Made by a program: the position numbers and the translations under genes | Part shown: positions 1 through 64,000 of the stretch, in pieces | Layout of the letters: every line of letters starts with the position of its first letter | Position numbering within the stretch: the first letter of the stretch is position 1 | Notes under the pieces: model-generated | Databases searched by the model: none | What the model was told of the DNA's origin: nothing | What the model saw: only the letters and a program-made list of their open reading frames with translations | From: Leptolinea tardivitalis | Lineage (GTDB): Bacteria; Chloroflexota; Anaerolineae; Anaerolineales; Anaerolineaceae | Length of the DNA stretch: 64,000 nucleotides | Assembly: GCF_001050275.1 (NCBI RefSeq) | Contig: NZ_BBYA01000008.1 | Coordinates: 620,001 to 684,000, forward strand | Direction of reading: 5' to 3'

Positions 1-264
1 ATTTTCAGCGTTTTTTGCACAAAGGTGCTTCAGATAGATGAACAATTGGCATACTACGCTACAAAACCCAAATTGGGGGAAAAACAAATTTATATTGATG
101 ATCTTAAAACAGGAATGGTTCTCACAAGGGATGTTGTAGATAGAAATGGAATTTTGATTGTCGCAAAAAATACAATTATCACAGAAGTATTACTTTATAA
201 ATTAATCAATTACTTCCGTTCACAAGCTTTAATTACCCCGATTTTCATCGAGATTGATCTCTAA
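1..264 (+). CDS. C-terminal end of a signalling protein (probable HD-domain/response-regulator type), partial
   Basis: An open frame runs in from the left edge without a stop and ends at a TAA; a GTG at 25 is open upstream, so it is probably not the true start. The visible 87 residues contain the stretch GMVLTRDVVDRNGILIVAKN followed by TEVLLYKLINYF. That pattern (LKxGMVLARDVxDxxGxLLVAKG) is typical of the extreme C terminus of bacterial HD-GYP/HDOD-like and response-regulator proteins. No catalytic domain is visible, so its activity cannot be stated. The region 265-520 after it holds no gene that I can support, only the hairpin at 429-479. Confidence 0.6.
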   Translation: MFSVFCTKVLQIDEQLAYYATKPKLGEKQIYIDDLKTGMVLTRDVVDRNGILIVAKNTIITEVLLYKLINYFRSQALITPIFIEIDL

Positions 265-428
265 TCGGTTTCTAAATTATGAATAGGGGATATGTAAAAA
301 GGCTCGCCCAATGTTCCCTTCTTCAACCATATTGTATGTAGTAGCTAAAGGCGTAATTATTACATCCAGAATCTTTGAGTCTCTTTTTGAAACTGATTTT
401 GGATTTTTTACAGAATAGATGCTTATTG

Positions 429-479
429 TAAACTGCACCCCAGACGTTGGATGATACCAACCGAATGGGGTGCAGTTTA
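429..479. terminator. Long inverted repeat downstream of the ABC operon
   Basis: A 14-bp perfect arm (429-442, core AACTGCACCCCA) pairs with 466-479. A second smaller stem (GTTGG 446-450 with CCAAC 457-461) lies inside the loop. It sits about 40 bp past the stop of the minus-strand ABC ATPase gene and after the plus-strand partial gene. A U-tract is weak on both strands, so it may be a 3'-end stabiliser rather than a simple intrinsic terminator. Confidence 0.55.
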
Positions 480-520
480 TTAATAACGATCATTCTCTTG
501 TTACATAATGTAAAAACAAA

Positions 521-2047
521 CTAGATGGTGCTTACTTCCGGTTTCAGAGAACCAGCCATCATTAACCCCAATTCTTCGCGGGTGACTTTATCGGCCGGGA
601 GGATGGCTACAATCTCACCATGATACATAACGGCAATACGATCGGAAAGTGCCATAATTTCATCCAACTCGGCCGAAATCAATACCACACCAATCCCTTC
701 ATCGCGCATTTGAACGATCTCATGGTGGATATATTCAATTGAACCAACATCCAAACCGCGTGTAGGCTGATTGGCAACCAGGAATTTGATATTCCTCGAA
801 AGTTCGCGTGCAACAATTACTTTTTGTTGATTACCGCCGGATAATTTGGAAGTGGGGACATAGGGACTTGGGGTGCGAATATCGAACCGTTTGATCAAAT
901 TCTCTGCATTTGTCCCAATTGCCGAGTTTTGAAGAACTCCCCTCCGACAAAATGGCGAAACGTAGTATGAGCACAAGACCAGGTTATCTGAAATCGGGTA
1001 TTGCATCACAAAACCGTGTTTTTGACGATCTTCCGGGATATGGCCCATACCTTTTTCTACCAGATCACGCGGAGGATGATTGAAGACATTTTGGTCTTGA
1101 ATTCTGATTTCACCAGAAATGGCATGACGAAGTCCTGTCATCGCTTCTGCCAGTTCGGTTTGTCCGTTTCCCTGCACACCGGCTATACCCAGTATCTCGC
1201 CCTTTCGGACTTCAAAGCTGACACCGCGAACCGTTTCGATTTTCCGGTCATCCTGTACATGAAGGTCCTTCACACTTAAAACAACATCACCGGGTTTTGC
1301 CGGAGTTTTATCGACCTTCAGAATAACAGTGCGGCCGACCATCTGGGAAGCCAGTGCCTGTTCATTTGTCTGTTTCGGATCATCTGTAGCTATCACTTTT
1401 CCACCACGCATTACCGTAATTCTGTCTGCGATGGAAAGAACCTCTTTCAATTTGTGAGTGATGAATATTACAGAAATACCCTGATCCACCAGCTTGCGAA
1501 TGATAATGAAAAGATCTTCCACTTCCTGTGGAGTCAGTACCGCGGTAGGTTCATCGAGGATAAGAATCTCCGCTTTCCGATAGAGAGCTTTGATAATTTC
1601 AACACGCTGCTGAATACCCACCGGAAGGTCGTGTACCAGAGAGGTTGGATCAATTTCCAAGCCATACTGAGTGGAAAGCTCTTTCAAGTCTTTATTAACC
1701 TGCACTATGTCGAGAACACCATTACGCAATTTCTCTGACCCAAGCATGATATTCTCAGCTACCGTGAAAACGGGAACGAGCATGAAATGCTGGTGAACCA
1801 TTCCGATACCGCAGGCAATAGCGTCTTTAGGTGAATGAAAATGGGTAGCCTTCCCATTAATCAATATTTCTCCGTCATCCGGTGATGTCAATCCGTAGAT
1901 AATATTCATCAATGTAGATTTCCCGGCACCGTTTTCCCCCAGTAATGCGTGAATTTCACCTTTTCTCAGATTGAAATCTACATGGTCATTGGCCAGAACA
2001 CCGGGAAACTTTTTTGTAATACCTTTTACTTCGAGAACAGTATCCAT
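521..2047 (-). CDS. Nucleoside/BMP-family ABC transporter, double ATP-binding protein
   Basis: This is the energy-coupling subunit of a BmpA-type (nucleoside) importer, 508 residues with two fused ABC domains. Domain 1 has Walker A GENGAGKS (about 37-44) and Walker B LILDEPTAVL. Domain 2 has a degenerate P-loop (GVQGNGQTE), signature LSGGNQQK and NQPTRGLD in place of a normal Walker B, as usual for the second domain in the sugar/nucleoside ABC class (RbsA/YufO/NupO type). It is the last gene of a minus-strand operon and follows two permease genes with short gaps. The substrate is inferred from the family of the binding protein, not from a direct determinant. Confidence 0.9.
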   Translation of the reverse strand: MDTVLEVKGITKKFPGVLANDHVDFNLRKGEIHALLGENGAGKSTLMNIIYGLTSPDDGEILINGKATHFHSPKDAIACGIGMVHQHFMLVPVFTVAENIMLGSEKLRNGVLDIVQVNKDLKELSTQYGLEIDPTSLVHDLPVGIQQRVEIIKALYRKAEILILDEPTAVLTPQEVEDLFIIIRKLVDQGISVIFITHKLKEVLSIADRITVMRGGKVIATDDPKQTNEQALASQMVGRTVILKVDKTPAKPGDVVLSVKDLHVQDDRKIETVRGVSFEVRKGEILGIAGVQGNGQTELAEAMTGLRHAISGEIRIQDQNVFNHPPRDLVEKGMGHIPEDRQKHGFVMQYPISDNLVLCSYYVSPFCRRGVLQNSAIGTNAENLIKRFDIRTPSPYVPTSKLSGGNQQKVIVARELSRNIKFLVANQPTRGLDVGSIEYIHHEIVQMRDEGIGVVLISAELDEIMALSDRIAVMYHGEIVAILPADKVTREELGLMMAGSLKPEVSTI

Positions 2048-2073
2048 TTTTATCTCCTGATCGTTTCCGGTTT

Positions 2074-3144
2074 TTATTTCTCGTAGGGGGTGCCATCAGC
2101 TGCAGGACTTGTGGTACGCCCGATCAATCCGGCCAAAATAATCATGGTCAGTATATAAGGAGTAAGGCCAACGATATATGATTGTTGAAGAAAAGCCCAT
2201 TGAGGTGGAATGAGATCGCGGAAGAATTGAAGGTTGATCTGGAAGGCCTGCGCTGCTCCAAAGACCAGTGCTGCCGCCCATGCTCCCAAGGGAGTCCAAT
2301 TGCCAAAAATCATTGCTGCCAGAGAGATAAATCCACGACCATTGGTCATAAGGGGTTCAAAAGATGGAACGGACTCAAGAGTAAAGTACGCTCCACCTAA
2401 TCCGGCCAAACAACCACCAATGATGACATTGATATATCTCATGAAAGAGACATTAATACCGACAGTATCTGCGGCGCGAGGATGTTCACCTACAGCACGA
2501 GTACGTAATCCCCAGCGGGTTCGGAAAAGGACGAAGTTGGCAACAAAGACCAGAATTATTGCTGTCCAGGCAATAGGTTGTTGTTCGAAAACTTTACCGA
2601 ACACAGGAATTTGTGAAAGACCTGGAATGGCAATAATTGGAAGTGTACCGGGAGCGTGAGGAACATTGCCTCCGAAAATACTACCTTTTTCAAAAAACAG
2701 TTGACGGTTCAAAAAGCCTGTCACACCAGTTGCCAGAATATTAATTACCGTGCCGCTGATGATCTGGTCTACTTTGAATGTAACAGATAACCAGGCATGC
2801 AATAATCCCAGAAGCCCTCCGGTTAATATGGCGACAAAAACACCGATAAGGAGGCTGGGTAATGGGGTGACATGATAGATGGTGTTCAAATAAATTGAAG
2901 TCAGCCAACCAAAGAATGCTGCAGAGAGCATCATCCCTTCAATACCGATGTTGGTGACACCAGATCGTTCACAAAAAGTTCCGCAAAGAGCACCCAGTGT
3001 GAGCGGAGTTGCCACTGAGATGGTCGTGGCGATCATTGATGTAAGGATGATTAATGGTTGAGTTGTATCTTTGCCAATCAGAATAACAATGGAATATAGA
3101 AATGCCACAATTATAGTAATGAAGATAGATCGTTTTAAATCCAT
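2074..3144 (-). CDS. ABC transporter permease (NupQ/YufQ-type)
   Basis: This 356-residue polytopic membrane protein belongs to the branched-chain/BPD_transp_2 permease superfamily used by BMP nucleoside importers. Hydrophobic segments run through the whole length. The stretch CERSGVTNIGIEGMML near the N terminus matches the conserved region of this permease type (xxNIGxEGxM). It is translated just after the partner permease (10-bp gap) and before the ATPase (26-bp gap), so the two permeases probably form a heterodimeric channel. Confidence 0.9.
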   Translation of the reverse strand: MDLKRSIFITIIVAFLYSIVILIGKDTTQPLIILTSMIATTISVATPLTLGALCGTFCERSGVTNIGIEGMMLSAAFFGWLTSIYLNTIYHVTPLPSLLIGVFVAILTGGLLGLLHAWLSVTFKVDQIISGTVINILATGVTGFLNRQLFFEKGSIFGGNVPHAPGTLPIIAIPGLSQIPVFGKVFEQQPIAWTAIILVFVANFVLFRTRWGLRTRAVGEHPRAADTVGINVSFMRYINVIIGGCLAGLGGAYFTLESVPSFEPLMTNGRGFISLAAMIFGNWTPLGAWAAALVFGAAQAFQINLQFFRDLIPPQWAFLQQSYIVGLTPYILTMIILAGLIGRTTSPAADGTPYEK

Positions 3145-3153
3145 GATAGGCTC

Positions 3154-4296
3154 CTATTTTCCCCAACCACGGGTGTAAACAACACGTTCCTGTGGGGTGC
3201 GGATGCGATAGATGTAACGCACAATGGCATCGGCTGAAACAAAGAGCAGAATCAATGCTTGAATGATCGAAATAATATCAACCGGAATTTGTGTTAGAAA
3301 CTGCATCTTTGTAGCACCATTACGCATGGCGGCAAACAGGAGAGAAGCGAGAACGACGCCTAACGGGTGGTTTTTGCCAAGAAGGGCAATGGCAATTGCA
3401 TCAAATCCATAACCAGATGAGAAGCCTAGTTCATGTCTGTAATTCAAAGCTGTTACTTCTATGGCTCCTGCCAGACCAGCCAGGGCACCAGAAAGGCTCA
3501 TTGCGATGACAATTGTCTTGGCTACATCAATACCGGCATATTTTGCCGCATCAGGATTTAAACCGGTAGTGCGAATTTCAAAACCCAATCTGGTTTTCCA
3601 CAATAACCACCAAACACCGAAAGCTAGGGCTAAAGCAAGAATAAAGCCCCAATGAAATCGATAGTTTGGGAAAATAGCCGGTATGCGGGCGCTCTCAGCA
3701 ATAAGGGGTGTGCGTGCAATCACGTTAGACGGACTGGGATCTTTCATTGGCCCATTTAACAAAAAGCTAGTCAAATTGAGCGCAATATAGTTCATCATAA
3801 TGGTATTAATCACTTCATGTGCGCCGGTTTTGGCCTTCAGGTACCCCGGAATACCGCCCCAGATTGCACCAGCCAACATACCTATGCCAACTGAAAGGAG
3901 GATGTGAAGGATAGGGGGAATTTGAGCATGGAAGATACCTGGAAGAGCATAACCTGCCCAGGAAGCTGCTACGGCACCAAATGCCAATTGACCTTCTCCA
4001 CCAATATTGAACAATCCACCTTTAAAACCTACGGCTACAGCAAGGCCGGCAAAAATATAGGGTGAAGCCCACACTGTGGTTTCACTTAATGCACGAACAC
4101 TTCCAAAAGCTCCTTGAAGAAGCCCCTTGTATGCAAGTAAAGGATTTCCACCTACCCACCAAATGATAAATGCACCAAGAATCAATGCTGTAACAACAGC
4201 CAAAATGGGAACAAGGTAGATATTGATAAATTTGCTATCGTTTATTGGTTCGGGGGGCGTAGGTTCCTGTGGTTTTAAATTCTCCTTATCCATCAA
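3154..4296 (-). CDS. ABC transporter permease (NupP/YufP-type)
   Basis: This 380-residue membrane permease is the partner of the downstream one. It has a Pro-rich cytoplasmic N terminus followed by many hydrophobic segments and the family stretch GLFNIGGEGQLAFGA. The start at 4296 is an ATG preceded by a purine-rich region (AAGGAGAT in sense). The gene follows the binding-protein gene after a 150-bp gap that contains a strong hairpin, so its expression probably depends on readthrough. Confidence 0.9.
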   Translation of the reverse strand: MMDKENLKPQEPTPPEPINDSKFINIYLVPILAVVTALILGAFIIWWVGGNPLLAYKGLLQGAFGSVRALSETTVWASPYIFAGLAVAVGFKGGLFNIGGEGQLAFGAVAASWAGYALPGIFHAQIPPILHILLSVGIGMLAGAIWGGIPGYLKAKTGAHEVINTIMMNYIALNLTSFLLNGPMKDPSPSNVIARTPLIAESARIPAIFPNYRFHWGFILALALAFGVWWLLWKTRLGFEIRTTGLNPDAAKYAGIDVAKTIVIAMSLSGALAGLAGAIEVTALNYRHELGFSSGYGFDAIAIALLGKNHPLGVVLASLLFAAMRNGATKMQFLTQIPVDIISIIQALILLFVSADAIVRYIYRIRTPQERVVYTRGWGK

Positions 4297-4390
4297 ATAC
4301 CATCTCCTTATTTGATCTCACTGATAACCTGCGTGTGGAATATTTGATTCTAACTAATTATTCCTAAAAAAGATAATGAGTTTCATCTTA

Positions 4391-4426
4391 AAAAAAGAGA
4401 AAGGGTTTATGCCCTTTCTCTTTTTT
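4391..4426. terminator. Terminator between bmpA and the permease genes
   Basis: A 15-bp perfect stem (4391-4405 with 4412-4426; arms AAAGAGAAAGGG and CCCTTTCTCTTT) with a 6-nt loop gives a U-run in either direction. It lies after the stop of the binding-protein gene and before the permease gene on the same strand. This is a common way to make excess binding protein relative to membrane components. Confidence 0.8.
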
Positions 4427-4447
4427 TTACTAAAAGAAAAACTTAGT

Positions 4448-5536
4448 TTATCCGGGTTTGGTTGGAGCAACGTTTGTCTTGATGGAGCCGTCTTTCAAAC
4501 CTTTGCTGACCTCATCCAATTTGGCTTTGATATCTGCAGAAACGGCAGAATCCAAATCATGGAAAGGAGCCAGGAAGACTGGACCAACGAAGTTACCACC
4601 CTTGTAGGTGCCGTCTTTGACAGCTTTGATGTTATCGAAGACAGCCGGGGTGATATCTTTCATGGCGCTGGAGAGCAGAACCTTCTGGGCTTCGGGAACG
4701 GAATAATACTGGTCGGCATCCACACCGATGGCGTAGATGGGTTTGTCAGCTGTGGATTTACCAGCAACAGCAATCAAACCGCCATTACCGGTCTTGCCAC
4801 CAGCGCTGAAGATAACATCAACACCCTTGTCCATCATAGAGTTGGCTGTGGTCTTGCCCCATTCGGGATCAACGAAGGTTTTATCCAGACCGACATCATT
4901 GTGGTAGACAATATTGATTTCAGCTTTATCGTTAACAGATTTGACACCAGCGCGATAACCTTCACCGAACCGCCATACTGGAGGAATAGTGTCAGTAGCA
5001 AATACGCCGCCGACCTTATTGGATTTGGTCATCAAACCGGCCAAAACACCAGCGAGGTAGCCAGATTTGTCTTCGTCGAAGATGATACCGCTGAGGTTCG
5101 GGATAACATCGGTCTGAGACTGGTCTACACCGATGAATTTGACATCCGGGTACTGCTTGGCAGCGGCGATTGTGGCTTCACCCAGAGCAAAACCGACAGT
5201 CACGATGACTTTGTAACCATTTTCGGCGAAGGTGGCGATGTTCTTGCCGTAGTCTTTTGAATCAGTGGTTTCGATGTATTTGATGGTGGCACCCAGTTCT
5301 TTTTCAGCCTTCTTCAGGCCTTCATACGCTGACTGGTTGAAAGATTTATCATCAACTTTACCTACATCGGTGACGAGACCTACACAAAAAGAATCAGCTT
5401 TTGTGCAGTCAACTTCTGCGCTGGCGGCAGGGGCGGCTGTCGCCTGAGCAGCAGGAGCAGCGGCAGGAGCACAGCCTGTGATGACCATGCTCAAAACCAC
5501 GATAAAACTTAGTACAGCAAACAATCTGGTTTTCAT
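4448..5536 (-). CDS. BMP-family substrate-binding lipoprotein (nucleoside uptake)
   Basis: This 362-residue extracytoplasmic binding protein has a signal peptide ending in lipobox VITGC (Cys22), then an Ala/Pro-rich linker and a BmpA/Med-like fold starting near VGLVTDVGKVDDKSFNQSA, the hallmark opening of this family. I chose the ATG at 5536 because AGAGGAGA lies just upstream and the signal peptide begins there; the frame stays open to 5584. It is the first gene of the uptake operon. Members bind purine nucleosides, but the exact ligand cannot be read here. Confidence 0.9.
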   Translation of the reverse strand: MKTRLFAVLSFIVVLSMVITGCAPAAAPAAQATAAPAASAEVDCTKADSFCVGLVTDVGKVDDKSFNQSAYEGLKKAEKELGATIKYIETTDSKDYGKNIATFAENGYKVIVTVGFALGEATIAAAKQYPDVKFIGVDQSQTDVIPNLSGIIFDEDKSGYLAGVLAGLMTKSNKVGGVFATDTIPPVWRFGEGYRAGVKSVNDKAEINIVYHNDVGLDKTFVDPEWGKTTANSMMDKGVDVIFSAGGKTGNGGLIAVAGKSTADKPIYAIGVDADQYYSVPEAQKVLLSSAMKDITPAVFDNIKAVKDGTYKGGNFVGPVFLAPFHDLDSAVSADIKAKLDEVSKGLKDGSIKTNVAPTKPG

Positions 5537-5644
5537 AGTTCTCCTCTTGAAGAAATATTTGGTACTGAGATTATTGTATATCAAGAAAACGATTCTTGCT
5601 ACTCAGGAATCTTTATTCAAAAGTATAAAATTGAAATTTACTGA

Positions 5645-6343
5645 CTATTCAATATGCTCTTTCTTATATTTCTCTAAAATATCCGGCCTTTTTTTTGCTG
5701 TCCGTTGAATGGATTGTTCATGACGCCACTTGTTGATTTCTGCGTGGTTGCCCGATAAAAGAACATCCGGTACTGACCATCCTCGGAATATTGGAGGCCG
5801 TGTGTAGTGTGGATATTCTAATAACCCGGAGGCATGGGAATCATCCTCGGCTCCCGTTGGGTCTCCAAGAACACCGGGTATGTAACGGGAAACAGCATCG
5901 AGAATAACCAGTGCGGGTAATTCTCCACCTGTGAGCACATAATCACCAATGGAGATTTCATCTGTCACCAGATGTTCCCGAATACGTTCATCCACTCCTT
6001 CATAATGTCCACAAAGAAGGGCAATATGAGGAAAATCAGATAATTCTTTGGCGACTTGTTGGGTGAAAGGTCTTCCTTGAGGGGTCATCAAAATCAATGG
6101 AATGGAAAAATCCGATCCCAGAACATCTTCCACGCAGGAAAAAACAGGATCAGGTTTCATAACCATCCCGCCACCCCCTCCATAGGGCGTGTCGTCTGTA
6201 GTATGATGACGATCGAAAGCCCAATCACGTATATTGTGAAGGCAAATTTCAACCAGTCCGTTCTGCCTTGCCCGTTTGATGATACTGGCATCGATATAGG
6301 GTTGAAATACTTCGGGAAATAAAGTGAAAATATCAAATTTCAT
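5645..6343 (-). CDS. trmD: tRNA (guanine-N1-)-methyltransferase TrmD
   Basis: TrmD methylates G37 of tRNAs with a G36 using SAM, which prevents +1 frameshifting. The 232-residue protein starts [13 protein letters not shown] and has the SPOUT-knot motifs [10 protein letters not shown] and [12 protein letters not shown], at normal length. The usual rpsP-rimM-trmD-rplS neighbours are absent; here it stands alone. I chose the ATG at 6343; a TTG lies two codons upstream. A TATAAT on the same strand (6350-6355) sits only 6 nt before that ATG, so the message could be leaderless. Confidence 0.95.
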
Positions 6344-6368
6344 GATCAAATTATACGCGCAGGTTAAC

Positions 6369-6398
6369 TTGACCGGTATTTTCCTCTAATGGTAAGAT
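6369..6398 (+). promoter_or_regulatory. Candidate sigma-A promoter for the TPR genes
   Basis: TTGACC (6369-6374), an 18-bp spacer and TAAGAT (6393-6398) lie directly before the first TPR gene. The expected start site falls near 6405, at the first ATG, so either that start is leaderless or the ATG at 6432 is used. This comes from pattern matching only. Confidence 0.4.
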
Positions 6399-6404
6399 GC
6401 GATT

Positions 6405-7763
6405 ATGTATTTAAAAGGCAGTAATTGGAGCATGAATAAACGGCGGAAGCCGATTAAATTTGGGCGAATTTTGGTGCTCATTATCCTGATTGCCGGTGGA
6501 GTTTATGTTAATCAGGTAATTGTTCCATCCACACCACCATTGTTTATTCCGACTCCAACAGCCACACGAGCACCTGAATCATATATTACCGAAGCACAAC
6601 GACTGGAAAATGAAGGAAAATTCAACCAGGCGATCAATTTATATAACGAAGCTGTCCAATCTGACCCGAGGAATCCTGCTACTTATGTTTCACTGGCACG
6701 GCTACTGATATATACCGGTAAATATGAGGATGCTGTCAAGAATGCTGAAAATGCTTTGCTGTTGAACGGAAATAACTCTTCGGCACATGCCATTCGGGGA
6801 TGGGCTCTGGGACTGCAGGGTGATTACCTTGGAGCGGAGGCAGCTTTTACCAAAGCACTTGAATTGGATCAGAATAATGCAGATGCCTACGCTTATCGGG
6901 CTGAAGTGCTGGCAAATCAGACCCAGGCAGGAACAGGCAGTATAGGTTCTTTGGATAAAGCCGTCGAAGCATCACGTAATGCACAAACAATCGCTCCCAA
7001 TAGCCTGTCAACGCATAGAGCCCGTGGTATTGTTCTGGAATTGACTGGAAATTATGCTGATGCTGCCCGAGAATTTGAACAGGCTGTTGCCATAAATGGA
7101 AATATCGCAGATCTACATCTGGCGCTTGGAAGAAATTATCGGTACCTTGAACAATATGATAAAGCCGTCGAAGAGTTTAACCGGGCGAATGCATTAAATC
7201 CGGGTGATCCTCTTCCGAATTACTATATTTCCCGCACGTATGCGGCCATTGGTGAATATGCCAAGGCCATACAATTTGCCGAACAATCATTGAAAGTGGA
7301 TCCGACTGATCCATATATGTATGGTAATCTGGGAACCATGTACTATAAGAACAAACAGTTTGAAGATGCCATCAAACCGTTGAAAATGGCCGTTTCGGGT
7401 GGAACGGCTGATAGTGGAGAAGAGGTGAAAGGATTGCCATTGGACTATGGCCGTGTTGCAGAGTTCTATTTCACCTATGGCCTGGCATTGGCGAATTTGG
7501 GGATGTGTGGTGATGCACTTCCGATTTCACAAACCTTGCTTGAAGGTGTGAAAAATGACGAAGTATCTGTTTTTAATGCACAGGAAATCGTCAATATTTG
7601 TTCAGGAAATCCAACAAGTCCTGATAAATTGAATCCAGTAAATACAACTCCCGGTGTACCTTCAGAAGCTGATATGGAAAAAACACCCGATAAGGGGAAG
7701 GGAACTCCAGTTCCAAAGATTAGCAAAAGTACACCTGTACCAACGGCTGAAAATGCAAAATAA
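6405..7763 (+). CDS. TPR-repeat protein with N-terminal membrane anchor
   Basis: This 452-residue protein has a basic N terminus, one hydrophobic segment (about residues 20-40, RILVLIILIAGG) and then a Pro/Thr linker. Roughly seven to eight tetratricopeptide repeats follow, for example the units starting ITEAQRLENEGKFNQAINLY and DLHLALGRNYRYLEQYDKAV. The C terminus is a low-complexity Thr/Pro tail. It is probably membrane-anchored with the repeats outside, acting as a protein-protein scaffold; no enzymatic domain is visible. The next gene is a paralogue 6 bp downstream. The true start may be the ATG at 6432. Confidence 0.75.
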   Translation: MYLKGSNWSMNKRRKPIKFGRILVLIILIAGGVYVNQVIVPSTPPLFIPTPTATRAPESYITEAQRLENEGKFNQAINLYNEAVQSDPRNPATYVSLARLLIYTGKYEDAVKNAENALLLNGNNSSAHAIRGWALGLQGDYLGAEAAFTKALELDQNNADAYAYRAEVLANQTQAGTGSIGSLDKAVEASRNAQTIAPNSLSTHRARGIVLELTGNYADAAREFEQAVAINGNIADLHLALGRNYRYLEQYDKAVEEFNRANALNPGDPLPNYYISRTYAAIGEYAKAIQFAEQSLKVDPTDPYMYGNLGTMYYKNKQFEDAIKPLKMAVSGGTADSGEEVKGLPLDYGRVAEFYFTYGLALANLGMCGDALPISQTLLEGVKNDEVSVFNAQEIVNICSGNPTSPDKLNPVNTTPGVPSEADMEKTPDKGKGTPVPKISKSTPVPTAENAK

Positions 7764-7769
7764 GCCATT

Positions 7770-9119
7770 ATGTATCTAATAGACAAGCGACCTGAATTCA
7801 GACCTGAGAAACCCTCATCTGATCCTTACCGAATGCTGGTTTGGATTATGCTAATTCTTGGCTGTGTCCTTTTGCTGCGAGCTGTTAATACAGGGCAGGT
7901 ACAGCCATTATTTTCCCCTACCTTAACACCAACACGGAATGCCAATTCTTTTGCTTTCGAAGGTGAAACACATTTTAAAGCTGGCGATTTGAATAAAGCC
8001 ATAATAGCATATAACAATGCCACCAGATTGTCACCAAATGATGGCGAATTGTGGTCAAAGCTTGCACGTATTCAAACGTATTCATCGAATTTATTAACAA
8101 CAGACAAAGATCGACAAAAGCGATTGGCAGAAGCGCTCCAATCGGCCGATCAGGCTGTCAAGGTTTCTCCGGAAAACAGCGACGCCTGGGCAATTCGGGC
8201 TTTTACCCTGGATTGGAATGCCAACAATCCCCTGAATACAGAGAAGCGCGATAGTTACATGACGGAGTCTGAACAAAATGCTGTTCGAGCATTGCAGCTG
8301 GATAACCAGAATACACTGGCATTGGCTTATTATGCTGAAATTTTGATAGACCAACAAAAGTGGGATCAATCATCTCAGGTAATTACACAGGCTGTTGCAC
8401 AGGCGAACGAACGCAATGAACAAATTATGGATGTTCACCGGGTCAATGCCTATGTCAATGAATCCCTGGGGAATTATGATGTTGCAATAAATGAATATAA
8501 AGAGGCAGTAAAAATCACGCCAAATTTGACATTTCTGCAAATTTCCATTGGATTAAACTACCGTCAACTTAAGCAATATGAACGTGCCATTGAATATTTT
8601 GCACAGGCTGCAACAATCAACGAGAATCTGGGGGTTCGTGACTCAATTCCTTATCTGGCGATTGGAAAAACATACACTCAAATGGGTGAATTTTTTATTG
8701 CAGCCCGTAACGTAAAGAAAGCGATTCAATACGATCCAACAAGTCCGGATGTTTATGGCCAATTAGGAATTGTGTATTTCAAATCACATAACTATGAAGG
8801 ATCCATCGATCCTTTAAAATGCGCTATTTACGGTTGTGATGCTGACACCAGCTGCACTATTCGTGATTGTGACCCCAAAAAGGATGAAAAGATCACCATA
8901 CAGGGAATGCCGCTAAGTCCCAACACAGTAGTGTACTATTACACATATGGTTCAGTTTTGGCCGGCCTTCACCGCAAATCACAACCATATTGCAATGAAG
9001 CGGTAAAAGTTTTACATCAGGTTCGACAGGGTTTTCCACAAGACCAGACGATCCTTTCGATTATCAAGCCCAGTGAAGAAATATGCTCTTCCTACGGGAT
9101 TGTCTATTCCGGCGGGTAA
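7770..9119 (+). CDS. TPR-repeat protein with N-terminal membrane anchor, paralogue
   Basis: This 449-residue protein has the same layout as its upstream neighbour: a short basic N terminus, one membrane segment (about residues 20-37, LVWIMLILGCVLLL), a PT-type linker and then TPRs to the end. Near residues 350-370 it has a Cys-rich insertion (CAIYGCDADTSCTIRDC) that the neighbour lacks, which could form disulfides if extracytoplasmic. No ribosome-binding site is obvious, so it is probably translated from the same message as the first gene. Function unknown. Confidence 0.75.
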   Translation: MYLIDKRPEFRPEKPSSDPYRMLVWIMLILGCVLLLRAVNTGQVQPLFSPTLTPTRNANSFAFEGETHFKAGDLNKAIIAYNNATRLSPNDGELWSKLARIQTYSSNLLTTDKDRQKRLAEALQSADQAVKVSPENSDAWAIRAFTLDWNANNPLNTEKRDSYMTESEQNAVRALQLDNQNTLALAYYAEILIDQQKWDQSSQVITQAVAQANERNEQIMDVHRVNAYVNESLGNYDVAINEYKEAVKITPNLTFLQISIGLNYRQLKQYERAIEYFAQAATINENLGVRDSIPYLAIGKTYTQMGEFFIAARNVKKAIQYDPTSPDVYGQLGIVYFKSHNYEGSIDPLKCAIYGCDADTSCTIRDCDPKKDEKITIQGMPLSPNTVVYYYTYGSVLAGLHRKSQPYCNEAVKVLHQVRQGFPQDQTILSIIKPSEEICSSYGIVYSGG

Positions 9120-9153
9120 TTATCAAAACTTTATAAGAATGTTTATAAACATC

Positions 9154-9182
9154 TTGACTTGCGATATAAAGGCAGGTATATT
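9154..9182 (+). promoter_or_regulatory. Sigma-A promoter of groES-groEL
   Basis: TTGACT (9154-9159), a 17-bp spacer and TATATT (9177-9182) stand immediately upstream of a perfect CIRCE operator. The spacing to the operator places the start site at or inside the inverted repeat, as in known HrcA-controlled operons. Confidence 0.75.
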
Positions 9183-9190
9183 TTGCTTTG

Positions 9191-9217
9191 TTAGCACTCT
9201 ATATGCTTGAGTGCTAA
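9191..9217 (+). promoter_or_regulatory. CIRCE operator (HrcA binding site)
   Basis: A perfect match to the CIRCE consensus, TTAGCACTC-N9-GAGTGCTAA, 34 bp before the groES start. By established knowledge this is the binding site of the HrcA repressor, which controls class I heat-shock genes. hrcA itself is not in the window. Confidence 0.95.
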
Positions 9218-9251
9218 AAACATGAAAATCAATCTGCATTAGGAGGATTAT

Positions 9252-9545
9252 ATGGCAATGACTCTCAAACCCTTAGGCAGTCGTGTGGTTGTCGAACCCA
9301 TCGAGCAGGAAGATATTACTGCCGGTGGCATCGTGCTCCCCGAAACCGCCAAAGAAAAACCACAGAAAGGAAAAATCATTTCTGTCGGAGCTGGTGATCG
9401 TGATGAAAGTGGCAAACGTATCGCCATGGATGTAAAAGCGGGTGATACGGTTTTGTTTGCCAAGTACTCTGGCACTGAAATCAAGGTCGACGGCAAGAAA
9501 CTTCTTATCTTGCGCGAGAGCGATATTCTTGCCATCGTTGAGTAG
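9252..9545 (+). CDS. groS: Co-chaperonin GroES
   Basis: This 97-residue 10-kDa chaperonin caps the GroEL ring. It opens [15 protein letters not shown], has the mobile-loop region around [19 protein letters not shown] and ends with the typical [15 protein letters not shown] lies 6 nt before the ATG. It is the first gene of a two-gene operon with groEL, controlled by CIRCE. Confidence 0.98.
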
Positions 9546-9577
9546 AATTTATTCTAATTAATTGAAGGAGTAGAACA

Positions 9578-11209
<1,632 letters not shown>

Positions 11210-11225
11210 AATTTACTGAATTAAA

Positions 11226-11266
11226 AGAGAGACTGTCTGCAGATATACACAGACAGTCTCTTTTGT
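11226..11266 (+). terminator. Rho-independent terminator of groES-groEL
   Basis: An 11-bp stem, GAGACTGTCTG (11229-11239) with CAGACAGTCTC (11250-11260), is extended by A/T pairs and followed by TTTTGTTATT, 17 bp after the groEL stop. Confidence 0.85.
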
Positions 11267-11286
11267 TATTGGGTATAATCTCTGGA

Positions 11287-12183
11287 ATGCAAACCTCAAT
11301 AAAACGATTATTTTCTTTTTGTTTAGCTTTCCTATTTATTATTATTACCGGATGTATCGGGAAGCCCATTCAACCAACTCCCACTCCGATTCCACCAACG
11401 GCCACTTTTCCACCTCCAACACCTACTTCTTTACCGCTGGCAATTCGTGTAAATGATGGTGGTATTCTTCTTTCAGATTATGAAGAAGAAGTAAAACGTT
11501 TTGATGCTGCCAGTCAGGCGTTGGGAAAGACATATACACCTGATGAGAAAAAAACTAAGATTGAGGATGATTTAATTGGTTACGAGCTGCTCTACCAGGC
11601 TGCAGTGAAAAATGGTTACAAAATATCCGATACTGATATAGAAGCTCACATCACCCAACTTACTCAAGCGATGGGCGGACCGGATGCGTTCAATAGTTGG
11701 CTTCAAACCAATTTTTATTCCAATGATTCTTACCACCGGTTTCTCGTCCGATCGTTGGGCGCAGCGTGGCAGCGCGACCAGATTATAAAATCACTACCTG
11801 CCACGGCTGAACAGGTGCATGCCCGTCAAATATTTTTCTCTCGAGAAGAATCAGCTGTAAATTACCGTCAAAAGGTGGATAACGGCTCTGATTTTGCTGC
11901 TCTGGCAAACGATGCAGATCCTGTCACAAAAGGTGATCTGGGTTGGTTCCCAAAAGGATATTTGCTTCAACCTGAAGTGGAAGAGGCAGCATTTCAGTTA
12001 CAACCGGGGCAGGTTAGCCAGGTAATAAAATCTGCCATTGGATTTCATCTTGTGCAGGTAATTGAAAGAGATCCTGCGAGAGAATTGACTGCAGATGCAA
12101 AAACGGTTCTGCAGGGTAAAGCGATAACAGATTGGGTTAAACAGGCAAAAACCACTGCACAAATACAAATTCTGATTCCTTGA
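11287..12183 (+). CDS. Parvulin-type peptidyl-prolyl isomerase lipoprotein (PrsA/SurA-like)
   Basis: This 298-residue predicted lipoprotein has lipobox IITGC (Cys23), a PT-rich linker and an N-terminal helical SurA_N-like region (about 45-165, including the DYEEEVKRFDAA helix). A PpiC/rotamase domain follows (about 175-275; VHARQIFFSREES, GDLGWFPKGYL, SAIGFHLVQVIERD). It probably assists folding of exported proteins at the membrane. The frame opens at 11263, but that start overlaps the groEL terminator; the ATG at 11287 starts the signal peptide directly. Confidence 0.85.
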   Translation: MQTSIKRLFSFCLAFLFIIITGCIGKPIQPTPTPIPPTATFPPPTPTSLPLAIRVNDGGILLSDYEEEVKRFDAASQALGKTYTPDEKKTKIEDDLIGYELLYQAAVKNGYKISDTDIEAHITQLTQAMGGPDAFNSWLQTNFYSNDSYHRFLVRSLGAAWQRDQIIKSLPATAEQVHARQIFFSREESAVNYRQKVDNGSDFAALANDADPVTKGDLGWFPKGYLLQPEVEEAAFQLQPGQVSQVIKSAIGFHLVQVIERDPARELTADAKTVLQGKAITDWVKQAKTTAQIQILIP

Positions 12184-12188
12184 AGGAT

Positions 12189-12890
12189 ATGAAGGTGAAA
12201 TACGGGCCTGCCAGAATTCGATATGAACGCAGAAAACGTCGCCGTCAAAAACTTCAAGCTCTAAACGGCCTCTGGAATGCCCTATCGATAATTCTTGGAA
12301 TGGCTACTGTGGTTGTTGCCGGATATGTCATCTGGAGAATGTCGAATTCATCGTCATCTGTATTGGCAAATGAAATCGCTACTGCAACAATAGAAAGATA
12401 TGATCCTATAGCGACTTCGACATTGGAACCAGAAATCAAACCCACTTTTGTGAAAAATGAAGTTACTTTAATTCCTACTCGCCCAATGCCGACGGTTGAG
12501 GATGAATCCCTCTATACCTTTGATCTTCAGGCTTCACCTGAGAGCATTTCTGCCACATTATTCAGACCTGACCGCACCTGTAACTGGGCGGGTATTGCAG
12601 GTCAGGCTTTTGATCTCCAAGGACGACCAATTCCCGGGATCACAGTCCAGGTTACCGGACCGATGTATGGGAAAGATATTCAATTCCTGAGCATTACAGG
12701 ATCAGCACCAATTTATGGTTTGGGAGGATATGAGATTTTCCTTACTGATAAACCATCAGATACAAAAGGTGAATATCAGATCAGACTGGTTGATCAGAAT
12801 GGACGTGGACTCTCAAAACGATTTTCATTTGATACCAGCAGCGATTGTTCAAAGAACCTGGTAATAGTCAATTTCCGCCAAATTAAATAG
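12189..12890 (+). CDS. Membrane-anchored protein of unknown function
   Basis: A protein of about 233 residues with a strongly basic N terminus (RIRYERRKRRRQK), one transmembrane helix (about 30-50) and a Thr/Pro linker. The C-terminal part (about 115-230) is beta-rich with CNWAGIAGQAFDLQGRPIPG, reminiscent of a carboxypeptidase-regulatory-like/SpaA-type Ig domain. It overlaps the end of the isomerase gene closely enough to be translationally coupled. The start is uncertain: GAAGGA at 12182-12187 is 1 nt from the ATG at 12189 but ideally spaced for a GTG at 12195. Confidence 0.65.
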   Translation: MKVKYGPARIRYERRKRRRQKLQALNGLWNALSIILGMATVVVAGYVIWRMSNSSSSVLANEIATATIERYDPIATSTLEPEIKPTFVKNEVTLIPTRPMPTVEDESLYTFDLQASPESISATLFRPDRTCNWAGIAGQAFDLQGRPIPGITVQVTGPMYGKDIQFLSITGSAPIYGLGGYEIFLTDKPSDTKGEYQIRLVDQNGRGLSKRFSFDTSSDCSKNLVIVNFRQIK

Positions 12891-12893
12891 ATA

Positions 12894-13190
12894 TCATCCT
12901 TTTACCCAATTATCCAACCAGGGTTGATGCAGAACCGGATTGAATTCTATGAATGTATGAGTTGCTACCTTTTGCAGATGGTATGGATCATTATTAAAGA
13001 ATTCTTGGATTTCTTCCAGAGAATTGGCTCTGGCGACAACCATACCGCCTATCCTCGGTTCGCGGGGACCGGATAATAGTAACAATCCACGATCATATCC
13101 TGTCTGTAGAAATGCCCGATGATTTGGAAGAACATCGGAAAGTTGATCTACTGGAACCAGATAATTTATTTCAACAATGAAATGTTTCAT
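12894..13190 (-). CDS. YCII-domain (YciI-like) protein
   Basis: This 98-residue protein is of the YciI/YCII ferredoxin-like family: a start MKHFIVEINYLVP, a central RAFLQTGYDRGLLLLSGP and the conserved NDPYHLQKVATHTFIEF. Family members are small dimeric proteins, some with hydrolase or dehalogenase-like roles; the substrate here is unknown. Its start overlaps the stop of the upstream SpoU methylase gene by 4 bp (ATGA), so the two are translationally coupled. Confidence 0.85.
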   Translation of the reverse strand: MKHFIVEINYLVPVDQLSDVLPNHRAFLQTGYDRGLLLLSGPREPRIGGMVVARANSLEEIQEFFNNDPYHLQKVATHTFIEFNPVLHQPWLDNWVKG

Positions 13191-13993
13191 TTGATCTCCT
13201 TTTTTATCGGGCTGTTTCTTTGTCTAACAACTTCGAATAACAGAATGCCTGCGGCTACGGCCGCATTTAATGATTCAAAACCTCCGGGCATGGGAATGGA
13301 AACAGGACAATCAGCAAACTGGAAGGCTTGTTGTGATGCTCCATTGGCTTCACTGCCCACGATTAACAGTGTGGGTTTTGTGAAATCACATTCCCAGCAA
13401 GTCGCTTTTCCATCTGCGGCGGCTACATAGGATGTCAAGCCATTGGCCGTTCCTGGTGTAATTTCTTCCATGATCTGAGGCCAATCCATTTCCATACATA
13501 CCATATGAAAATGTGCTCCCATGGCAGAACGCAAAACTTTAGGAGAATACAAGTCTACACTGCCATGGGTTGTAATGACTGCCTGTGCTCCTGCGGCTGC
13601 CGCTGTACGAAGCAGAGTTCCGAGATTTCCCGGATCGCGAAGTTGATCAGCAAGCACCAAAAAATCGAGGTTTGAAGGTAAGGTAGGTTTCGAATAGCGG
13701 CAGATGGCCGCTATTCCCTGACTCGTAGCGGTATCCATGATCGACAGAAAAACGTCTTCATCGACTTTTTCAACAGGGATATTCTGGTGGGAAAACTGAT
13801 CCAGCAATGATTTACCTCGATCCGAAAGGGAATCACAGTAGAATATGTCAGAAATATCAACAGATTTCGCGTAGGCTTCTTCCACCAACCTGACACCTTC
13901 GATTATATAAAGGTGGGTTTCTTCACGACTTTTTCTGTCTTGAAGCAGGGAACGGATCAACTGTATGCGCGGATTCTTTTTTGATGTGATCAT
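13187..13993 (-). CDS. TrmH/SpoU-family RNA 2'-O-ribose methyltransferase
   Basis: A 268-residue SAM-dependent RNA methylase. The N-terminal part (about 1-95) is an L30e-like RNA-binding domain starting MITSKKNPRIQLIRSLLQDR. The C-terminal SPOUT domain carries all three motifs: DQLRDPGNLGTLLRTA, LLIVGSEANG and IPMPGGFESLNAAVA. The target is rRNA or tRNA and cannot be assigned by eye. It is the middle gene of a three-gene operon with 4-bp overlaps on both sides. Confidence 0.92.
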   Translation of the reverse strand: MITSKKNPRIQLIRSLLQDRKSREETHLYIIEGVRLVEEAYAKSVDISDIFYCDSLSDRGKSLLDQFSHQNIPVEKVDEDVFLSIMDTATSQGIAAICRYSKPTLPSNLDFLVLADQLRDPGNLGTLLRTAAAAGAQAVITTHGSVDLYSPKVLRSAMGAHFHMVCMEMDWPQIMEEITPGTANGLTSYVAAADGKATCWECDFTKPTLLIVGSEANGASQQAFQFADCPVSIPMPGGFESLNAAVAAGILLFEVVRQRNSPIKKEIK

Positions 13994-14544
13994 CCGTTTT
14001 CTAAACCTGTAGAAAATGTATCCAGAAAAACTTGAAGAGTTCCTGTATCAAATAGAACAATTTTGACTGTTTCGAGAAAGAGAAGGGTCGCTTCTTTAGA
14101 AAATTGCTCAATAGCATGAAGAAAACATTCTGAAGCCAGTTTTACAGGGAATCCGTAAATTCCTGTTGAAATCGCTGGAAAAGCAACCGATTTACACTTA
14201 AGATCATTGGCTGTCAGAAGACTTGACTTGATTGTGCAAATCAATTTGTCCACTTCGGCGCCTTCACCCCAGATTGGTCCGACCGCATGAATAATATACT
14301 TGCAGAAAAGAGAACCCGGACCGGTTATGGCTGGATGGTTGTGAGTCACTGGACCGTGCAAATGGACCCATTCATTTGACTCCTGTTGGATGATGGATCC
14401 GCCACGGGCGACAATGGCACCCGCAACTCCACCACCGTGTTGCAGATGCTTATTGGCCGCATTGACAATGGCATCAACTTTTTGCCGGGTAAGGTCTCCC
14501 TGTTCAATTTGGACAGTCAAAGAACCAAACAAATACGTTGCCAT
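13990..14544 (-). CDS. Macro-domain protein (ADP-ribose / O-acetyl-ADP-ribose hydrolase type)
   Basis: A 184-residue single macro domain with the ADP-ribose-binding features GDLTRQKVDAIVNAAN (16-31), HGGGVAGAI (36-44) and PAISTGIYGFP. Family members (MacroD/YmdB type) remove ADP-ribose from acidic residues or deacetylate O-acetyl-ADP-ribose. It is first in an operon with the SpoU methylase and YCII genes, overlapping the former by 4 bp. Confidence 0.9.
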   Translation of the reverse strand: MATYLFGSLTVQIEQGDLTRQKVDAIVNAANKHLQHGGGVAGAIVARGGSIIQQESNEWVHLHGPVTHNHPAITGPGSLFCKYIIHAVGPIWGEGAEVDKLICTIKSSLLTANDLKCKSVAFPAISTGIYGFPVKLASECFLHAIEQFSKEATLLFLETVKIVLFDTGTLQVFLDTFSTGLENG

Positions 14545-14570
14545 AAAAAGATTTTACCGCTTTTAAAATG

Positions 14571-14603
14571 AAAACAGGATGGCTTAAGGCCATCCTGTTG
14601 TTT
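14571..14603 (-). terminator. Terminator of infC-rpmI-rplT
   Basis: Stem AACAGGATGGC (about 14573-14583) pairs with GCCATCCTGT (14589-14598). On the minus strand the stem is followed by a T-rich run. It lies 15 bp after the rplT stop and also separates rplT from the macro-domain operon. Confidence 0.75.
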
Positions 14604-14617
14604 ACAGAGAGGGGGAA

Positions 14618-14968
14618 TTACGCAGATTTCGCTTTTCCAACCACTGCCGCAAATGCGTTTGGATCGCGAACTGCCAGATCAGCCAGCATTTTCCGATTAA
14701 GGGTAATACCGGCAGATTTCATTCCAGCGATGAGACGGCTGTAAGAAATCCCATTGATACGTGCAGCAGCGTTGATGCGAACGATCCACAATTTCCGTAG
14801 ATCGCGACGACGAACGCGGCGGTCGCGGGTGGCATACCAAAGACCCTTCAGCATAGTTTCATTTGCCCGGCGGAAAAGCCGATGGCGGCTGCCGAATGAG
14901 CCTTTGCTCATTTTCAACATTTTTTTATGACGCAGATGGCCTTTTGGACCACCTTTCACTCTTGCCAT
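14618..14968 (-). CDS. rplT: 50S ribosomal protein L20
   Basis: A 116-residue highly basic protein with the L20 pattern: [19 protein letters not shown] at the N terminus, [16 protein letters not shown], and [20 protein letters not shown]. It binds 23S rRNA early in large-subunit assembly and is an autoregulator of this operon in other bacteria. Last gene of infC-rpmI-rplT. Its ribosome-binding region GCAGAGGAGTT is identical to the one before rpmI. Confidence 0.97.
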
Positions 14969-15055
14969 TTAGAACTCCTCTGCAAACCCCTGGGCGTCGA
15001 CAGTATGTCAGTTGAAAACACCCAACAGTCGCACTAAAAAAGAATAACCAGATCC

Positions 15056-15283
15056 CTACTTCATATTCGGGGCAAGACGGGTAACGCGCTGGACGATCTT
15101 CTCGCCCTGCACAGTAACCATCTCAGACAGTAAGGCCTTTGTGCGTTTTGACGTACGACGGCGGAGATGGCTCTTTCCACCTTTCGTGCGCATCAAAGTG
15201 CCCGACCCGGTAAGGCGGAACCGTTTAGAGGTTGCTTTATGGGTCTTTAGTTTGATCTTACCTGCTTTAACCTTGCGTGGCAC
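15056..15283 (-). CDS. rpmI: 50S ribosomal protein L35
   Basis: A 75-residue basic protein with the L35 signature KLKTHKATSKRFRLTGSG and RRRTSKRTKA. It starts at a GTG (CAC on the plus strand at 15281-15283) with GCAGAGGAGTT upstream. Middle gene of the infC operon. Confidence 0.95.
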   Translation of the reverse strand: MPRKVKAGKIKLKTHKATSKRFRLTGSGTLMRTKGGKSHLRRRTSKRTKALLSEMVTVQGEKIVQRVTRLAPNMK

Positions 15284-15309
15284 AGTACAACTCCTCTCTG
15301 CAGAATCAA

Positions 15310-15333
15310 CCAGGAATTTAATTCAATTCCTGG
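15310..15333 (-). other. Hairpin between infC and rpmI
   Basis: A perfect 9-bp stem (CCAGGAATT 15310-15318 with AATTCCTGG 15325-15333) with a 6-nt loop. It lacks a U-tract, so it is more likely an mRNA structure for processing, stability or L20/L35 control than a terminator. Confidence 0.4.
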
Positions 15334-15356
15334 AAATTACGAACCTATATTTTACA

Positions 15357-15950
15357 TCAATTTTGGTCAGAATCGGCTACAACCGTCATGGATTCTGCCC
15401 CTTCTGATTTTGGAGCGTCGGCTGGTTTTTTCTTTCCCGGTTTGGATGGTCCCAGAACCATAGTCATCACACGGCCTTCAATGGCAGGGATTTGTTCAAC
15501 TGTTGAAATATCAGCCAGCTCTGCAGCAATTTCGCGAAGATCTTCGAGAGCCAATTCAGGATATGTGATTTCACGTCCACGAAAACGTACCGTCACGCGG
15601 ACTTTCATTCCATCATTCAGCCAGCGTCTGGCATCTCGAGTTTTAAAAGAGCGGTGATGTTCATTGGTTTTGGGTCTTAGCCTGATCTCTTTTACTTCAA
15701 TTTTGGTCTGAGATTTTTTAGCTTCCCGTTCCTTTTTAGTTCGTTCATAAAGGAACTTGCCGAAATCCATAATCCGACAAACAGGCGGGGTAGCATTACC
15801 AGAAACTTCGACCAAATCCAATTCAGCTTCTCTGGCCATTCGCAATGCCTGGTCAATAGAGACCACTCCCACATTTTCCCCGTTTGCTCCGATAAGTCGG
15901 ACTTCGGGAACCCGAATTAATTCGTTGACTCGAAAATTGTTGGCGCTGAT
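15357..15950 (-). CDS. infC: Translation initiation factor IF-3, AUC start codon
   Basis: IF-3 keeps ribosomal subunits apart and proofreads start codons. The usual start search gives a GTG at 15872, which would delete the conserved N terminus. The same frame continues upstream through FRVNELIRVPEVRLIGANG, the IF-3 N-terminal signature, to an ATC codon at 15948-15950. An in-frame TAG lies two codons earlier (15954-15956), so no ATG, GTG or TTG is available. AGGAG (15957-15961) is 6 nt before the ATC. The product is 197 residues, with the N-domain about 1-80, a KKEREAKKSQ linker and the C-domain to about 180. First gene of infC-rpmI-rplT. Confidence 0.95.
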   Translation of the reverse strand: MSANNFRVNELIRVPEVRLIGANGENVGVVSIDQALRMAREAELDLVEVSGNATPPVCRIMDFGKFLYERTKKEREAKKSQTKIEVKEIRLRPKTNEHHRSFKTRDARRWLNDGMKVRVTVRFRGREITYPELALEDLREIAAELADISTVEQIPAIEGRVMTMVLGPSKPGKKKPADAPKSEGAESMTVVADSDQN

Positions 15951-15961
15951 AGTCTACTCCT
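15948..15961 (-). promoter_or_regulatory. Ribosome-binding site plus AUC initiation codon of infC
   Basis: In sense orientation the site reads AGGAG, then TAGACT, then ATC. The strong Shine-Dalgarno and optimal 6-nt spacing support AUC initiation. Rare AUU/AUC/AUA starts in infC are the known basis of IF-3 autoregulation, because IF-3 rejects its own message when abundant. Confidence 0.85.
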
Positions 15962-16051
15962 ATGTGTACACAAAAATGATGATATTTTGATAAATCGTAC
16001 AAAATCATACCATATTTCTGTATATATCGCTATTAAAAAGAAACGCTTCCA

Positions 16052-16079
16052 TTGTCAAAAACAGGAAATAATGTAAAAT
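16052..16079 (+). promoter_or_regulatory. Candidate promoter of the PTS operon
   Basis: TTGTCA (16052-16057), a 16-bp spacer and TAAAAT (16074-16079), about 50 bp before the IIA start. The rest of the infC-IIA intergenic region is AT-rich and holds no gene. Confidence 0.45.
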
Positions 16080-16130
16080 TAATGTTGATTAATTAGGAAC
16101 TTATTTTATTGGAATGGGTTAAGTGTACAT

Positions 16131-16592
16131 ATGAGCAATAAATTGCTGCAACTATTAGATAGTGAAGCTGTATGTTTGAAAATGGATGCCCGCGACGCGG
16201 CTGATGTTATTGAGAACCTGGGAATTCGTTTGTATATCGACGGGTATGTAAAAGATACCTTTGTTGATGCGGCAATGGCGCGCGAAAAGAAACTTCCTAC
16301 CGGGTTGCCGTTAGGAGGAGAAGTTAATGCGGCTATTCCACATACTGATGTTATTCATGTGTTAAAACCGGGGGTTGCCATGGCAACTTTGAAACGGCCG
16401 GTTATTTTTAAAAACATGATTTCACCCGATGAAGATGTTAATGTGCAGCTTGTTTTCTTGTTATCGTTGGAACAACCTAAATCTCAAATAGAGATGCTGC
16501 AGGAAATTGCTAGTGTTTTACAGCGGCCTGAAACTGTTGAAAAATTGATGGCCGCGACTACTTTTGAGGATGTTCAGGCTGCCCTGGCATAA
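16131..16592 (+). CDS. gatA: PTS EIIA component, galactitol/fructose type
   Basis: A 153-residue PTS_EIIA type-2 domain that takes phosphate from HPr and passes it to EIIB. The phosphorylated His is His71 in AAIPHTDVIHV. The start MSNKLLQLLDSEAVCLKMDA and the length fit GatA. It is followed by IIB and IIC genes in galactitol-family order. The substrate is uncertain: the family also moves other sugar alcohols and pentitols, and no catabolic dehydrogenase or aldolase lies nearby. Confidence 0.85.
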   Translation: MSNKLLQLLDSEAVCLKMDARDAADVIENLGIRLYIDGYVKDTFVDAAMAREKKLPTGLPLGGEVNAAIPHTDVIHVLKPGVAMATLKRPVIFKNMISPDEDVNVQLVFLLSLEQPKSQIEMLQEIASVLQRPETVEKLMAATTFEDVQAALA

Positions 16593-16631
16593 CCTGAAGT
16601 ATTAAAAATTATAACGTGGAGGAATGTGGGT

Positions 16632-16921
16632 ATGGCTGAAAAACCGAAGTTGGTCTTAGTGGCTTGTGGAACGGCTATTGCGACTTCCACCGTAGTTGCT
16701 ATTGGCATTGAGGAAGCGATGCAGGAACGTGGTGTAAAAGTTACGACCCAGCAGTGCAAGGCAATGGAAGTTCCCAGCTTGGCTGCTAGTGCTGACTTAA
16801 TTGTCACCACTACCCCTGTTCCCGCGAACCTTGGAAAGCCCGTATCCAAACACTGGCGTTCTTAACCGGTGTTGGAAAGGAGGAGGTTCTGGATCAGATC
16901 GAGAAAATTCTGCGCAGTTGA
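16632..16921 (+). pseudogene. gatB: PTS EIIB component, galactitol type, with a -1 frameshift
   Basis: The N-terminal part MAEKPKLVLVACGTAIATST carries the phosphorylatable Cys12 in the normal GatB context. The frame runs on to KPV and then leaves the family pattern, stopping at 16863-16865. Re-reading one base earlier at about 16842 restores IQTLAFLTGVGKEEVLDQIE and a stop at 16919-16921, giving a normal GatB of about 95 residues. One base appears to be missing near CCCGTATCC; no homopolymer or slippery heptamer is seen there. It could be a sequencing error or a real mutation. The ATG at 16632 follows GGAGG by 9 nt. Confidence 0.8.
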
Positions 16922-16967
16922 AACTAGGGACTCTCGACACTAAATAACTTGATGTTTGGAGGATTCG

Positions 16968-18359
16968 ATGGATGCATTTTTAGCTGGATTGAAAACTGTA
17001 ATTGATAGTTTGGGTTCAACGGTTGTCCTGCCTATCTTCATCTTCCTATTGGCATGGGCGATGGGAGCCAAACCCGCCCGCGCATTCCGCGCTGGTGTCA
17101 CCATCGGTATTGCTTTCATCGGCATTAACCTGGTGATCAACCTGATGTGGGGAAGCCTCTCTGGTGTTGCCCAGGCAATGGTTACCAACACTGGTATCAA
17201 ACTCGATACCGTTGATGTTGGTTGGCCTTCTGCCGCCGCCATCGCTTTTGGATCGTCCGTTGGTCTATGGGTCATTCCGATCGCATTGCTTGTCAACATT
17301 GTTCTTCTGTTCACGAATGTGACCAAGACCCTCAACGTAGACATCTGGAACTTCTGGCACTTCGCCTTCATCGGCTCCCTGATCGTAGCCGCCACCGGCC
17401 AGCTCTGGTACGGTTTGGTTGCTGCTGCCATTGCCGCTGCATTTGCTCTGTTCCTGGCTGACTGGACTGCGAAAGCTGTTCAGCACTTCTACGGACTTCC
17501 TGGAATTTCCATTCCCCATTTGACCTCAGCCCCTGTCGTTCCGATTGCTATCGGCGTGAACTGGCTGATCGAAAAAATCCCTGGTCTGCGCGATTTGAAT
17601 GCTGATACTGAAACCATTCAGAAAAAATTCGGCATTCTTGGTGAGCCTATTATTCAGGGTTTGGTCATTGGTCTGATCCTCGGTATCATTGGTTACTATA
17701 ATGCCGGCGATGCCGCTACCGTTATTTCAAAGGTTCTCCAGTGCGGTATGAACCTGGCGGCTGTTATGTTGCTGCTGCCCCGCATGGTAAAAATCTTGAT
17801 GGAAGGCCTTATCCCCGTATCAGAAGCTGCCCGCACCTTTATGCAGAAACACTACGGTGGACGTGAATTCTACATTGGTCTGGATTCTGCCATCTTGATT
17901 GGCCACCCGGCTGCCATTTCTTCATCCCTGGTACTGGTTCCCCTGGTGATCCTGTTATCCTTCATTCTGCCTGGCAATCATGTTCTCCTGTTTGCCGACC
18001 TGGCCATTATCCCGTTTGTTGTGGCCATGTGCGCACCTCTGATGAAGGGTAATGTTGTTCGCATCATCATTGCCGGTTTGATCACTCTTGGTGTCGGCTT
18101 CTACTTCGGTACCGGAATGGCAGATCTGTTCACCAGCGCTGCTCAGGCTGCCAAGTTCCAGATGCCTGAAAACGCTGTCAAAATCATCTCCATCGGTGAT
18201 GGTTTCCTGTGGCCGCCGTTTGTCTTCACCAACCTGGTGAAAGGCCTGGGCGTAGTTGGTCTCGTAATCCTCATCGCTGCCATCGCTGCCCTGTTCTTCT
18301 TCTTCTCCAAGAATACTAAGAGCTGGGAAAAAGCCGCCGGCGCTCCTGTAGAAGAATAG
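16968..18359 (+). CDS. gatC: PTS EIIC component, galactitol type
   Basis: A 463-residue polytopic membrane permease that moves the sugar alcohol while EIIB phosphorylates it. It has about ten or more hydrophobic segments and typical stretches such as WAMGAKPARAFRAGVTIGIA and GREFYIGLDSAILIGHPA. I chose the ATG at 16968: GGAGG at 16958-16962 is well placed, and the longer frame start at 16956 overlaps that site. Without an intact IIB the transporter would not phosphorylate its substrate. Confidence 0.88.
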   Translation: MDAFLAGLKTVIDSLGSTVVLPIFIFLLAWAMGAKPARAFRAGVTIGIAFIGINLVINLMWGSLSGVAQAMVTNTGIKLDTVDVGWPSAAAIAFGSSVGLWVIPIALLVNIVLLFTNVTKTLNVDIWNFWHFAFIGSLIVAATGQLWYGLVAAAIAAAFALFLADWTAKAVQHFYGLPGISIPHLTSAPVVPIAIGVNWLIEKIPGLRDLNADTETIQKKFGILGEPIIQGLVIGLILGIIGYYNAGDAATVISKVLQCGMNLAAVMLLLPRMVKILMEGLIPVSEAARTFMQKHYGGREFYIGLDSAILIGHPAAISSSLVLVPLVILLSFILPGNHVLLFADLAIIPFVVAMCAPLMKGNVVRIIIAGLITLGVGFYFGTGMADLFTSAAQAAKFQMPENAVKIISIGDGFLWPPFVFTNLVKGLGVVGLVILIAAIAALFFFFSKNTKSWEKAAGAPVEE

Positions 18360-18411
18360 TCCTCAGAATATCAACAGAATTATTCAATCTGATTTTATGA
18401 ATCTCGGATAC

Positions 18412-18450
18412 AATTGGGCGAACCAGATTTTTGGTTCGCCCAATTCATTT
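18412..18450 (+). terminator. Terminator after the PTS IIC gene
   Basis: A 14-bp perfect stem (18412-18425, AATTGGGCGAACCA, with 18432-18445) with a 6-nt loop, followed by CATTTTTA. It separates the gat genes from the downstream small membrane protein and HPr. Confidence 0.85.
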
Positions 18451-18452
18451 TT

Positions 18453-18866
18453 ATGGACAACACCATGAGCATAGTTCAGAGTATTATCCACGGTTTTATT
18501 GGAGATTTTGGGATGAAGGTTGGTGATTTGTACTATGCCAACAGTCTGTGGATCAATGGAATTATTCTTTTTTATGCCCTTATTGTTTATATCTCATGGC
18601 GCAATTATGAGCGTGTACATGAGGTCATCATTTCTTCCATACTCGAACAATTGGAACCAAAATTAAAAAATTGGAGCAAATCTGAGATCACACGAAACTT
18701 GAAATCAGTCAGTATTCCTTGGGATAAGGCACGGAAAACGATAAAAATTCCGTTGCTGGCAAAATCGGGTACCTTTCTACCGAAATTTGCATCTATGGGG
18801 ACAATTATGGCGTTGTTTCCATCTGATGTATTGATCCAAATTCTGCGAGAAAAGAAAAAAAATTAG
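18453..18866 (+). CDS. Small membrane protein of unknown function upstream of HPr
   Basis: Up to 137 residues with one clear hydrophobic segment (WINGIILFYALIVYISW) and a basic cytoplasmic C-terminal half (IPWDKARKTIKIPLLAKSG). I do not recognise the family. The frame is open to 18414 but that part is the terminator hairpin; ATGs at 18453, 18465 and 18513 are possible and only the last has a weak GGAG upstream. It ends 9 bp before the HPr start, so it is probably cotranscribed with ptsH and might be linked to PTS function. Confidence 0.55.
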   Translation: MDNTMSIVQSIIHGFIGDFGMKVGDLYYANSLWINGIILFYALIVYISWRNYERVHEVIISSILEQLEPKLKNWSKSEITRNLKSVSIPWDKARKTIKIPLLAKSGTFLPKFASMGTIMALFPSDVLIQILREKKKN

Positions 18867-18875
18867 GAGGTTGCT

Positions 18876-19154
18876 TTGTCTGAAGCTAAATTTGTGGTTT
18901 CTCATCCAGCTGGTCTGCATGCCCGACCTGCATCTGTTTTTGTGAAAACATGCAATACGTTCCCATGTGATATTAAAGTTAAAAATGTGACAACCAATAG
19001 TGCAACCGTTAACGCAAAGAGTGTTTTAGCTGTATTGACTCTGGGAGTTGACTCTGGTCATGAAATCCTTGTCACTGCAAATGGAGACAGGGAAGGTGAG
19101 GTATTGACAGCCATTAAAGATTTGATCGATACCAACTTTGGAGAATCTGCCTGA
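18876..19154 (+). CDS. ptsH: Phosphocarrier protein HPr
   Basis: A 92-residue HPr that carries phosphate from enzyme I to EIIA. The active His15 lies in HPAGLHARPAS, and the regulatory-serine position is kept (Ser49 in NAKSVLAVLTLG). It starts at a TTG with AGGAGG 5 nt upstream. Enzyme I is not in the window, so ptsI lies elsewhere. Confidence 0.95.
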   Translation: MSEAKFVVSHPAGLHARPASVFVKTCNTFPCDIKVKNVTTNSATVNAKSVLAVLTLGVDSGHEILVTANGDREGEVLTAIKDLIDTNFGESA

Positions 19155-19165
19155 AAAGAAGAGGT

Positions 19166-19199
19166 TATCTCAAACGTTATTTGTTGCCTTTTTGAGATA
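19166..19199. other. Hairpin after ptsH
   Basis: TATCTCAAA (19166-19174) pairs with TTTGAGATA (19191-19199). A stronger terminator follows at 19224, so this may be a first part of a double 3' structure. Confidence 0.35.
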
Positions 19200-19223
19200 T
19201 CCCAAAGTGGGAAGTAACTTACA

Positions 19224-19272
19224 AAAGTCGGCGAATATTAGGAGCAAAACCCAATTATTCGCCGACTTTCTT
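19224..19272. terminator. Shared terminator of ptsH and thrS
   Basis: A 13-bp perfect stem (AAAGTCGGCGAAT 19224-19236 with ATTCGCCGACTTT 19257-19269) with T-rich flanks, between convergent ptsH and thrS. Confidence 0.75.
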
Positions 19273-19326
19273 GAATAAAGTGGAAGATGTAAAAACAAAT
19301 ATTAACTTCTGAATACGCTTCTTTTC

Positions 19327-21123
19327 TTATTTTGCTTCAGAAATGTCTTTTTTGGCCCGTAGGACAAAGTCCGTGTAACCAATAGGTCCCGGGTTTTCAC
19401 CGCTTCGCAGCCGTAATGCTACCTGGTCTTGCTCCATCTCCTTATCGCCTACTACAAGCATATAGGGAATTTTTTGATTTTGCGCATCGCGAATCTTGGC
19501 GTTCATTCGTTCGCTGCGATCATCAACTTCTGAACGAATCCCTTCGGCTTTGAGTTTAATTTGGATGGAGTGTGCGTATTCCAGGTGGCGATCGGCGATG
19601 GGAATGATTACTGCCTGGACAGGTGCCAGCCATACAGGAAAGGCTCCAGCGAAATGCTCAATTACTACACCCAGGAATCTTTCGGTTGATCCGGTGACAG
19701 CCCGATGGATCACCACGGGAGTATGCTCTGCGCCATCTTCTCCAATATAGGTGAGGCCAAGTCGTGACGGTTGGATGAAGTCCACTTGAATTGTAGAGAG
19801 CTGCCAGTCTCTTCCCAAAACATCACGGGCGATAAAATCCGCTTTCGGGCCGTAGAAGGCAGCTTCCCCTTCAGCCTCAAAATATTCCAATCCAGCTTTA
19901 TCCATGGATGATCGCAATGCGGACTCTGCTTTATCCCATTTCTCGTCATCCTTTACAAATTTTCCGGTCTTACCGCGCAGAGATAATCGTACACGGTAAT
20001 CTGTAAAGCGATAACGATTTAATACCTCTCGAATCAGATTTAACGCCAGTAGGAACTCACTACCTATTTGATCTGGAGTGCAAAAAGTGTGGCAATCATC
20101 CTGTGTCAGTGAACGAACGCGAGTTAGACCGGTCAGTTCGCCGGTTTTTTCATATCGGTACAGAGTGGCAAATTCAGCAAATCGTAACGGTAATTCACGA
20201 TATGAATGGCGGCCCATTTCTTTGAAAAGCGTCATATGACTTGGGCAATTCATCGGTTTCAAACGGAATGTAATATTTTCATCGACCATCGGCGGGAACA
20301 TGGCGTCTTTGTAATTATCATAATGCCCCGATTTTCTATATAAATCCTCTTTGACGACATGCCCGGTCCACACATGTTGGTATCCGTATCGAGTCTGGGT
20401 TTCTCGTACGTATGATTCCATCACATGACGAAGCATTTCACCTTTGGGGGTGAAAAGGGGAAGACCAGGACCGACATCATCAGAAAAGTAGAACAATCCC
20501 AATTCTTTGCCTAGTTTTCGATGGTCACGTTTTTTAGCTTCTTCCTGCTTCCACAAAAATTCTTCCAATTCAGCAGGCGAAGTAAATGCTGTTCCATAGA
20601 TTCGTTGCAGCATCGGTCGTTTTTCGTCGCCACGCCAGTACGCCCCTGCAACGGTCAATAACTTAATAGCATCAGGATTGATCTGACTGGTTGATTCTAC
20701 ATGAGGTCCTCGGCAGAGGTCTGTAAATGTGTCGTGCGTAAAGGTGGAAATTTCAACTTTATCTGTCATCGGGTTTCCATCTTCATCCAGACCGCCCGAT
20801 TCTAAGCCATCGATCAACTCAAGTTTAAAAGGTTGATCTTCGAAAAGTTTACGAGCTTCATCGGCTGAGAGTGTCTTTTGGATAAACTTATGGTTTCCCT
20901 TGATTATTTTCCGCATCGATTCCTCAATGCCAGAGAGATCTTCCGGAGTCAGGGGGCGAGGCAGATCAAAATCATAATAAAAACCATCATCAATGGCAGG
21001 ACCAATGGCAATTTTAGCAGTGGGGAATTTTTCCCGAACAGCTTCAGCCATGATATGAGCTGTTGAATGCCGAATTCGGTAAAGTAAAGAATCCTGGTAG
21101 CGTACAAATTCTAGTTTTGGCAT
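19327..21123 (-). CDS. thrS: Threonyl-tRNA synthetase (without TGS domain)
   Basis: A 598-residue class II synthetase that charges tRNA-Thr. It begins directly with the editing-domain region (HSTAHIMAEAVREKFP, a TxxH-type zinc/editing motif). It then has the catalytic core with the zinc-binding Cys in MNCPSHMTLF and class II motif 2 (FRLKPMNCP to RYEKTGELTGLTRVR), and a C-terminal anticodon-binding domain. The N-terminal TGS domain of the E. coli enzyme is missing, a normal variant. The ATG follows GGAGG. Its leader is a T-box. Confidence 0.96.
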   Translation of the reverse strand: MPKLEFVRYQDSLLYRIRHSTAHIMAEAVREKFPTAKIAIGPAIDDGFYYDFDLPRPLTPEDLSGIEESMRKIIKGNHKFIQKTLSADEARKLFEDQPFKLELIDGLESGGLDEDGNPMTDKVEISTFTHDTFTDLCRGPHVESTSQINPDAIKLLTVAGAYWRGDEKRPMLQRIYGTAFTSPAELEEFLWKQEEAKKRDHRKLGKELGLFYFSDDVGPGLPLFTPKGEMLRHVMESYVRETQTRYGYQHVWTGHVVKEDLYRKSGHYDNYKDAMFPPMVDENITFRLKPMNCPSHMTLFKEMGRHSYRELPLRFAEFATLYRYEKTGELTGLTRVRSLTQDDCHTFCTPDQIGSEFLLALNLIREVLNRYRFTDYRVRLSLRGKTGKFVKDDEKWDKAESALRSSMDKAGLEYFEAEGEAAFYGPKADFIARDVLGRDWQLSTIQVDFIQPSRLGLTYIGEDGAEHTPVVIHRAVTGSTERFLGVVIEHFAGAFPVWLAPVQAVIIPIADRHLEYAHSIQIKLKAEGIRSEVDDRSERMNAKIRDAQNQKIPYMLVVGDKEMEQDQVALRLRSGENPGPIGYTDFVLRAKKDISEAK

Positions 21124-21381
21124 TTAAACCTCCAAAAAAATAAAAAAAACCTCGCCCCATCCGGGGCGAGAGTTTTACTCACGCGGTTCCACCCAGTTTG
21201 GTTGGCTTGCCAACCATCTCATTTTGACGGTAACGGGTCATCCGGCAGCCATATTGAGGTAAAAACCTGTTCAAGCTGCTCACTCGCGGGTGGTTTTCAT
21301 CTGATTTATTTGAAATCTCTTTCAGCTATTGAGATTTCTCTCTGAAAATCAACGCAGATTACTCGTCCCGGTCATTGTGAT
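21124..21381 (-). promoter_or_regulatory. T-box riboswitch leader of thrS
   Basis: The sense strand contains GGGTGGAACCGCG (plus 21182-21194), the T-box that pairs with the uncharged tRNA acceptor end. An intrinsic terminator follows (CTCGCCCC stem, 21151-21158 with 21163-21170, then a U-run, 21134-21150), and then GGAGG and the thrS ATG. The upstream part can fold as a long stem I. A possible ACC threonine specifier lies at 21292-21294, but I could not fold it with confidence. Uncharged tRNA-Thr is expected to stabilise the antiterminator. Confidence 0.93.
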
Positions 21382-21387
21382 GAGCGT

Positions 21388-21416
21388 ATTATAATGAACT
21401 CCAGGGGCATTTACAA
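21388..21416 (-). promoter_or_regulatory. Candidate promoter of the thrS leader
   Basis: In sense orientation: TTGTAA (plus 21411-21416), a 17-bp spacer and a perfect TATAAT (plus 21388-21393). The start site would be near 21381, giving a leader of about 258 nt. The -35 box overlaps the 5' end of the divergent glycosyltransferase frame. Confidence 0.6.
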
Positions 21417-23409
21417 GCGGATGAGCAGGTTTATCCGTAAAAAGGACAGGATTATCGAAGTGAACAAACAGCTGGAAAATAACCGAACATTGCCACTGAT
21501 AATCCTAATAGTCACAGGATTGATTATAGGATTTTTCCTGTTTGATGATTATGGTGCCAGTTGGGATGAACCGGATTTATATACGTATGCTGACCAATCT
21601 ATCCGGGCGTATTCTATTCATGACAGAATCTCAGGACAATTCAGTCTTGACAGTCTTTTAGGACCGGATAACCTTCGACTTTATGGTCCGGCTTACCTGA
21701 TATTTGGGCGCCTGGTTGTTAATTTGTTCAAATTCTGCCTCCCGGGTGTGTTGGAAATCGATCTCTGGCATTTGGTTAATTTCTGGGTTTACTGGGCCGG
21801 GATGATTGTTTTTTACTTATTGTTATTACGCTGGTTCAAACCGCTCGTTTCTTTATTGACTGTTCTACTATTTGCCACACAACCCGTTGTTTTTGGTATT
21901 TCGTGGATAGATCCCAAAGATATCCCTTTTATGGTTTTGTTCATTATCAGTCTGTATTTCGGATTGAAGTTGGTGGATAGGCTGTCTGATGCTTTTCGTG
22001 ATCCTGTTCTAGTTGAAAATCGTAATGATTTATTAGTTTTCAAAAAAGAAACATTGAGGAAACTGAATATTGTCTGTCTTTGTCTGATTTCTCTTTCAAT
22101 CATAATCTTCCTGTTTTCACCCACGATAGAAAATACAATACGATCAACGATCATGGGAATGCAAGAACGTTCTGAAAGTGACCTGATCTACACAATATTC
22201 CATAATCTTGCCAGACAATCTCAAACAGTTCCGTTGAAATCTTATGCAGGAAAAGCAGTCTCCATTTTTTATACTTTTCGTTCGGGTCTTACCTTTCTTT
22301 CAATTTTTCTCACTACATTTTCCTTTAGCCTTAAACTTTTCCCCTTATGGATTAACCGACTCATCTTTTTGATTAAATCTGTGAATGCTTCCTATTTTAA
22401 AAAAGGAATTCGCAATAAAAATATTTGGACGTTGTCCATTGCCTGTTTTTTTCTGGGTGTAACCACATCAACCAGAGTCTTAGGACCATTAATGGGTATC
22501 TTGACTGTCTTGGAACTATGCAGGCACTTCCGATGGAGATCATTACCAATAATTGCTCTTTATTTTATGGGAACGGTAGTGATCACGTACATTTTCTGGC
22601 CTTACCTTTGGCAGGATACGATACAGAGATTTATTGACGTTTTCATCCATATGTCAGATAACCCGGTAAGTGTTGGTGTTTTATTCAGGGGAACTGTCTA
22701 TGATTCAAAGGATTTACCAGCTGATTATTTACCCTGGCTTCTGGGTGTTACTCTGACAATTCCTTCTTTGTTTTTCATTATTACAGGTTTTTTGATATAT
22801 TGTTTCAGGCTGGTCTCGAAAAAAATCGATATCGGAACATGGATTTTTGTCGCCTGGTTGATGATTCCGTTGGGTTATGTTTTGATATTTCGGCCGGCAA
22901 TGTATGATAATTACCGGCATTTTCTATTTATTCTTCCTGCTTTGTTCTTTTTCAGTGCCTTATCTTTTGACTCTTTGCTCAATATAAAAAAATCATATTT
23001 AATCCAGGTTTTGTGTTTTGTCGCAGCTTTATCAGGATGCTTGGGAATTGTACGAGATCATCCCTATGAATATTCTTTTTATAATTCATTGGTAGGAGGT
23101 ATGGAAGGCGCAGCAGGAAAATATGAAACCGATTATTGGTTAACGTGTTATCGAGAATTGACAGAGCAGGTAAATAGGAATGAAAGCAATGCCAATAATA
23201 TATTCGTCGCTTTTGTGCCAAATCTTGTACGCTATTATGCCGATAAACGATTCGAAATAATAAAAGCAAATGATCCATCCTATCCGCCTGACAGTTTGCT
23301 TTTCCTTCCTCTCCGGCGAGAAGCATTGTATCAATATCAAGAATTGCCTGTGGCGTATCGAATACAAAATGGGAATGTCACATTATGCCTTGCCAGACGA
23401 GTTGAGTAG
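21394..23409 (+). CDS. GT-C type membrane glycosyltransferase (family 39-like)
   Basis: Up to 671 residues with about 12 membrane segments. After the first one comes FDDYGASWDEPDLYTYAD, where Asp58-Glu59 match the first-loop acidic motif of GT-C enzymes (ArnT/PMT/PMT_2 type) that use polyprenyl-phosphate sugars. The acceptor is unknown; such proteins glycosylate surface polymers or exported proteins. Two starts are possible: the ATG at 21394, or the ATG at 21421. The second is favoured if transcription begins from the local TATAAT at 21390-21395. Confidence 0.75.
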   Translation: MNSRGIYKRMSRFIRKKDRIIEVNKQLENNRTLPLIILIVTGLIIGFFLFDDYGASWDEPDLYTYADQSIRAYSIHDRISGQFSLDSLLGPDNLRLYGPAYLIFGRLVVNLFKFCLPGVLEIDLWHLVNFWVYWAGMIVFYLLLLRWFKPLVSLLTVLLFATQPVVFGISWIDPKDIPFMVLFIISLYFGLKLVDRLSDAFRDPVLVENRNDLLVFKKETLRKLNIVCLCLISLSIIIFLFSPTIENTIRSTIMGMQERSESDLIYTIFHNLARQSQTVPLKSYAGKAVSIFYTFRSGLTFLSIFLTTFSFSLKLFPLWINRLIFLIKSVNASYFKKGIRNKNIWTLSIACFFLGVTTSTRVLGPLMGILTVLELCRHFRWRSLPIIALYFMGTVVITYIFWPYLWQDTIQRFIDVFIHMSDNPVSVGVLFRGTVYDSKDLPADYLPWLLGVTLTIPSLFFIITGFLIYCFRLVSKKIDIGTWIFVAWLMIPLGYVLIFRPAMYDNYRHFLFILPALFFFSALSFDSLLNIKKSYLIQVLCFVAALSGCLGIVRDHPYEYSFYNSLVGGMEGAAGKYETDYWLTCYRELTEQVNRNESNANNIFVAFVPNLVRYYADKRFEIIKANDPSYPPDSLLFLPLRREALYQYQELPVAYRIQNGNVTLCLARRVE

Positions 23410-23527
23410 AAATGATCAAGATGATATATAAAAATGTACATATTAATCAAAATGAGACAATAAAAAGAACAATTAACTGGTAGAATTTAAACATTACTAA
23501 TATTTTTTATAGAAAGAGGCAAAAGAA

Positions 23528-23932
23528 ATGGCAGTAGTACATCGTTTTATTGGAACAGATACAGCTTTTGATTGGGAAGATGTTCACTCCAAGAAATATG
23601 ATGACGGAGCAGCCAAAGGAGCAAGTGGCAAGATTTTAATCGGACGTGATGAAGGTGCCGAGCATTTTGTCTTCCGCTATTTCCTGATTCAACCAGGCGG
23701 CCATTCTGCCACCCGAGATTATCATGCCCACGTTCACGGCGTCATGATCCTACATGGACATGCCCGCGTTACAATTGAAGACCAGGTTTATGACCTGAAA
23801 CCGCGTGACCTAATCTTTATCAAACCCTGGGAGCATCATGATCTGGCCGCTGTTGGCGATGAACCTATGGGCTTCCTGTGTGTGATACCGAATAAAGAGA
23901 TGTTGGCAAAATTGGAAGAAGAAGCAAAATAG
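23528..23932 (+). CDS. Cupin-domain protein, candidate methylthio-sugar lyase partner of the RLP
   Basis: A 134-residue single cupin. The metal-binding motif is HxHxH (His66, His68, His70 in YHAHVHGVMILHG) with Gly where many cupins have Glu, and a second His pair in PWEHHDL (103-104). It lies 16 bp before a RuBisCO-like gene. In Rhodospirillum rubrum a cupin encoded near an RLP is the 1-methylthio-xylulose-5-phosphate methylsulfurylase of the MTA-isoprenoid shunt; the same role is inferred here from context only. A GAGG site precedes the ATG. Confidence 0.8.
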   Translation: MAVVHRFIGTDTAFDWEDVHSKKYDDGAAKGASGKILIGRDEGAEHFVFRYFLIQPGGHSATRDYHAHVHGVMILHGHARVTIEDQVYDLKPRDLIFIKPWEHHDLAAVGDEPMGFLCVIPNKEMLAKLEEEAK

Positions 23933-23948
23933 GAATAACGAGCGAAAT

Positions 23949-25091
23949 ATGAATTTCGATAAATCACTCAATTTATCGGGTGATCTCTTAACGGTTACCT
24001 ATTCTATCTTTTGTTCTCATGAAGATGCTGTGACCCAGGCGAAGGAAATTTCTGTCGAAAACACGATTGAGTTCCCGTTGGATCTTCTTCCCGAAGGTGA
24101 CATAAAGAATCATCTGACTGGGAAAGTACTTGAAGTTGAAGAGATTGGTCCCTCTCATAACCGAGTAGTCATTTCATATCCGGTAGAAACGACGGCTGAT
24201 GAGTTTATCTATGTTCTAAACGTTATGTTTGGAAACGTAAGCATGATGCGCAATGTTAAAGTTGAAAGCTTTGACCTGCCACCTGTACTCTTGCAACATT
24301 TCAAAGGTCCGCGTTTTGGACGTATTGGTTTACGCAAACTATTGAATGCAGCGACACGCCCGATGCTATGTGCGGCGCTAAAACCTTTGGGCTCATCGCC
24401 AAAAGAATTCGCGGATATTATTCGACTGATGGGACTGGGCGGCATTGATATCGTTAAAGAAGATCACAACATCGGGAACCAGAAATTTGCCCGTTTTAAA
24501 GACCGTGTCAAAGCATGTGCAGAAGCCATGCAGGAAGCCAATCAGAAAACCGGGTTCAAGAGCCTTTATATCCCCAATATAAGCGGTCCTGTAACTGAGG
24601 TATTGGAGAGAGCTTTATATGCTAAAGAAGTAGGCGCTGGTGGTGTAATGGTTATTCCTGGTCTTGTTGGCCTTGACTTCATACGTGTTCTTTCTGATGA
24701 CGATTCCTTCGGACTACCTATACTGCATCACCCGGCATTTCATGGAACCTACGTACATAATCCGATCCAGGGTTTTTCTTTTGGATGCTGGTATGGTCAG
24801 ATTCCGAGGCTGGTAGGTTCAGATGTAACCATTTTCCCCAATTACGGTGGACGCTTCTCATACCCTCGAGAAGGTGTTCAACAAATAATTGATCAGACAA
24901 AAGCCCCCATGGGACATATTCGGTCAATTTTCCCTGCGCCTGGTGGTGGTATGACCTTTGAGAATATACCGGATATATTGAAAGTATATGGCCGAGATGT
25001 TATGTTTTTGATGGGAGGCGGTCTATTCCGTAACGGACCTGACCTGACAGAAAACTGCCGAAAATTCAGAGAGCTGGTTGAAAGGGTATAA
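23949..25091 (+). CDS. RuBisCO-like protein (form IV)
   Basis: A 380-residue RuBisCO large-subunit homologue. The equivalent of Lys175 is kept (Lys145 in ALKPLG) but Lys177 is lost by a one-residue deletion. The carbamylated Lys201 is kept (Lys170), but the following metal ligands read KEDH instead of KDDE, so Glu204 is His. Loop 6 Lys334 has no match (NYGGRFSYP), while the phosphate-site glycines (APGGGM, MGGGLF) remain. This is not a CO2-fixing enzyme. It is expected to enolise or isomerise a pentulose phosphate. The gene lies between a cupin and an MtnA/eIF2B-like isomerase, 6 bp from the latter. Confidence 0.93.
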   Translation: MNFDKSLNLSGDLLTVTYSIFCSHEDAVTQAKEISVENTIEFPLDLLPEGDIKNHLTGKVLEVEEIGPSHNRVVISYPVETTADEFIYVLNVMFGNVSMMRNVKVESFDLPPVLLQHFKGPRFGRIGLRKLLNAATRPMLCAALKPLGSSPKEFADIIRLMGLGGIDIVKEDHNIGNQKFARFKDRVKACAEAMQEANQKTGFKSLYIPNISGPVTEVLERALYAKEVGAGGVMVIPGLVGLDFIRVLSDDDSFGLPILHHPAFHGTYVHNPIQGFSFGCWYGQIPRLVGSDVTIFPNYGGRFSYPREGVQQIIDQTKAPMGHIRSIFPAPGGGMTFENIPDILKVYGRDVMFLMGGGLFRNGPDLTENCRKFRELVERV

Positions 25092-25097
25092 ATCTCC

Positions 25098-26144
25098 ATG
25101 CCGTATGACTATGCTGACGGATTGGGTTTCCTGATTCATCCCAGGAATGTAGCCCGATATGAAGACGGAAAAGTATTCATCCTTGATCGGCGAATTTATC
25201 CGATGAAGGTTGAGTTTACAATCTGCACTGATTATCGAGAGGTTGTTCAAGCCATTCGTGACATGGTGACACAAAGTATGGGACCATGGTTGGCATCTGC
25301 CTGTGGAATGGTTCTGGCTGCCCATCAAGTAAAAAACATGAAAGCTCTAGAGGCTGAAGCTTTCATGAAAAAAGCCGCCGACGATTTGGGTCATGCACGT
25401 CCTACCACATCCGCTTTTCAGGTAAGACATATGCAGCGAATCCTTAATGTTTCCCTGAAAGCTTTGACTGATGGCAACGATATTGAGAAAGTCACATATG
25501 ATTTTGTACAAAAAATCCTTGAAGAACGGTATCTGGAAGATCGGAAAATCGGTTCTTTGACCGCCAGTTTACTTCCGCAAAATGTTAGATTGCTGACACA
25601 GTGTTTTGCTGAAACCTATATTGGTTATACCTTGTTGGAAGCAAAAAATGCCGGAAAGAATATTTCTTTGATCTGTCCGGAAACCCGGCCATTTCTGCAA
25701 GGTGCACGCCTGACGGCCAGCATGGCACAGGAAATGGGAATTCCCGTTACCGTTGTGACAGACAATATGCCTGCTTTCATGATGTCTCAGGGGTTGATAG
25801 ATGTTTTTGCCTGTGCGGCCGATGTTGTAACTCTGGATGGTTATGCAGTAAACAAAGTTGGAACTTTTCAAATTGCCATCGCAGCCCATTATCATAAGAT
25901 TCCCTGTTACATTCTAAGGAATCCTTCTCTCTCTGAACCAAATATCAATGGAGTTGAAATTGAACTTCGTGATCCGGAAGAAAGCCTGAAAGCATTGGGA
26001 ACCAAGACAGTAAAAGAAGGCGTGAAAGGCTATTATCCGGCATTCGATATCACTCCACCGACCTTAATCAGCGGGATAGTGACTTCATTGGGTGTGTTTT
26101 CACCCTTTGATTTGAAAAATCACTTTAGACCAGTTATTGAGTAA
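25098..26144 (+). CDS. MtnA/eIF2B-like sugar-phosphate isomerase
   Basis: A 348-residue protein of the family that includes methylthioribose-1-phosphate isomerase (MtnA), ribose-1,5-bisphosphate isomerase and eIF2B subunits. The two catalytic residues of MtnA appear kept: Cys169 (LLTQCF) and Asp242 (CAADVVTLDGYAVNKVGT). The substrate-binding stretch PETRPFLQGARLTA (194-207) is also present. The N terminus diverges from MtnA, with SMGPWLAS where RGAPAIG is usual, so the substrate may differ. Starts at an ATG 6 bp after the RLP stop. Confidence 0.85.
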   Translation: MPYDYADGLGFLIHPRNVARYEDGKVFILDRRIYPMKVEFTICTDYREVVQAIRDMVTQSMGPWLASACGMVLAAHQVKNMKALEAEAFMKKAADDLGHARPTTSAFQVRHMQRILNVSLKALTDGNDIEKVTYDFVQKILEERYLEDRKIGSLTASLLPQNVRLLTQCFAETYIGYTLLEAKNAGKNISLICPETRPFLQGARLTASMAQEMGIPVTVVTDNMPAFMMSQGLIDVFACAADVVTLDGYAVNKVGTFQIAIAAHYHKIPCYILRNPSLSEPNINGVEIELRDPEESLKALGTKTVKEGVKGYYPAFDITPPTLISGIVTSLGVFSPFDLKNHFRPVIE

Positions 26145-26172
26145 GAAACGAGCGCTGAAAGGCGCTCGTTTC
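26145..26172 (+). terminator. Terminator of the cupin-RLP-isomerase operon
   Basis: An 11-bp stem (GAAACGAGCGC 26145-26155 with GCGCTCGTTTC 26162-26172) starts directly after the isomerase stop codon. Confidence 0.7.
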
Positions 26173-26324
26173 ATGCAATTTTGAAAGTGATTTGCTCAAA
26201 ACATGACTCTGTATTATTCTAGATATGGAATATCTTTTATTTCGTCTTTATTTGATTTTCCGTTGAAGTAGTATTTAATCTATGGTAAGTGAATAATTCT
26301 TGCTTACAGGAAAGGAGGATTGGG

Positions 26325-26471
26325 ATGGTTTTTCACGAAAGTGAAAGGGGACAGGGGCTTGTAGAATACGCCTTAATTTTCCTTATGGTAGTACTTATTG
26401 TCATTGTATTAATCCCCTACATAGCTCCCTGGGTAAATTCAGCGTATAACAATGTCATCAATAATTTGTAA
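26325..26471 (+). CDS. Flp/TadE-type pilin-like small protein
   Basis: A 48-residue protein with the type IVb pilin N-terminal pattern: a short leader, then ERGQGLVEYALIFLMVVLIV with the conserved Glu5-equivalent in the hydrophobic helix. The ATG at 26325 follows AAAGGAGG by 6 nt; the frame is open to 26289 but has no such site. No Tad/Cpa secretion genes are nearby, so it is an orphan pilin gene in this window. The processing site would lie just before or within ERGQG. Confidence 0.8.
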   Translation: MVFHESERGQGLVEYALIFLMVVLIVIVLIPYIAPWVNSAYNNVINNL

Positions 26472-26492
26472 AGTAATATATGCGTAGTTCAT

Positions 26493-26528
26493 AAACAGGC
26501 AGTGTCCAAAAACACTGTCTGTTTATTT
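26493..26528 (+). terminator. Terminator after the Flp pilin gene
   Basis: The stem AAACAGGCAGTGT (26493-26505) pairs with ACACTGTCTGTTT (26512-26524) with one G-T pair, followed by ATTTAA. Confidence 0.7.
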
Positions 26529-26596
26529 AAAGAGAAACCACCAATACCAGTATAATTTATGGGTTTCCCATAATTAGATGCGTTGATGGGTGAAAT

Positions 26597-27502
26597 ATGG
26601 AAGCAAACAAATCAATGCCAGCATATCAAATATGGTGGCTGGCTGCTCGTCCTAAAACTTTGCCGGCTGCCGCGGCGCCGGTTATCGCAGCAACGGCATT
26701 GGCATTCCATGATGGATTTCTGCAGCCTTTGGTTGCATTGGCTTGTTTGCTGACCGCTTTATTGCTGCAAATCGCAGCGAATCTGGCCAATGACTTGTTT
26801 GATTTTCAACGGGGTACAGACACAAACGAACGGCTTGGTCCTCTTCGGGTAACCCAGGCGGGTTTGCTTTCAGCCAGTCAGATTAAAACTGGAATGGCTG
26901 TTTGTTTCTTACTGGCTGCATTTTTGGGAATTTATGTTTCCATTTTAAGCAGTTGGCACATTTTATTGATCGGGATTGCCGCGATTATTGCTGCTCTGGC
27001 TTATTCCGGTGGTCCAATACCATATGGTTATTATGGACTTGGAGAACTGGGCGTTTTTCTTTTTTTCGGGTTGGCAGCAGTGTGCGGAACATACTTCGGG
27101 CAGACAAAGACAATCACAACAGCAAGTATTTTGATATCCATATCCATGGGATGTCTGTCAACGGCCATTCTGGTTGTCAACAATCTCCGTGATATCGCAA
27201 CAGATCGCCTTGCAGGAAAAAAGACGTTGTCTGTAATTTTTGGAGAATCCTTTACGCGTTATGAATATTTCAATTTATTGGTTGTTGCTTTTATCATCCC
27301 AATCATTCTTTGCGTGAAAGGATTGACAACTCCATACGTTCTGGTGTCATTTTTATCCATTCCAATGGCTCTACGAACAGGGAGAAAAGTTTACCAATCA
27401 CATGGACGAGCACTAAACCAGGTACTGGCTGAAACAGGTCAATTGGAATTGATTTTTGCCCTGTTTATTGGACTTGGGTTTATTTTAGATAAAGTAATAT
27501 AA
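26597..27502 (+). CDS. menA: UbiA-family prenyltransferase, probably MenA
   Basis: A 301-residue polytopic membrane enzyme. The N terminus WWLAARPKTLPAAAAPVIAA and the first Asp motif NDLFDFQRGTDTNERLGP are typical of 1,4-dihydroxy-2-naphthoate polyprenyltransferase. The second motif NNLRDIATDRLAGKKTL also fits. It would attach the isoprenoid tail to make demethylmenaquinone. No other men gene is in the window, so related UbiA enzymes cannot be excluded. Confidence 0.82.
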   Translation: MEANKSMPAYQIWWLAARPKTLPAAAAPVIAATALAFHDGFLQPLVALACLLTALLLQIAANLANDLFDFQRGTDTNERLGPLRVTQAGLLSASQIKTGMAVCFLLAAFLGIYVSILSSWHILLIGIAAIIAALAYSGGPIPYGYYGLGELGVFLFFGLAAVCGTYFGQTKTITTASILISISMGCLSTAILVVNNLRDIATDRLAGKKTLSVIFGESFTRYEYFNLLVVAFIIPIILCVKGLTTPYVLVSFLSIPMALRTGRKVYQSHGRALNQVLAETGQLELIFALFIGLGFILDKVI

Positions 27503-27505
27503 CAA

Positions 27506-27540
27506 AAATCCCGATGTGCCAAATTGGCAGATCGGGATTT
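27506..27540. terminator. Terminator after menA
   Basis: A 15-bp stem, AAATCCCGATGTGCC (27506-27520) with GGCAGATCGGGATTT (27526-27540), 3 bp past the menA stop. It may also serve the convergent lipoprotein gene. Confidence 0.8.
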
Positions 27541-27565
27541 CATACTTCTATGCAAAATTAAAGTA

Positions 27566-28369
27566 CTATTGAGCTGGATGGACGTTCAGATTCAAATAAG
27601 AAATGCTCATTGGAACTTTTGAATGAGATACACCACCCATACCCACAAGGCCACCCGAAGTAAGGCGTGTGTCTTCAACACTTGTGATCTCTTGACCGTT
27701 GACAGAAACTGTTAATTTATTGCCCTGGCAACGTCCTTCAATACGGTTCGGTTGATCACGGAATAATTCAACGGAAAGTTTGGCATAGGCCAGACGTGTA
27801 TACGGATTTTGATATACGTCTTTCCGTTCAAAATAATAAATTACAGCGGCTCTTTCAAAATGGATAACTCGAAACTCATACCATTTATTGCGTGATGTCG
27901 GATCAACCCGGCAAACAACAGATGCTTCTGAACTTTGCGTTGTATCCATATTGTACGTTGTTTCAACAGTAACATCTGCCGGCATTTCCTTCTGGTAGAA
28001 CGTATACAGGTAGGTTTCAGGGTCAGCAAAATCATATTTCAAGGTATCTGCGTTTACAGATACACCGAAATTATGCTTTACCAGTGACGCATCCATAGGA
28101 TCTGACCAATACTCTGCATTCGGATACGTAAAATTGGAACCAAATTCCTCCATCAATGTGCCGGGGGGAAGGACAGTGGGGGTGGGTTCAGGCAGTGGGG
28201 TTTCAGTGGGTGGAGCCGGTGTAGGAGCGATAGCCGTTAATGTTGCCGCCATCATGGTGCCAACCAGTGCATTAAGGTCAGGTGTAGGGACAGGGGGTGG
28301 GGTAGGCTGAGTGGAGCAGCTGGTACTCAACACTGCCAAAAATACTAGTGAGGTTAAAATTTTCTTCAT
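27566..28369 (-). CDS. Lipoprotein with LamG/concanavalin-like C-terminal domain
   Basis: A 267-residue predicted lipoprotein with lipobox LSTSC (Cys18) and then a low-complexity Pro/Thr linker to about residue 70. A beta-rich domain follows (about 85-265; MPADVTVETTYNMDT, WYEFRVIHFERA, LTVSVNGQEITSVEDTRLTS). This looks like a family-16/DUF1080-type laminin-G-like sandwich that often binds glycans. No catalytic residues could be named. Function unknown. Confidence 0.7.
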   Translation of the reverse strand: MKKILTSLVFLAVLSTSCSTQPTPPPVPTPDLNALVGTMMAATLTAIAPTPAPPTETPLPEPTPTVLPPGTLMEEFGSNFTYPNAEYWSDPMDASLVKHNFGVSVNADTLKYDFADPETYLYTFYQKEMPADVTVETTYNMDTTQSSEASVVCRVDPTSRNKWYEFRVIHFERAAVIYYFERKDVYQNPYTRLAYAKLSVELFRDQPNRIEGRCQGNKLTVSVNGQEITSVEDTRLTSGGLVGMGGVSHSKVPMSISYLNLNVHPAQ

Positions 28370-28548
28370 GAGATTCGTTAATTCCTGGTCAAAAAAACGT
28401 GTGATGAGTTAATGGGTAGTATTATAGCAAACTACGTAAATCAATCCGGATAAATGAGGATACCAATTTTCAGGTTGAGAGGATGATGTTCAATCTGGCT
28501 TTTTGAGTATGAATTACATTCAGATCAAGGATGGGAGATACGAGGTAA

Positions 28549-29262
28549 ATGGAGAAATCAGCCCAGATCCGATTCTTCTCTGCCACCGGAAAAACCGAGA
28601 AAATCGTTCAAGCTTTTTCTGAAGGCTAAATTACAAGACACACTTTGTGAATTTGTCACAAATTAATTCGAGGCAGACTGTTCTGCCCGTCGACTGTGAT
28701 ATCGAGATACTTGCTTCGCCAGTTTTTGGTAAATGTATACCTTCATTTATTTATGAAATACCAACGGTTGGCTCGAATTAACAATTTCAGATTGATTGGA
28801 GCCGGTATTATTATTGCTGAACATACATATTGCACTTCTATAAATCAGGTGGGAATTGGGCGGCCAAATGTTGATGATCTTTACCAGGCTGGTCTTCTGG
28901 GAAAACTGGTACGAGAAAAACTGGAATCAAAAAATCTCTCCACGATCAATCTGCCAGAATCAAATTTGCCGATTTTTATTAAGAAGTTTCCACAGAGAGG
29001 GACTCGTTTTATTGTCAGACAGCCTGAAGCAGATCAACAACGATGCCGGCATTGCGGTCTTTGTGCAAAAAGGTGCCTGGTTCAAGCTATTAATCCTGAA
29101 TCTCTTCAAATTGACGAAACAAAATGCATACGTTGTATGGCCTGCAAGAGCTGCTGCTCATCATCAGCAAGAAAGATGGAATTTTACAATAAGGTTATTG
29201 ATAAAACATTCGGTTTGATTGGTCATCGCAAGAAAAAAACCAGATTTTTGTTTAAAAGAAAA
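28549..29262 (+). pseudogene. EFR1-family flavodoxin-ferredoxin, degraded
   Basis: Three pieces in two frames read as one EFR1-type protein. 28549-28629 gives a flavodoxin start (RFFSATGKTEKIVQAFSEG, ending in TAA). 28626-28781 in the -1 frame gives the ASPVFGKCIP region. About 28780-29262, back in the first frame, gives RLIGAGIIIAEHTY, GIGRPNVDDLYQA and two 4Fe-4S motifs (CRHCGLCAKRC and CIRCMACKSCC). About 25 residues normally found between the second and third parts seem deleted. The last frame runs through the terminator at 29259, so the original stop is also lost. Confidence 0.75.
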
Positions 29263-29297
29263 CAACCGCCTGACGATGCATGTCAGACGGTTGTTTT
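29259..29297 (+). terminator. Terminator after the EFR1 remnant
   Basis: A 16-bp stem, AAAACAACCGCCTGAC (29259-29274) with GTCAGACGGTTGTTTT (29282-29297), one G-T pair. It also lies past the end of the minus-strand macroglobulin gene. Confidence 0.8.
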
Positions 29298-29313
29298 AAA
29301 ATTTGATGTATGT

Positions 29314-32300
29314 TTATTCCACTACAACCTTGTCACTGCCGCTGCGACCAAATACTTCGGGAGAGTACATCTCTTCCGCCTTGGTCGGAGGAACTATGAA
29401 TTCTCCCGGTGTTGTGGCGCGGGTAATATACGAGTATTCATACACTCCATCCCAAAGTAAGGATGTAAAAACCTCTGCGCGTTCATCACGTAGATTCTGA
29501 TGGTCAAACCAGTTCCAGTGCCACCACCAGCTGTATCGGGGCATCAGCGTTCCTGTTGTCAGGCCTTCGTTTCCGGTTATTGCCAATGAGGGGTTAATGA
29601 TTTCCAGACCGGCGGGTAGCGGGTCAACCAGTGCCACATGATACCGTCGATTATCTGCAATCATTGTCAGGTGGACTTTGACTTTAGCACCAGCCTTGAT
29701 AAACCAGGTCCCATCCGGTCCGCGGCGAACATCATCTGGATTATCAATCGCCTCGTATTTCCTTTCGACGACAAAACCCATATCCAGAGGATCAAGAGTA
29801 AGGTTAGTGGGAACATAGGACAAACCAAGACGGTAATACAGGCGTCCAGAGCCTTCCTTATTGAGAACCAAATCACGGGTTTCATTTGTTGGGATTTGAT
29901 CGAGAAGGTAATTCATTGGAATATTCGATTCCTGCCGTTCAGTTGAACGACCACGAAAATCTTGGCTGCCAGCATACCCATCACCCAACCATATTCTTGC
30001 GACAAAATCAGGGGTCTGGTTCTCGTAGGTATTGAAATAACGATCCAATGTGAGCAGGACAAAAACATTTTCCTGAGTGCTGCCCCAACGTCCTTTAGTA
30101 CGGTGGGCTAACAAACCATTCACCACCTTGGGTATCAGGTCAGACTGGGGATTGTCAATCATCAGAGCTTCCAATAAGATTGCATCGGTTCTACGATCGG
30201 ATCCTAACAGTAAGTAATTTTGATCATCATAATCTGTGGTGAAATTGGCTGCACCGGCTGTTTCAACAACTCGATTGTTGACCAATGTACGAATAGCCGT
30301 AATCTTGTTTGAATCAGCCGACGAATCGGATAAAACGGTCCACAGCCAACCAATTGAATCGAGAGGAAGGTTTTCAAGACCAGCCTGGTCAATAATCGAT
30401 GCCGCTTTTGAAGAATCCCTGTCACCCATCAAATTGCGGACATACAGCGCATAAGATGAGAGCACCCAGCGGGTTCTCTGGCTGTACCAGGCAGGATAGT
30501 GGCTTTCAATCTGCTGGAGATAACCCAATGCCTGAGATAGCATTTCCGGTGGAACGTCAAATCCTTTGAGTTTAGCCCGTTGAAGAGCATGTGCGGCATG
30601 AATTGTATTAAAGGGGATGGACTCTTGCCCATGCCGCCAGTAGGGGAAGCCTCCGTCAGAATTCTGAAGGCTTTGCAGCCGGGTGATATCGCGCTGTATG
30701 GCATTTTCCATGTCAGCTGGAGATGGCATATCTTTGGCTTCAAAGGCTGTGAGAACATCCCTTAAGGCGGCAACACCCAAAATACGGGAAGATAACTGTT
30801 CACTGCATTCAAAGGGATAAGAAACCAGATATATCACGGCATCTGTTAACGCCTGCAAAGCTGTTGAGGACGTATTGATCTCTAATCCACCATATTGCGG
30901 ATAGACATCGGTTGGAGAAGCAATAGGTTGAACTACAGACCCTTTATCCACCACTCCATATGTGGCAAAAGCTTCTGTGGTTGCCGGTGTGTAAACTGGT
31001 AATTCTATTGTGGCAGCATCACTGAAATTCCCGGCGACCGCCGCAACCTGAAGAGTAACTTTTCCAGCAAAGGATGTTTTCGCTGGAAAACGGACTTCCA
31101 CCCGATTGCGTGCCGGTACAGTCAGTCGTTCTCCGCGGGATTTCGTAAAATCAAGATTGGCAGCCCGAACCGCAACAGACACCTGCATATCTGCATCAGT
31201 TTGATTTTGAAGAACAATAGGTAATTCAAACTGATCTCCGAAATTTAAGAAGCGAGGAGCCGAAGGGCGTACCATAAGGGGAAGGCGAGCCGTCAGACTA
31301 GATTCGCCGATTCCAAAACTTTTTCCATCTTTAGATACTGCCACTGCCATAATCCGATAACGTGTCAGATTATCCGGAAGCTTAACCGGTATTGAAACCA
31401 CCCCATTATTATCTGTGATGGCAGTCGGTGAAAATGCCGCCAAAGGATTGAAATCTGAGCGGATGCGTATAGGTGCAGGAGTAGAAGGAGCAGCTGCATA
31501 TGGGGCTGCTTCCATTATTGGCGCGGCCGGCATCAATCCCATGGTTGGCATGGGAGCTCCGGTATCCATGCTTTCCGCACCTCCCTTGGCCATCATTTCA
31601 CGTTTGGTCGTTTGAGCAAGAACCATCGGATCGGCAAGAATAATACTTGACCGTCCATAGGTAGCATTGAAACCGGAAGGTCTCTCTGAATAAAACCATG
31701 ACACAGGATCTGATAATGAGTAATTCGTCAAAGACAGAATGGCTTCATCTACAACCACTATAGCCACTTCAGCATTCTGGACTGGGTTCCCCTGTTGGTC
31801 TGATAAGGCAACTTGAACGGAGGTTTCTTTTCCAGGTTCCAACTCTTTTTCAGCCGGTGTAGCTACCAGTTTAAGTTCTCTTTGCACCGGAGGAATTTTT
31901 AGATTCAGGCTACCCGTTGCATAAGCCGTACGATTGGGGGCATCCGATATTACTTTGCCATTATCATCCAGACGAGGTGTGGACCCAGTAATATCTACCT
32001 GGATATGTACATTGGGCAAATAGGCTTCTTTAATGGGCACCTGAAGGGTGACGGTGTCCTTATCGATATGGAACGGTTCAGAATAAAGGAAACCGTTTCG
32101 GCTTACAGTCATAACACCATCGGCCGGGGAAAAGGGCGGTTGGACCAGAATCTGGGCATTATCACCGGGTAAATACGTCTCTTTATCCGGTATCAATGTG
32201 ACTGATTCCTGCTCTACCTTCCGGGCAGGTGGACGCTTGCCGCCGCTAACCCAGCGGGTCAGGTCAGTTTTATTGATACGACCTTTTTCATCGCTGACAG

Positions 32301-35300
32301 TTGCAGTAATTCGGTATGAACCTCCCAGAGGTGTCTGGAATGTACAGGTTCCCGGTTCCAATTTTGACGATTCACTACATTTTTGGGTATCAACTTCTTC
32401 TTCAACCCAATGTCCATTTTTATATTTCCATTCAAGACGGGAAGCCTGAATATTGACCAACCGGTCTTCCACTGCCTTACCATCAATATCGGTAACGATG
32501 AATTCTATATTCAGTGGTGTGCCTTTTTCCACAAAATACCGGTTACTCTTAAGACCAACATACAATGTGGCAGGATGAACCAGCATACTCGTAGAACTGG
32601 TCCAGGCTTGCCGATTGACATCCATTACGGTTGCCTGTGCCGAAACTGTTATTGGACGGGCGGATGAATTCTTTTCAAAATTTATTTTCAGATAATGGGT
32701 TCCAGTTGCATCGGTTGTCCCACTAAATGTTTCTACTTTTTTCTCACTGCCTTTTCTAAAATATCCAACGGGTGATTCAAATGATTCTGTCGTATTTATC
32801 CACCAGGGTGTCCAGGAACCAAAGGTGAAGTCAGACCAATTCGGTGGGCTATAACTGGACGGAGTGGTTGAAACCTGCCAGGTTACATCCGCATTTGGAA
32901 GGGCACCTCCGGCATAATATTTTGCTTCGACTACTGCTATGGCGGATTCACCTGCAAGATACGGCCCGGGTGTGTCATTACGCGCTGTCACTTCAAATTC
33001 AGGCCGGCGAAATTCCTGAATGCTGAAACTATGTGTATACGATGTGTTCGACAGATTTGTAAGTGGACCTATGCCCTGCAGGTTGATCTGGGCATTCCCC
33101 AGATTGGTTTCCTGTGGAATGGTGAATGTAAAGTCAAAACCACCCAGAATGTCAACCTCAGCCAGCCCTTTACCAATTTCATTCCCCTGAGGTTCTATGA
33201 TGGAATACGAGATGTCGTTCACATCATTCGTTGCCAGTGTTACATCACCGGTCTGAGACCCACCAATACGCCGCAGCCAGCCTTTTATATGTACTTCTTC
33301 ACCGGGTTTATACATCTTCCTGTCATCAAAGACATACCAGCGCAATTCATCTGTGACTGGATATGATTGCCAGGAATCGTTGCCCCAAAAGTTGATGTTT
33401 TTTGGCAGAATGGCAATATCTGACCATTGACTGGCGGTCAGGTAGGTTGCCTCGTTGGGTATGTCTATAGTCGTTAATCCTGATTCTCCTGACTTGATTT
33501 GAAGAGATTGTCCATCGGATGAAATGTTCGCCCCTTCAATTGGAGATCCATCGGCAAGATTTGTTGTCCAAATCGTCATTTTATTCTGATCGGCGAATGC
33601 GTCCAATCCGATATGGGTAACCTGTACCCAAACCTGGATTGTGCGCCAATAATCTTCTTTTTCGAGCAAACCGAGGTGCGGCTTCACAATCATAATAAAT
33701 TGGCCGAATTCACCGGTCATGAAAGGTTTTAATTTGATTGCAGTTTCTGTCAACACATCGTCTGTAAATTTGACATCAATTGTCTTGTCAAAAACTTTTT
33801 TGCCTGGGATAGAAAAATTCTTATCTGATTGTTGATAATTCTGAAGGTACTTTATATATGCTGGCCAGTCAGATGGTTTTACACTGAAAATCTGGACATC
33901 CAATCGGGAATAATTGATGGAATAAATGGAGAGGGCTGGATCCTTGGAAGCTGGATCCAATGTTATGAAGTTTTGTCCAGGGCCAACCAGAGTTTTTTCT
34001 GCCTGTCCAATTTTGAAGGATAGGCTGGTATCTTTACCCAATTTCTGACCAAAGACATCTTGAAGATTTGCGCTCAAAACGGCAGAGTAGGTGGATCTTC
34101 CCTTTGTTTCCCCTTCAATTGTGATAGTATCACCGACAATGTTGGCGGATACACCGGGAATCTCGGGTTGAATTTTTAACATTCCATCCTGGAAGGATTT
34201 TTCATCAATCGGATTATTGAACCGGATATAGAGTGGTGTTAACGGTGGACAATTGGAACCACCCCATGAACATCCATGTTCAATTACTTTTAAGGGTGAA
34301 TAGGTTCGAAAACTAAAAGATTGGACTTCTTTAGACGTCAATGGTCCCTCTACAGAGGGAGTATTGGGACCGACTGTGATGTTGATATCTGAGTCCAAAG
34401 GAAGGGGTTGAGATGCCTGAAAGACCATCCAACGGCCTTCCTGTGCGTTCTTCACCAAACCAGATATCCGTGAATCAGATTTCCAATCTGAATCTGAGCT
34501 AAGCTTAGTATCAACAGGTTTCCCGTTGGCCGTCAGCGTAATGGTTTTTAAAACAGAAGCGGGATCAATACGTTGATCAAACGATAAAAATACCAGAGAA
34601 TTCTGAGGTTGGCTGCTTCCTTCTGGATAATGGGTGACCAGTTTTACCGGTGGTGTTGTAAATTTCCACTCAACAGACTTTTGTAGTACACCTCCAGTTT
34701 GAGATGTTGTACCGGCAGGAATAATGACGAAGTATTCTGTTGACTTTGGCAATCGATCAATCAAACTGGAATCGTAGTTAAAAGTTAATGTCTTCGTGCC
34801 AATCCACCGCCAAATCCCGGGTAGGTCGGGTTTAATTTGAACAGGGACATCCTTGCTGCTCAGGTCGCCAATTGTTGTCAACGGAACCATTGGTTGGTTG
34901 AAAGTGACACTAATGAAGGGCGCTACAGGTATTTCTCCTTCGGGAGAAAAACGTAAAACTTCGAGCGGACCAGCCTCGGTTTTTTCGGTTGGGGATACTT
35001 TCTCAGATGGCGGGAAAGGCTGTGAAACCGTGTCACCGGTTCGAGGAGGCGGTACCAATCCCTGAGGGAGTTTGAAATCCGTCTGTTGTGTCTCATCGAC
35101 AGGCAAAGCAGGAAGGCGGGCAAGGATATCATCGATTTCAACATCGGTAAGGTTTTCACTTACAGCTGTTGGAAGTACCTGAACAGGTTGTGTTTGAGGT
35201 TGTCCTTCATTCAATGTCATAGGTTGGCTGGATATACTTTCATCCATGGGTGTTTGTTCTCCATTTGGCTGAGGAGTTGAATTCTTAACAGGTACGGGTT

Positions 35301-35427
35301 GGGCAGTGACATTTTGAGAGGTATTCAATCCGGGAAAATTGCATCCGGTGATCATTACTGTTGCCAGTAGAAAAAATAAAAAAATCGTGATGCAAAGGAA
35401 TACTCTTTTTCGCGTCACATTAGCCAT
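29314..35427 (-). CDS. Bacterial alpha-2-macroglobulin-like lipoprotein with thioester motif
   Basis: A 2,037-residue lipoprotein (lipobox ITGC, Cys29) with a low-complexity linker. Then come tandem Ig-like MG domains (for example PEGEIPVAPFISVTFNQPM and WYVFDDRKMYKPGEEVHIKG), the ANA/A2M region (AFSPTAITDNNGVVSIPVKL, TRYRIMAVAVS) and a thioester domain with Cys1541 in ECSEQ, the CxEQ motif. An alpha-toroid and a C-terminal beta domain follow. Such proteins trap proteases through the thioester. The ATG at 35427 has GAGGG upstream; the frame is open to 35529 but without a signal peptide there. Confidence 0.93.
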   Translation of the reverse strand: MANVTRKRVFLCITIFLFFLLATVMITGCNFPGLNTSQNVTAQPVPVKNSTPQPNGEQTPMDESISSQPMTLNEGQPQTQPVQVLPTAVSENLTDVEIDDILARLPALPVDETQQTDFKLPQGLVPPPRTGDTVSQPFPPSEKVSPTEKTEAGPLEVLRFSPEGEIPVAPFISVTFNQPMVPLTTIGDLSSKDVPVQIKPDLPGIWRWIGTKTLTFNYDSSLIDRLPKSTEYFVIIPAGTTSQTGGVLQKSVEWKFTTPPVKLVTHYPEGSSQPQNSLVFLSFDQRIDPASVLKTITLTANGKPVDTKLSSDSDWKSDSRISGLVKNAQEGRWMVFQASQPLPLDSDINITVGPNTPSVEGPLTSKEVQSFSFRTYSPLKVIEHGCSWGGSNCPPLTPLYIRFNNPIDEKSFQDGMLKIQPEIPGVSANIVGDTITIEGETKGRSTYSAVLSANLQDVFGQKLGKDTSLSFKIGQAEKTLVGPGQNFITLDPASKDPALSIYSINYSRLDVQIFSVKPSDWPAYIKYLQNYQQSDKNFSIPGKKVFDKTIDVKFTDDVLTETAIKLKPFMTGEFGQFIMIVKPHLGLLEKEDYWRTIQVWVQVTHIGLDAFADQNKMTIWTTNLADGSPIEGANISSDGQSLQIKSGESGLTTIDIPNEATYLTASQWSDIAILPKNINFWGNDSWQSYPVTDELRWYVFDDRKMYKPGEEVHIKGWLRRIGGSQTGDVTLATNDVNDISYSIIEPQGNEIGKGLAEVDILGGFDFTFTIPQETNLGNAQINLQGIGPLTNLSNTSYTHSFSIQEFRRPEFEVTARNDTPGPYLAGESAIAVVEAKYYAGGALPNADVTWQVSTTPSSYSPPNWSDFTFGSWTPWWINTTESFESPVGYFRKGSEKKVETFSGTTDATGTHYLKINFEKNSSARPITVSAQATVMDVNRQAWTSSTSMLVHPATLYVGLKSNRYFVEKGTPLNIEFIVTDIDGKAVEDRLVNIQASRLEWKYKNGHWVEEEVDTQKCSESSKLEPGTCTFQTPLGGSYRITATVSDEKGRINKTDLTRWVSGGKRPPARKVEQESVTLIPDKETYLPGDNAQILVQPPFSPADGVMTVSRNGFLYSEPFHIDKDTVTLQVPIKEAYLPNVHIQVDITGSTPRLDDNGKVISDAPNRTAYATGSLNLKIPPVQRELKLVATPAEKELEPGKETSVQVALSDQQGNPVQNAEVAIVVVDEAILSLTNYSLSDPVSWFYSERPSGFNATYGRSSIILADPMVLAQTTKREMMAKGGAESMDTGAPMPTMGLMPAAPIMEAAPYAAAPSTPAPIRIRSDFNPLAAFSPTAITDNNGVVSIPVKLPDNLTRYRIMAVAVSKDGKSFGIGESSLTARLPLMVRPSAPRFLNFGDQFELPIVLQNQTDADMQVSVAVRAANLDFTKSRGERLTVPARNRVEVRFPAKTSFAGKVTLQVAAVAGNFSDAATIELPVYTPATTEAFATYGVVDKGSVVQPIASPTDVYPQYGGLEINTSSTALQALTDAVIYLVSYPFECSEQLSSRILGVAALRDVLTAFEAKDMPSPADMENAIQRDITRLQSLQNSDGGFPYWRHGQESIPFNTIHAAHALQRAKLKGFDVPPEMLSQALGYLQQIESHYPAWYSQRTRWVLSSYALYVRNLMGDRDSSKAASIIDQAGLENLPLDSIGWLWTVLSDSSADSNKITAIRTLVNNRVVETAGAANFTTDYDDQNYLLLGSDRRTDAILLEALMIDNPQSDLIPKVVNGLLAHRTKGRWGSTQENVFVLLTLDRYFNTYENQTPDFVARIWLGDGYAGSQDFRGRSTERQESNIPMNYLLDQIPTNETRDLVLNKEGSGRLYYRLGLSYVPTNLTLDPLDMGFVVERKYEAIDNPDDVRRGPDGTWFIKAGAKVKVHLTMIADNRRYHVALVDPLPAGLEIINPSLAITGNEGLTTGTLMPRYSWWWHWNWFDHQNLRDERAEVFTSLLWDGVYEYSYITRATTPGEFIVPPTKAEEMYSPEVFGRSGSDKVVVE

Positions 35428-35525
35428 ATCACAACCCTCTTTTCTTCTTCTCTGAAAATCCGATTTAATTGTATATCGCAATGTGTAGACGGAAAAATGG
35501 GCGGATTTGTTCCCAGGAGTTAAAT

Positions 35526-35549
35526 GCAAAAAGCCGCCGAAATGGCGAC
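35526..35549 (-). terminator. Terminator after tRNA-Val
   Basis: The stem GCCGCC (35533-35538) pairs with GGCGAC (35544-35549), with the U-run on the minus strand (35526-35532). It stops tRNA-Val transcription before the macroglobulin gene. Confidence 0.6.
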
Positions 35550-35557
35550 CTTTATTG

Positions 35558-35631
35558 TGGGCGAAACAGGGCTCGAACCTGCGACCTCACGGATGTCAAC
35601 CGTGTGCTCTAACCAACTGAGCTATCCGCCC
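35558..35631 (-). tRNA. tRNA-Val (GAC)
   Basis: A 74-nt cloverleaf read on the minus strand: acceptor GGGCGGA with TTCGCCC, a D-arm containing AGCTCAGTTGG, anticodon loop TTGACAT (anticodon GAC), and a T-arm with GGTTCGAGCC. The 3' CCA is not encoded. Confidence 0.95.
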
Positions 35632-35764
35632 GGAGTTTCAGTATTATAAGACCAATATGCAGAAATGACAAGAATTTTATAGGGATAGATTTTGATGATG
35701 TTGAAAGGGCAATTTCCCTATCAAACCGAAAACCTGTGGTAAAATAGCCGTCGCAAATCAAGCT

Positions 35765-35853
35765 GGAGAGGTCGCATAGTTGGCCTAGTGCGCGCGCTTG
35801 GAAAGCGCGTATACCGAAAGGTATCGAGGGTTCGAATCCCTCCCTCTCCGCCA
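35765..35853 (+). tRNA. tRNA-Ser (GGA)
   Basis: A class II tRNA: acceptor GGAGAGG with CCTCTCC, anticodon loop TTGGAAA (anticodon GGA), a long variable arm (TACCGAAAGGTA), T-arm GGTTCGAATCC, discriminator G and an encoded CCA at 35851-35853. Confidence 0.96.
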
Positions 35854-35858
35854 CTTAT

Positions 35859-35879
35859 ACCGCCGAAAGGCGGTTTTTC
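35859..35879 (+). terminator. Terminator after tRNA-Ser
   Basis: ACCGCC-GAAA-GGCGGT with a GAAA tetraloop, followed by TTTTT. Confidence 0.85.
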
Positions 35880-35967
35880 TTTATCCATGAAAAAAGTTAA
35901 AGCATTTTTGTTAACAATCAACATATTTCTCTTATAGTTGAATAATAAGAGGTTTTTGGATTAAGGA

Positions 35968-36225
35968 ATGTATGAAAATCCGAAAAATCGCGAAAACAAA
36001 TATAATCGTTCTGCGATCAGTAATCTCTATCTGACAGGTTGGAATACAGCCTACAGAAGGATAGTACCGGAAATATTTCTTGATACCTTAAAGAACTTTA
36101 AAAGTTTGGAGTACTGCAACACTCCCAACTGTTCAACGTTCATCATTGTAGATGGCAGCCAATACATTGGAACTGCAACGGCGGGGAAAGCCCAAGACAA
36201 AAAAGGCATCCTGCTTGTGAAATAG
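35968..36225 (+). pseudogene. Truncated GNAT acetyltransferase
   Basis: 85 residues resembling the first half of a GNAT N-acetyltransferase: WNTAYRRIVPEIFLDTL (like the AYRGIIPDxYLDxL start) and FIIVDGSQYIGTATAGKAQ (strands beta 2-3). The frame stops before the acetyl-CoA pyrophosphate loop (Q/RxxGxG/A) and strand beta 4 onwards, inside the terminator of the convergent chemoreceptor gene. An active enzyme is not expected. Confidence 0.6.
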
Positions 36226-36235
36226 CAGAATGCCT
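36198..36235 (-). terminator. Terminator of the chemoreceptor gene
   Basis: AGGCATCCTGCT pairs with AGCAGAATGCCT (about 36204-36215 with 36224-36235, one C-A mismatch). On the minus strand it is followed by TTTTTTG. Confidence 0.7.
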
Positions 36236-36256
36236 ATAAGGAAAAAAGTGAGTTAT

Positions 36257-38557
36257 CTAATTTAATTTAAATCTGTCTACTGTTTTCTGCAGCATTTCTG
36301 CCATATCCGAGAGGGATTGAGCTGAAGCAGTTACTTCTTCAACCTGCGCGCTCATCTCTTCGGCAGAGGCAGAGACCTCTTCGACAGCGGCCGAGTTCTC
36401 TTCACTCACCGAAGCGATATTATCAATCGCCTGGGTGATTTCAGACGATCCAGCGGCCATTTCTTCTGTAGCCGCTGTATTCTCTTCAACAATAGCAGAA
36501 ACATCATCGGCGGCTGCCACCAGTTCATTGGAAAGCGATCCCATCTGAGCAACAGCACTGGCAGCCAATTGCGCCTGTTCGTTTACCGCTTCTGCCGCTT
36601 TCAAGATATTTTCAAGAGCTGTTCCTGCCCTGGATGCCCTTTCAGTACCTGTCTTCACTTCAATGGCGCTGTCATTCATTGCATTGACCGCTTCTGCCAC
36701 AGTCTCCTGAATGCCATTAATAAGGGAACCAATCTCTTTTGTGGCAGAACTTGAACGTTCCGCAAGTTTTCGAACTTCATCCGCCACCACGGCAAAACCT
36801 TTGCCATGTTCACCGGCGCGTGCTGCTTCAATAGCCGCATTCAGCGCCAGAAGGTTGGTCTGTGATGCAATATCGTCAATTGTTTCGACAATTGCTCCAA
36901 TCTGATCAGAGCGGTTTCCCATTTCTTGAACTTTTTGAGCCGAGAAACCTACTTTTTGACGGATGGTTTCCATGCCCTGAATCGTGTCAGACACTGTTGC
37001 GGAACCTTCGCGGGCAGCTGTGGCTGCATTGTTCGATTCTACCGATACCTGATTTGCATTACCGGCAACCTGCTGGATGGAAGACGACAATGATCCGGTA
37101 AGAGCTGCCATTTTTGAGACTGCTTCGGCCTGGGCCTGGGCTCCTTTGGATACATTCTCAATAGCCCTGCGCAATTCTTCGACAGACGCAGCAGAATGGG
37201 TGGCTGCTTCGGTTTGCTGGGTGGTACCACGGGCTACCTGTTGAATGGTAGTGGCAATCTGTGACGTTGCCTGGCCAGCCTGGTCAGAGGCTTGAGCCAG
37301 TTGACTGGAGGCTACATTCAAATTGTGAGCATTGGATGCCACTTCACTAATAGCATCACGTAGGTTCTTCAACATCCGTTCAAAAGCTACACCCAAAACA
37401 TCTTCATCAGATTTCGGTTTAATATCCGCTGTAAGGTCTCCATTAGAAAGTAATTCTGCCGATGCTGCCATTGTCTTTTGGAAACTGATCATCTCACGGA
37501 ATGAATTGGCCAGTTCGCCGATTTCATCACCGGATGTATATTTCACGTCTTGATTAATTTTGCCTTCGGCCATAAGGTTAGCAATTGAAGCCATTGATTG
37601 AATGGGTTTTGCAATGGAATTGGCTATGATTATGGCAATAACAATTACAAGAATTAATGAAATAGCGATCAATCCAAAAATAAAATTGCGAAGAGAATTA
37701 ACGGCTTCAAAAGCCTCACTGCTGGCTTGTTCTACAATAATGCCCCATTTTTCGTCCGGCAGCCAGCTATAAGCACCAATAACGGGGGTTCCCATGTAAT
37801 TTGTGTATTCCGATAGGCCATTTTTCCCAGCCAATATTTGTTGCGATGCATAGGTTTCAACTTTAAGTTCCAACTCTGCCATTTTTGTGACACGTTTGGA
37901 CTTAATTAATTCATCTTCATAACGCGAAGGAGTGATAATTAATCCATCGGCATTGATGAGATAGGCTTCACCAGTTTCTCCCATAGCTGCACTACTCATA
38001 AGTGTGCTAATGTATGTCATGGGAACTGTTGCGGCTACTACACCCACTGTCTTATTTTCTGAATTGATAACAGGTGTCGCGATGGCCATGACAAGATTAC
38101 CGGTTGCTTTAGAGAATACTGGTTGCGATATGACAGTTTTTCCCGATGAAAGAGCTTCTTTGAAATAGGCGCGGTCTGAAAGATCGACAGGATTTCCATC
38201 ACTTGTGGCTACTGATTTGCCGTCCACTCCGAGGACAAAAATCGTTTCATACCGTCCCCAACCCTTAAAAAACTGGTCAACGGCGGATTTTGCCGATTCT
38301 GGATCCATGGATTGGATTCTGGCATTGCTGCCCATTACAATAAGATCTTTTTTTCGGCTTTCCAACCAATCTGAAATATTGGCAGAATTATTATCTGCCG
38401 CTTCTTGCAGCTGGTTTGTTATACTTTCACGTAAGGCATTTTGACTCTGGAAATAGGCAAATACACTGACGACGATCAGAGGAATTAAAGAAAGCGCCAG
38501 AAAAAATAAAATCAATTTTCCACGCATTGATTTAAAAAATGGAATATTTTTTCCCAT
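36257..38557 (-). CDS. Methyl-accepting chemotaxis protein with a double-Cache sensor
   Basis: A 766-residue transmembrane chemoreceptor. It has TM1 (about 12-33) and an extracytoplasmic dCache-type domain (about 35-285; [57 protein letters not shown]). TM2 (about 290-315), a HAMP domain and a long signalling coiled coil follow, with the conserved hairpin tip [20 protein letters not shown] to EVRKLAERS. It would pass ligand signals to CheA/CheW. No che or flagellar genes are nearby. Confidence 0.95.
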
Positions 38558-38746
38558 GGATTACTCGTCTTTCTATATGATATGTAAGGAGGGTATATCT
38601 ACTATAAGAATATGAACAAAATATATACAATAAAAAAAGGATAAAATATCTTTTATATGTCATTAATAATTATGAATAAAACGAAAAAAAGCAATAATAT
38701 GTATATAAAAGGATGATTCGCGATAACAAGAGATTGAGGGATTGAA

Positions 38747-39970
38747 ATGTTTGATATTGTTGTTGAACAGATGATTTACGGCGGTTCGGGAATAGCCCGT
38801 ATGGATAATGGGCGCATTGTTCTGGTACCATTTACCCTGCCAGGGGAGAAGGTGACCATTGAAGCTTTTAATGAAAGTAATCGAAACTTGACTGGTAAGC
38901 CGATTCAAATTGAATACCCGAATGTAAATCGCGTAGATCCACCCTGCCCATACTATTCGCTATGCGGGGGATGCCATTATCAACACGTAGACTATTCATT
39001 TCAACTTGAAATAAAAAAACAGATTTTGAAAGAACAATTGGAACGTTTAGGTGGGTTGGGTAACAGTTATATTCAAGCCACCGTTGCTTCTCCCCGAAAC
39101 TTAAATTACCGAAACCATGTTCAATTTCATCTGGATTCAACCGGAAAACCTGGTTTTCAAAAAGCACTTTCTCATGATGTAATCCCAATTGAAAAGTGCC
39201 TTCTTTTGGAAGAGCCATTGAATGAATTGCTGAGATCCCTTAGCTTTGAGTCAGATACCGGACTCTCACGAATAGCGTTACGTGATGATGGTCAGGGTAC
39301 TCCAGTATTATTCATGACAGGGGATTCGAAGAATCCCCCTGAGTTTGCTGTGGATTTTCCGTTGAATGTGGTATATCGCGGTCCAGTTGGAGACATGGTT
39401 CTATCTGGTGAAAACTTTAATTTATTTGATATCAATGGGAAACGCTTTCAGGTTTCTGCGGGATCTTTTTTCCAGACAAACCGGGACATAGCGTCATGTA
39501 TGATCGATTTGCTTATGGAAAATTTGAAATTTGGAAAGACAGATACCGTTTTGGATTGTTATTGCGGTGTTGGTTTCTTTAGTGCTTTTATTGCCGATAA
39601 AGTGCAAAAAATCATCGGTATTGAATCATCCGAAGATGCCTGCAGCGATTTTGCTATTAATCTTGATGAATATGATCATATTGATTTGTACCAGGGTTAT
39701 GTGGAGCATGTTCTGCCTGAATTAGATTTGCATCCAGATATTGTAATTATTGATCCCCCAAGAGCCGGCATTGCACCGGCTGCCATAAAGGCTCTTATAA
39801 AATCAAATCCAAAGAAGATTGCGTACATTTCCTGTGATCCATCAACATTAGCACGGGATTTGAAAATTCTGGTTTCGTCCAATTATGTCATTCAAAAGAT
39901 CATCCCGATGGATATGTTTTCACAAACGTATCATATTGAAACCATGACATTCTTAACGAAAAATGAATAG
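38747..39970 (+). CDS. 23S rRNA uracil-C5 methyltransferase (RlmD/RumA/TrmA family)
   Basis: A 407-residue SAM-dependent enzyme with an N-terminal TRAM-like domain (about 1-60) and the iron-sulfur cysteines in PCPYYSLCGGCHYQH. The C-terminal methylase domain contains VLDCYCGVGFFS, IIDPPRAG and the catalytic nucleophile and base in ISCDPSTLARDL. It makes m5U in 23S rRNA or tRNA. RlmD, RlmC, RlmCD and TrmA cannot be told apart by eye. Confidence 0.9.
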   Translation: MFDIVVEQMIYGGSGIARMDNGRIVLVPFTLPGEKVTIEAFNESNRNLTGKPIQIEYPNVNRVDPPCPYYSLCGGCHYQHVDYSFQLEIKKQILKEQLERLGGLGNSYIQATVASPRNLNYRNHVQFHLDSTGKPGFQKALSHDVIPIEKCLLLEEPLNELLRSLSFESDTGLSRIALRDDGQGTPVLFMTGDSKNPPEFAVDFPLNVVYRGPVGDMVLSGENFNLFDINGKRFQVSAGSFFQTNRDIASCMIDLLMENLKFGKTDTVLDCYCGVGFFSAFIADKVQKIIGIESSEDACSDFAINLDEYDHIDLYQGYVEHVLPELDLHPDIVIIDPPRAGIAPAAIKALIKSNPKKIAYISCDPSTLARDLKILVSSNYVIQKIIPMDMFSQTYHIETMTFLTKNE

Positions 39971-40037
39971 GAAAAAATGAGAAAATTCCTCGGAAAAATC
40001 ATTATTACTTTCATCAAAAACAGGAATTATTGGTGAT

Positions 40038-40376
40038 CTAGGAACGAACGAAATGGGGAACTTCTTCATCCAGAACAAATGAGATTTCAACCAATCCACC
40101 AAATTGTCCGTCTTTGTACCATGGAGTCTGGTAGATAAATTTTTTAATCCCTTTTTTTTCTATAGTGTACATATTTACACGGGGTTCAGTCAGTAGATTT
40201 TCCAATTTTTGCTTGGAAGAGCCGGGGTGACAATCAAGTAGATTTTTACCAATCAGTGCATAACCGCCATCTTTTGTAAAAATCTTCGACGATTGTTCAT
40301 TCATAAATATAATGATTCCCTCAGAATCACAGACTGTGACAGCCGCATCTAATGTTTTTGCCCAATCAAATTCCAT
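40038..40376 (-). CDS. Single PAS-domain protein
   Basis: 112 residues comprising little more than one PAS domain: AAVTVCDSEGIIIFMNEQSS, GYALIGKNLLDCHP and KGIKKFIYQTPWYKDGQFGG. No output domain is attached, so it probably acts as a free sensor or cofactor-binding module. Similar short PAS proteins often bind haem, flavin or small ligands, but no cofactor residue can be named. It is divergent from the downstream lipoprotein gene, sharing a 92-bp intergenic region. Confidence 0.75.
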   Translation of the reverse strand: MEFDWAKTLDAAVTVCDSEGIIIFMNEQSSKIFTKDGGYALIGKNLLDCHPGSSKQKLENLLTEPRVNMYTIEKKGIKKFIYQTPWYKDGQFGGLVEISFVLDEEVPHFVRS

Positions 40377-40468
40377 TTTTCCCTCGTATAGATGAAAAGA
40401 TGGTTGATTGTACCGGAATTTTTATACTATCATTAGGGTTACTAGACAGAATCAAAGCGGAGGGAAGA

Positions 40469-41491
40469 ATGAAAAGAAGTATCGGCCAGATAACGGGGAT
40501 AATCTCCCTGGCTTTAATGATATTGAGCTGCAACCTTACATCAACACTAGTCCCTGCACCGACAGCTACATTATCTTTTACCTCAACACCTGAAAATACA
40601 GCGACCAAAGCCTTACCTCCAACATTTGTGGCACCACCGATTGTATACACAGATACAAGTGTACCTCCCACGAATACGTCGGTTCCATCTGCTACAAGTA
40701 CACAGGTGGTTCCAACTGAAACCAGCACAAATACATTGATTCCATATGATCCAAATGCGACTCCAACTCCGCCACCGACCATTCCATCTGGCTATCATTC
40801 TGCCACACCGAAACCTTTTTATTCCAAAACACCAACAGAACCGGCTCCCACGGCAAGATCTTCCGGTAGTGTAACCGCCATTCAATTTACTCCTTCAATG
40901 GATGGTGATTGGAGCGATTGGCCAAATGCTGAAACACCTGCGAGTTATGTGGTTTTTGGCAGCGCCAATTGGGGCAATGGCAATGACCTTAATTCTTCAT
41001 TTAAAGCGGCCTATGATGGAAATTATCTATATATAGCTGCCAAAGTAATTGATGATGTCTATTCTCAAAATAATACAGGAAATAACCTTTATCTTGGCGA
41101 TAGTCTTGAAATATTGATGGATACAAACCTGGCGGGCGACTACTATACCAAGGGGATAAATACTGACGACTATCAACTCGGGATTTCAGCTGGTAAAGGT
41201 AGCATTGATGGTCCGAAAGAAGCCTATCTTTGGTATCCAAAAGAGAAAAAAGGAACAGTACAGCAGGTTTCAATTGCCTCTCGGGCAATTTCAGGTGGCT
41301 ATGAGGTAGAAGTGGCAATTCCCTGGTCCATTTTTGGAATTTCTCCTACTGCCGGGCAACATTTTGGTTTTGCATTTTCGGTATCTGATAATGACAATCT
41401 AAATAAGAATGTTCAGGAATCTATGGTTTCAAATGTATCGACTCGAAAATTCCTTAATCCGACAACCTGGGGAGACCTGACACTTCAATAA
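40469..41491 (+). CDS. Lipoprotein with CBM9-like domain
   Basis: A 340-residue predicted lipoprotein with lipobox MILSC (Cys21), a very long Thr/Pro linker (about 25-145) and a C-terminal CBM9-like beta-sandwich (about 150-340). Marker stretches are SMDGDWSDWPNAETPAS, AAYDGNYLYIAAKVIDD and LGDSLEILMDTNLAGDY. These domains bind sugars in xylanases and sugar-binding exoproteins. I chose the ATG at 40469 because GGAGGGA and the signal peptide begin there; the frame is open to 40352. A paralogue follows. Confidence 0.85.
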   Translation: MKRSIGQITGIISLALMILSCNLTSTLVPAPTATLSFTSTPENTATKALPPTFVAPPIVYTDTSVPPTNTSVPSATSTQVVPTETSTNTLIPYDPNATPTPPPTIPSGYHSATPKPFYSKTPTEPAPTARSSGSVTAIQFTPSMDGDWSDWPNAETPASYVVFGSANWGNGNDLNSSFKAAYDGNYLYIAAKVIDDVYSQNNTGNNLYLGDSLEILMDTNLAGDYYTKGINTDDYQLGISAGKGSIDGPKEAYLWYPKEKKGTVQQVSIASRAISGGYEVEVAIPWSIFGISPTAGQHFGFAFSVSDNDNLNKNVQESMVSNVSTRKFLNPTTWGDLTLQ

Positions 41492-41500
41492 ATCTCATAC

Positions 41501-41535
41501 AAAGAACCGGGGATAATCTCTCCGGTTCTTTTTTT
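41501..41535 (+). terminator. Terminator after the CBM9-like lipoprotein gene
   Basis: A 10-bp stem, AAAGAACCGG (41501-41510) with CCGGTTCTTT (41522-41531), followed by TTTT. Its T-run merges into a TATAAT at 41535-41540 that may be the -10 box of the next gene. Confidence 0.8.
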
Positions 41536-41540
41536 ATAAT

Positions 41541-41721
41541 GGTGTGGTACAGTTCTTGCTACTTAGGCATTGACGGTGAAATATGGCTTTCCGGTTCGCC
41601 GGTAGGGATTGTTTTACCACTGGATCAGACAGTATTCTGCCTGGAAAAGGGAAAACGCCAATCTTTCTGATTTGGAATCCCGCACATACGGAGGCAAAAC
41701 CGAAATTCCTGGAGGTGAGGC
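41541..41721 (+). other. Structured 5' leader of the second CBM9-like gene
   Basis: About 175 nt between a likely -10 (TATAAT 41535-41540) and the ATG at 41722, with no gene. It contains several short inverted repeats (for example TTCCGGTTCGCCGG and CCAATCTTTCTGATTTGG) and ends with CTGGAGGTGAGGC before the ATG. I compared it by eye with known riboswitch consensus cores and found no convincing match. Confidence 0.35.
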
Positions 41722-42546
41722 ATGAAGCATTTGTCTAAAATAATCCTTGTATTAATTGTCATGGTTGGTATTGCTTTTCCGTGTGCCAATATAGTACAGG
41801 CTTCCAACGGAGTGGATCAACTGGTGGCTGATGACGAGACTCCTGAAGAACCTGCGCCTGATGGGGTAGGAGGTGCGGCTACACCCACTCCAATCAGGGT
41901 AAGAATGAATGGCACAGTAAAGGCCTACTATACAGCTACAGCACCATCAATTGATGGTGACTGGAGCGACTGGTCAAGTCCGGAAAATCCTATGAGATTT
42001 GTGGTTGTAGGTGGTCAAAATCGCAGCGGTGTACAAGATTTTGATGCTTCTTTTAAATTGGCCTGGGATGAGAATTGCCTTTATATGGCAGCAAAAATCC
42101 GAGATGACAAGTATGTTCAAAATGCCCGTATTGACCAACTTTATAAAGGTGATTCATTAGAGATATTATTTGATTCGGAATTCTTTAGCGATTTTGATAG
42201 TACTGTTTTGAATAATGATGACTATCAGCTGGGAATAAACCCCGGACATGGAAGCCCTAACGGACCAAAAGAATCCTATATTTTCTACCCATTAAACCAA
42301 AAGGGTCCACGAGATGATATTTCGATAGGCACAAAACGTACAAACGGTTATACAAGAGTTGAAGTTTCCATTCCATGGACAACATTCAATGTTACCCCGG
42401 AAACTGGTGCACATTATGGTTTTGCCATCGGAGCTTCAGATAATGATGATCCTACCCGGGATCAACAACAAACATTCCTGTCAAATATCAAGAAACGGGT
42501 TTTGGCCAATCCAACAACATGGGGTGACCTTACTCTGGTTCAGTAA
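41722..42546 (+). CDS. Secreted CBM9-like domain protein, paralogue
   Basis: A 274-residue exported protein: signal peptide MKHLSKIILVLIVMVGIAFP with a likely Ala cleavage site near VQAS, then a short linker and a CBM9-like domain (about 75-274; SIDGDWSDWSSPENP, AWDENCLYMAAKIRDD, KGDSLEILFDSEFFSDF, NPTTWGDLTLVQ). It is a paralogue of the preceding lipoprotein but without lipobox or long linker, so it is probably released rather than anchored. Confidence 0.82.
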   Translation: MKHLSKIILVLIVMVGIAFPCANIVQASNGVDQLVADDETPEEPAPDGVGGAATPTPIRVRMNGTVKAYYTATAPSIDGDWSDWSSPENPMRFVVVGGQNRSGVQDFDASFKLAWDENCLYMAAKIRDDKYVQNARIDQLYKGDSLEILFDSEFFSDFDSTVLNNDDYQLGINPGHGSPNGPKESYIFYPLNQKGPRDDISIGTKRTNGYTRVEVSIPWTTFNVTPETGAHYGFAIGASDNDDPTRDQQQTFLSNIKKRVLANPTTWGDLTLVQ

Positions 42547-42608
42547 TTTGAATTAAGCAAAGTGTACTTATGTGAAAGAGCTGATATTTTTAGATATCGG
42601 CTCCTTTT

Positions 42609-43436
42609 CTATTTAAAGAGGATCAAGGACAATTCGTCACGATAATCCCGTGCACTCGGATCCTGATCTCCAAGTAATTCAAGAATAGCCAGAAAGGCGA
42701 ACTTGGCTTTCCCCTTGCGATAGTTCTTGTCATTATTCAAGACTTCTAATAATCCATCCAGTGCGGAGAGGAGATTACCACGGTTGACGAGACGAAGGCT
42801 GTTGGCATACATGGCATCAAGATCAGTTTCAGGTTCAATGCCACTGGTTAAATCAGCAGCAAGTGGTAACAAAGCTTCGGCCTGACGATATTCTTTGCTG
42901 GCAGGAAACCTTTTTAAAAGAACTAGAGCATCTGAGGATTTACCCTGTGGAATAAGTGATTTCGCCAGACCCAAGATGGCGGCAGGAGGACAGTCTTCAG
43001 ATTGTGATAGAGAACGAAAGACATCTTCCGCTTTTTTCCATTGATGTAAGGACAAAAGAGAATTTCCTTTTTCAAGATCAAGGTCAATTTGACTGGGTGG
43101 AAGCAAAAGCTCCACAAATTCATCCAATTGGTCCTGAGAAATTAATCCTGAAAACTCTGCCACAACTTTTCCATCCTGGAATGCAATGACAGTGGGCAAG
43201 GATCTAACCTGATATTGCATAGCCAGTTTTTGGTTGGCATCTGCATCCACACGGGCAAGACGAAGTGAACCATCTGCTTCTGTTACAACATTCTCTAACA
43301 TTGGGCTCAATTGCTTGCAGGGTTGGCACCAGGAAGCCCAGAAATCCACTAATACAGGGATATTCCGGGAGTAATATAAGACCTCAAATTCAAAACTTTT
43401 TTCATTTACATCAAGAATAAATTCGGATGGCACCAT
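42609..43436 (-). CDS. Thioredoxin-TPR protein (CnoX/YbbN-like co-chaperone)
   Basis: 275 residues: an N-terminal thioredoxin fold with active site WCQPC (Cys37 and Cys40) and the cis-Pro stretch QVRSLPTVIAF. A C-terminal TPR-like tail follows from about 115 (SLLSLHQWKKAEDVFRSLSQ). Homologues such as E. coli CnoX protect proteins and interact with GroEL, but in E. coli the CxxC is SxxC; here both cysteines are present, so redox activity is likely. No signal peptide, so cytoplasmic. Confidence 0.85.
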   Translation of the reverse strand: MVPSEFILDVNEKSFEFEVLYYSRNIPVLVDFWASWCQPCKQLSPMLENVVTEADGSLRLARVDADANQKLAMQYQVRSLPTVIAFQDGKVVAEFSGLISQDQLDEFVELLLPPSQIDLDLEKGNSLLSLHQWKKAEDVFRSLSQSEDCPPAAILGLAKSLIPQGKSSDALVLLKRFPASKEYRQAEALLPLAADLTSGIEPETDLDAMYANSLRLVNRGNLLSALDGLLEVLNNDKNYRKGKAKFAFLAILELLGDQDPSARDYRDELSLILFK

Positions 43437-43484
43437 TTTTTCCTGCCGCTATGTAAAATGCATATCTAACCCATAATGGAAAAG

Positions 43485-43913
43485 TCATTCATCCTCTGGT
43501 GGAGGTATCTGACCCGGTTGATCCACGCTGAGTACTTCTCCATGAATGTTTATTTTAACTTTGAATCCCATCAAACCAAGATATTCCCGACTCGCATCAG
43601 GTATTCCTGTTTCTTTTAATGCTTCAAATTGTTTATCCATATTCTTTAATTGGTTTAAAAGAACAGCTCTGGAGAATAGATTGTCTTCTTGATTTAACAT
43701 TTTTTGGGCTTGTTCAATAATAATATCCTCATGTCCCCGAATCTGTTCCATTAAAGTGTCGAAAACTTGCCGGTCTACATCAGCTGCCGGAATATGACGA
43801 AGAAATCCGGCATCGTTGACTATATAAAATGGTTCCCCATTAATAGAAACAGTATTGACGGGCTGACCGTATTCATCAGAAATTAAACCTGAAAATAAAG
43901 GATGACTGTACAT
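43485..43913 (-). CDS. Conserved protein of unknown function
   Basis: 142 residues, acidic, no membrane segment or signal peptide. The N-terminal part (LISDEYGQPVNTVSINGEPF) is followed by a helical middle (EQIRGHEDIIIEQAQKMLNQ) and a C terminus ending in PPPEDE. I do not recognise a family. The gene lies between the thioredoxin-TPR gene and an L,D-transpeptidase gene in the same orientation with short gaps, so it may be cotranscribed with them. Confidence 0.6.
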   Translation of the reverse strand: MYSHPLFSGLISDEYGQPVNTVSINGEPFYIVNDAGFLRHIPAADVDRQVFDTLMEQIRGHEDIIIEQAQKMLNQEDNLFSRAVLLNQLKNMDKQFEALKETGIPDASREYLGLMGFKVKINIHGEVLSVDQPGQIPPPEDE

Positions 43914-43981
43914 AATTTTGTTTTCCTACTCCAAATATACTATATCAAAATACGTTATAAACATAAAAAAGTTGTTAGAGA

Positions 43982-45223
43982 TTAATGGATATAGACAAGC
44001 GTTCCAATACTGGCCCATTGAAAAAGCCAGGCTGCATCATCGGTTTTTAGATTGACACATCCATGACTCATGGGTGTTCCAAAATTATGATGCCAGTAGG
44101 TACCATGCAATCCATAACTTTGATAAAAATACATTGTGTAAGGAACATTAGGTAAGTAATAGCCAGGACCGCGCATATCTGCATATCGTTTCTTAATATA
44201 TATGTGATAGGTTCCTTTTACAGTTGGGTGAGCTGCTGTTCCAGTGGAAACCAGGAATTCCCGTAATAAAGAATCTCTGGCGTACGCACGGACTTTTTGT
44301 TTTGCCAGATCCACTTCAATCCACCGGCCATCTTCAAGCGTTTCTGCAATCTGATCGCCGATAAGAATAGGCATACTTTCTGATTCACCGTCATCCAATT
44401 CTTCTTCTGTTGGAGAAATGACTGTTTGTGATGGCACAGGAGTTGAGGTCAATGTGATGGTTGGTATCTTTGTCGGGGTTCGGGTTGGTGATGGTGTAAT
44501 AGTGGGTGCTTTTGTCTCTGTTGGACGGGGATTGGCAGTGAGGATCTTACTTACAAGCTCATCAGTGTTACTTTCAGAGGCAACAGATTGTGCTCGAACA
44601 CTGGGAAGTCCTGAAAGGAGCCAAATTGTAAGTAGAAAGAGAAAAATCACAAACGACACAGTGTATGGCAGTAACACCGACCAGGGATTGACTGGTTCTG
44701 GGGGACGAGGCCGGGGTCGTCGTCTCCGGATTATTGTTGGTTGAAGGCTATTTATCTGAGGTTCTACCTTAGGCGGAGTAGAAGTATCAGCTATTCGAGA
44801 GGAATCCATGTTTTGCCGAAAATCAGAAAATGAGTCAACTTTCGGAGGCAAAACATCTGCTGGTGGAAAGGTCGATGATGGTTCAAAGGGTTTATACACC
44901 GAAGTTTCATTCGACTTTTCGAGATTGGGAACAAAGTCATGTAATGTTGCTAGGTATTCTTCAAAGGATCGGCCGGTTTTTGTTTCAGCCCACACTACAC
45001 CTTTATTTCCCCTGCGGCTGAGAGGATTAATATCCAGGGCTTTTTTCAAATACTCAAAGCTATTATTCGGGTCAGATGTAGCCGCGAGAATCAGCCAGGC
45101 TTCTTCCAGCCCGGGGTCTAGAGTTGATGCTTCGGATGCCCAGAAATGCGCATCAGACACTTCACCTCTACGAACCAGGTGCCAGGCATGGTCAAGTGCT
45201 GATTGGGCAGCCGAAAAGGTCAT
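43982..45223 (-). CDS. Membrane-anchored L,D-transpeptidase (YkuD) with TPR-like N terminus
   Basis: 413 residues: an N-terminal TPR-like helical part (about 1-75, cytoplasmic), a Pro-rich stretch with a basic patch (IIRRRRPRPRPP), one membrane helix (about 182-203), a Thr/Pro linker and a C-terminal YkuD domain. The catalytic motif is HGTYWHHNFGTPMSHGCVNL with the Cys nucleophile in SHGC. It would make 3-3 crosslinks or attach proteins to peptidoglycan outside the membrane. The upstream amidase gene stop overlaps its start by one base. Confidence 0.9.
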   Translation of the reverse strand: MTFSAAQSALDHAWHLVRRGEVSDAHFWASEASTLDPGLEEAWLILAATSDPNNSFEYLKKALDINPLSRRGNKGVVWAETKTGRSFEEYLATLHDFVPNLEKSNETSVYKPFEPSSTFPPADVLPPKVDSFSDFRQNMDSSRIADTSTPPKVEPQINSLQPTIIRRRRPRPRPPEPVNPWSVLLPYTVSFVIFLFLLTIWLLSGLPSVRAQSVASESNTDELVSKILTANPRPTETKAPTITPSPTRTPTKIPTITLTSTPVPSQTVISPTEEELDDGESESMPILIGDQIAETLEDGRWIEVDLAKQKVRAYARDSLLREFLVSTGTAAHPTVKGTYHIYIKKRYADMRGPGYYLPNVPYTMYFYQSYGLHGTYWHHNFGTPMSHGCVNLKTDDAAWLFQWASIGTLVYIH

Positions 45224-46095
45224 TACGGAGTGGGTTCCTGCGTCGGCAAGTTATTCAAATCTTCATTACGAATAAAGCAAAGGATACCCTGAGAAATACC
45301 ACGGGCTACAAGATCTGTTCTCTCCGTCAGAATTTGGCGATCCAGATTCATAAACCCAGTCTCTATGATTGCTGCCGTGGTATTGGCATTGATCTCGTTG
45401 AAAGTGTGGTAATTTGTCATATCTTTGGTAATTGTATTGGCATGGTATTTCATATTTGTCACAGAACCATATCGATCAACCAGACAGGCTGTCAGCCGGG
45501 ATGCTTTCTCAGGAAAAGCAGACGACATGGCTGCTGCTACTTTGAAACCAGTGGCTTCATTATTGATGTAATCGCAGGAATCATTATGAATGGATACCAG
45601 AGCAAGAGCGTTATATTCAAAAAGCTTCTCGTCTTTTTCTTGAAGCAAATCGACATCATAACCTTCACTGACAAGGTCTTCTCGCACTAAAGTGGCAATT
45701 TTCTGGTTTAATTCAACCTCTGTAAATCCGTCCTGGCAGACAGCTCCGGAATCATTTCCCCAGTGACCTGCTACGATCCCGATTCGAGGTTTTGGCGAAG
45801 CGGTGGGAGTTAGTGGAATGGTAGTCGGTTTGATGGAACTAAACGTGGATGATTTAAACATCCGGTCCAACATCTGGTTTGAAAAGATATTCGAGGGATT
45901 CCACATGGTGAACACTGTGGCTATCACAATGGCGACAGAAAATACCGTTTGTAATGCAGACCACATATTAAAACCATAAGAGGTTATTTGCTCCTGGAAC
46001 TCGTCATCCATAATCGAGGATTCCTGCCTTGCCTGAGAAGAAGTATTATTGGAATTTTGTGGTGGTTTAGCAGGTTGGTGGTCTATATTTGTCAT
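45223..46095 (-). CDS. N-acetylmuramoyl-L-alanine amidase (Amidase_3)
   Basis: A 290-residue membrane-anchored enzyme: a cytoplasmic N terminus, one membrane helix (about 50-67), a Pro/Thr linker and a zinc amidase_3 domain. The expected metal and catalytic residues are visible: GHWG, TEVELNQKIA, SIHND and IETGFMN. It cleaves the bond between N-acetylmuramic acid and the peptide stem. It is followed immediately by the L,D-transpeptidase gene, so the pair works on the cell wall. Confidence 0.9.
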   Translation of the reverse strand: MTNIDHQPAKPPQNSNNTSSQARQESSIMDDEFQEQITSYGFNMWSALQTVFSVAIVIATVFTMWNPSNIFSNQMLDRMFKSSTFSSIKPTTIPLTPTASPKPRIGIVAGHWGNDSGAVCQDGFTEVELNQKIATLVREDLVSEGYDVDLLQEKDEKLFEYNALALVSIHNDSCDYINNEATGFKVAAAMSSAFPEKASRLTACLVDRYGSVTNMKYHANTITKDMTNYHTFNEINANTTAAIIETGFMNLDRQILTERTDLVARGISQGILCFIRNEDLNNLPTQEPTP

Positions 46096-46201
46096 AATGT
46101 CCCATCATACCAAAATTTATTAATCTATAACAAGTTATATTTCTCATTGACGAACCAAAATTATCTTCGTATAACGAAGGATATATAATAAAGGTGAAAT
46201 T

Positions 46202-46684
46202 GTGAAAGCGATATCTGAACAACTCAGGGAAGCAATGCGGCAATGGACAACGGGGGTTTGCATCGTTTGCAGTAGATTTGGAAATATGGTTCATGGGATG
46301 ACAGTAAATTCTTTTACGTCAGTTTCTCTCGATCCTCCAATTGTCGCCATAACTTTGGCCAACCAAACGCGGACTGCCAATCTGGTGCAAAAATCCGGCC
46401 GATTCTCGGTGTCAATTCTGGCCAAAAATCAGAAATCATTAGCGGAAAAATTTTCCGGAAAAGTTATTGAAGGTCCTGGACGATTTGATAATGTTTCGAC
46501 GGTACTGTTACCCAACGAAATTCCGGGAATTGCAGAATCTTTATCTTTACTGGCATGTGAGGTAATCCAGGTTATCCCTTTGAAAAACTCCTCTATTTAT
46601 CTGGGGAAAGTACTGTATTCTGAAGTAATTCATCAATCCCTGGAACCTTTGGTTTATCAAAATAGGGAATATAAAACATTATGA
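46202..46684 (+). CDS. Flavin reductase-like FMN-binding protein
   Basis: A 160-residue split-barrel protein. The conserved flavin-binding stretch GMTVNSFTSVSLDPPIVAIT and the N terminus LREAMRQWTTGVCIVCSRFG are characteristic of the flavin reductase family that supplies reduced FMN or binds it. The start is a GTG at 46202 with AAAGGTG upstream; its stop overlaps the next gene by 4 bp (ATGA). Confidence 0.87.
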   Translation: MKAISEQLREAMRQWTTGVCIVCSRFGNMVHGMTVNSFTSVSLDPPIVAITLANQTRTANLVQKSGRFSVSILAKNQKSLAEKFSGKVIEGPGRFDNVSTVLLPNEIPGIAESLSLLACEVIQVIPLKNSSIYLGKVLYSEVIHQSLEPLVYQNREYKTL

Positions 46685-47253
46685 AAAAGCAAACCATCAG
46701 TAATGAAGACCGACAAATCTTATTGGAATTAGCACGACGTTCAATTGAAGCAGCTGCCCGCAAAAGATCTCTTCCGGTAGTGCATACAGGTGATTATTCA
46801 GAAAGACTACAGGAAGATGGAGCCAGTTTTGTCACGTTAACAATACAAGGGTCATTACGTGGTTGTATTGGAACTCTGGAGGCGTATCAACCACTGGTAA
46901 AAGATGTTGTGGAACATGCTGCAGCGGCTGCAGTGGAGGATTTCAGATTCAATCCGGTATCGCCTTCTGAAATTCAAACGATCGCCATCGAGATTTCTGT
47001 TCTTTCAAAACCTGAAAGATTGATATATTCGACTACTGAAGAATTATTGGAAAAGCTTAATCCTAAAATTGATGGTGTGATCTTGAAAGACGGGCGGGCA
47101 AGAGCAACATTTTTACCGCAGGTTTGGGAGCAATTACCTGATAAAAATGAATTTCTTTCCCATCTATGCAACAAAATGGGCTCACCATCAAACCTGTGGA
47201 AAATAAAAAACCTGGAGGTTTTCACCTACCAGGTTGAAGAATTTCATGACTGA
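46681..47253 (+). CDS. AMMECR1-domain protein
   Basis: A 190-residue AMMECR1 domain with the family signature GSLRGCIGTLEAY and the stretch FNPVSPSEIQTIAIEISVLS, then LKDGRARATFLPQVWEQLPD near the C terminus. The biochemical role of the family in bacteria is unclear; it often occurs next to MEMO-like or radical SAM genes. Here it is translationally coupled to the flavin reductase gene, which suggests a redox or radical-linked context. Confidence 0.9.
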   Translation: MKKQTISNEDRQILLELARRSIEAAARKRSLPVVHTGDYSERLQEDGASFVTLTIQGSLRGCIGTLEAYQPLVKDVVEHAAAAAVEDFRFNPVSPSEIQTIAIEISVLSKPERLIYSTTEELLEKLNPKIDGVILKDGRARATFLPQVWEQLPDKNEFLSHLCNKMGSPSNLWKIKNLEVFTYQVEEFHD

Positions 47254-47256
47254 TTT

Positions 47257-47913
47257 CTAAAACTTTGTTGCTTCGTTATATGCCTGCCCGTAGAAGTGCG
47301 CTATGATAAGAGTTGAAAATGGAATAGTGATTAAGAGTCCAACCACGCAGGCAATGACTCCAGCCCCGCCGATCATGCCGGCAATTAATGAACCAAGCCA
47401 GGTCAAAAGGTAAGCCACGGGGGCTTTCTTAATCAGGGCAAAGATTTCACCAAGGCGAAAACCGGCACCGATCTCTTCATTGTTATTAAGAAAGAGGGCG
47501 TAGGCAGCTGGCAGAATAAATACCATTACAAGACTATAGATCAGATTGAGTATACTGGTGCAGATCGTGATTATAGCCAAACCGCCCAGTATCGCACCGG
47601 TGCCATTATCAGAAGAAGCTGATTGTGCCATGGCATTTGATAAAGTGCTGGGTATCTGGAAAATCATTGTTGGAATGGAATAAACAAAGGAGATCACAAA
47701 CGCTTTCAAGCCACGAGATAAGAATTTCCCGAAATCAGTTTCCGGAATGACAACGGGTTCTTTACGAATGATTTGAAGTGTAATTTCTAATCCCCAACCC
47801 AGAAGATAAAACCAACCAACAATTGGAATAAGAAAAATCAGACCAGGTATGATTAACTTTTTGAACCAATTTTGATCTTTAAAAGCAAAACTAAAAGGTG
47901 ATCCGAAATCCAT
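47257..47913 (-). CDS. DUF4013-type membrane protein
   Basis: A 218-residue polytopic membrane protein. The N terminus FGSPFSFAFKDQNWFKKLII followed by LIPIVGWFYLLGWGLEI is typical of the DUF4013 family, with four to six hydrophobic segments. No biochemical function is known. It lies downstream of two c-di-AMP-receptor-like genes in the same orientation (19-bp gap). Confidence 0.78.
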   Translation of the reverse strand: MDFGSPFSFAFKDQNWFKKLIIPGLIFLIPIVGWFYLLGWGLEITLQIIRKEPVVIPETDFGKFLSRGLKAFVISFVYSIPTMIFQIPSTLSNAMAQSASSDNGTGAILGGLAIITICTSILNLIYSLVMVFILPAAYALFLNNNEEIGAGFRLGEIFALIKKAPVAYLLTWLGSLIAGMIGGAGVIACVVGLLITIPFSTLIIAHFYGQAYNEATKF

Positions 47914-47932
47914 TTAATTTCTCCTCATTATG

Positions 47933-48199
47933 TTAGAAATGAATAAATTGATCCACTTTTATTACAAATACAGTGGCTTTTTTCGTCCCTTGCTCCTGTG
48001 GTTGCAGGCAATTTTCTTTGATGGTAGCAATGGCTTTTTCTACTTGATCATCTTCAACCCCAATCAGAAGAGTAGTTGAGCCGCGATGAAAAAAGCCTCC
48101 GGTAGAAGCAATCATCGTAACAGAAAATCCAGATTCAGTAAGTGCATGAGATACCTGATCGTTATCTACATCCCTGATGATAGTAATGATCAATTTCAT
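47933..48199 (-). CDS. Cyclic-di-AMP receptor-like P-II fold protein, copy 2
   Basis: 88 residues resembling the DarA/PstA (CdAMP_rec) family: MKLIITIIRDVDNDQVSHAL, then GFSVTMIASTGGFFHRGSTT, the nucleotide-binding loop region of the family, then LLIGVEDDQVEKAIATIKENC. The family binds c-di-AMP as a trimer. It is encoded 3 bp after a longer paralogue, and the C-terminal strand is shortened relative to typical members. Confidence 0.85.
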   Translation of the reverse strand: MKLIITIIRDVDNDQVSHALTESGFSVTMIASTGGFFHRGSTTLLIGVEDDQVEKAIATIKENCLQPQEQGTKKATVFVIKVDQFIHF

Positions 48200-48202
48200 G
48201 GT

Positions 48203-48556
48203 CTAAAACTCCTCAAAATGTTCGATATCGATATTAAAAATCGTAGCACCACCAACATTGATTGGGGTAGGCGTTGGAAGCGGCAACGGGGCACTTTCCA
48301 ATGGAACTGCCAGATATTCAATCCTCTGCCGGCAGCTTTCTTTTAATGCACTTTGTGCTTTTTCAATTTCATCAGGTTTAAGGCCCAAAAGAAGAGTGGC
48401 ATTGCGGCGGCCCAAAAAGCCACCTACACTGGGAAGCCGGGTAGGCATAATATTCACCGCTTTTAAAGCGGAATAGGCCGCATCTATGTCTTGTGCCTGA
48501 ATTACGGCGATGAACATTTTTGAAATTTCGTTATCGGTAGATTTGATGGCGTCCAT
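48203..48556 (-). CDS. Cyclic-di-AMP receptor-like P-II fold protein, copy 1
   Basis: 117 residues of the same family: KMFIAVIQAQDIDAAYSALK, LPSVGGFLGRRNATLLLG and PDEIEKAQSALKESCRQR, with an extended C terminus containing a Pro-rich stretch PLPLPTPTPINVGG. The frame could also begin at the internal ATG (about 48517), which would remove 13 N-terminal residues. Upstream in the transcript and just before the second copy, so the two could form mixed trimers. Confidence 0.85.
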   Translation of the reverse strand: MDAIKSTDNEISKMFIAVIQAQDIDAAYSALKAVNIMPTRLPSVGGFLGRRNATLLLGLKPDEIEKAQSALKESCRQRIEYLAVPLESAPLPLPTPTPINVGGATIFNIDIEHFEEF

Positions 48557-48676
48557 AATCTCTCAAAGATTAATCTGATATTAAATTCCATTCGTATTGT
48601 ACATACAGGCGGGTGAAAGGTCAAATCGTAATTTATAATTGATTAAGGAAAATTAAGAATAGATACGGAATTTACC

Positions 48677-51600
48677 ATGGCTTACTTTGATTCATTCTAT
48701 AACAGTTCAGAGGATACATCAGATTCGGAGAATCCATCATTACCGGATGGTGGTGAAGAGCCTGAAAATGAATCACCTCAATCACAACCACAGGAAATAA
48801 AACCTGATTTCCCATTAGAAGATAGAGATGAGGATTCAGAGAAGAATAAACAAGGTCATAAAAAACCGCCGTATCCTTTAAATAACCACGATGATTTCTT
48901 ATTGAATGATACAGGCGAACAAAGAGCTTTCAGCGAAAATAGATTTACAACTACTGGGGGGACTGTTGTACCCAAACGGCATGCCCCACCGTATGCAACA
49001 CAACCTTTCTTTCAACCACAAATAACTGGTGCAACCAAGGTGGCTTCACAACCGTTGCCAACAGAAGGTAAAACGAGATCAGACGGTGTAACCACAACTG
49101 GTACTGTTCAGACCAACACCAATGCTGGTAAAAATCGCACACAAGTCATTTCAACTCCAGCTGGTGGTAGCAAACCACCTGCAAAGTATAAAAACAAAAC
49201 CCCGGGTAAAGATACTGGTTGTTTTGTAAAGGCACTTATCATCATATTGATTGTTGGCCTGGCTGCAGTTTTCATCATGGGTGCTGCGGCCATCTATCAA
49301 TACTTCTCCTTGGCTTCTTCATTACCAGGAATCGAAAATCTATCTGAAAAAACGTCGCAGTTCGAAACCACCCGCATAATGGACAGGAACGGCGATTTAC
49401 TCTATGAATTATTGAGTCCAACAGCCGGACGAAGGACCTACGTTCCGTTGGAAAAGATCTCACCATACCTGATTGCTGCCACAATCGCAACAGAAGACAA
49501 GGATTACTATAATCATCCGGGTTTTGACCCCTATGCGATTTTTCGAGCATTGGTGCAAAACTATACATCTGGAGAAACTGTTTCGGGTGCTTCGACAATT
49601 ACACAACAACTGGCACGTATGCTTCTCTTTTCACAGGAAGAACGTGTAGAAGTCTCACTTCGACGTAAGGCTCGCGAAATTGTTCTGGCTGCAGAAATTA
49701 CCCGTAAATATTCGAAAGAACAAATACTGGAAATGTATTTAAATGAAGCATATTACAGTAATATGGCTTATGGTATTGAAGCCGCTGCAGAGACATATTT
49801 CAATACAACAGCCGATAAATTGACATTAAGTCAGGCGTCATTTCTAGCCGGTTTGCCTCAGTCGCCGGGGGTATATGATATCTTCACAAATCGAGAAGAT
49901 ACTTTGCGCCGCCAGGTGCAAGTTCTTGACTTAATGGTTCAACTCTCGAATGAAAGAAATTGCATTTATGTAAGTACAAATGTGCAACCTGTTTGCATCG
50001 ATGCCAACAGCGCCGCTACAGCTGCCGTTGAAACTTCTGATTACCCATTTGAAATACGTCAAAACAACATGCGATTTCCACATTGGGTCAATTACATTCG
50101 ATCACAGTTGGAACAGCAGTATGATCCACAAACGATCTACCGATCTGGATTTACTGTTTACACAACTATTGACCCCACCATGCAGGAAATGGCTGAAAGA
50201 ATTGTAAAAGAACAGGTTGACACACTGGCTGATTACAATGTTTCAGATGGAGCGCTCGTGGCAATTCAACCATCCACAGGTCAAATACTCAGCATGGTTG
50301 GATCGGCAGATTTTAATAATGTGGAGATAAGCGGGCAGGTGAATATGGCGGTCAGTCCACGACAACCCGGTTCTTCCATAAAACCATTAACCTATACGGC
50401 TGCATTTGAAAAAGGATGGACACCGGCAACGATAATTTGGGATGTCCCCAGTGAATTTCCCCCCAGCGGAGATCCCAATGACCCCAGAGAACCTTACAAA
50501 CCCATCAATTATGATGAAAAATTCCATGGACCGGTGACGGTTCGCACAGCTCTGGCTAACTCATACAATATTCCGGCTGTAAAAACACTTCAATATATTG
50601 GAATTTATGATAACAAAGATACTCCAGAACCAGATGGTTTCATCAATTTTGCCAAACGGATGGGAATAAACACCCTGACACGCGATGATTATGGATTGTC
50701 ACTAACCCTCGGAGGAGGGGAAGTTACTTTATTAGATATGACATCTGCATTTGCCATTTATGCCAATCAGGGTATGCGGGTAAAACCTGTTTCGATCTTA
50801 AAAATCGAGGATTACTCAGGGAATCTTATCTACCAATACAAACCAGAAGAACCGGAACAGGTAATTCGGCCTGAACATGCCTACCTGATCACCTCGATAC
50901 TTTCTGATAATAAAGCAAGGGCTCCTATGTTTGGGGAGAACAGCGTTTTACGAATGCCTTTCGATGCTGCTGCAAAAACAGGAACAACCAACAATTATCG
51001 AGATAACTGGACGATGGGTTATACGCCGGATCTGGCTGTTGGAGTTTGGGTAGGTAATGCCGATTACTCACCAATGCAAAATACAACAGGCGTTACGGGA
51101 GCTGCTCCCATTTGGTCAGCTTTTATGAAAGAAGCAGCCCCTTATATTTCCCACGATAATCCAACTCCGTTCAAGCGTCCAGGTGGTATTATCGATAAGG
51201 TAATATGTACAATTTCAGGAACAGAACCGTCTGAAGACTGCCCTGAGACACGATCAGAAATTTTTGCATCCGATCAATTACCTTTACCGAAAAATAAAGA
51301 TTTTTATTCAAAAGTGACTATCGACACATGGACTGGATACCTGGCTTCAGGAGAATGTCAGGAATTTCAGAAGGCAGTACGGGCATTATCCATTGATGAT
51401 AAATGGGGAAAAGATTGGCTTTCGAATACAGATGAAGGTCGGGAGTGGTTAAAAAAAGCCGGCCTAAGCAAGAATGTACGGTTTGCCCCCGAGAGGCAAT
51501 GTAAAGCATCTGATCCAAAACCAACCATATTCTTCCCCGGCCTCGAAGATGGTCAGACGATAACAGAAAGCCCGTTTGATATTTATGCTGTGGCAGATGT

Positions 51601-51964
51601 ACCATCTGGTTTCAAGGAGTTTTACCTCGAATACGGAATAGGCGAAGATCCGGGTGATTGGATAAAACTAGCCGGACCATTTGATTCCACCAGGCCAACA
51701 CCAGATAGAATCGTGACCTGGGATGTTAGTGAATTAACCGGAAATATTGTTACTGTCAGGCTGGTGATGGTGGGTCAGGACGAAAATTATGCAGAGAAGA
51801 GGATTCACCTCATTCTGAATGTCCCGCCACCCACTCCCATGCCGACGGCAACACCAACCATCACACCTGAACCATCCCTTACACCTACAAATACTGAAGT
51901 TCCACCACAGCCTACTGGGACTGTAGAACCAATTACAACTACACCCGAAAATTCAGTATCATAG
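48677..51964 (+). CDS. Class A penicillin-binding protein (PBP1A-type)
   Basis: A 1,095-residue bifunctional peptidoglycan synthase. It has an unusually long, polar, low-complexity cytoplasmic N terminus (about 180 residues) and one membrane helix (about 182-212). A GT51 transglycosylase domain follows (ATEDKDYYNHPGFD, GASTITQQLARML), then a transpeptidase with Ser566 in SSIK, NSYN and Lys767-Thr-Gly. The C-terminal extension (about 860-1,095) has a PBP1C-like Ig segment (ADVPSGFKEFYLEYGIGED) and a Thr/Pro tail. It lacks an adjacent macroglobulin gene, unlike E. coli pbpC-yfhM. Confidence 0.93.
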   Translation: MAYFDSFYNSSEDTSDSENPSLPDGGEEPENESPQSQPQEIKPDFPLEDRDEDSEKNKQGHKKPPYPLNNHDDFLLNDTGEQRAFSENRFTTTGGTVVPKRHAPPYATQPFFQPQITGATKVASQPLPTEGKTRSDGVTTTGTVQTNTNAGKNRTQVISTPAGGSKPPAKYKNKTPGKDTGCFVKALIIILIVGLAAVFIMGAAAIYQYFSLASSLPGIENLSEKTSQFETTRIMDRNGDLLYELLSPTAGRRTYVPLEKISPYLIAATIATEDKDYYNHPGFDPYAIFRALVQNYTSGETVSGASTITQQLARMLLFSQEERVEVSLRRKAREIVLAAEITRKYSKEQILEMYLNEAYYSNMAYGIEAAAETYFNTTADKLTLSQASFLAGLPQSPGVYDIFTNREDTLRRQVQVLDLMVQLSNERNCIYVSTNVQPVCIDANSAATAAVETSDYPFEIRQNNMRFPHWVNYIRSQLEQQYDPQTIYRSGFTVYTTIDPTMQEMAERIVKEQVDTLADYNVSDGALVAIQPSTGQILSMVGSADFNNVEISGQVNMAVSPRQPGSSIKPLTYTAAFEKGWTPATIIWDVPSEFPPSGDPNDPREPYKPINYDEKFHGPVTVRTALANSYNIPAVKTLQYIGIYDNKDTPEPDGFINFAKRMGINTLTRDDYGLSLTLGGGEVTLLDMTSAFAIYANQGMRVKPVSILKIEDYSGNLIYQYKPEEPEQVIRPEHAYLITSILSDNKARAPMFGENSVLRMPFDAAAKTGTTNNYRDNWTMGYTPDLAVGVWVGNADYSPMQNTTGVTGAAPIWSAFMKEAAPYISHDNPTPFKRPGGIIDKVICTISGTEPSEDCPETRSEIFASDQLPLPKNKDFYSKVTIDTWTGYLASGECQEFQKAVRALSIDDKWGKDWLSNTDEGREWLKKAGLSKNVRFAPERQCKASDPKPTIFFPGLEDGQTITESPFDIYAVADVPSGFKEFYLEYGIGEDPGDWIKLAGPFDSTRPTPDRIVTWDVSELTGNIVTVRLVMVGQDENYAEKRIHLILNVPPPTPMPTATPTITPEPSLTPTNTEVPPQPTGTVEPITTTPENSVS

Positions 51965-51997
51965 AGGAACAGGATAAAAGTACATCAGAAAAGGATC

Positions 51998-53314
51998 ATG
52001 GCGACATCAACCATGAAAAAAGAGATTCCGAAAAAATCAAGCAGTAAAGAAACTGTTGAACAGGCAAAGCAGGTACTTCAAGGAAAAGCAAAAAAATCCG
52101 GATTTCGGAAAATTGCGCCTTTTCTTGGACCAGCTTTTATTGCCAGTGTAGCCTATGTTGATCCCGGTAATTTTGCCACCAATATACAAAGTGGTGCCCA
52201 ATTCGGATATCTGCTTTTATGGGTAATCATTGGTTCAAATATCATGGCCATGCTGGTGCAGACACTTTCTGCTAAACTGGGGATTGCCACCGGCAAAAAC
52301 CTCGCTGAGATTTGCCGTGAACGTTTCCCGAAACCTGTAGTGTGGATAATGTGGGCGCTTATGGAAATTGTGGCCATGGCGACCGATCTGGCAGAATTTT
52401 TGGGGGCTGCTCTTGGTTTTAATCTGTTGCTTGGTGTTCCGCTTTATCTGGCAGGGATTCTTACTGCCATAGCCACATTCTTAATACTTGGTTTTGAGAA
52501 ATCAGGATTTCGATCACTTGAAACGATCATTACAGCTTTTGTCGGTGTGATTGCTATTGCCTATGTTGTTGAAACCTTCCTGGATAAACCTGATTGGGGT
52601 TTGGTTGCAAATTCTATTTTGGTTCCAAGATTTGCCGGCACAGAAAGTGTTTTACTGGCTACAGGTATTCTTGGCGCCACCGTCATGCCGCATGCCATAT
52701 TTTTACATTCAGCATTAACTCAAAATCGGATTGTTGTTCGTAAGCCTAAATTGATGCAGAAGTTATTCCGTTACGAACAGATTGATGTTTTTATTGCTAT
52801 GGGAGCTGCCAGTCTCATCAATGCAGCTATGTTAATCATGGCTGCTTCCACATTCCACCGTAGTGGTCTGACTTCAGTTGGAACGATTGAACAGGCATAT
52901 ATAACGCTTGAGCCCTTATTAGGGAAGGCTGCATCATGGGTATTTGGTCTTTCTTTATTGGCATCTGGTTTGTCTTCTGCTTCAGTAGGCACTATGGCAG
53001 GACAGGTCATCATGCAGGGATTTTTGCATTTTGAGATCCCTGTTTGGATCAGACGATTAGTCACAATGATTCCATCTTTGATTGTTATTTTTATTGGATT
53101 GGAACCAACCAGAACATTGGTGATCAGTCAGGTTGCATTGAGCTTTGGTTTACCATTTGCCATCATTCCTTTGGTTTACTTTACAGCCAAAAAAGATATC
53201 ATGGGTGTCTTGGTAAATCACAAATTGACAACGATTGCCGCGAGTCTGGTTGCATTGCTGATTGTTGTTCTAAATGTCTTCCTTATTGTCAATTCAATTG
53301 GGAAAGGTATCTGA
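51998..53314 (+). CDS. mntH: Nramp-family divalent metal transporter (MntH-type)
   Basis: A 438-residue polytopic membrane protein that imports Mn2+ or Fe2+ with protons. It has the two metal-binding motifs DPGNF (Asp55, Asn58) and MPHAIFLHS (Met230). The first 38 residues are a Lys-rich cytoplasmic extension. Its stop TGA overlaps the ATG of the next gene (TGATG), so it is translationally coupled to a universal stress protein. Confidence 0.92.
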   Translation: MATSTMKKEIPKKSSSKETVEQAKQVLQGKAKKSGFRKIAPFLGPAFIASVAYVDPGNFATNIQSGAQFGYLLLWVIIGSNIMAMLVQTLSAKLGIATGKNLAEICRERFPKPVVWIMWALMEIVAMATDLAEFLGAALGFNLLLGVPLYLAGILTAIATFLILGFEKSGFRSLETIITAFVGVIAIAYVVETFLDKPDWGLVANSILVPRFAGTESVLLATGILGATVMPHAIFLHSALTQNRIVVRKPKLMQKLFRYEQIDVFIAMGAASLINAAMLIMAASTFHRSGLTSVGTIEQAYITLEPLLGKAASWVFGLSLLASGLSSASVGTMAGQVIMQGFLHFEIPVWIRRLVTMIPSLIVIFIGLEPTRTLVISQVALSFGLPFAIIPLVYFTAKKDIMGVLVNHKLTTIAASLVALLIVVLNVFLIVNSIGKGI

Positions 53315-54225
53315 TGTTTAAACACATTCTTGTTCCTTTGGATGGATCATCACTTGCTGAGAGTGTCATTCCCGTCGTGGGCGCTCTAGCGAATTGCCTG
53401 AAAGCAAAAATAACCCTAATACATATTATTGAAGCCAATCCTCCTGAAACTGTTCATGGACAGCACCATATCTCGAATGAAATGGAGGCGTGTCAATATC
53501 TAGAGCAAATTGCTTCAGGATTACGGAAAGACGGTTTACTGATTGAAACTCATGTGCATACCAGTTGTGTGGAAGATCTGGCTAAGAGCCTGGTTGACCA
53601 TGCAAAGGAAATAGACCATGATTTGATCGTAATGTGTACACATGGTGAGAGTGGGTGGAAGGACCGATTTATTGGTTCCATTGCCCAGCAAGTGATTGGA
53701 CTTGGAGCTTTGCCTGTTTTGCTTTTACATCCCATCGAGGATAAGGTTGGAATAAATCATAGTCGAAGTTTTAGCAAATTCCTTCTCGCTCTAGATGGTA
53801 ATGAAGACCATGAAGCAGGTGTCAAGAAATCTTTAGAGCTGGCCAGAGAATTAAAGGCCGGGTTGCACTTGTTGACCGTAGTAGAAACATATTCAACTTT
53901 AAGTGGATCAGAAGCCGCCACAGGAATGCTTCTTCCGACTGCGACATCCATAATGTTAGACCTGGAAGAGGAAGATGCACGGGAACGACTGGAGATGATG
54001 GCAACTGACTTGCGAACTAAAGGTTTTTCTGTTTCGCTAGATGTTCACAGGGGAGATCCTGTTGAATGGATTGTTAAGGATTCATACAATCATGAATGCG
54101 ACCTTATCGTTTTAGGAACGCATGGGAAAAGTGGAATAAATGCATTCTGGGCAGGTTCATCTGCTCCACGGATACCGGGACTTGTGAAAACAGCCATCCT
54201 TCTTTTTCCGGTGCATAAATCCTGA
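53314..54225 (+). CDS. Tandem universal stress protein (two UspA domains)
   Basis: 303 residues with two UspA domains: the first starts MFKHILVPLDGSSLAESV, with the ATP-binding region HGESGWKDRFIGSIAQQ; the second (from about 147) starts FSKFLLALDGNEDHEAGV and ends with LGTHGKSGINAFWAGSSAPR. The G-2x-G-9x-G-S/T type loop is present in both. The start overlaps the Nramp stop, so a role in sensing or controlling metal uptake is inferred. Confidence 0.9.
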   Translation: MFKHILVPLDGSSLAESVIPVVGALANCLKAKITLIHIIEANPPETVHGQHHISNEMEACQYLEQIASGLRKDGLLIETHVHTSCVEDLAKSLVDHAKEIDHDLIVMCTHGESGWKDRFIGSIAQQVIGLGALPVLLLHPIEDKVGINHSRSFSKFLLALDGNEDHEAGVKKSLELARELKAGLHLLTVVETYSTLSGSEAATGMLLPTATSIMLDLEEEDARERLEMMATDLRTKGFSVSLDVHRGDPVEWIVKDSYNHECDLIVLGTHGKSGINAFWAGSSAPRIPGLVKTAILLFPVHKS

Positions 54226-54228
54226 AAA

Positions 54229-54684
54229 TTAAGAATTACGAATTAATATATACCCCAAAGAAATTAATAAAAGACCGATCCCATCAAAAAGAATGAATCG
54301 GGAAATGCTGGATGATAAAGGTGCATGACCTATAGGGATTGTAATAAGGAGACAAGTCTCTCCGACGAGACCAATTGATTGCATGATGAGAGACTGAAGA
54401 TATGACGTTTTATTTTTTACAGGTTGTATTGCAGCGAATATGTAAGGAACATTCCACATGAGAAAAAGTATTCCCATTCCTCGAATAGAATAATCGCCAG
54501 ATAGTCCTATCAACTCAAAACTTGGGGAAAAACTTGTGGGAAAAAACATAAACTGAAATGCACATTGCAGATTAAAAAATAAGACTATTGCCATGAATAA
54601 TCTGGCCAGATGAGTTTTTAAAGTTGGTGATGAAAATTTACTATCAAACCTTCTGGAAAAATTTCTCTTCAATTTCATTGGCAT
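54229..54684 (-). CDS. Small multipass membrane protein
   Basis: Up to 151 residues with about four hydrophobic segments (ARLFMAIVLFFNLQCAFQFM, GMGILFLMWNVPYIFAAIQP, MQSIGLVGETCLLITIPIG and ILFDGIGLLLISLGYILI). No family recognised. The frame is open to 54732; starts at 54684 and 54678 overlap the thyX 3' end by about 40 bp, and no ribosome-binding site is clear for either. It is the last gene of the nusA-thyX transcript. Confidence 0.55.
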   Translation of the reverse strand: MPMKLKRNFSRRFDSKFSSPTLKTHLARLFMAIVLFFNLQCAFQFMFFPTSFSPSFELIGLSGDYSIRGMGILFLMWNVPYIFAAIQPVKNKTSYLQSLIMQSIGLVGETCLLITIPIGHAPLSSSISRFILFDGIGLLLISLGYILIRNS

Positions 54685-56068
54685 TTTCTGTCTGATTAAT
54701 TCGCAAGAAATTTCCCAAGCCGGGGAAAACATTTTTCACCTGATCTGCCATCTGATGGGCGATCCGGCGCATTGAGAAATGGGCGTTGGGAGCCGTTCGT
54801 AAAGATAAGAAATGAAAAAGACTGCGGAAATTTGATTGCAAAAGCACATGTCTGTTGAAGGCATTTGGAAGAATATAAGCGGCTGCATGTTGAGAATATG
54901 CAGATAACTCTTCATATGATTTCTGCACCATTTGCATGATGGAAATGTATTCGTCCAAAAGCCCGGCTTTTTGAAATTGACGAGGAATGGCATATCCAAA
55001 GGATGGTGTAAACGGCGAAGGGGTCTGGGCCATCATACGATGACGTTTCAATTCCAGATATGCGCCTTCGTCCAAAACTACTTCGAAGAGAAAATTCCCA
55101 TACTCAAGTTCTCTGATGGGGATATCATGATCTTTCAAATTACCAGTAAGATGTGATAGAAGATCCTTCTTTTGATCAACTGTCAGGTTGTTAACGAAAT
55201 TGCGAGATTGCGCATAGGATACATTTTGATAGCGCATTATCGCGGCAATAAGAATTAGCTCTTCTGCATCTTGATCATAACTACGTAGATATGCCCCCGG
55301 TGTTAATGGATCAACATAATGTAGGTTATTTATGCGCAAACTTTCAAAGAATCCCGATGTGTCAGTCAGTGATGCCTGCTCGTTGGCATATTTGAGAAGG
55401 GTTGGTAAAGAAACACGGGAAATTTCTTTAATTTCATTTCCAAGAGCCCGAACTTCCTGCAAGGGATGCGATAACATTTTTGTTATGGCATGTTCCAATG
55501 CCCGTGCGTTAATGGTCATACCCACATTGGCAAAAGCAGATACGGGTAATAGAAATCGACAAACATCTCCAGCAGCTGTTAGTAAAATCCTTTTCCGGCG
55601 GGCAGGGGATTCTCCTGAAACAATGGGGGTCTCTTCATCTAATGAATCTATTACTAATGGTAAAGCACGATCATATAGAGAAAATAATTCTTTGCATGTA
55701 TCTTGAAAAATCTTTCGAGATTGGTCATCATTAAATTCATCAGGAATATGAAAATCATCGCTATTCCATTTTTGGTATCGAGTGGATTTTTCAGTATAAG
55801 ATGCAAGACGATTAGATTCCAGGCATTCAACCGCCAATCGTGAAATATTCTCTACAGCAATATGCAATACGGCATGCTCGGCAACCGACGAATGCCCGTA
55901 ACCAACGACCCATTTTTCATTGAATTCCGCACTCGATTCACCTGTTAATTCGTCTGCATTTTTTTTGAATGATTCAGGCGAACGGGATGTTTTTGCAAAA
56001 GCTACGGCAATGGTTTCTTGCGGATAAACCTGTGGATCAAGCAGATATACTTCTCGAGAACGGGTCAT
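54644..56068 (-). CDS. thyX: Tandem (fused) FAD-dependent thymidylate synthase, ThyX-like
   Basis: 474 residues containing two complete ThyX-like domains. Half 1 (about 5-240): GHSSVAEHAVLHIA, SNRLASYTEKSTRY (85-98) and LPVSAFANVGMTINARAL. Half 2 (about 255-474): FLFEVVLDEGAYLELKRHR (342-344 RHR), PSFGYAIP and SNFRSLFHFLSLR. The signature RHRxxSxNExSxRY is divided: half 1 keeps SxxExSxRY but has SNR for RHR; half 2 keeps RHR but lost the rest. Normal ThyX is 220-250 residues. It makes dTMP from dUMP with FADH2 in canonical members. It overlaps ribF by 32 bp. Confidence 0.85.
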   Translation of the reverse strand: MTRSREVYLLDPQVYPQETIAVAFAKTSRSPESFKKNADELTGESSAEFNEKWVVGYGHSSVAEHAVLHIAVENISRLAVECLESNRLASYTEKSTRYQKWNSDDFHIPDEFNDDQSRKIFQDTCKELFSLYDRALPLVIDSLDEETPIVSGESPARRKRILLTAAGDVCRFLLPVSAFANVGMTINARALEHAITKMLSHPLQEVRALGNEIKEISRVSLPTLLKYANEQASLTDTSGFFESLRINNLHYVDPLTPGAYLRSYDQDAEELILIAAIMRYQNVSYAQSRNFVNNLTVDQKKDLLSHLTGNLKDHDIPIRELEYGNFLFEVVLDEGAYLELKRHRMMAQTPSPFTPSFGYAIPRQFQKAGLLDEYISIMQMVQKSYEELSAYSQHAAAYILPNAFNRHVLLQSNFRSLFHFLSLRTAPNAHFSMRRIAHQMADQVKNVFPGLGNFLRINQTENANEIEEKFFQKV

Positions 56069-56984
56069 CTTTCACATCCCTGGCGGCTTTAATATCGCTA
56101 TGTATCTGATATACAAGTCCTTCGAATGACGGGAACTTGACTTCACCGCGAAGCCTATGGGTGAATTGTACTTGAAGATTTTTTCCGTACAAGTCACCTT
56201 TGAAATCTAATAAATGGATTTCTACAAATACCAGTTTCGTGTTGTCCGTAAAAGTTGGACGGTACCCCACATTTCCTACAGAAAGATAAACCTGTCCATC
56301 AACATTGGTCAGACAACGATAGACCCCAATCGCCGGGAGAATTTTCTGCGGAAAAGTGTCTAAATTAGCCGTTGGGAATCCGATTGTTCTTCCCCGGCCG
56401 TCACCTCTTATGACGATTCCCTCTACTTCATAATACCGTCCTAGAGAGTGGGCTGCAGATGAAACATCACCTATTTCAAGCATTTTACGAATAGAGCTTG
56501 AGGAGATTGTCTCATCTCCCACTTTCTCAGTAGAGATACAATTTACTTTATATCCCAATTTCCGACCAATAGAAGATAAAACTGAAACATCTCCCGACCT
56601 ATTTTTTCCAAGGGTAAATCCGCATCCGACAACCAGTTCCTTCAAACCCGTGTGAATTGACAGTGACTGCATAAACTCCTCAGGTGTCTTGTTTGCAAGT
56701 GATCTGGAAAATGGTATCGAAATAAGGACATCTACACCGAGTTCTTTCAGCAATTTACTTTTTTCGTAAGGTGATGAAAGGTAAAAAGGAGTATCAACAC
56801 CCTTCAACACCACAGCCGGATGAGGGAAAAAAGTAAGGACGGCTGAAAGGGCATTATGTTCCTGGGCAGATATTTTGAGATTTTCTATCAGTTTTTGATG
56901 GCCCCGGTGAACACCGTCAAATGAACCAATAGTAACGCAAGCCTTCTCAAGGCTTAATTCTTCAATGGAGCTGGCTTCGATCAT
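56037..56984 (-). CDS. ribF: Bifunctional riboflavin kinase / FAD synthetase RibF
   Basis: A 315-residue enzyme that makes FMN then FAD. The N-terminal FAD synthetase domain has the nucleotidyltransferase motif FDGVHRGHQKL and SSSIRKMLEIGD. The C-terminal riboflavin kinase domain has GDGRGRTIGFPTANLDTFPQ. It lies between truB and the FAD-dependent thyX and overlaps thyX, so FAD synthesis and its user are co-expressed. Confidence 0.95.
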   Translation of the reverse strand: MIEASSIEELSLEKACVTIGSFDGVHRGHQKLIENLKISAQEHNALSAVLTFFPHPAVVLKGVDTPFYLSSPYEKSKLLKELGVDVLISIPFSRSLANKTPEEFMQSLSIHTGLKELVVGCGFTLGKNRSGDVSVLSSIGRKLGYKVNCISTEKVGDETISSSSIRKMLEIGDVSSAAHSLGRYYEVEGIVIRGDGRGRTIGFPTANLDTFPQKILPAIGVYRCLTNVDGQVYLSVGNVGYRPTFTDNTKLVFVEIHLLDFKGDLYGKNLQVQFTHRLRGEVKFPSFEGLVYQIHSDIKAARDVKDDPFSRSISA

Positions 56985-56991
56985 CTGTTAT

Positions 56992-57903
56992 TCAAGAGAA
57001 AAAGACTTTTTTCGGCTGCCACTCATTTGATTCGGTATTAAATTCCATCAACGCAACAAGTTCTCCCTGTTCGTTGATACCGCGAGCCCAATTTGATTGC
57101 AGAGCAGGGGATTGAACTCGAATACCGTGGCGTACGGCTTCTACCTGTTCATTGGTTAACTCAAGAGCCGGCCAATCTGATAAAGCTTCGGCCGCAGGGA
57201 TCAGGTACTGATACCAATTACCGGCATCGAATGATTCACGAAGTTTCCGCAGTGGAACGGCATCTCGCAATGTAAATCGTCCACTTTTTGTACGACGAAG
57301 TCCAACCAGATGAGCACCGCACCCCAGTTTTTCACCCAGATCATGGGCCAATGAGCGGACATACGTACCTGATGAGCAGTAAACATCTATTACCGCTTCT
57401 GGTGGTGCCCATTCAAGCAAATCAAGGTTATAAACATGAATGGTGCGAGGTGCAAGGTCAAATTCTTCGCCATCGCGGGCCATATCATAGGCTTTTTTCC
57501 CTTTGACTTTAATGGCAGAGTATGGAGGTGGAACCTGTTCAATTTCACCAATGAATGTTTTCAATTCATTTTCAAATTGATCTTCTGTGATATTGACCGG
57601 CGAAGATCCGCCGGTAATCCGACCTTCTGCATCGTATGTGTCGGTGGATTGACCAAGGCGCACCACTGCCTGGTAACGCTTGTCTGAAGCTGATACATAT
57701 TCACTAAGGCGTACAGCTGGACCCAAAAGCACAACTAAAACCCCGGAAGCTCGAGGATCGAGAGTACCCGTATGACCAGCTCTACGAATATTTGTACCCT
57801 TGCGAATTATTTGTACTACATCATGCGATGTTAAACCTACTGGCTTATCTACAACCAGCACGCCTGAAATGGCATTGTTTATGTTGAAGGATTCCTCATA
57901 CAT
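56992..57903 (-). CDS. truB: tRNA pseudouridine-55 synthase TruB
   Basis: A 303-residue pseudouridine synthase for U55 of tRNAs. It has KPVGLTSHDVVQIIRK, the catalytic Asp in GHTGTLDPRASGVL, and CSSGTYVRSLAHDLG in the RNA-binding region. The C terminus has a short extension. Standard position after rbfA-nrnA and before ribF. Confidence 0.96.
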   Translation of the reverse strand: MYEESFNINNAISGVLVVDKPVGLTSHDVVQIIRKGTNIRRAGHTGTLDPRASGVLVVLLGPAVRLSEYVSASDKRYQAVVRLGQSTDTYDAEGRITGGSSPVNITEDQFENELKTFIGEIEQVPPPYSAIKVKGKKAYDMARDGEEFDLAPRTIHVYNLDLLEWAPPEAVIDVYCSSGTYVRSLAHDLGEKLGCGAHLVGLRRTKSGRFTLRDAVPLRKLRESFDAGNWYQYLIPAAEALSDWPALELTNEQVEAVRHGIRVQSPALQSNWARGINEQGELVALMEFNTESNEWQPKKVFFS

Positions 57904-57943
57904 AGTTATTTGAGTTCTCCCATCTTTTTTATTTCCTCACCTG

Positions 57944-58933
57944 TTATTCCCGATTATTTTTATTATCGCTATTTTTGACATAATTGATAGTGGCAGATAA
58001 TACACTTTCCTTTACTTCATCCAGCGTACCATTAATTTCTGCACCAGAAGCTGCCGGATGACCACCACCGCCAAAAGATAACGCTAATTTTGATATATCC
58101 AGTCCGGGTATTGCCCGCCAACTGACTTTGACCTTATTATGCCCTTGTTCAACAAACATGACAGCAACAGATGCACCATCAATAGAACTAAGCATATTAA
58201 TCAAATCGGCATCATCATTCCCTGTATAGGAAACCGATTTTCGATCTTTGAGAGATAAAACTGAATAGATTACCCGATCCATTTGAGTAAGATTGGTCAA
58301 ACCAATACCCCAGTATTTTGCCGCTTCAAAAGTACGGCGCACTAAAGTTTTGGAATACATCTCCGCAAGATTGATTCCCTTATCCATTAAATCTGCCGCA
58401 AGACGAAGTGTGTCTGAAGATGTATTGCTGGTTCGGAAACCGAGAGAATCGCCAAGAATGCCCATCAACAATGCTGCTGCCACAGGCTTTGTCATGCTCA
58501 ATCCCCAGGCATCCAAATGAGCAGCAATTACAGCACTAGTAGCTACGTTTTCTGATTCCACCAGGTTGATACGGCCAAAATTTAGATTGGATAAATGATG
58601 ATCGATGTTGATGTCAACCATAACATCTTGTGGAAGGGCATCTCCCAATCTCTTTGTATCAGAACAATCCAACGATATAAAGAGATCAAAAGGATCCTCG
58701 ACTTTATGTTTGACTTTTTCTGCTCCTTCGAGAAATCGCATCCCCACTGCGATAGAATCTGCCAGCACCATTTGCACATGTTTTCCAGCGTCTTCAAGTG
58801 CAGTACCCAGACCGAGTAGGGAACCAATTGCGTCCTGGTCTGGTCGAATATGGGATGTAACGACAATCCGATCGGCCTTTTGAAAGGCAGATCGAATTTC
58901 GAGGTCAATCGGGTTTGTCATTTTTTGATGCAT
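57944..58933 (-). CDS. nrnA: DHH/DHHA1 phosphoesterase (NrnA-type nanoRNase/pAp phosphatase)
   Basis: A 329-residue DHH-superfamily enzyme: TSHIRPDQDAIGSLLGLG (motif I), SLDCSDTKR, the DHH motif in INIDHHLSNLNFG, and the DHHA1 glycine-rich end FGGGGHPAASGAEI. It degrades 2-5 nt oligoribonucleotides and pAp. The start could be 58933 or the ATG at 58921; both overlap the rbfA stop. Confidence 0.92.
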   Translation of the reverse strand: MHQKMTNPIDLEIRSAFQKADRIVVTSHIRPDQDAIGSLLGLGTALEDAGKHVQMVLADSIAVGMRFLEGAEKVKHKVEDPFDLFISLDCSDTKRLGDALPQDVMVDINIDHHLSNLNFGRINLVESENVATSAVIAAHLDAWGLSMTKPVAAALLMGILGDSLGFRTSNTSSDTLRLAADLMDKGINLAEMYSKTLVRRTFEAAKYWGIGLTNLTQMDRVIYSVLSLKDRKSVSYTGNDDADLINMLSSIDGASVAVMFVEQGHNKVKVSWRAIPGLDISKLALSFGGGGHPAASGAEINGTLDEVKESVLSATINYVKNSDNKNNRE

Positions 58934-59285
58934 CTTCTTTTTCTTGTCTTAGCGAGGCAAGGAGAGTTTCGATATGATCTGCCCGTTCTGGTGTGGGATC
59001 CCAATGAAACCGTAATCGCGGGAAAACGCGCAGTTCAATTCTATCTGACAATGATTTTCGTAAAAAGCCGGAAGCATGGTCAAGACTATTAATTACTTCT
59101 TTTGACCGGATTTGACCTTCGATGGCTGAAACAAAAACATCTGCGTACGCAAGTTCGCGATCGACTTTTACATCTGTAATAGAAATACCATCCAATCTTG
59201 GATCGGCAATTTCCTTAATTACCATTTCTGATAACTCCTGACGGATTCTATCTGCAATCCGTTGAAGCCTTAAACTTGATGGCAT
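58905..59285 (-). CDS. rbfA: Ribosome-binding factor A
   Basis: A 126-residue KH-like 30S maturation factor. It has RLQRIADRIRQELSEMVIKE at the N terminus, SITDVKVDRELAYADVFVSA and LRVFPRLRFHWDPT, and ends with a Lys/Asp/Glu-rich tail. It follows infB by 30 bp and overlaps the nrnA start. Confidence 0.95.
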   Translation of the reverse strand: MPSSLRLQRIADRIRQELSEMVIKEIADPRLDGISITDVKVDRELAYADVFVSAIEGQIRSKEVINSLDHASGFLRKSLSDRIELRVFPRLRFHWDPTPERADHIETLLASLRQEKEDASKNDKPD

Positions 59286-59315
59286 AATGTGACTCTTTCT
59301 ACTTTGCTATTCTGG

Positions 59316-61100
59316 TCAGCCTGAACGTTCCAACGTAAAGCATTCCAGAATATCACCTTTTGCAAAACTTTCGAAGCCTTTCAGGGAAATACCACAATCA
59401 AATCCCTGACGGACTTCCTTGACATCATCTTTCTCGTGTTTGAGTGATGAAATATCACCTTCAAACACTTTTTCTCCATTACGTATGACACGAATCTTAC
59501 CATTGCGTCTGATTTCATTCTGGGTAACTCTGCAACCGGCAATATTACCAAGTTTGGAAATTTTGAAAACTGCCAGAACTTCTGCTTTGCCTATTTGAAC
59601 TTCTTTAAATTCTGGTTCAAGCATACCTTTCAAAGCTTTTTCTACATCTTCGGTCAATCGGTAGATGATTTCGTATAGACGAATAGATACTCCCTCGACT
59701 TCAGCCAGACGTTTTGCATTAGAATCAGCTTGAACATTGAAGCCTACAATAATGGCCTTGGAAGCAGAAGCTAGATTAACATCATTTTCACCAATATCGC
59801 CTGTTTCAGAATACAAAACATTGATATTGACATCACCTTTTTCAATTTCATTCAATGCAGTGGTAATCGGTTCGAGAGAACCCTGAACATCTGCTTTGAT
59901 AATAAGCCGTAATTCTTTTGTTTCACCAGCTTGAATCCGGTTAAAAAGTGATTCAAGAGAAGCTTTTGGCGCATTGATTGATTTTTGTTGAACCTGTGCT
60001 TTACGTTCTTCCGCAATCAACCGGGCTTCTTTTTCACTGGAATAGACCTGGAATAATTCTCCGGCTTCTGGAACGTCGGATAATCCCATGACCTGAACGG
60101 GGGAAGAAGGCCCAGCTTTTCTAATTTTCTTACCGTGGAAATCAAACATAGCGCGAAGCTTGCCAACAGCTTTACCGGCCAATATGACATCACCTACTTC
60201 AAGACTGCCATTCTGTACAAGCAAGGTTGCCATAACACCTTTGCCATGATCAAGTTCTGCTTCAATGACAGTTCCGATGATCTGATTGCTTGAGGGGTTG
60301 GCTTTGATATCCATACTTTCAGAAACAAGAAGAATGGCTTCCAGGAGATCTTCAATACCGGTCTTTTGTTTGGCTGATACTGGAACGACCATTGTATTTC
60401 CATCCCATTCATCCGGGACAAGATCAAGGTCAGCTAATTGTTTCTTAACGAAGTCGGGATTGGCGTCAGGCCGATCAATCTTGTTCAAAGCGACAATAAT
60501 CGGTACACGAGCTGCCCGGGCATGTGCGATCGCTTCACGAGTTTGAGGCATAATCCCATCGTTTGCCGCAACAACCAGAATAACGATATCAGCACCCTGG
60601 GCACCACGGGCACGCATGGCAGTAAAGGCAGCATGCCCTGGTGTATCAAGGAACGTAATTAATTTTCCTTTATGCTCAACTTGATAAGCACCAATATGTT
60701 GTGTAATTCCGCCTGCCTCTCCAGCAGCCACTTCACTATGCCGGATGGCATCCAACAAAGTGGTTTTGCCGTGATCAACATGACCAAGGATAGTTACAAC
60801 AGGTGGACGATTGACAAGTTTGGATGAATCCTCATTGGCAATAATTTGCCGCCAGAAGGGAATTTCCCCAGTTTCAGTCTCTTTGACTTCTTCTTCCACC
60901 TCTAATGTTGCTTCGAAGCCTAATTCTGAGGCAACGATGGCCGCTGTATCAAAATCAACCATCTGGTTAATATTTGCCATCACACCGTTGGCCATCAGGA
61001 TTTTTATCACCTGAATGGGACTGGTAGATGTGGCTGTGGCCAGATCACGGACTGTGACACTACCGGCCAACTCAATTGTTTTATGCCCATTCTCGCTCAT
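59316..61100 (-). CDS. infB: Translation initiation factor IF-2 (short form)
   Basis: A 594-residue GTPase that places initiator tRNA on the ribosome. A short N-terminal IF2_N-like module ([20 protein letters not shown]) is followed by the G domain with GHVDHGKTT (G1), DTPGHAAFT (G3) and NKIDRPDAN (G4), and the C-terminal domains including [12 protein letters not shown]. The long N-terminal domain of proteobacterial IF-2 is absent, as in many short IF-2s. GGAGG precedes the ATG. Confidence 0.97.
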
Positions 61101-61220
61101 ACTGCACCTCCAGTTATTAGCGAGCCTGTCTTTCCTCCCCCATGAAATGGAAATCAGGGCCCGATCATATTGTTCTTGATGAATGACGCGAGAATGTTGG
61201 ATATTAAGAACTCTTACATT

Positions 61221-61544
61221 TTACTCTTCCATTTTTGGTGAATGAGCAGTATCCACTACATCATCCGGAAGATTTGTAAGATAAGATCTTAGTACTTCAC
61301 GATCCATCTCGGTCAATTCAGTTTTCAAAGCACTGGCAAGAGGACCTTTTAGCCCATTTTCCCAACATCGTTTGTTTTCATGAAGATATGCACCGCGACC
61401 GGCGATCTTGCCACCGGGGTCGATGATAATACCCTCATTCGTGCGAACCAGGCGAATTAGATTTTTTTTCTCCAACACCTGATGGCATCCAACACACGTT
61501 CGCTGGGGTATATGCCGAATACGATTACCAGATTTTTTTGCCAC
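61221..61544 (-). CDS. rnpM: YlxR-family RNA-binding protein (RNase P modulator RnpM)
   Basis: A 107-residue YlxR (DUF448) protein between nusA and infB, the usual operon position. Family pattern: RTCVGCHQVLEKKNLIRLVR, then PGGKIAGRGAYLHENKRCW. The C-terminal third is acidic and not conserved. The neighbouring ylxQ (L7Ae-like) gene common in Firmicutes is not present. Confidence 0.9.
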   Translation of the reverse strand: MAKKSGNRIRHIPQRTCVGCHQVLEKKNLIRLVRTNEGIIIDPGGKIAGRGAYLHENKRCWENGLKGPLASALKTELTEMDREVLRSYLTNLPDDVVDTAHSPKMEE

Positions 61545-61563
61545 CTTTCCTTTACTCTAATTC

Positions 61564-63411
61564 TTACTCATCCCAGTCCCAACCGCCGCCACGTTTATGT
61601 TTCTTGATTACTGTGGTCATATCACGATCAGGATCATATGTAACTTCAACATGTTTCGGTTTCTTTTTCTTCCCGGATTTTTTGGAGACTTCGTCCAATT
61701 CATCATCTTCTTCTGAAACAGGTTCAATGATATCCAAGGCTTCTGATTTCAGAGAGAATAATTGATCAAATGACACTTCCTCTTCTGGCTCTTCTACAGA
61801 TTCAACTGTCGTTACCGGTTCCGCCATTTCAACATCTGAAACTGGTGTTGTTTCAACAATCGGGGTTTCTACGATTGGAGATTCTACAATGGGTTCTGGT
61901 ACTTCAACAACCGCAGGAGCTTCCAGTTGTGACATGAAATTCTGAATTTCCTGCATGGCTCGTGGTCCAATACCCTGGAGTTTTAAAATACTATCAGGTG
62001 ATGTGCGGTATGTGTAAGCCAGGTCACGAACTGTAAGAATATTTGCTTCCTGAAGGAGGTATGTAACGTGCTCAGGTAAACCAGAATCCAAGATATCCAC
62101 ATCCAATTTTTCTGTTGGAATATCTTTAAGAACCTCAACGATTTTTTCTTCTTCCATGTCAGGAGTCGGTTGTTTGTGAGCGATTGCCCGGCGTTCAACA
62201 CGATCCACAAATTTCGTCATTACATCATATTCTTCAGGTGGAAGCGGGCGGCCGTCAGCTTTCTTTACAAGCATGGCTTCAATGACTGGAATTACATCAT
62301 GTTCAGCTTCAGCCTGCATCATGTATGTCTCATCTGAAGATAATTTGTTTAAGGCATCACTGGCAGCTTCAGGAAGGCTCTTAATATCAATCCGCCAGCC
62401 AGTCAATTTGGCAGCCAAACGGGCATTTTGACCATCACGACCAATAGCCAGACTTAATTGGTCTTCTGGCACAACAACCGTGGCTGTTTTACCATTTTCT
62501 GACTGTTCGTTCAGATAGACTCCGCTAACACGGGCAGGAGATATTGCTTTGGCTATGTATACTGCCGGATCATTGCTCCATTCAATTACATCGATCTTTT
62601 CATCATGCAATTCACGAACAATTGCCTGAATTCGGACACCGCGAATTCCAACACATGCACCAACTGGATCAATACCTGCCTGAGCAGCTGAAACGGCTAC
62701 TTTGGCACGCTGACCCGGCTCACGGGCGATAGAACGAATTTCTACTACACCGTGATAAATTTCTGGCACTTCGTTTTCCAATAGACGGCGCAGAAAATTT
62801 CGATGAGTTCTTGAAAGGATGATTTGTGGCCCGCGCTGTGAATCTTTTACCTCGGAAATCAATGCACGAACGCGATCGTGAATACGGAATCGCTCACCGC
62901 CAATCATTTCTTTGCGGGGCATCGTGCCTTCTGCTTTCATTTCAAGGCCGATTGTTAAACCTTGGCCACCAACTGCCTGAACAACCCCTGATACGATTTC
63001 ACCAAGCTGTTTTTCATAAAAACTCAATTGCGATTGGCGCTCGGCATCACGGATTCTCTGTTGAATCACCTGACGGGCAGTCTGTGCAGCAACACGGCCG
63101 AAATCCTTGGGAGTAGATTCAACCAATACCATGCTGCCCAATTCGGCATTTGGATTTACCTTGCGTGCTTCTTCCAGAGTCACTTCTGTGCGTTCATCTT
63201 GAGATTCTTCTACAACTTCTTTTTCGGCATAGATGGTGACCTGGCCAGAATCGGGGTCAATTTTTGCTTCAACTAATTGTGCATTTGAAGCATTGACCGC
63301 ACGTCGATAGGCTGAAACCATAGCAGATTCCAATGCCTGCAGAATGATCTCTTTCGGTAATTGTTTTTCTTCCAGAACTTCATTGAAAGCCAGTGTGAAT
63401 TCGTTTTTCAT
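61564..63411 (-). CDS. nusA: Transcription termination/antitermination factor NusA
   Basis: 615 residues: N-terminal RNA-polymerase-binding domain (MKNEFTLAFNEVLEEKQLP), S1 domain, two KH domains (VGACVGIRGVRIQAIVREL, LAIGRDGQNARLAAKLTGW), a middle helical region and a helix-hairpin-helix (ILKLQGIGPRAMQEIQNF). It ends in an acidic, repeat-rich tail and a basic end (HKRGGGWDWDE). It is the first gene of the nusA-thyX transcript. No rimP precedes it, whereas rimP-nusA is the usual order in bacteria. Confidence 0.97.
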   Translation of the reverse strand: MKNEFTLAFNEVLEEKQLPKEIILQALESAMVSAYRRAVNASNAQLVEAKIDPDSGQVTIYAEKEVVEESQDERTEVTLEEARKVNPNAELGSMVLVESTPKDFGRVAAQTARQVIQQRIRDAERQSQLSFYEKQLGEIVSGVVQAVGGQGLTIGLEMKAEGTMPRKEMIGGERFRIHDRVRALISEVKDSQRGPQIILSRTHRNFLRRLLENEVPEIYHGVVEIRSIAREPGQRAKVAVSAAQAGIDPVGACVGIRGVRIQAIVRELHDEKIDVIEWSNDPAVYIAKAISPARVSGVYLNEQSENGKTATVVVPEDQLSLAIGRDGQNARLAAKLTGWRIDIKSLPEAASDALNKLSSDETYMMQAEAEHDVIPVIEAMLVKKADGRPLPPEEYDVMTKFVDRVERRAIAHKQPTPDMEEEKIVEVLKDIPTEKLDVDILDSGLPEHVTYLLQEANILTVRDLAYTYRTSPDSILKLQGIGPRAMQEIQNFMSQLEAPAVVEVPEPIVESPIVETPIVETTPVSDVEMAEPVTTVESVEEPEEEVSFDQLFSLKSEALDIIEPVSEEDDELDEVSKKSGKKKKPKHVEVTYDPDRDMTTVIKKHKRGGGWDWDE

Positions 63412-63502
63412 TTCTTTACAGACTCCGAGTGAAACCCGTTACAAACAGAAAAGTGGGGGAAACCCACTTTTCAAGGACGACTAAAAAGCTAAAAGCGTAT
63501 AT

Positions 63503-63531
63503 ATTTTAGCATAGGCGAACTGCTTAATCAA
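63503..63531 (-). promoter_or_regulatory. Sigma-A promoter of the nusA operon
   Basis: In sense orientation: TTGATT (plus 63526-63531), a 17-bp spacer and TAAAAT (plus 63503-63508). A hairpin AAAAGTGGG to CCCACTTTT (plus 63449-63471) lies in the leader between this promoter and nusA. Confidence 0.6.
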
Positions 63532-63600
63532 GTAGATTCCGGGTATACTTGAATTTCAGCAGATTAAACTAGAATTAGAATTCATTACATAAACCAAACT

Positions 63601-63631
63601 ATCCCAATGGGTTACAAACAACCATTGGGAT
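63601..63631. other. Hairpin between nusA and the SDR gene
   Basis: A 10-bp perfect stem, ATCCCAATGG (63601-63610) with CCATTGGGAT (63622-63631). No U-tract on either strand. It lies between divergent genes and could be a binding site or a 5' structure of the SDR message. Confidence 0.35.
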
Positions 63632-63661
63632 TATGTGAATGTGAGATAAAGGAAATTGACG

Positions 63662-64000
63662 ATGAATTTCAGGGGTAAAAATGTATTAATTACCGGCGGA
63701 TCACGGGGAATCGGATTGGCTGTAAGTGAAGCGCTAGCAAGAAAATGCGCAAATATAACTATCATCGCGCGCGATATCGAAAGATTGAATAAAGCTGTAG
63801 ATATTATCAAAAATGCGAGGATGGAAACAGATCAGACAATTAATGGGATTCCGTTGGATGTTACCTCCTCGAGAGATGTAATGGAAAAAATTGGTGGATT
63901 CATAACAGAGAATGGTGCTCCAGATATCGTAATCAATTCTGCAGGTTTTGCCCATCCTGGAAATATCGAAGATCTACCTCTAGAGATATTTCATAAAACA
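63662..64000 (+). CDS. Short-chain dehydrogenase/reductase (3-ketosphinganine reductase-like), partial
   Basis: 113 N-terminal residues, cut by the right edge. A Rossmann fold with the NAD(P)-binding motif TGGSRGIG (11-18), then ARDIERLNKAV and the NSAGFAHPG stretch (NAG-type motif) followed by EDLPLEIFHKT. That last pattern resembles 3-dehydrosphinganine reductase (KDSR)-type SDRs more than FabG. The catalytic Ser-Tyr-Lys lie beyond the edge. It is divergent from nusA. Confidence 0.75.
   Translation, partial: MNFRGKNVLITGGSRGIGLAVSEALARKCANITIIARDIERLNKAVDIIKNARMETDQTINGIPLDVTSSRDVMEKIGGFITENGAPDIVINSAGFAHPGNIEDLPLEIFHKT

Follow-up and report, generated by a model that had tools for sequence, protein, structure and literature searches.

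A cupin, RuBisCO-like protein and MtnA-like isomerase operon in Leptolinea tardivitalis as a candidate variant of the Rhodospirillum rubrum sulfur-release module

What a member of the Chloroflexota does with a cupin, a RuBisCO-like protein (RLP) and a sugar-phosphate isomerase encoded side by side is the question raised by this locus. In the MTA-isoprenoid shunt of R. rubrum, the available text of PMC4958253 describes Rru_A1998 as the RLP and Rru_A2000 as a cupin-type MTXu-5P sulfurylase, and it already reports RLP and cupin genes of the R. rubrum kind from R. palustris, Meiothermus, Nitrococcus and Halorhodospira. The RLP-cupin pair itself is therefore not new. An earlier note on this DNA had proposed that the operon could be a version of the shunt in Chloroflexota, ending in isoprenoid precursors and methanethiol, or a pathway on another pentose phosphate.

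Operon layout and the cupin and RLP products

The window (i.e., the whole stretch of 64,000 nucleotides analysed here) lies on contig 8 at 620001-684000 of a 3.69 Mb genome that is 99.33% complete. ORF calls agree with the coordinates and short gaps given in the earlier note, placing cupin, RLP and isomerase as three consecutive ORFs on the plus strand with gaps of 16 and 6 bases:

23528-23932, plus strand: cupin, 134 aa; related to Rru_A2000 (1-methylthioxylulose-5-phosphate methylsulfurylase); Cupin_2, 54.6 bits
23949-25091, plus strand: RuBisCO-like protein (RLP), 380 aa; RuBisCO_large, 110.8 bits; in a superclade with 3qfw and cupin-linked RLPs
25098-26144, plus strand: divergent MtnA-like sugar-1-phosphate isomerase, 348 aa; IF-2B, 155.1 bits; own subfamily
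26145-26172, plus strand: stem-loop, candidate terminator, directly 3' of the isomerase stop codon; -23.7 kcal/mol, z -6.1

The hairpin is a plausible terminator. The earlier claim that the operon ends in one terminator is backed by the strength of this hairpin, but no T-run follows it and the terminator pattern scan did not return it. The large ORF preceding the cupin had no Pfam match, and inspection by eye of the ORFs near the operon revealed no importer, deaminase or phosphorylase. Galactitol-type PTS genes (EIIA and EIIC) are found at 16131-18359, about 5-7 kb upstream, separated from the operon by a threonyl-tRNA-synthetase-like gene (assigned by eye) on the opposite strand.

The cupin matched 3ibm best among PDB entries (77.9 bits), followed by 3jzv (59.3 bits), which the PDB names "uncharacterized protein Rru_A2000"; 3kgz scored 52.7 bits. 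Alignment with 3jzv and 3kgz confirmed the HxHxH site described earlier and showed that the motif-2 His is retained, while the WHQF motif of both references reads HHDL in the window cupin.

The best PDB match of the RLP was 3qfw (226 bits), which we take to be R. palustris RLP1, the PDB table naming no organism for this entry. In spinach RuBisCO numbering, the equivalents of Lys175 and Lys201 are kept (K145 and K170), Lys177 is lost, and Glu204, Arg295 and loop-6 Lys334 are replaced by H173, P262 and R302; the alignment bears out the two retained lysines and the loss of Lys177, Glu204 and Lys334 reported earlier. Across the seven motifs compared, the window RLP is identical to 3qfw at K145, K170, D172, H173, H261, P262, R302 and the glycines, and the 3qfw-type motifs KP-xG, K(D/E)DH, HP, GGRF and GG are present. 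Within these motifs it differs from 3qfw in L147 for Q, E171 for D and N174 for G, and six of its positions (N38, Y88, G162, E171, N174 and V310) depart from the residue common to at least 85% of 58 related sequences. The earlier remark that the residues differ from known members thus fails at the catalytic positions of the RLP, which are those of 3qfw, and applies to the isomerase, whose loop is replaced.

In a form IV tree of 66 sequences (LG+G4), weakly supported at several deep nodes and lacking a support value at one, the window RLP joins the type found at a second locus of its own genome (89.2/99) and then a type linked to PTS and VOC genes (98.1/100). Several cupin-linked RLPs fall in the 3qfw subclade (100/100 node), which branches elsewhere within this superclade (97.8/99). 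The phylogeny suggested in the earlier note thus puts the window RLP in the 3qfw superclade, apart from MtnW and outside the 3qfw subclade proper. By its key active-site motifs, the window RLP is a candidate R. rubrum-type (DeepYkr) 5-methylthioribulose-1-phosphate 1,3-isomerase. According to the portion of PMC5893883 available, R. palustris RLP1 converts 5-methylthioribulose-1-phosphate to 1-methylthioxylulose-5-phosphate, and the cupin step that follows yields DXP and S-methylthio-glutathione.

The isomerase subfamily and the genomic background

Judged by its sequence, the isomerase is a member of a distinct MtnA-like subfamily. It missed the MtnA equivalog TIGR00512 (192.4 vs a cut-off of 279) and reached the MtnA subfamily model NF004326 (PRK05720; 284.6 vs 271). 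As the earlier note had stated, it retains the aligned Cys and Asp of the MtnA references, presumably the catalytic residues, and has a different N-terminal loop: alignment shows TQSMGPWL in place of RGAPAIG, and the CNAG loop of the references is also absent. Relatives at 41-78% identity occur in 20 other genomes (21 of 151 including its own). The remaining matches in the 151 genomes, ordinary MtnA by score, lie at 28-35% identity, with two reaching 37-39% over short C-terminal stretches. The subfamily is marked by an MVTQ/MVVQ loop instead of VRGAPAIG, with CFAET- and DNMP-like motifs in most members. Inspected by eye, the altered loop is common to all 20 aligned loci (MVTQ; MVVQ in L117) and the Cys and Asp are kept; these 20 include the window and exclude L116, where clustering found no isomerase.

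The isomerase loci look like 5'-deoxynucleoside salvage, as far as gene content can tell. An MTAP/MTIP-like phosphorylase is present in 16 of the 20 (on the opposite strand in L104), a deaminase-like amidohydrolase in 14, QueT-like and CbiQ-like transporter parts in 10 each and a class II aldolase in six; nucleoside-type genes, putative nucleoside importers among them, rather than PTS genes characterise most of the other loci. The phosphorylase, deaminase and transporter names derive from scans of single representatives (L112, L102 and L106) and from clustering, and the representative phosphorylase (222.1 vs 274.85 for MTAP; 220.4 vs 223 for MTIP) and amidohydrolase (at best 433.7 vs 540; 369.2 vs 522 on the 5'-deoxyadenosine deaminase model) scored below the curated cut-offs. 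These partners are missing from the three loci of the window's genus, i.e., the window (G000), G001 and G003. RLPs of the window clade occur in 6 of the 21 genomes with the isomerase subfamily, against 17 of 151 overall (p 0.016, relatedness not corrected), which leaves 15 of 21 without one.

The two congeneric genomes show how variable the operon is. At G003, PTS genes (EIIC 97% identical to that of the window) are followed by a cupin (94% identical) and an isomerase (76%) with no RLP between them, and two other RLPs are carried elsewhere. At G001, the isomerase (78%) follows a counterpart, at 53% identity, of the large ORF located ahead of the window cupin, with neither cupin nor RLP at the locus, and the genome has no RLP elsewhere. 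Since both loci lack the RLP, it was gained or lost in this operon within a genus. The cupin-isomerase pair of G003 and the G001 locus weaken the idea of a strict dependence between cupin and RLP.

Methionine-salvage genes are partly represented in the window genome. It holds four PNP-superfamily genes, one of which is an MTA phosphorylase (TIGR01694, 295.9 vs 274.85) unlinked to the operon. Only two RLPs were found, neither of them MtnW-like; the second, 49% identical to the window RLP, lies near a canonical MtnA (TIGR00512, 435.1 vs 279), a SorC/DeoR-type regulator and a YjbQ-family gene, all named through clustering with scanned relatives. MtnW was not found in the genome. ARD/MtnD had no match in G000, G001, G003 or G534, a Bacillota genome with a transketolase-linked RLP, although the control for this search was weak (matches in 5 of 14 genomes, over the cut-off in two). 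A complete classical MTA pathway elsewhere in the genome, which the earlier note had named as counting against its reading, is thus not what we found: MtnA and MTA phosphorylase are present, but MtnD and MtnW were not detected.

The isoprenoid end point put forward earlier finds no support. Dxr had no match in G000, G001 or G003 (the control matched in 9 of 14 genomes) and one match in G534. Dxs exceeded its cut-off in none of 151 genomes, with three matches below the cut-off at E <= 1e-60 and a control over the cut-off in 10 of 14. With no Dxr in the genome and no Dxs above the cut-off in the set, DXP has no canonical isoprenoid (MEP) sink here. The YjbQ (UPF0047) gene beside the second RLP suggested a link to thiamine. 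ThiG gave one weak, partial match in the genome (28.8 bits over 54 model positions; the best listed in the set was 32.7). It seems to come from a different protein, about 300 aa long, and the use of DXP for thiamine is without support.

Proposed function and competing readings

Our preferred reading treats the operon as a variant of the R. rubrum sulfur-release module in which the isomerase differs and no isoprenoid outlet is detectable. Its three products would act one after another on a 5-substituted 5-deoxyribose-1-phosphate, the likeliest being 5-methylthioribose-1-phosphate, and release methanethiol and DXP, probably for sulfur salvage or detoxification; we put the probability of this reading at about 0.5. 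The substrate would be supplied by the unlinked MTA phosphorylase, the MtnA-like isomerase would form the ribulose-1-phosphate, the RLP would shift the carbonyl by 1,3-isomerisation to give 1-methylthioxylulose-5-phosphate, and R. rubrum-type chemistry with the cupin would yield methanethiol and DXP. Because DXP cannot enter a canonical MEP pathway in this host, the purpose would probably be sulfur salvage or detoxification rather than isoprenoid supply. Gene content, kinship, active-site residues, the neighbours of relatives and the missing Dxr, Dxs and MtnD matches are observed, whereas the identity of the substrate, each of the reactions and what becomes of DXP are inferred.

Like the shunt of R. 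rubrum and R. palustris (MtnP, MtnA, DeepYkr RLP and cupin), the window has adjoining homologous cupin and RLP genes, key RLP residues as in 3qfw, an isomerase of the MtnA family and an MTA phosphorylase in the genome. Unlike the shunt, it carries the isomerase inside the operon and from another subfamily, its RLP falls outside the 3qfw subclade, and no Dxr or Dxs was found, leaving no MEP sink. The earlier proposal of such a shunt in Chloroflexota stands in part, through the kinship of cupin and RLP and the phosphorylase and deaminase-like neighbours of the isomerase relatives, and lacks support at its isoprenoid end. Our reading is favoured by this kinship and these neighbours, by the MTA phosphorylase, by the cupins near 11 of 58 related RLP loci (see below), by the lack of MtnD and MtnW-like matches, and by the RLP clade being somewhat commoner than expected in genomes with the isomerase subfamily. 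Counting against it are the missed TIGR00512, the cupin without WHQF, the lack of a Dxr found to take up DXP, the congeneric loci without RLP, the 15 isomerase-bearing genomes without the RLP clade, and partner genes that score below curated cut-offs in the relatives and were not seen near the window operon. The window isomerase may also have another substrate, because the genome already holds a canonical MtnA beside its second RLP.

One such substrate could be 5-deoxyribose-1-phosphate from 5'-deoxyadenosine, a by-product of radical SAM enzymes, from which isomerase and RLP would produce 1-deoxyxylulose-5-phosphate directly, the cupin having another role or a side substrate. The amidohydrolase and phosphorylase of L112 come near to this chemistry, the phosphorylase missing the MTI phosphorylase cut-off only narrowly. 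In the part of PMC6302742 available, M. jannaschii handles the 5-deoxyribose sugar by deamination, then MtiP, with MJ0454 as the proposed isomerase, and the available text of PMC10986504 gives both sugars as substrates of MtnK, MtnA and Ald2. The loci of the isomerase relatives share a phosphorylase, a deaminase-like gene and, in the six cases above, a class II aldolase with this DHAP shunt for MTA and 5'-deoxyadenosine (MtnK or MtnP, MtnA and Ald2), whereas the window operon encodes RLP and cupin instead of the aldolase. A thiol-removing cupin would be unnecessary on 5-deoxyribose, and yet the cupin is better conserved in G003 than the isomerase (94% vs 76%); moreover, the literature covered, which was available in part, reports no RLP acting on 5-deoxyribulose-1-phosphate. 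We therefore regard this alternative as rather unlikely.

It is more doubtful still that the operon acts on some other sugar phosphate, such as one imported by the galactitol-type PTS upstream. The nearness of the EIIA and EIIC genes would fit such a role, as would the PTS EIIC-EIIA-EIIB-VOC-RLP clusters in which sister RLPs sit and the G003 arrangement, where the same PTS precedes the cupin-isomerase pair. However, a further 20 genomes have EIIC orthologues (59-72% identity), and 18 of these genomes lack the RLP clade, giving the PTS low odds as the substrate source; the intervening gene on the other strand and the nucleoside-type content of most other isomerase loci point the same way. Identifying the RLP as a DK-MTP-1P enolase (MtnW) or as the apionate-pathway decarboxylase OiaX is highly improbable. 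The RLP shares form IV membership and a methionine-salvage setting with Bacillus MtnW, and a place in sugar-phosphate catabolism with OiaX (3-oxo-isoapionate-4-phosphate decarboxylase), and it matches their models weakly, but its scores lie far below the cut-offs: 156.7 vs 513.6 on TIGR03332 and 210.8 vs 409 on NF007095 for MtnW, and 85.5 vs 700 bits on NF042437 for OiaX, so the earlier reading survives comparison with the apionate type. KEDH and GGRF replace the KDDE and YGSV of MtnW-type references (the HP motif is common to both), the tree sets the window RLP in a clade apart from references 2zvi and 4nas, and no MtnD partner was matched. On model scores and motifs, both identities are rejected.

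The RLP clade at large and its split-transketolase partners

RLPs of the window clade turned up in 17 of 151 genomes, counting the window genome (E below 1e-100), and in 21 of 149 genomes surrounding one from the Bacillota, 19 loci being retrieved from that set besides L003. Plasmids carry them as well. A profile search of 400 genomes of the phylum returned an RLP in 17 at E <= 1e-60, including the window genome and four more distant RLPs. We counted neighbours at 58 RLP loci, which are related and were selected in part for their resemblance to the window RLP; L071-L074, which fall with or near MtnW-type references, were left out. The counts rest on HMM matches to six-frame ORFs (longest-ORF calls missed genes in high-GC loci), and because some of the loci scored had contributed to the clusters behind the HMMs, those scores are not independent.

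A split transketolase (TktN or TktC) lies on the same strand within 6.5 kb at 22 of the 58 loci, and a cupin at 11, window included (that of L050 about 5 kb away). The two never occur together (0/58). Neither is present at 25 loci, an upper bound because several contigs end near the RLP (e.g., L036, L037, L043, L064, L065, L069 and L094). An MtnA-family gene is present at 15 loci, of which 11 have the transketolase and a single one, the window, has a cupin. Sugar importer, MtnK, MtnA, TktN, TktC and RLP occur as a complete set at L048 and L061, which belong to the window's order and phylum (MtnK of L048, 483.7 vs 275), and on Alphaproteobacteria plasmids (L053 from Pararhizobium qamdonense, L054 and L057), while the Bacillota MAG locus L003 has TktN-TktC-RLP. 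The complete operon thus spans two phyla and the RLP-transketolase pair three. TktC of the RLP type, scoring at least 367 bits against 262 for the next best match, is found in 9 of 151 genomes, all nine among the 17 with the RLP clade (hypergeometric 3e-10, relatedness not corrected), and none of these belongs to the window's genus.

An RLP with a dedicated split transketolase looks like an undescribed pathway, judging from gene order, and no description of such an operon was found in the literature searched, which lacks most subscription papers. The stronger novelty is in these relatives and not in the window operon. Tentatively, and at somewhat less than even odds, we propose that the largely undescribed superclade of the window RLP isomerises 5-substituted ribulose-1-phosphates to 1-substituted xylulose-5-phosphates, which many members would pass to the split transketolase. 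Cleavage there would yield glyceraldehyde-3-phosphate and leave a substituted two-carbon unit bound to thiamine diphosphate, a step in which the thiol might be lost. Importer, MtnK, MtnA, TktN, TktC and RLP would then form a new oxygen-independent, aldolase-free route for methylthioribose or 5-deoxyribose, with the cupin as the alternative exit; the window would represent the cupin branch, in a host where no MEP pathway was detected.

If these readings of the window operon and its relatives are right, R. rubrum sulfur-release chemistry would extend to bacteria without a detected MEP pathway, detaching the RLP-cupin pair from isoprenoid supply, and a large form IV RLP group would gain a testable function through two alternating partners, cupin or split transketolase. 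Our comparison also brings to light an MtnA-like isomerase subfamily of its own, encoded in loci resembling 5'-deoxynucleoside salvage. A Ponticoccus locus combines a phosphorylase, an amidohydrolase, mtnA and a molybdopterin oxidoreductase with TktN, TktC and RLP. In TktN, the GHP-motif His of 6yak and human transketolase is missing from all 20 sequences covering the site; we take this His to bind the C1-hydroxyl of the donor, and its loss would therefore fit a donor without one. Another nearby His (KGH) is mostly kept.

Split-transketolase operons and Dxs

Among the loci fetched around relatives of the RuBisCO-like protein (RLP) and isomerase of the window, four of those that encode an RLP together with a split transketolase (TktN and TktC) were arranged as follows:

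L048:7802-18024, genes for a sugar importer, MtnK, MtnA, the split transketolase and an RLP in one operon
L061:7393-17563, operon of the same composition
L053:924-9116, operon of the same composition, with the sugar importer on the opposite strand
L055:5003-10638, TktN-TktC-RLP with an FGGY-family kinase gene after it, on a plasmid of Vibrio nigripulchritudo

At L048 and L061 the operon additionally encodes a SorC/DeoR-type regulator and a protein that resembles solute-binding proteins. Neither MtnK nor MtnA is annotated within the Vibrio stretch, which, together with the presence of the FGGY-family kinase, suggests that this TktN-TktC-RLP set serves a different entry sugar. Across the 151 genomes of the order of L. 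tardivitalis (its own included), no Dxs match exceeded the cut-off, and three sub-cut-off matches were found at E <= 1e-60.

Second RLP locus and a divergent-isomerase locus

We also recovered a second RLP in the same genome, on contig C8, and a locus carrying the divergent MtnA-like subfamily to which the window isomerase belongs:

L035:9521-14144, second RLP with canonical MtnA, SorC/DeoR-type regulator, YjbQ-family (UPF0047) gene and 220-aa protein
L112:6226-13929, QueT-like, CbiQ-like and ECF-ATPase importer genes, deaminase-like amidohydrolase, MTAP/MTIP-like phosphorylase, divergent isomerase and RpiR-family regulator

The L035 220-aa protein had zero NCBIfam matches; its grouping with RLP, MtnA and YjbQ recurs at L042 and L041.

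PTS genes and the surroundings of the window operon

Upstream of the cupin-RLP-isomerase operon, the window contains PTS genes:

16131-16592, galactitol-type EIIA
16956-18359, galactitol-type EIIC
18876-19154, HPr-like protein (by eye), after EIIA and EIIC

Orthologues of this EIIC occur in 20 further genomes (59-72% identity), 18 of which lack RLPs of the clade to which the window RLP belongs. At four other loci, RLP is clustered with a glyoxalase-fold (VOC) protein and PTS parts, namely EIIC, EIIA and EIIB at L044, L047 and L052, and EIIB at L049, a short locus; L047 alone among them also includes a cupin in the cluster. A short way 3' of the window operon lies a 48-aa short reading frame (26325-26471), whose N-terminus appears Flp-pilin-like by eye.
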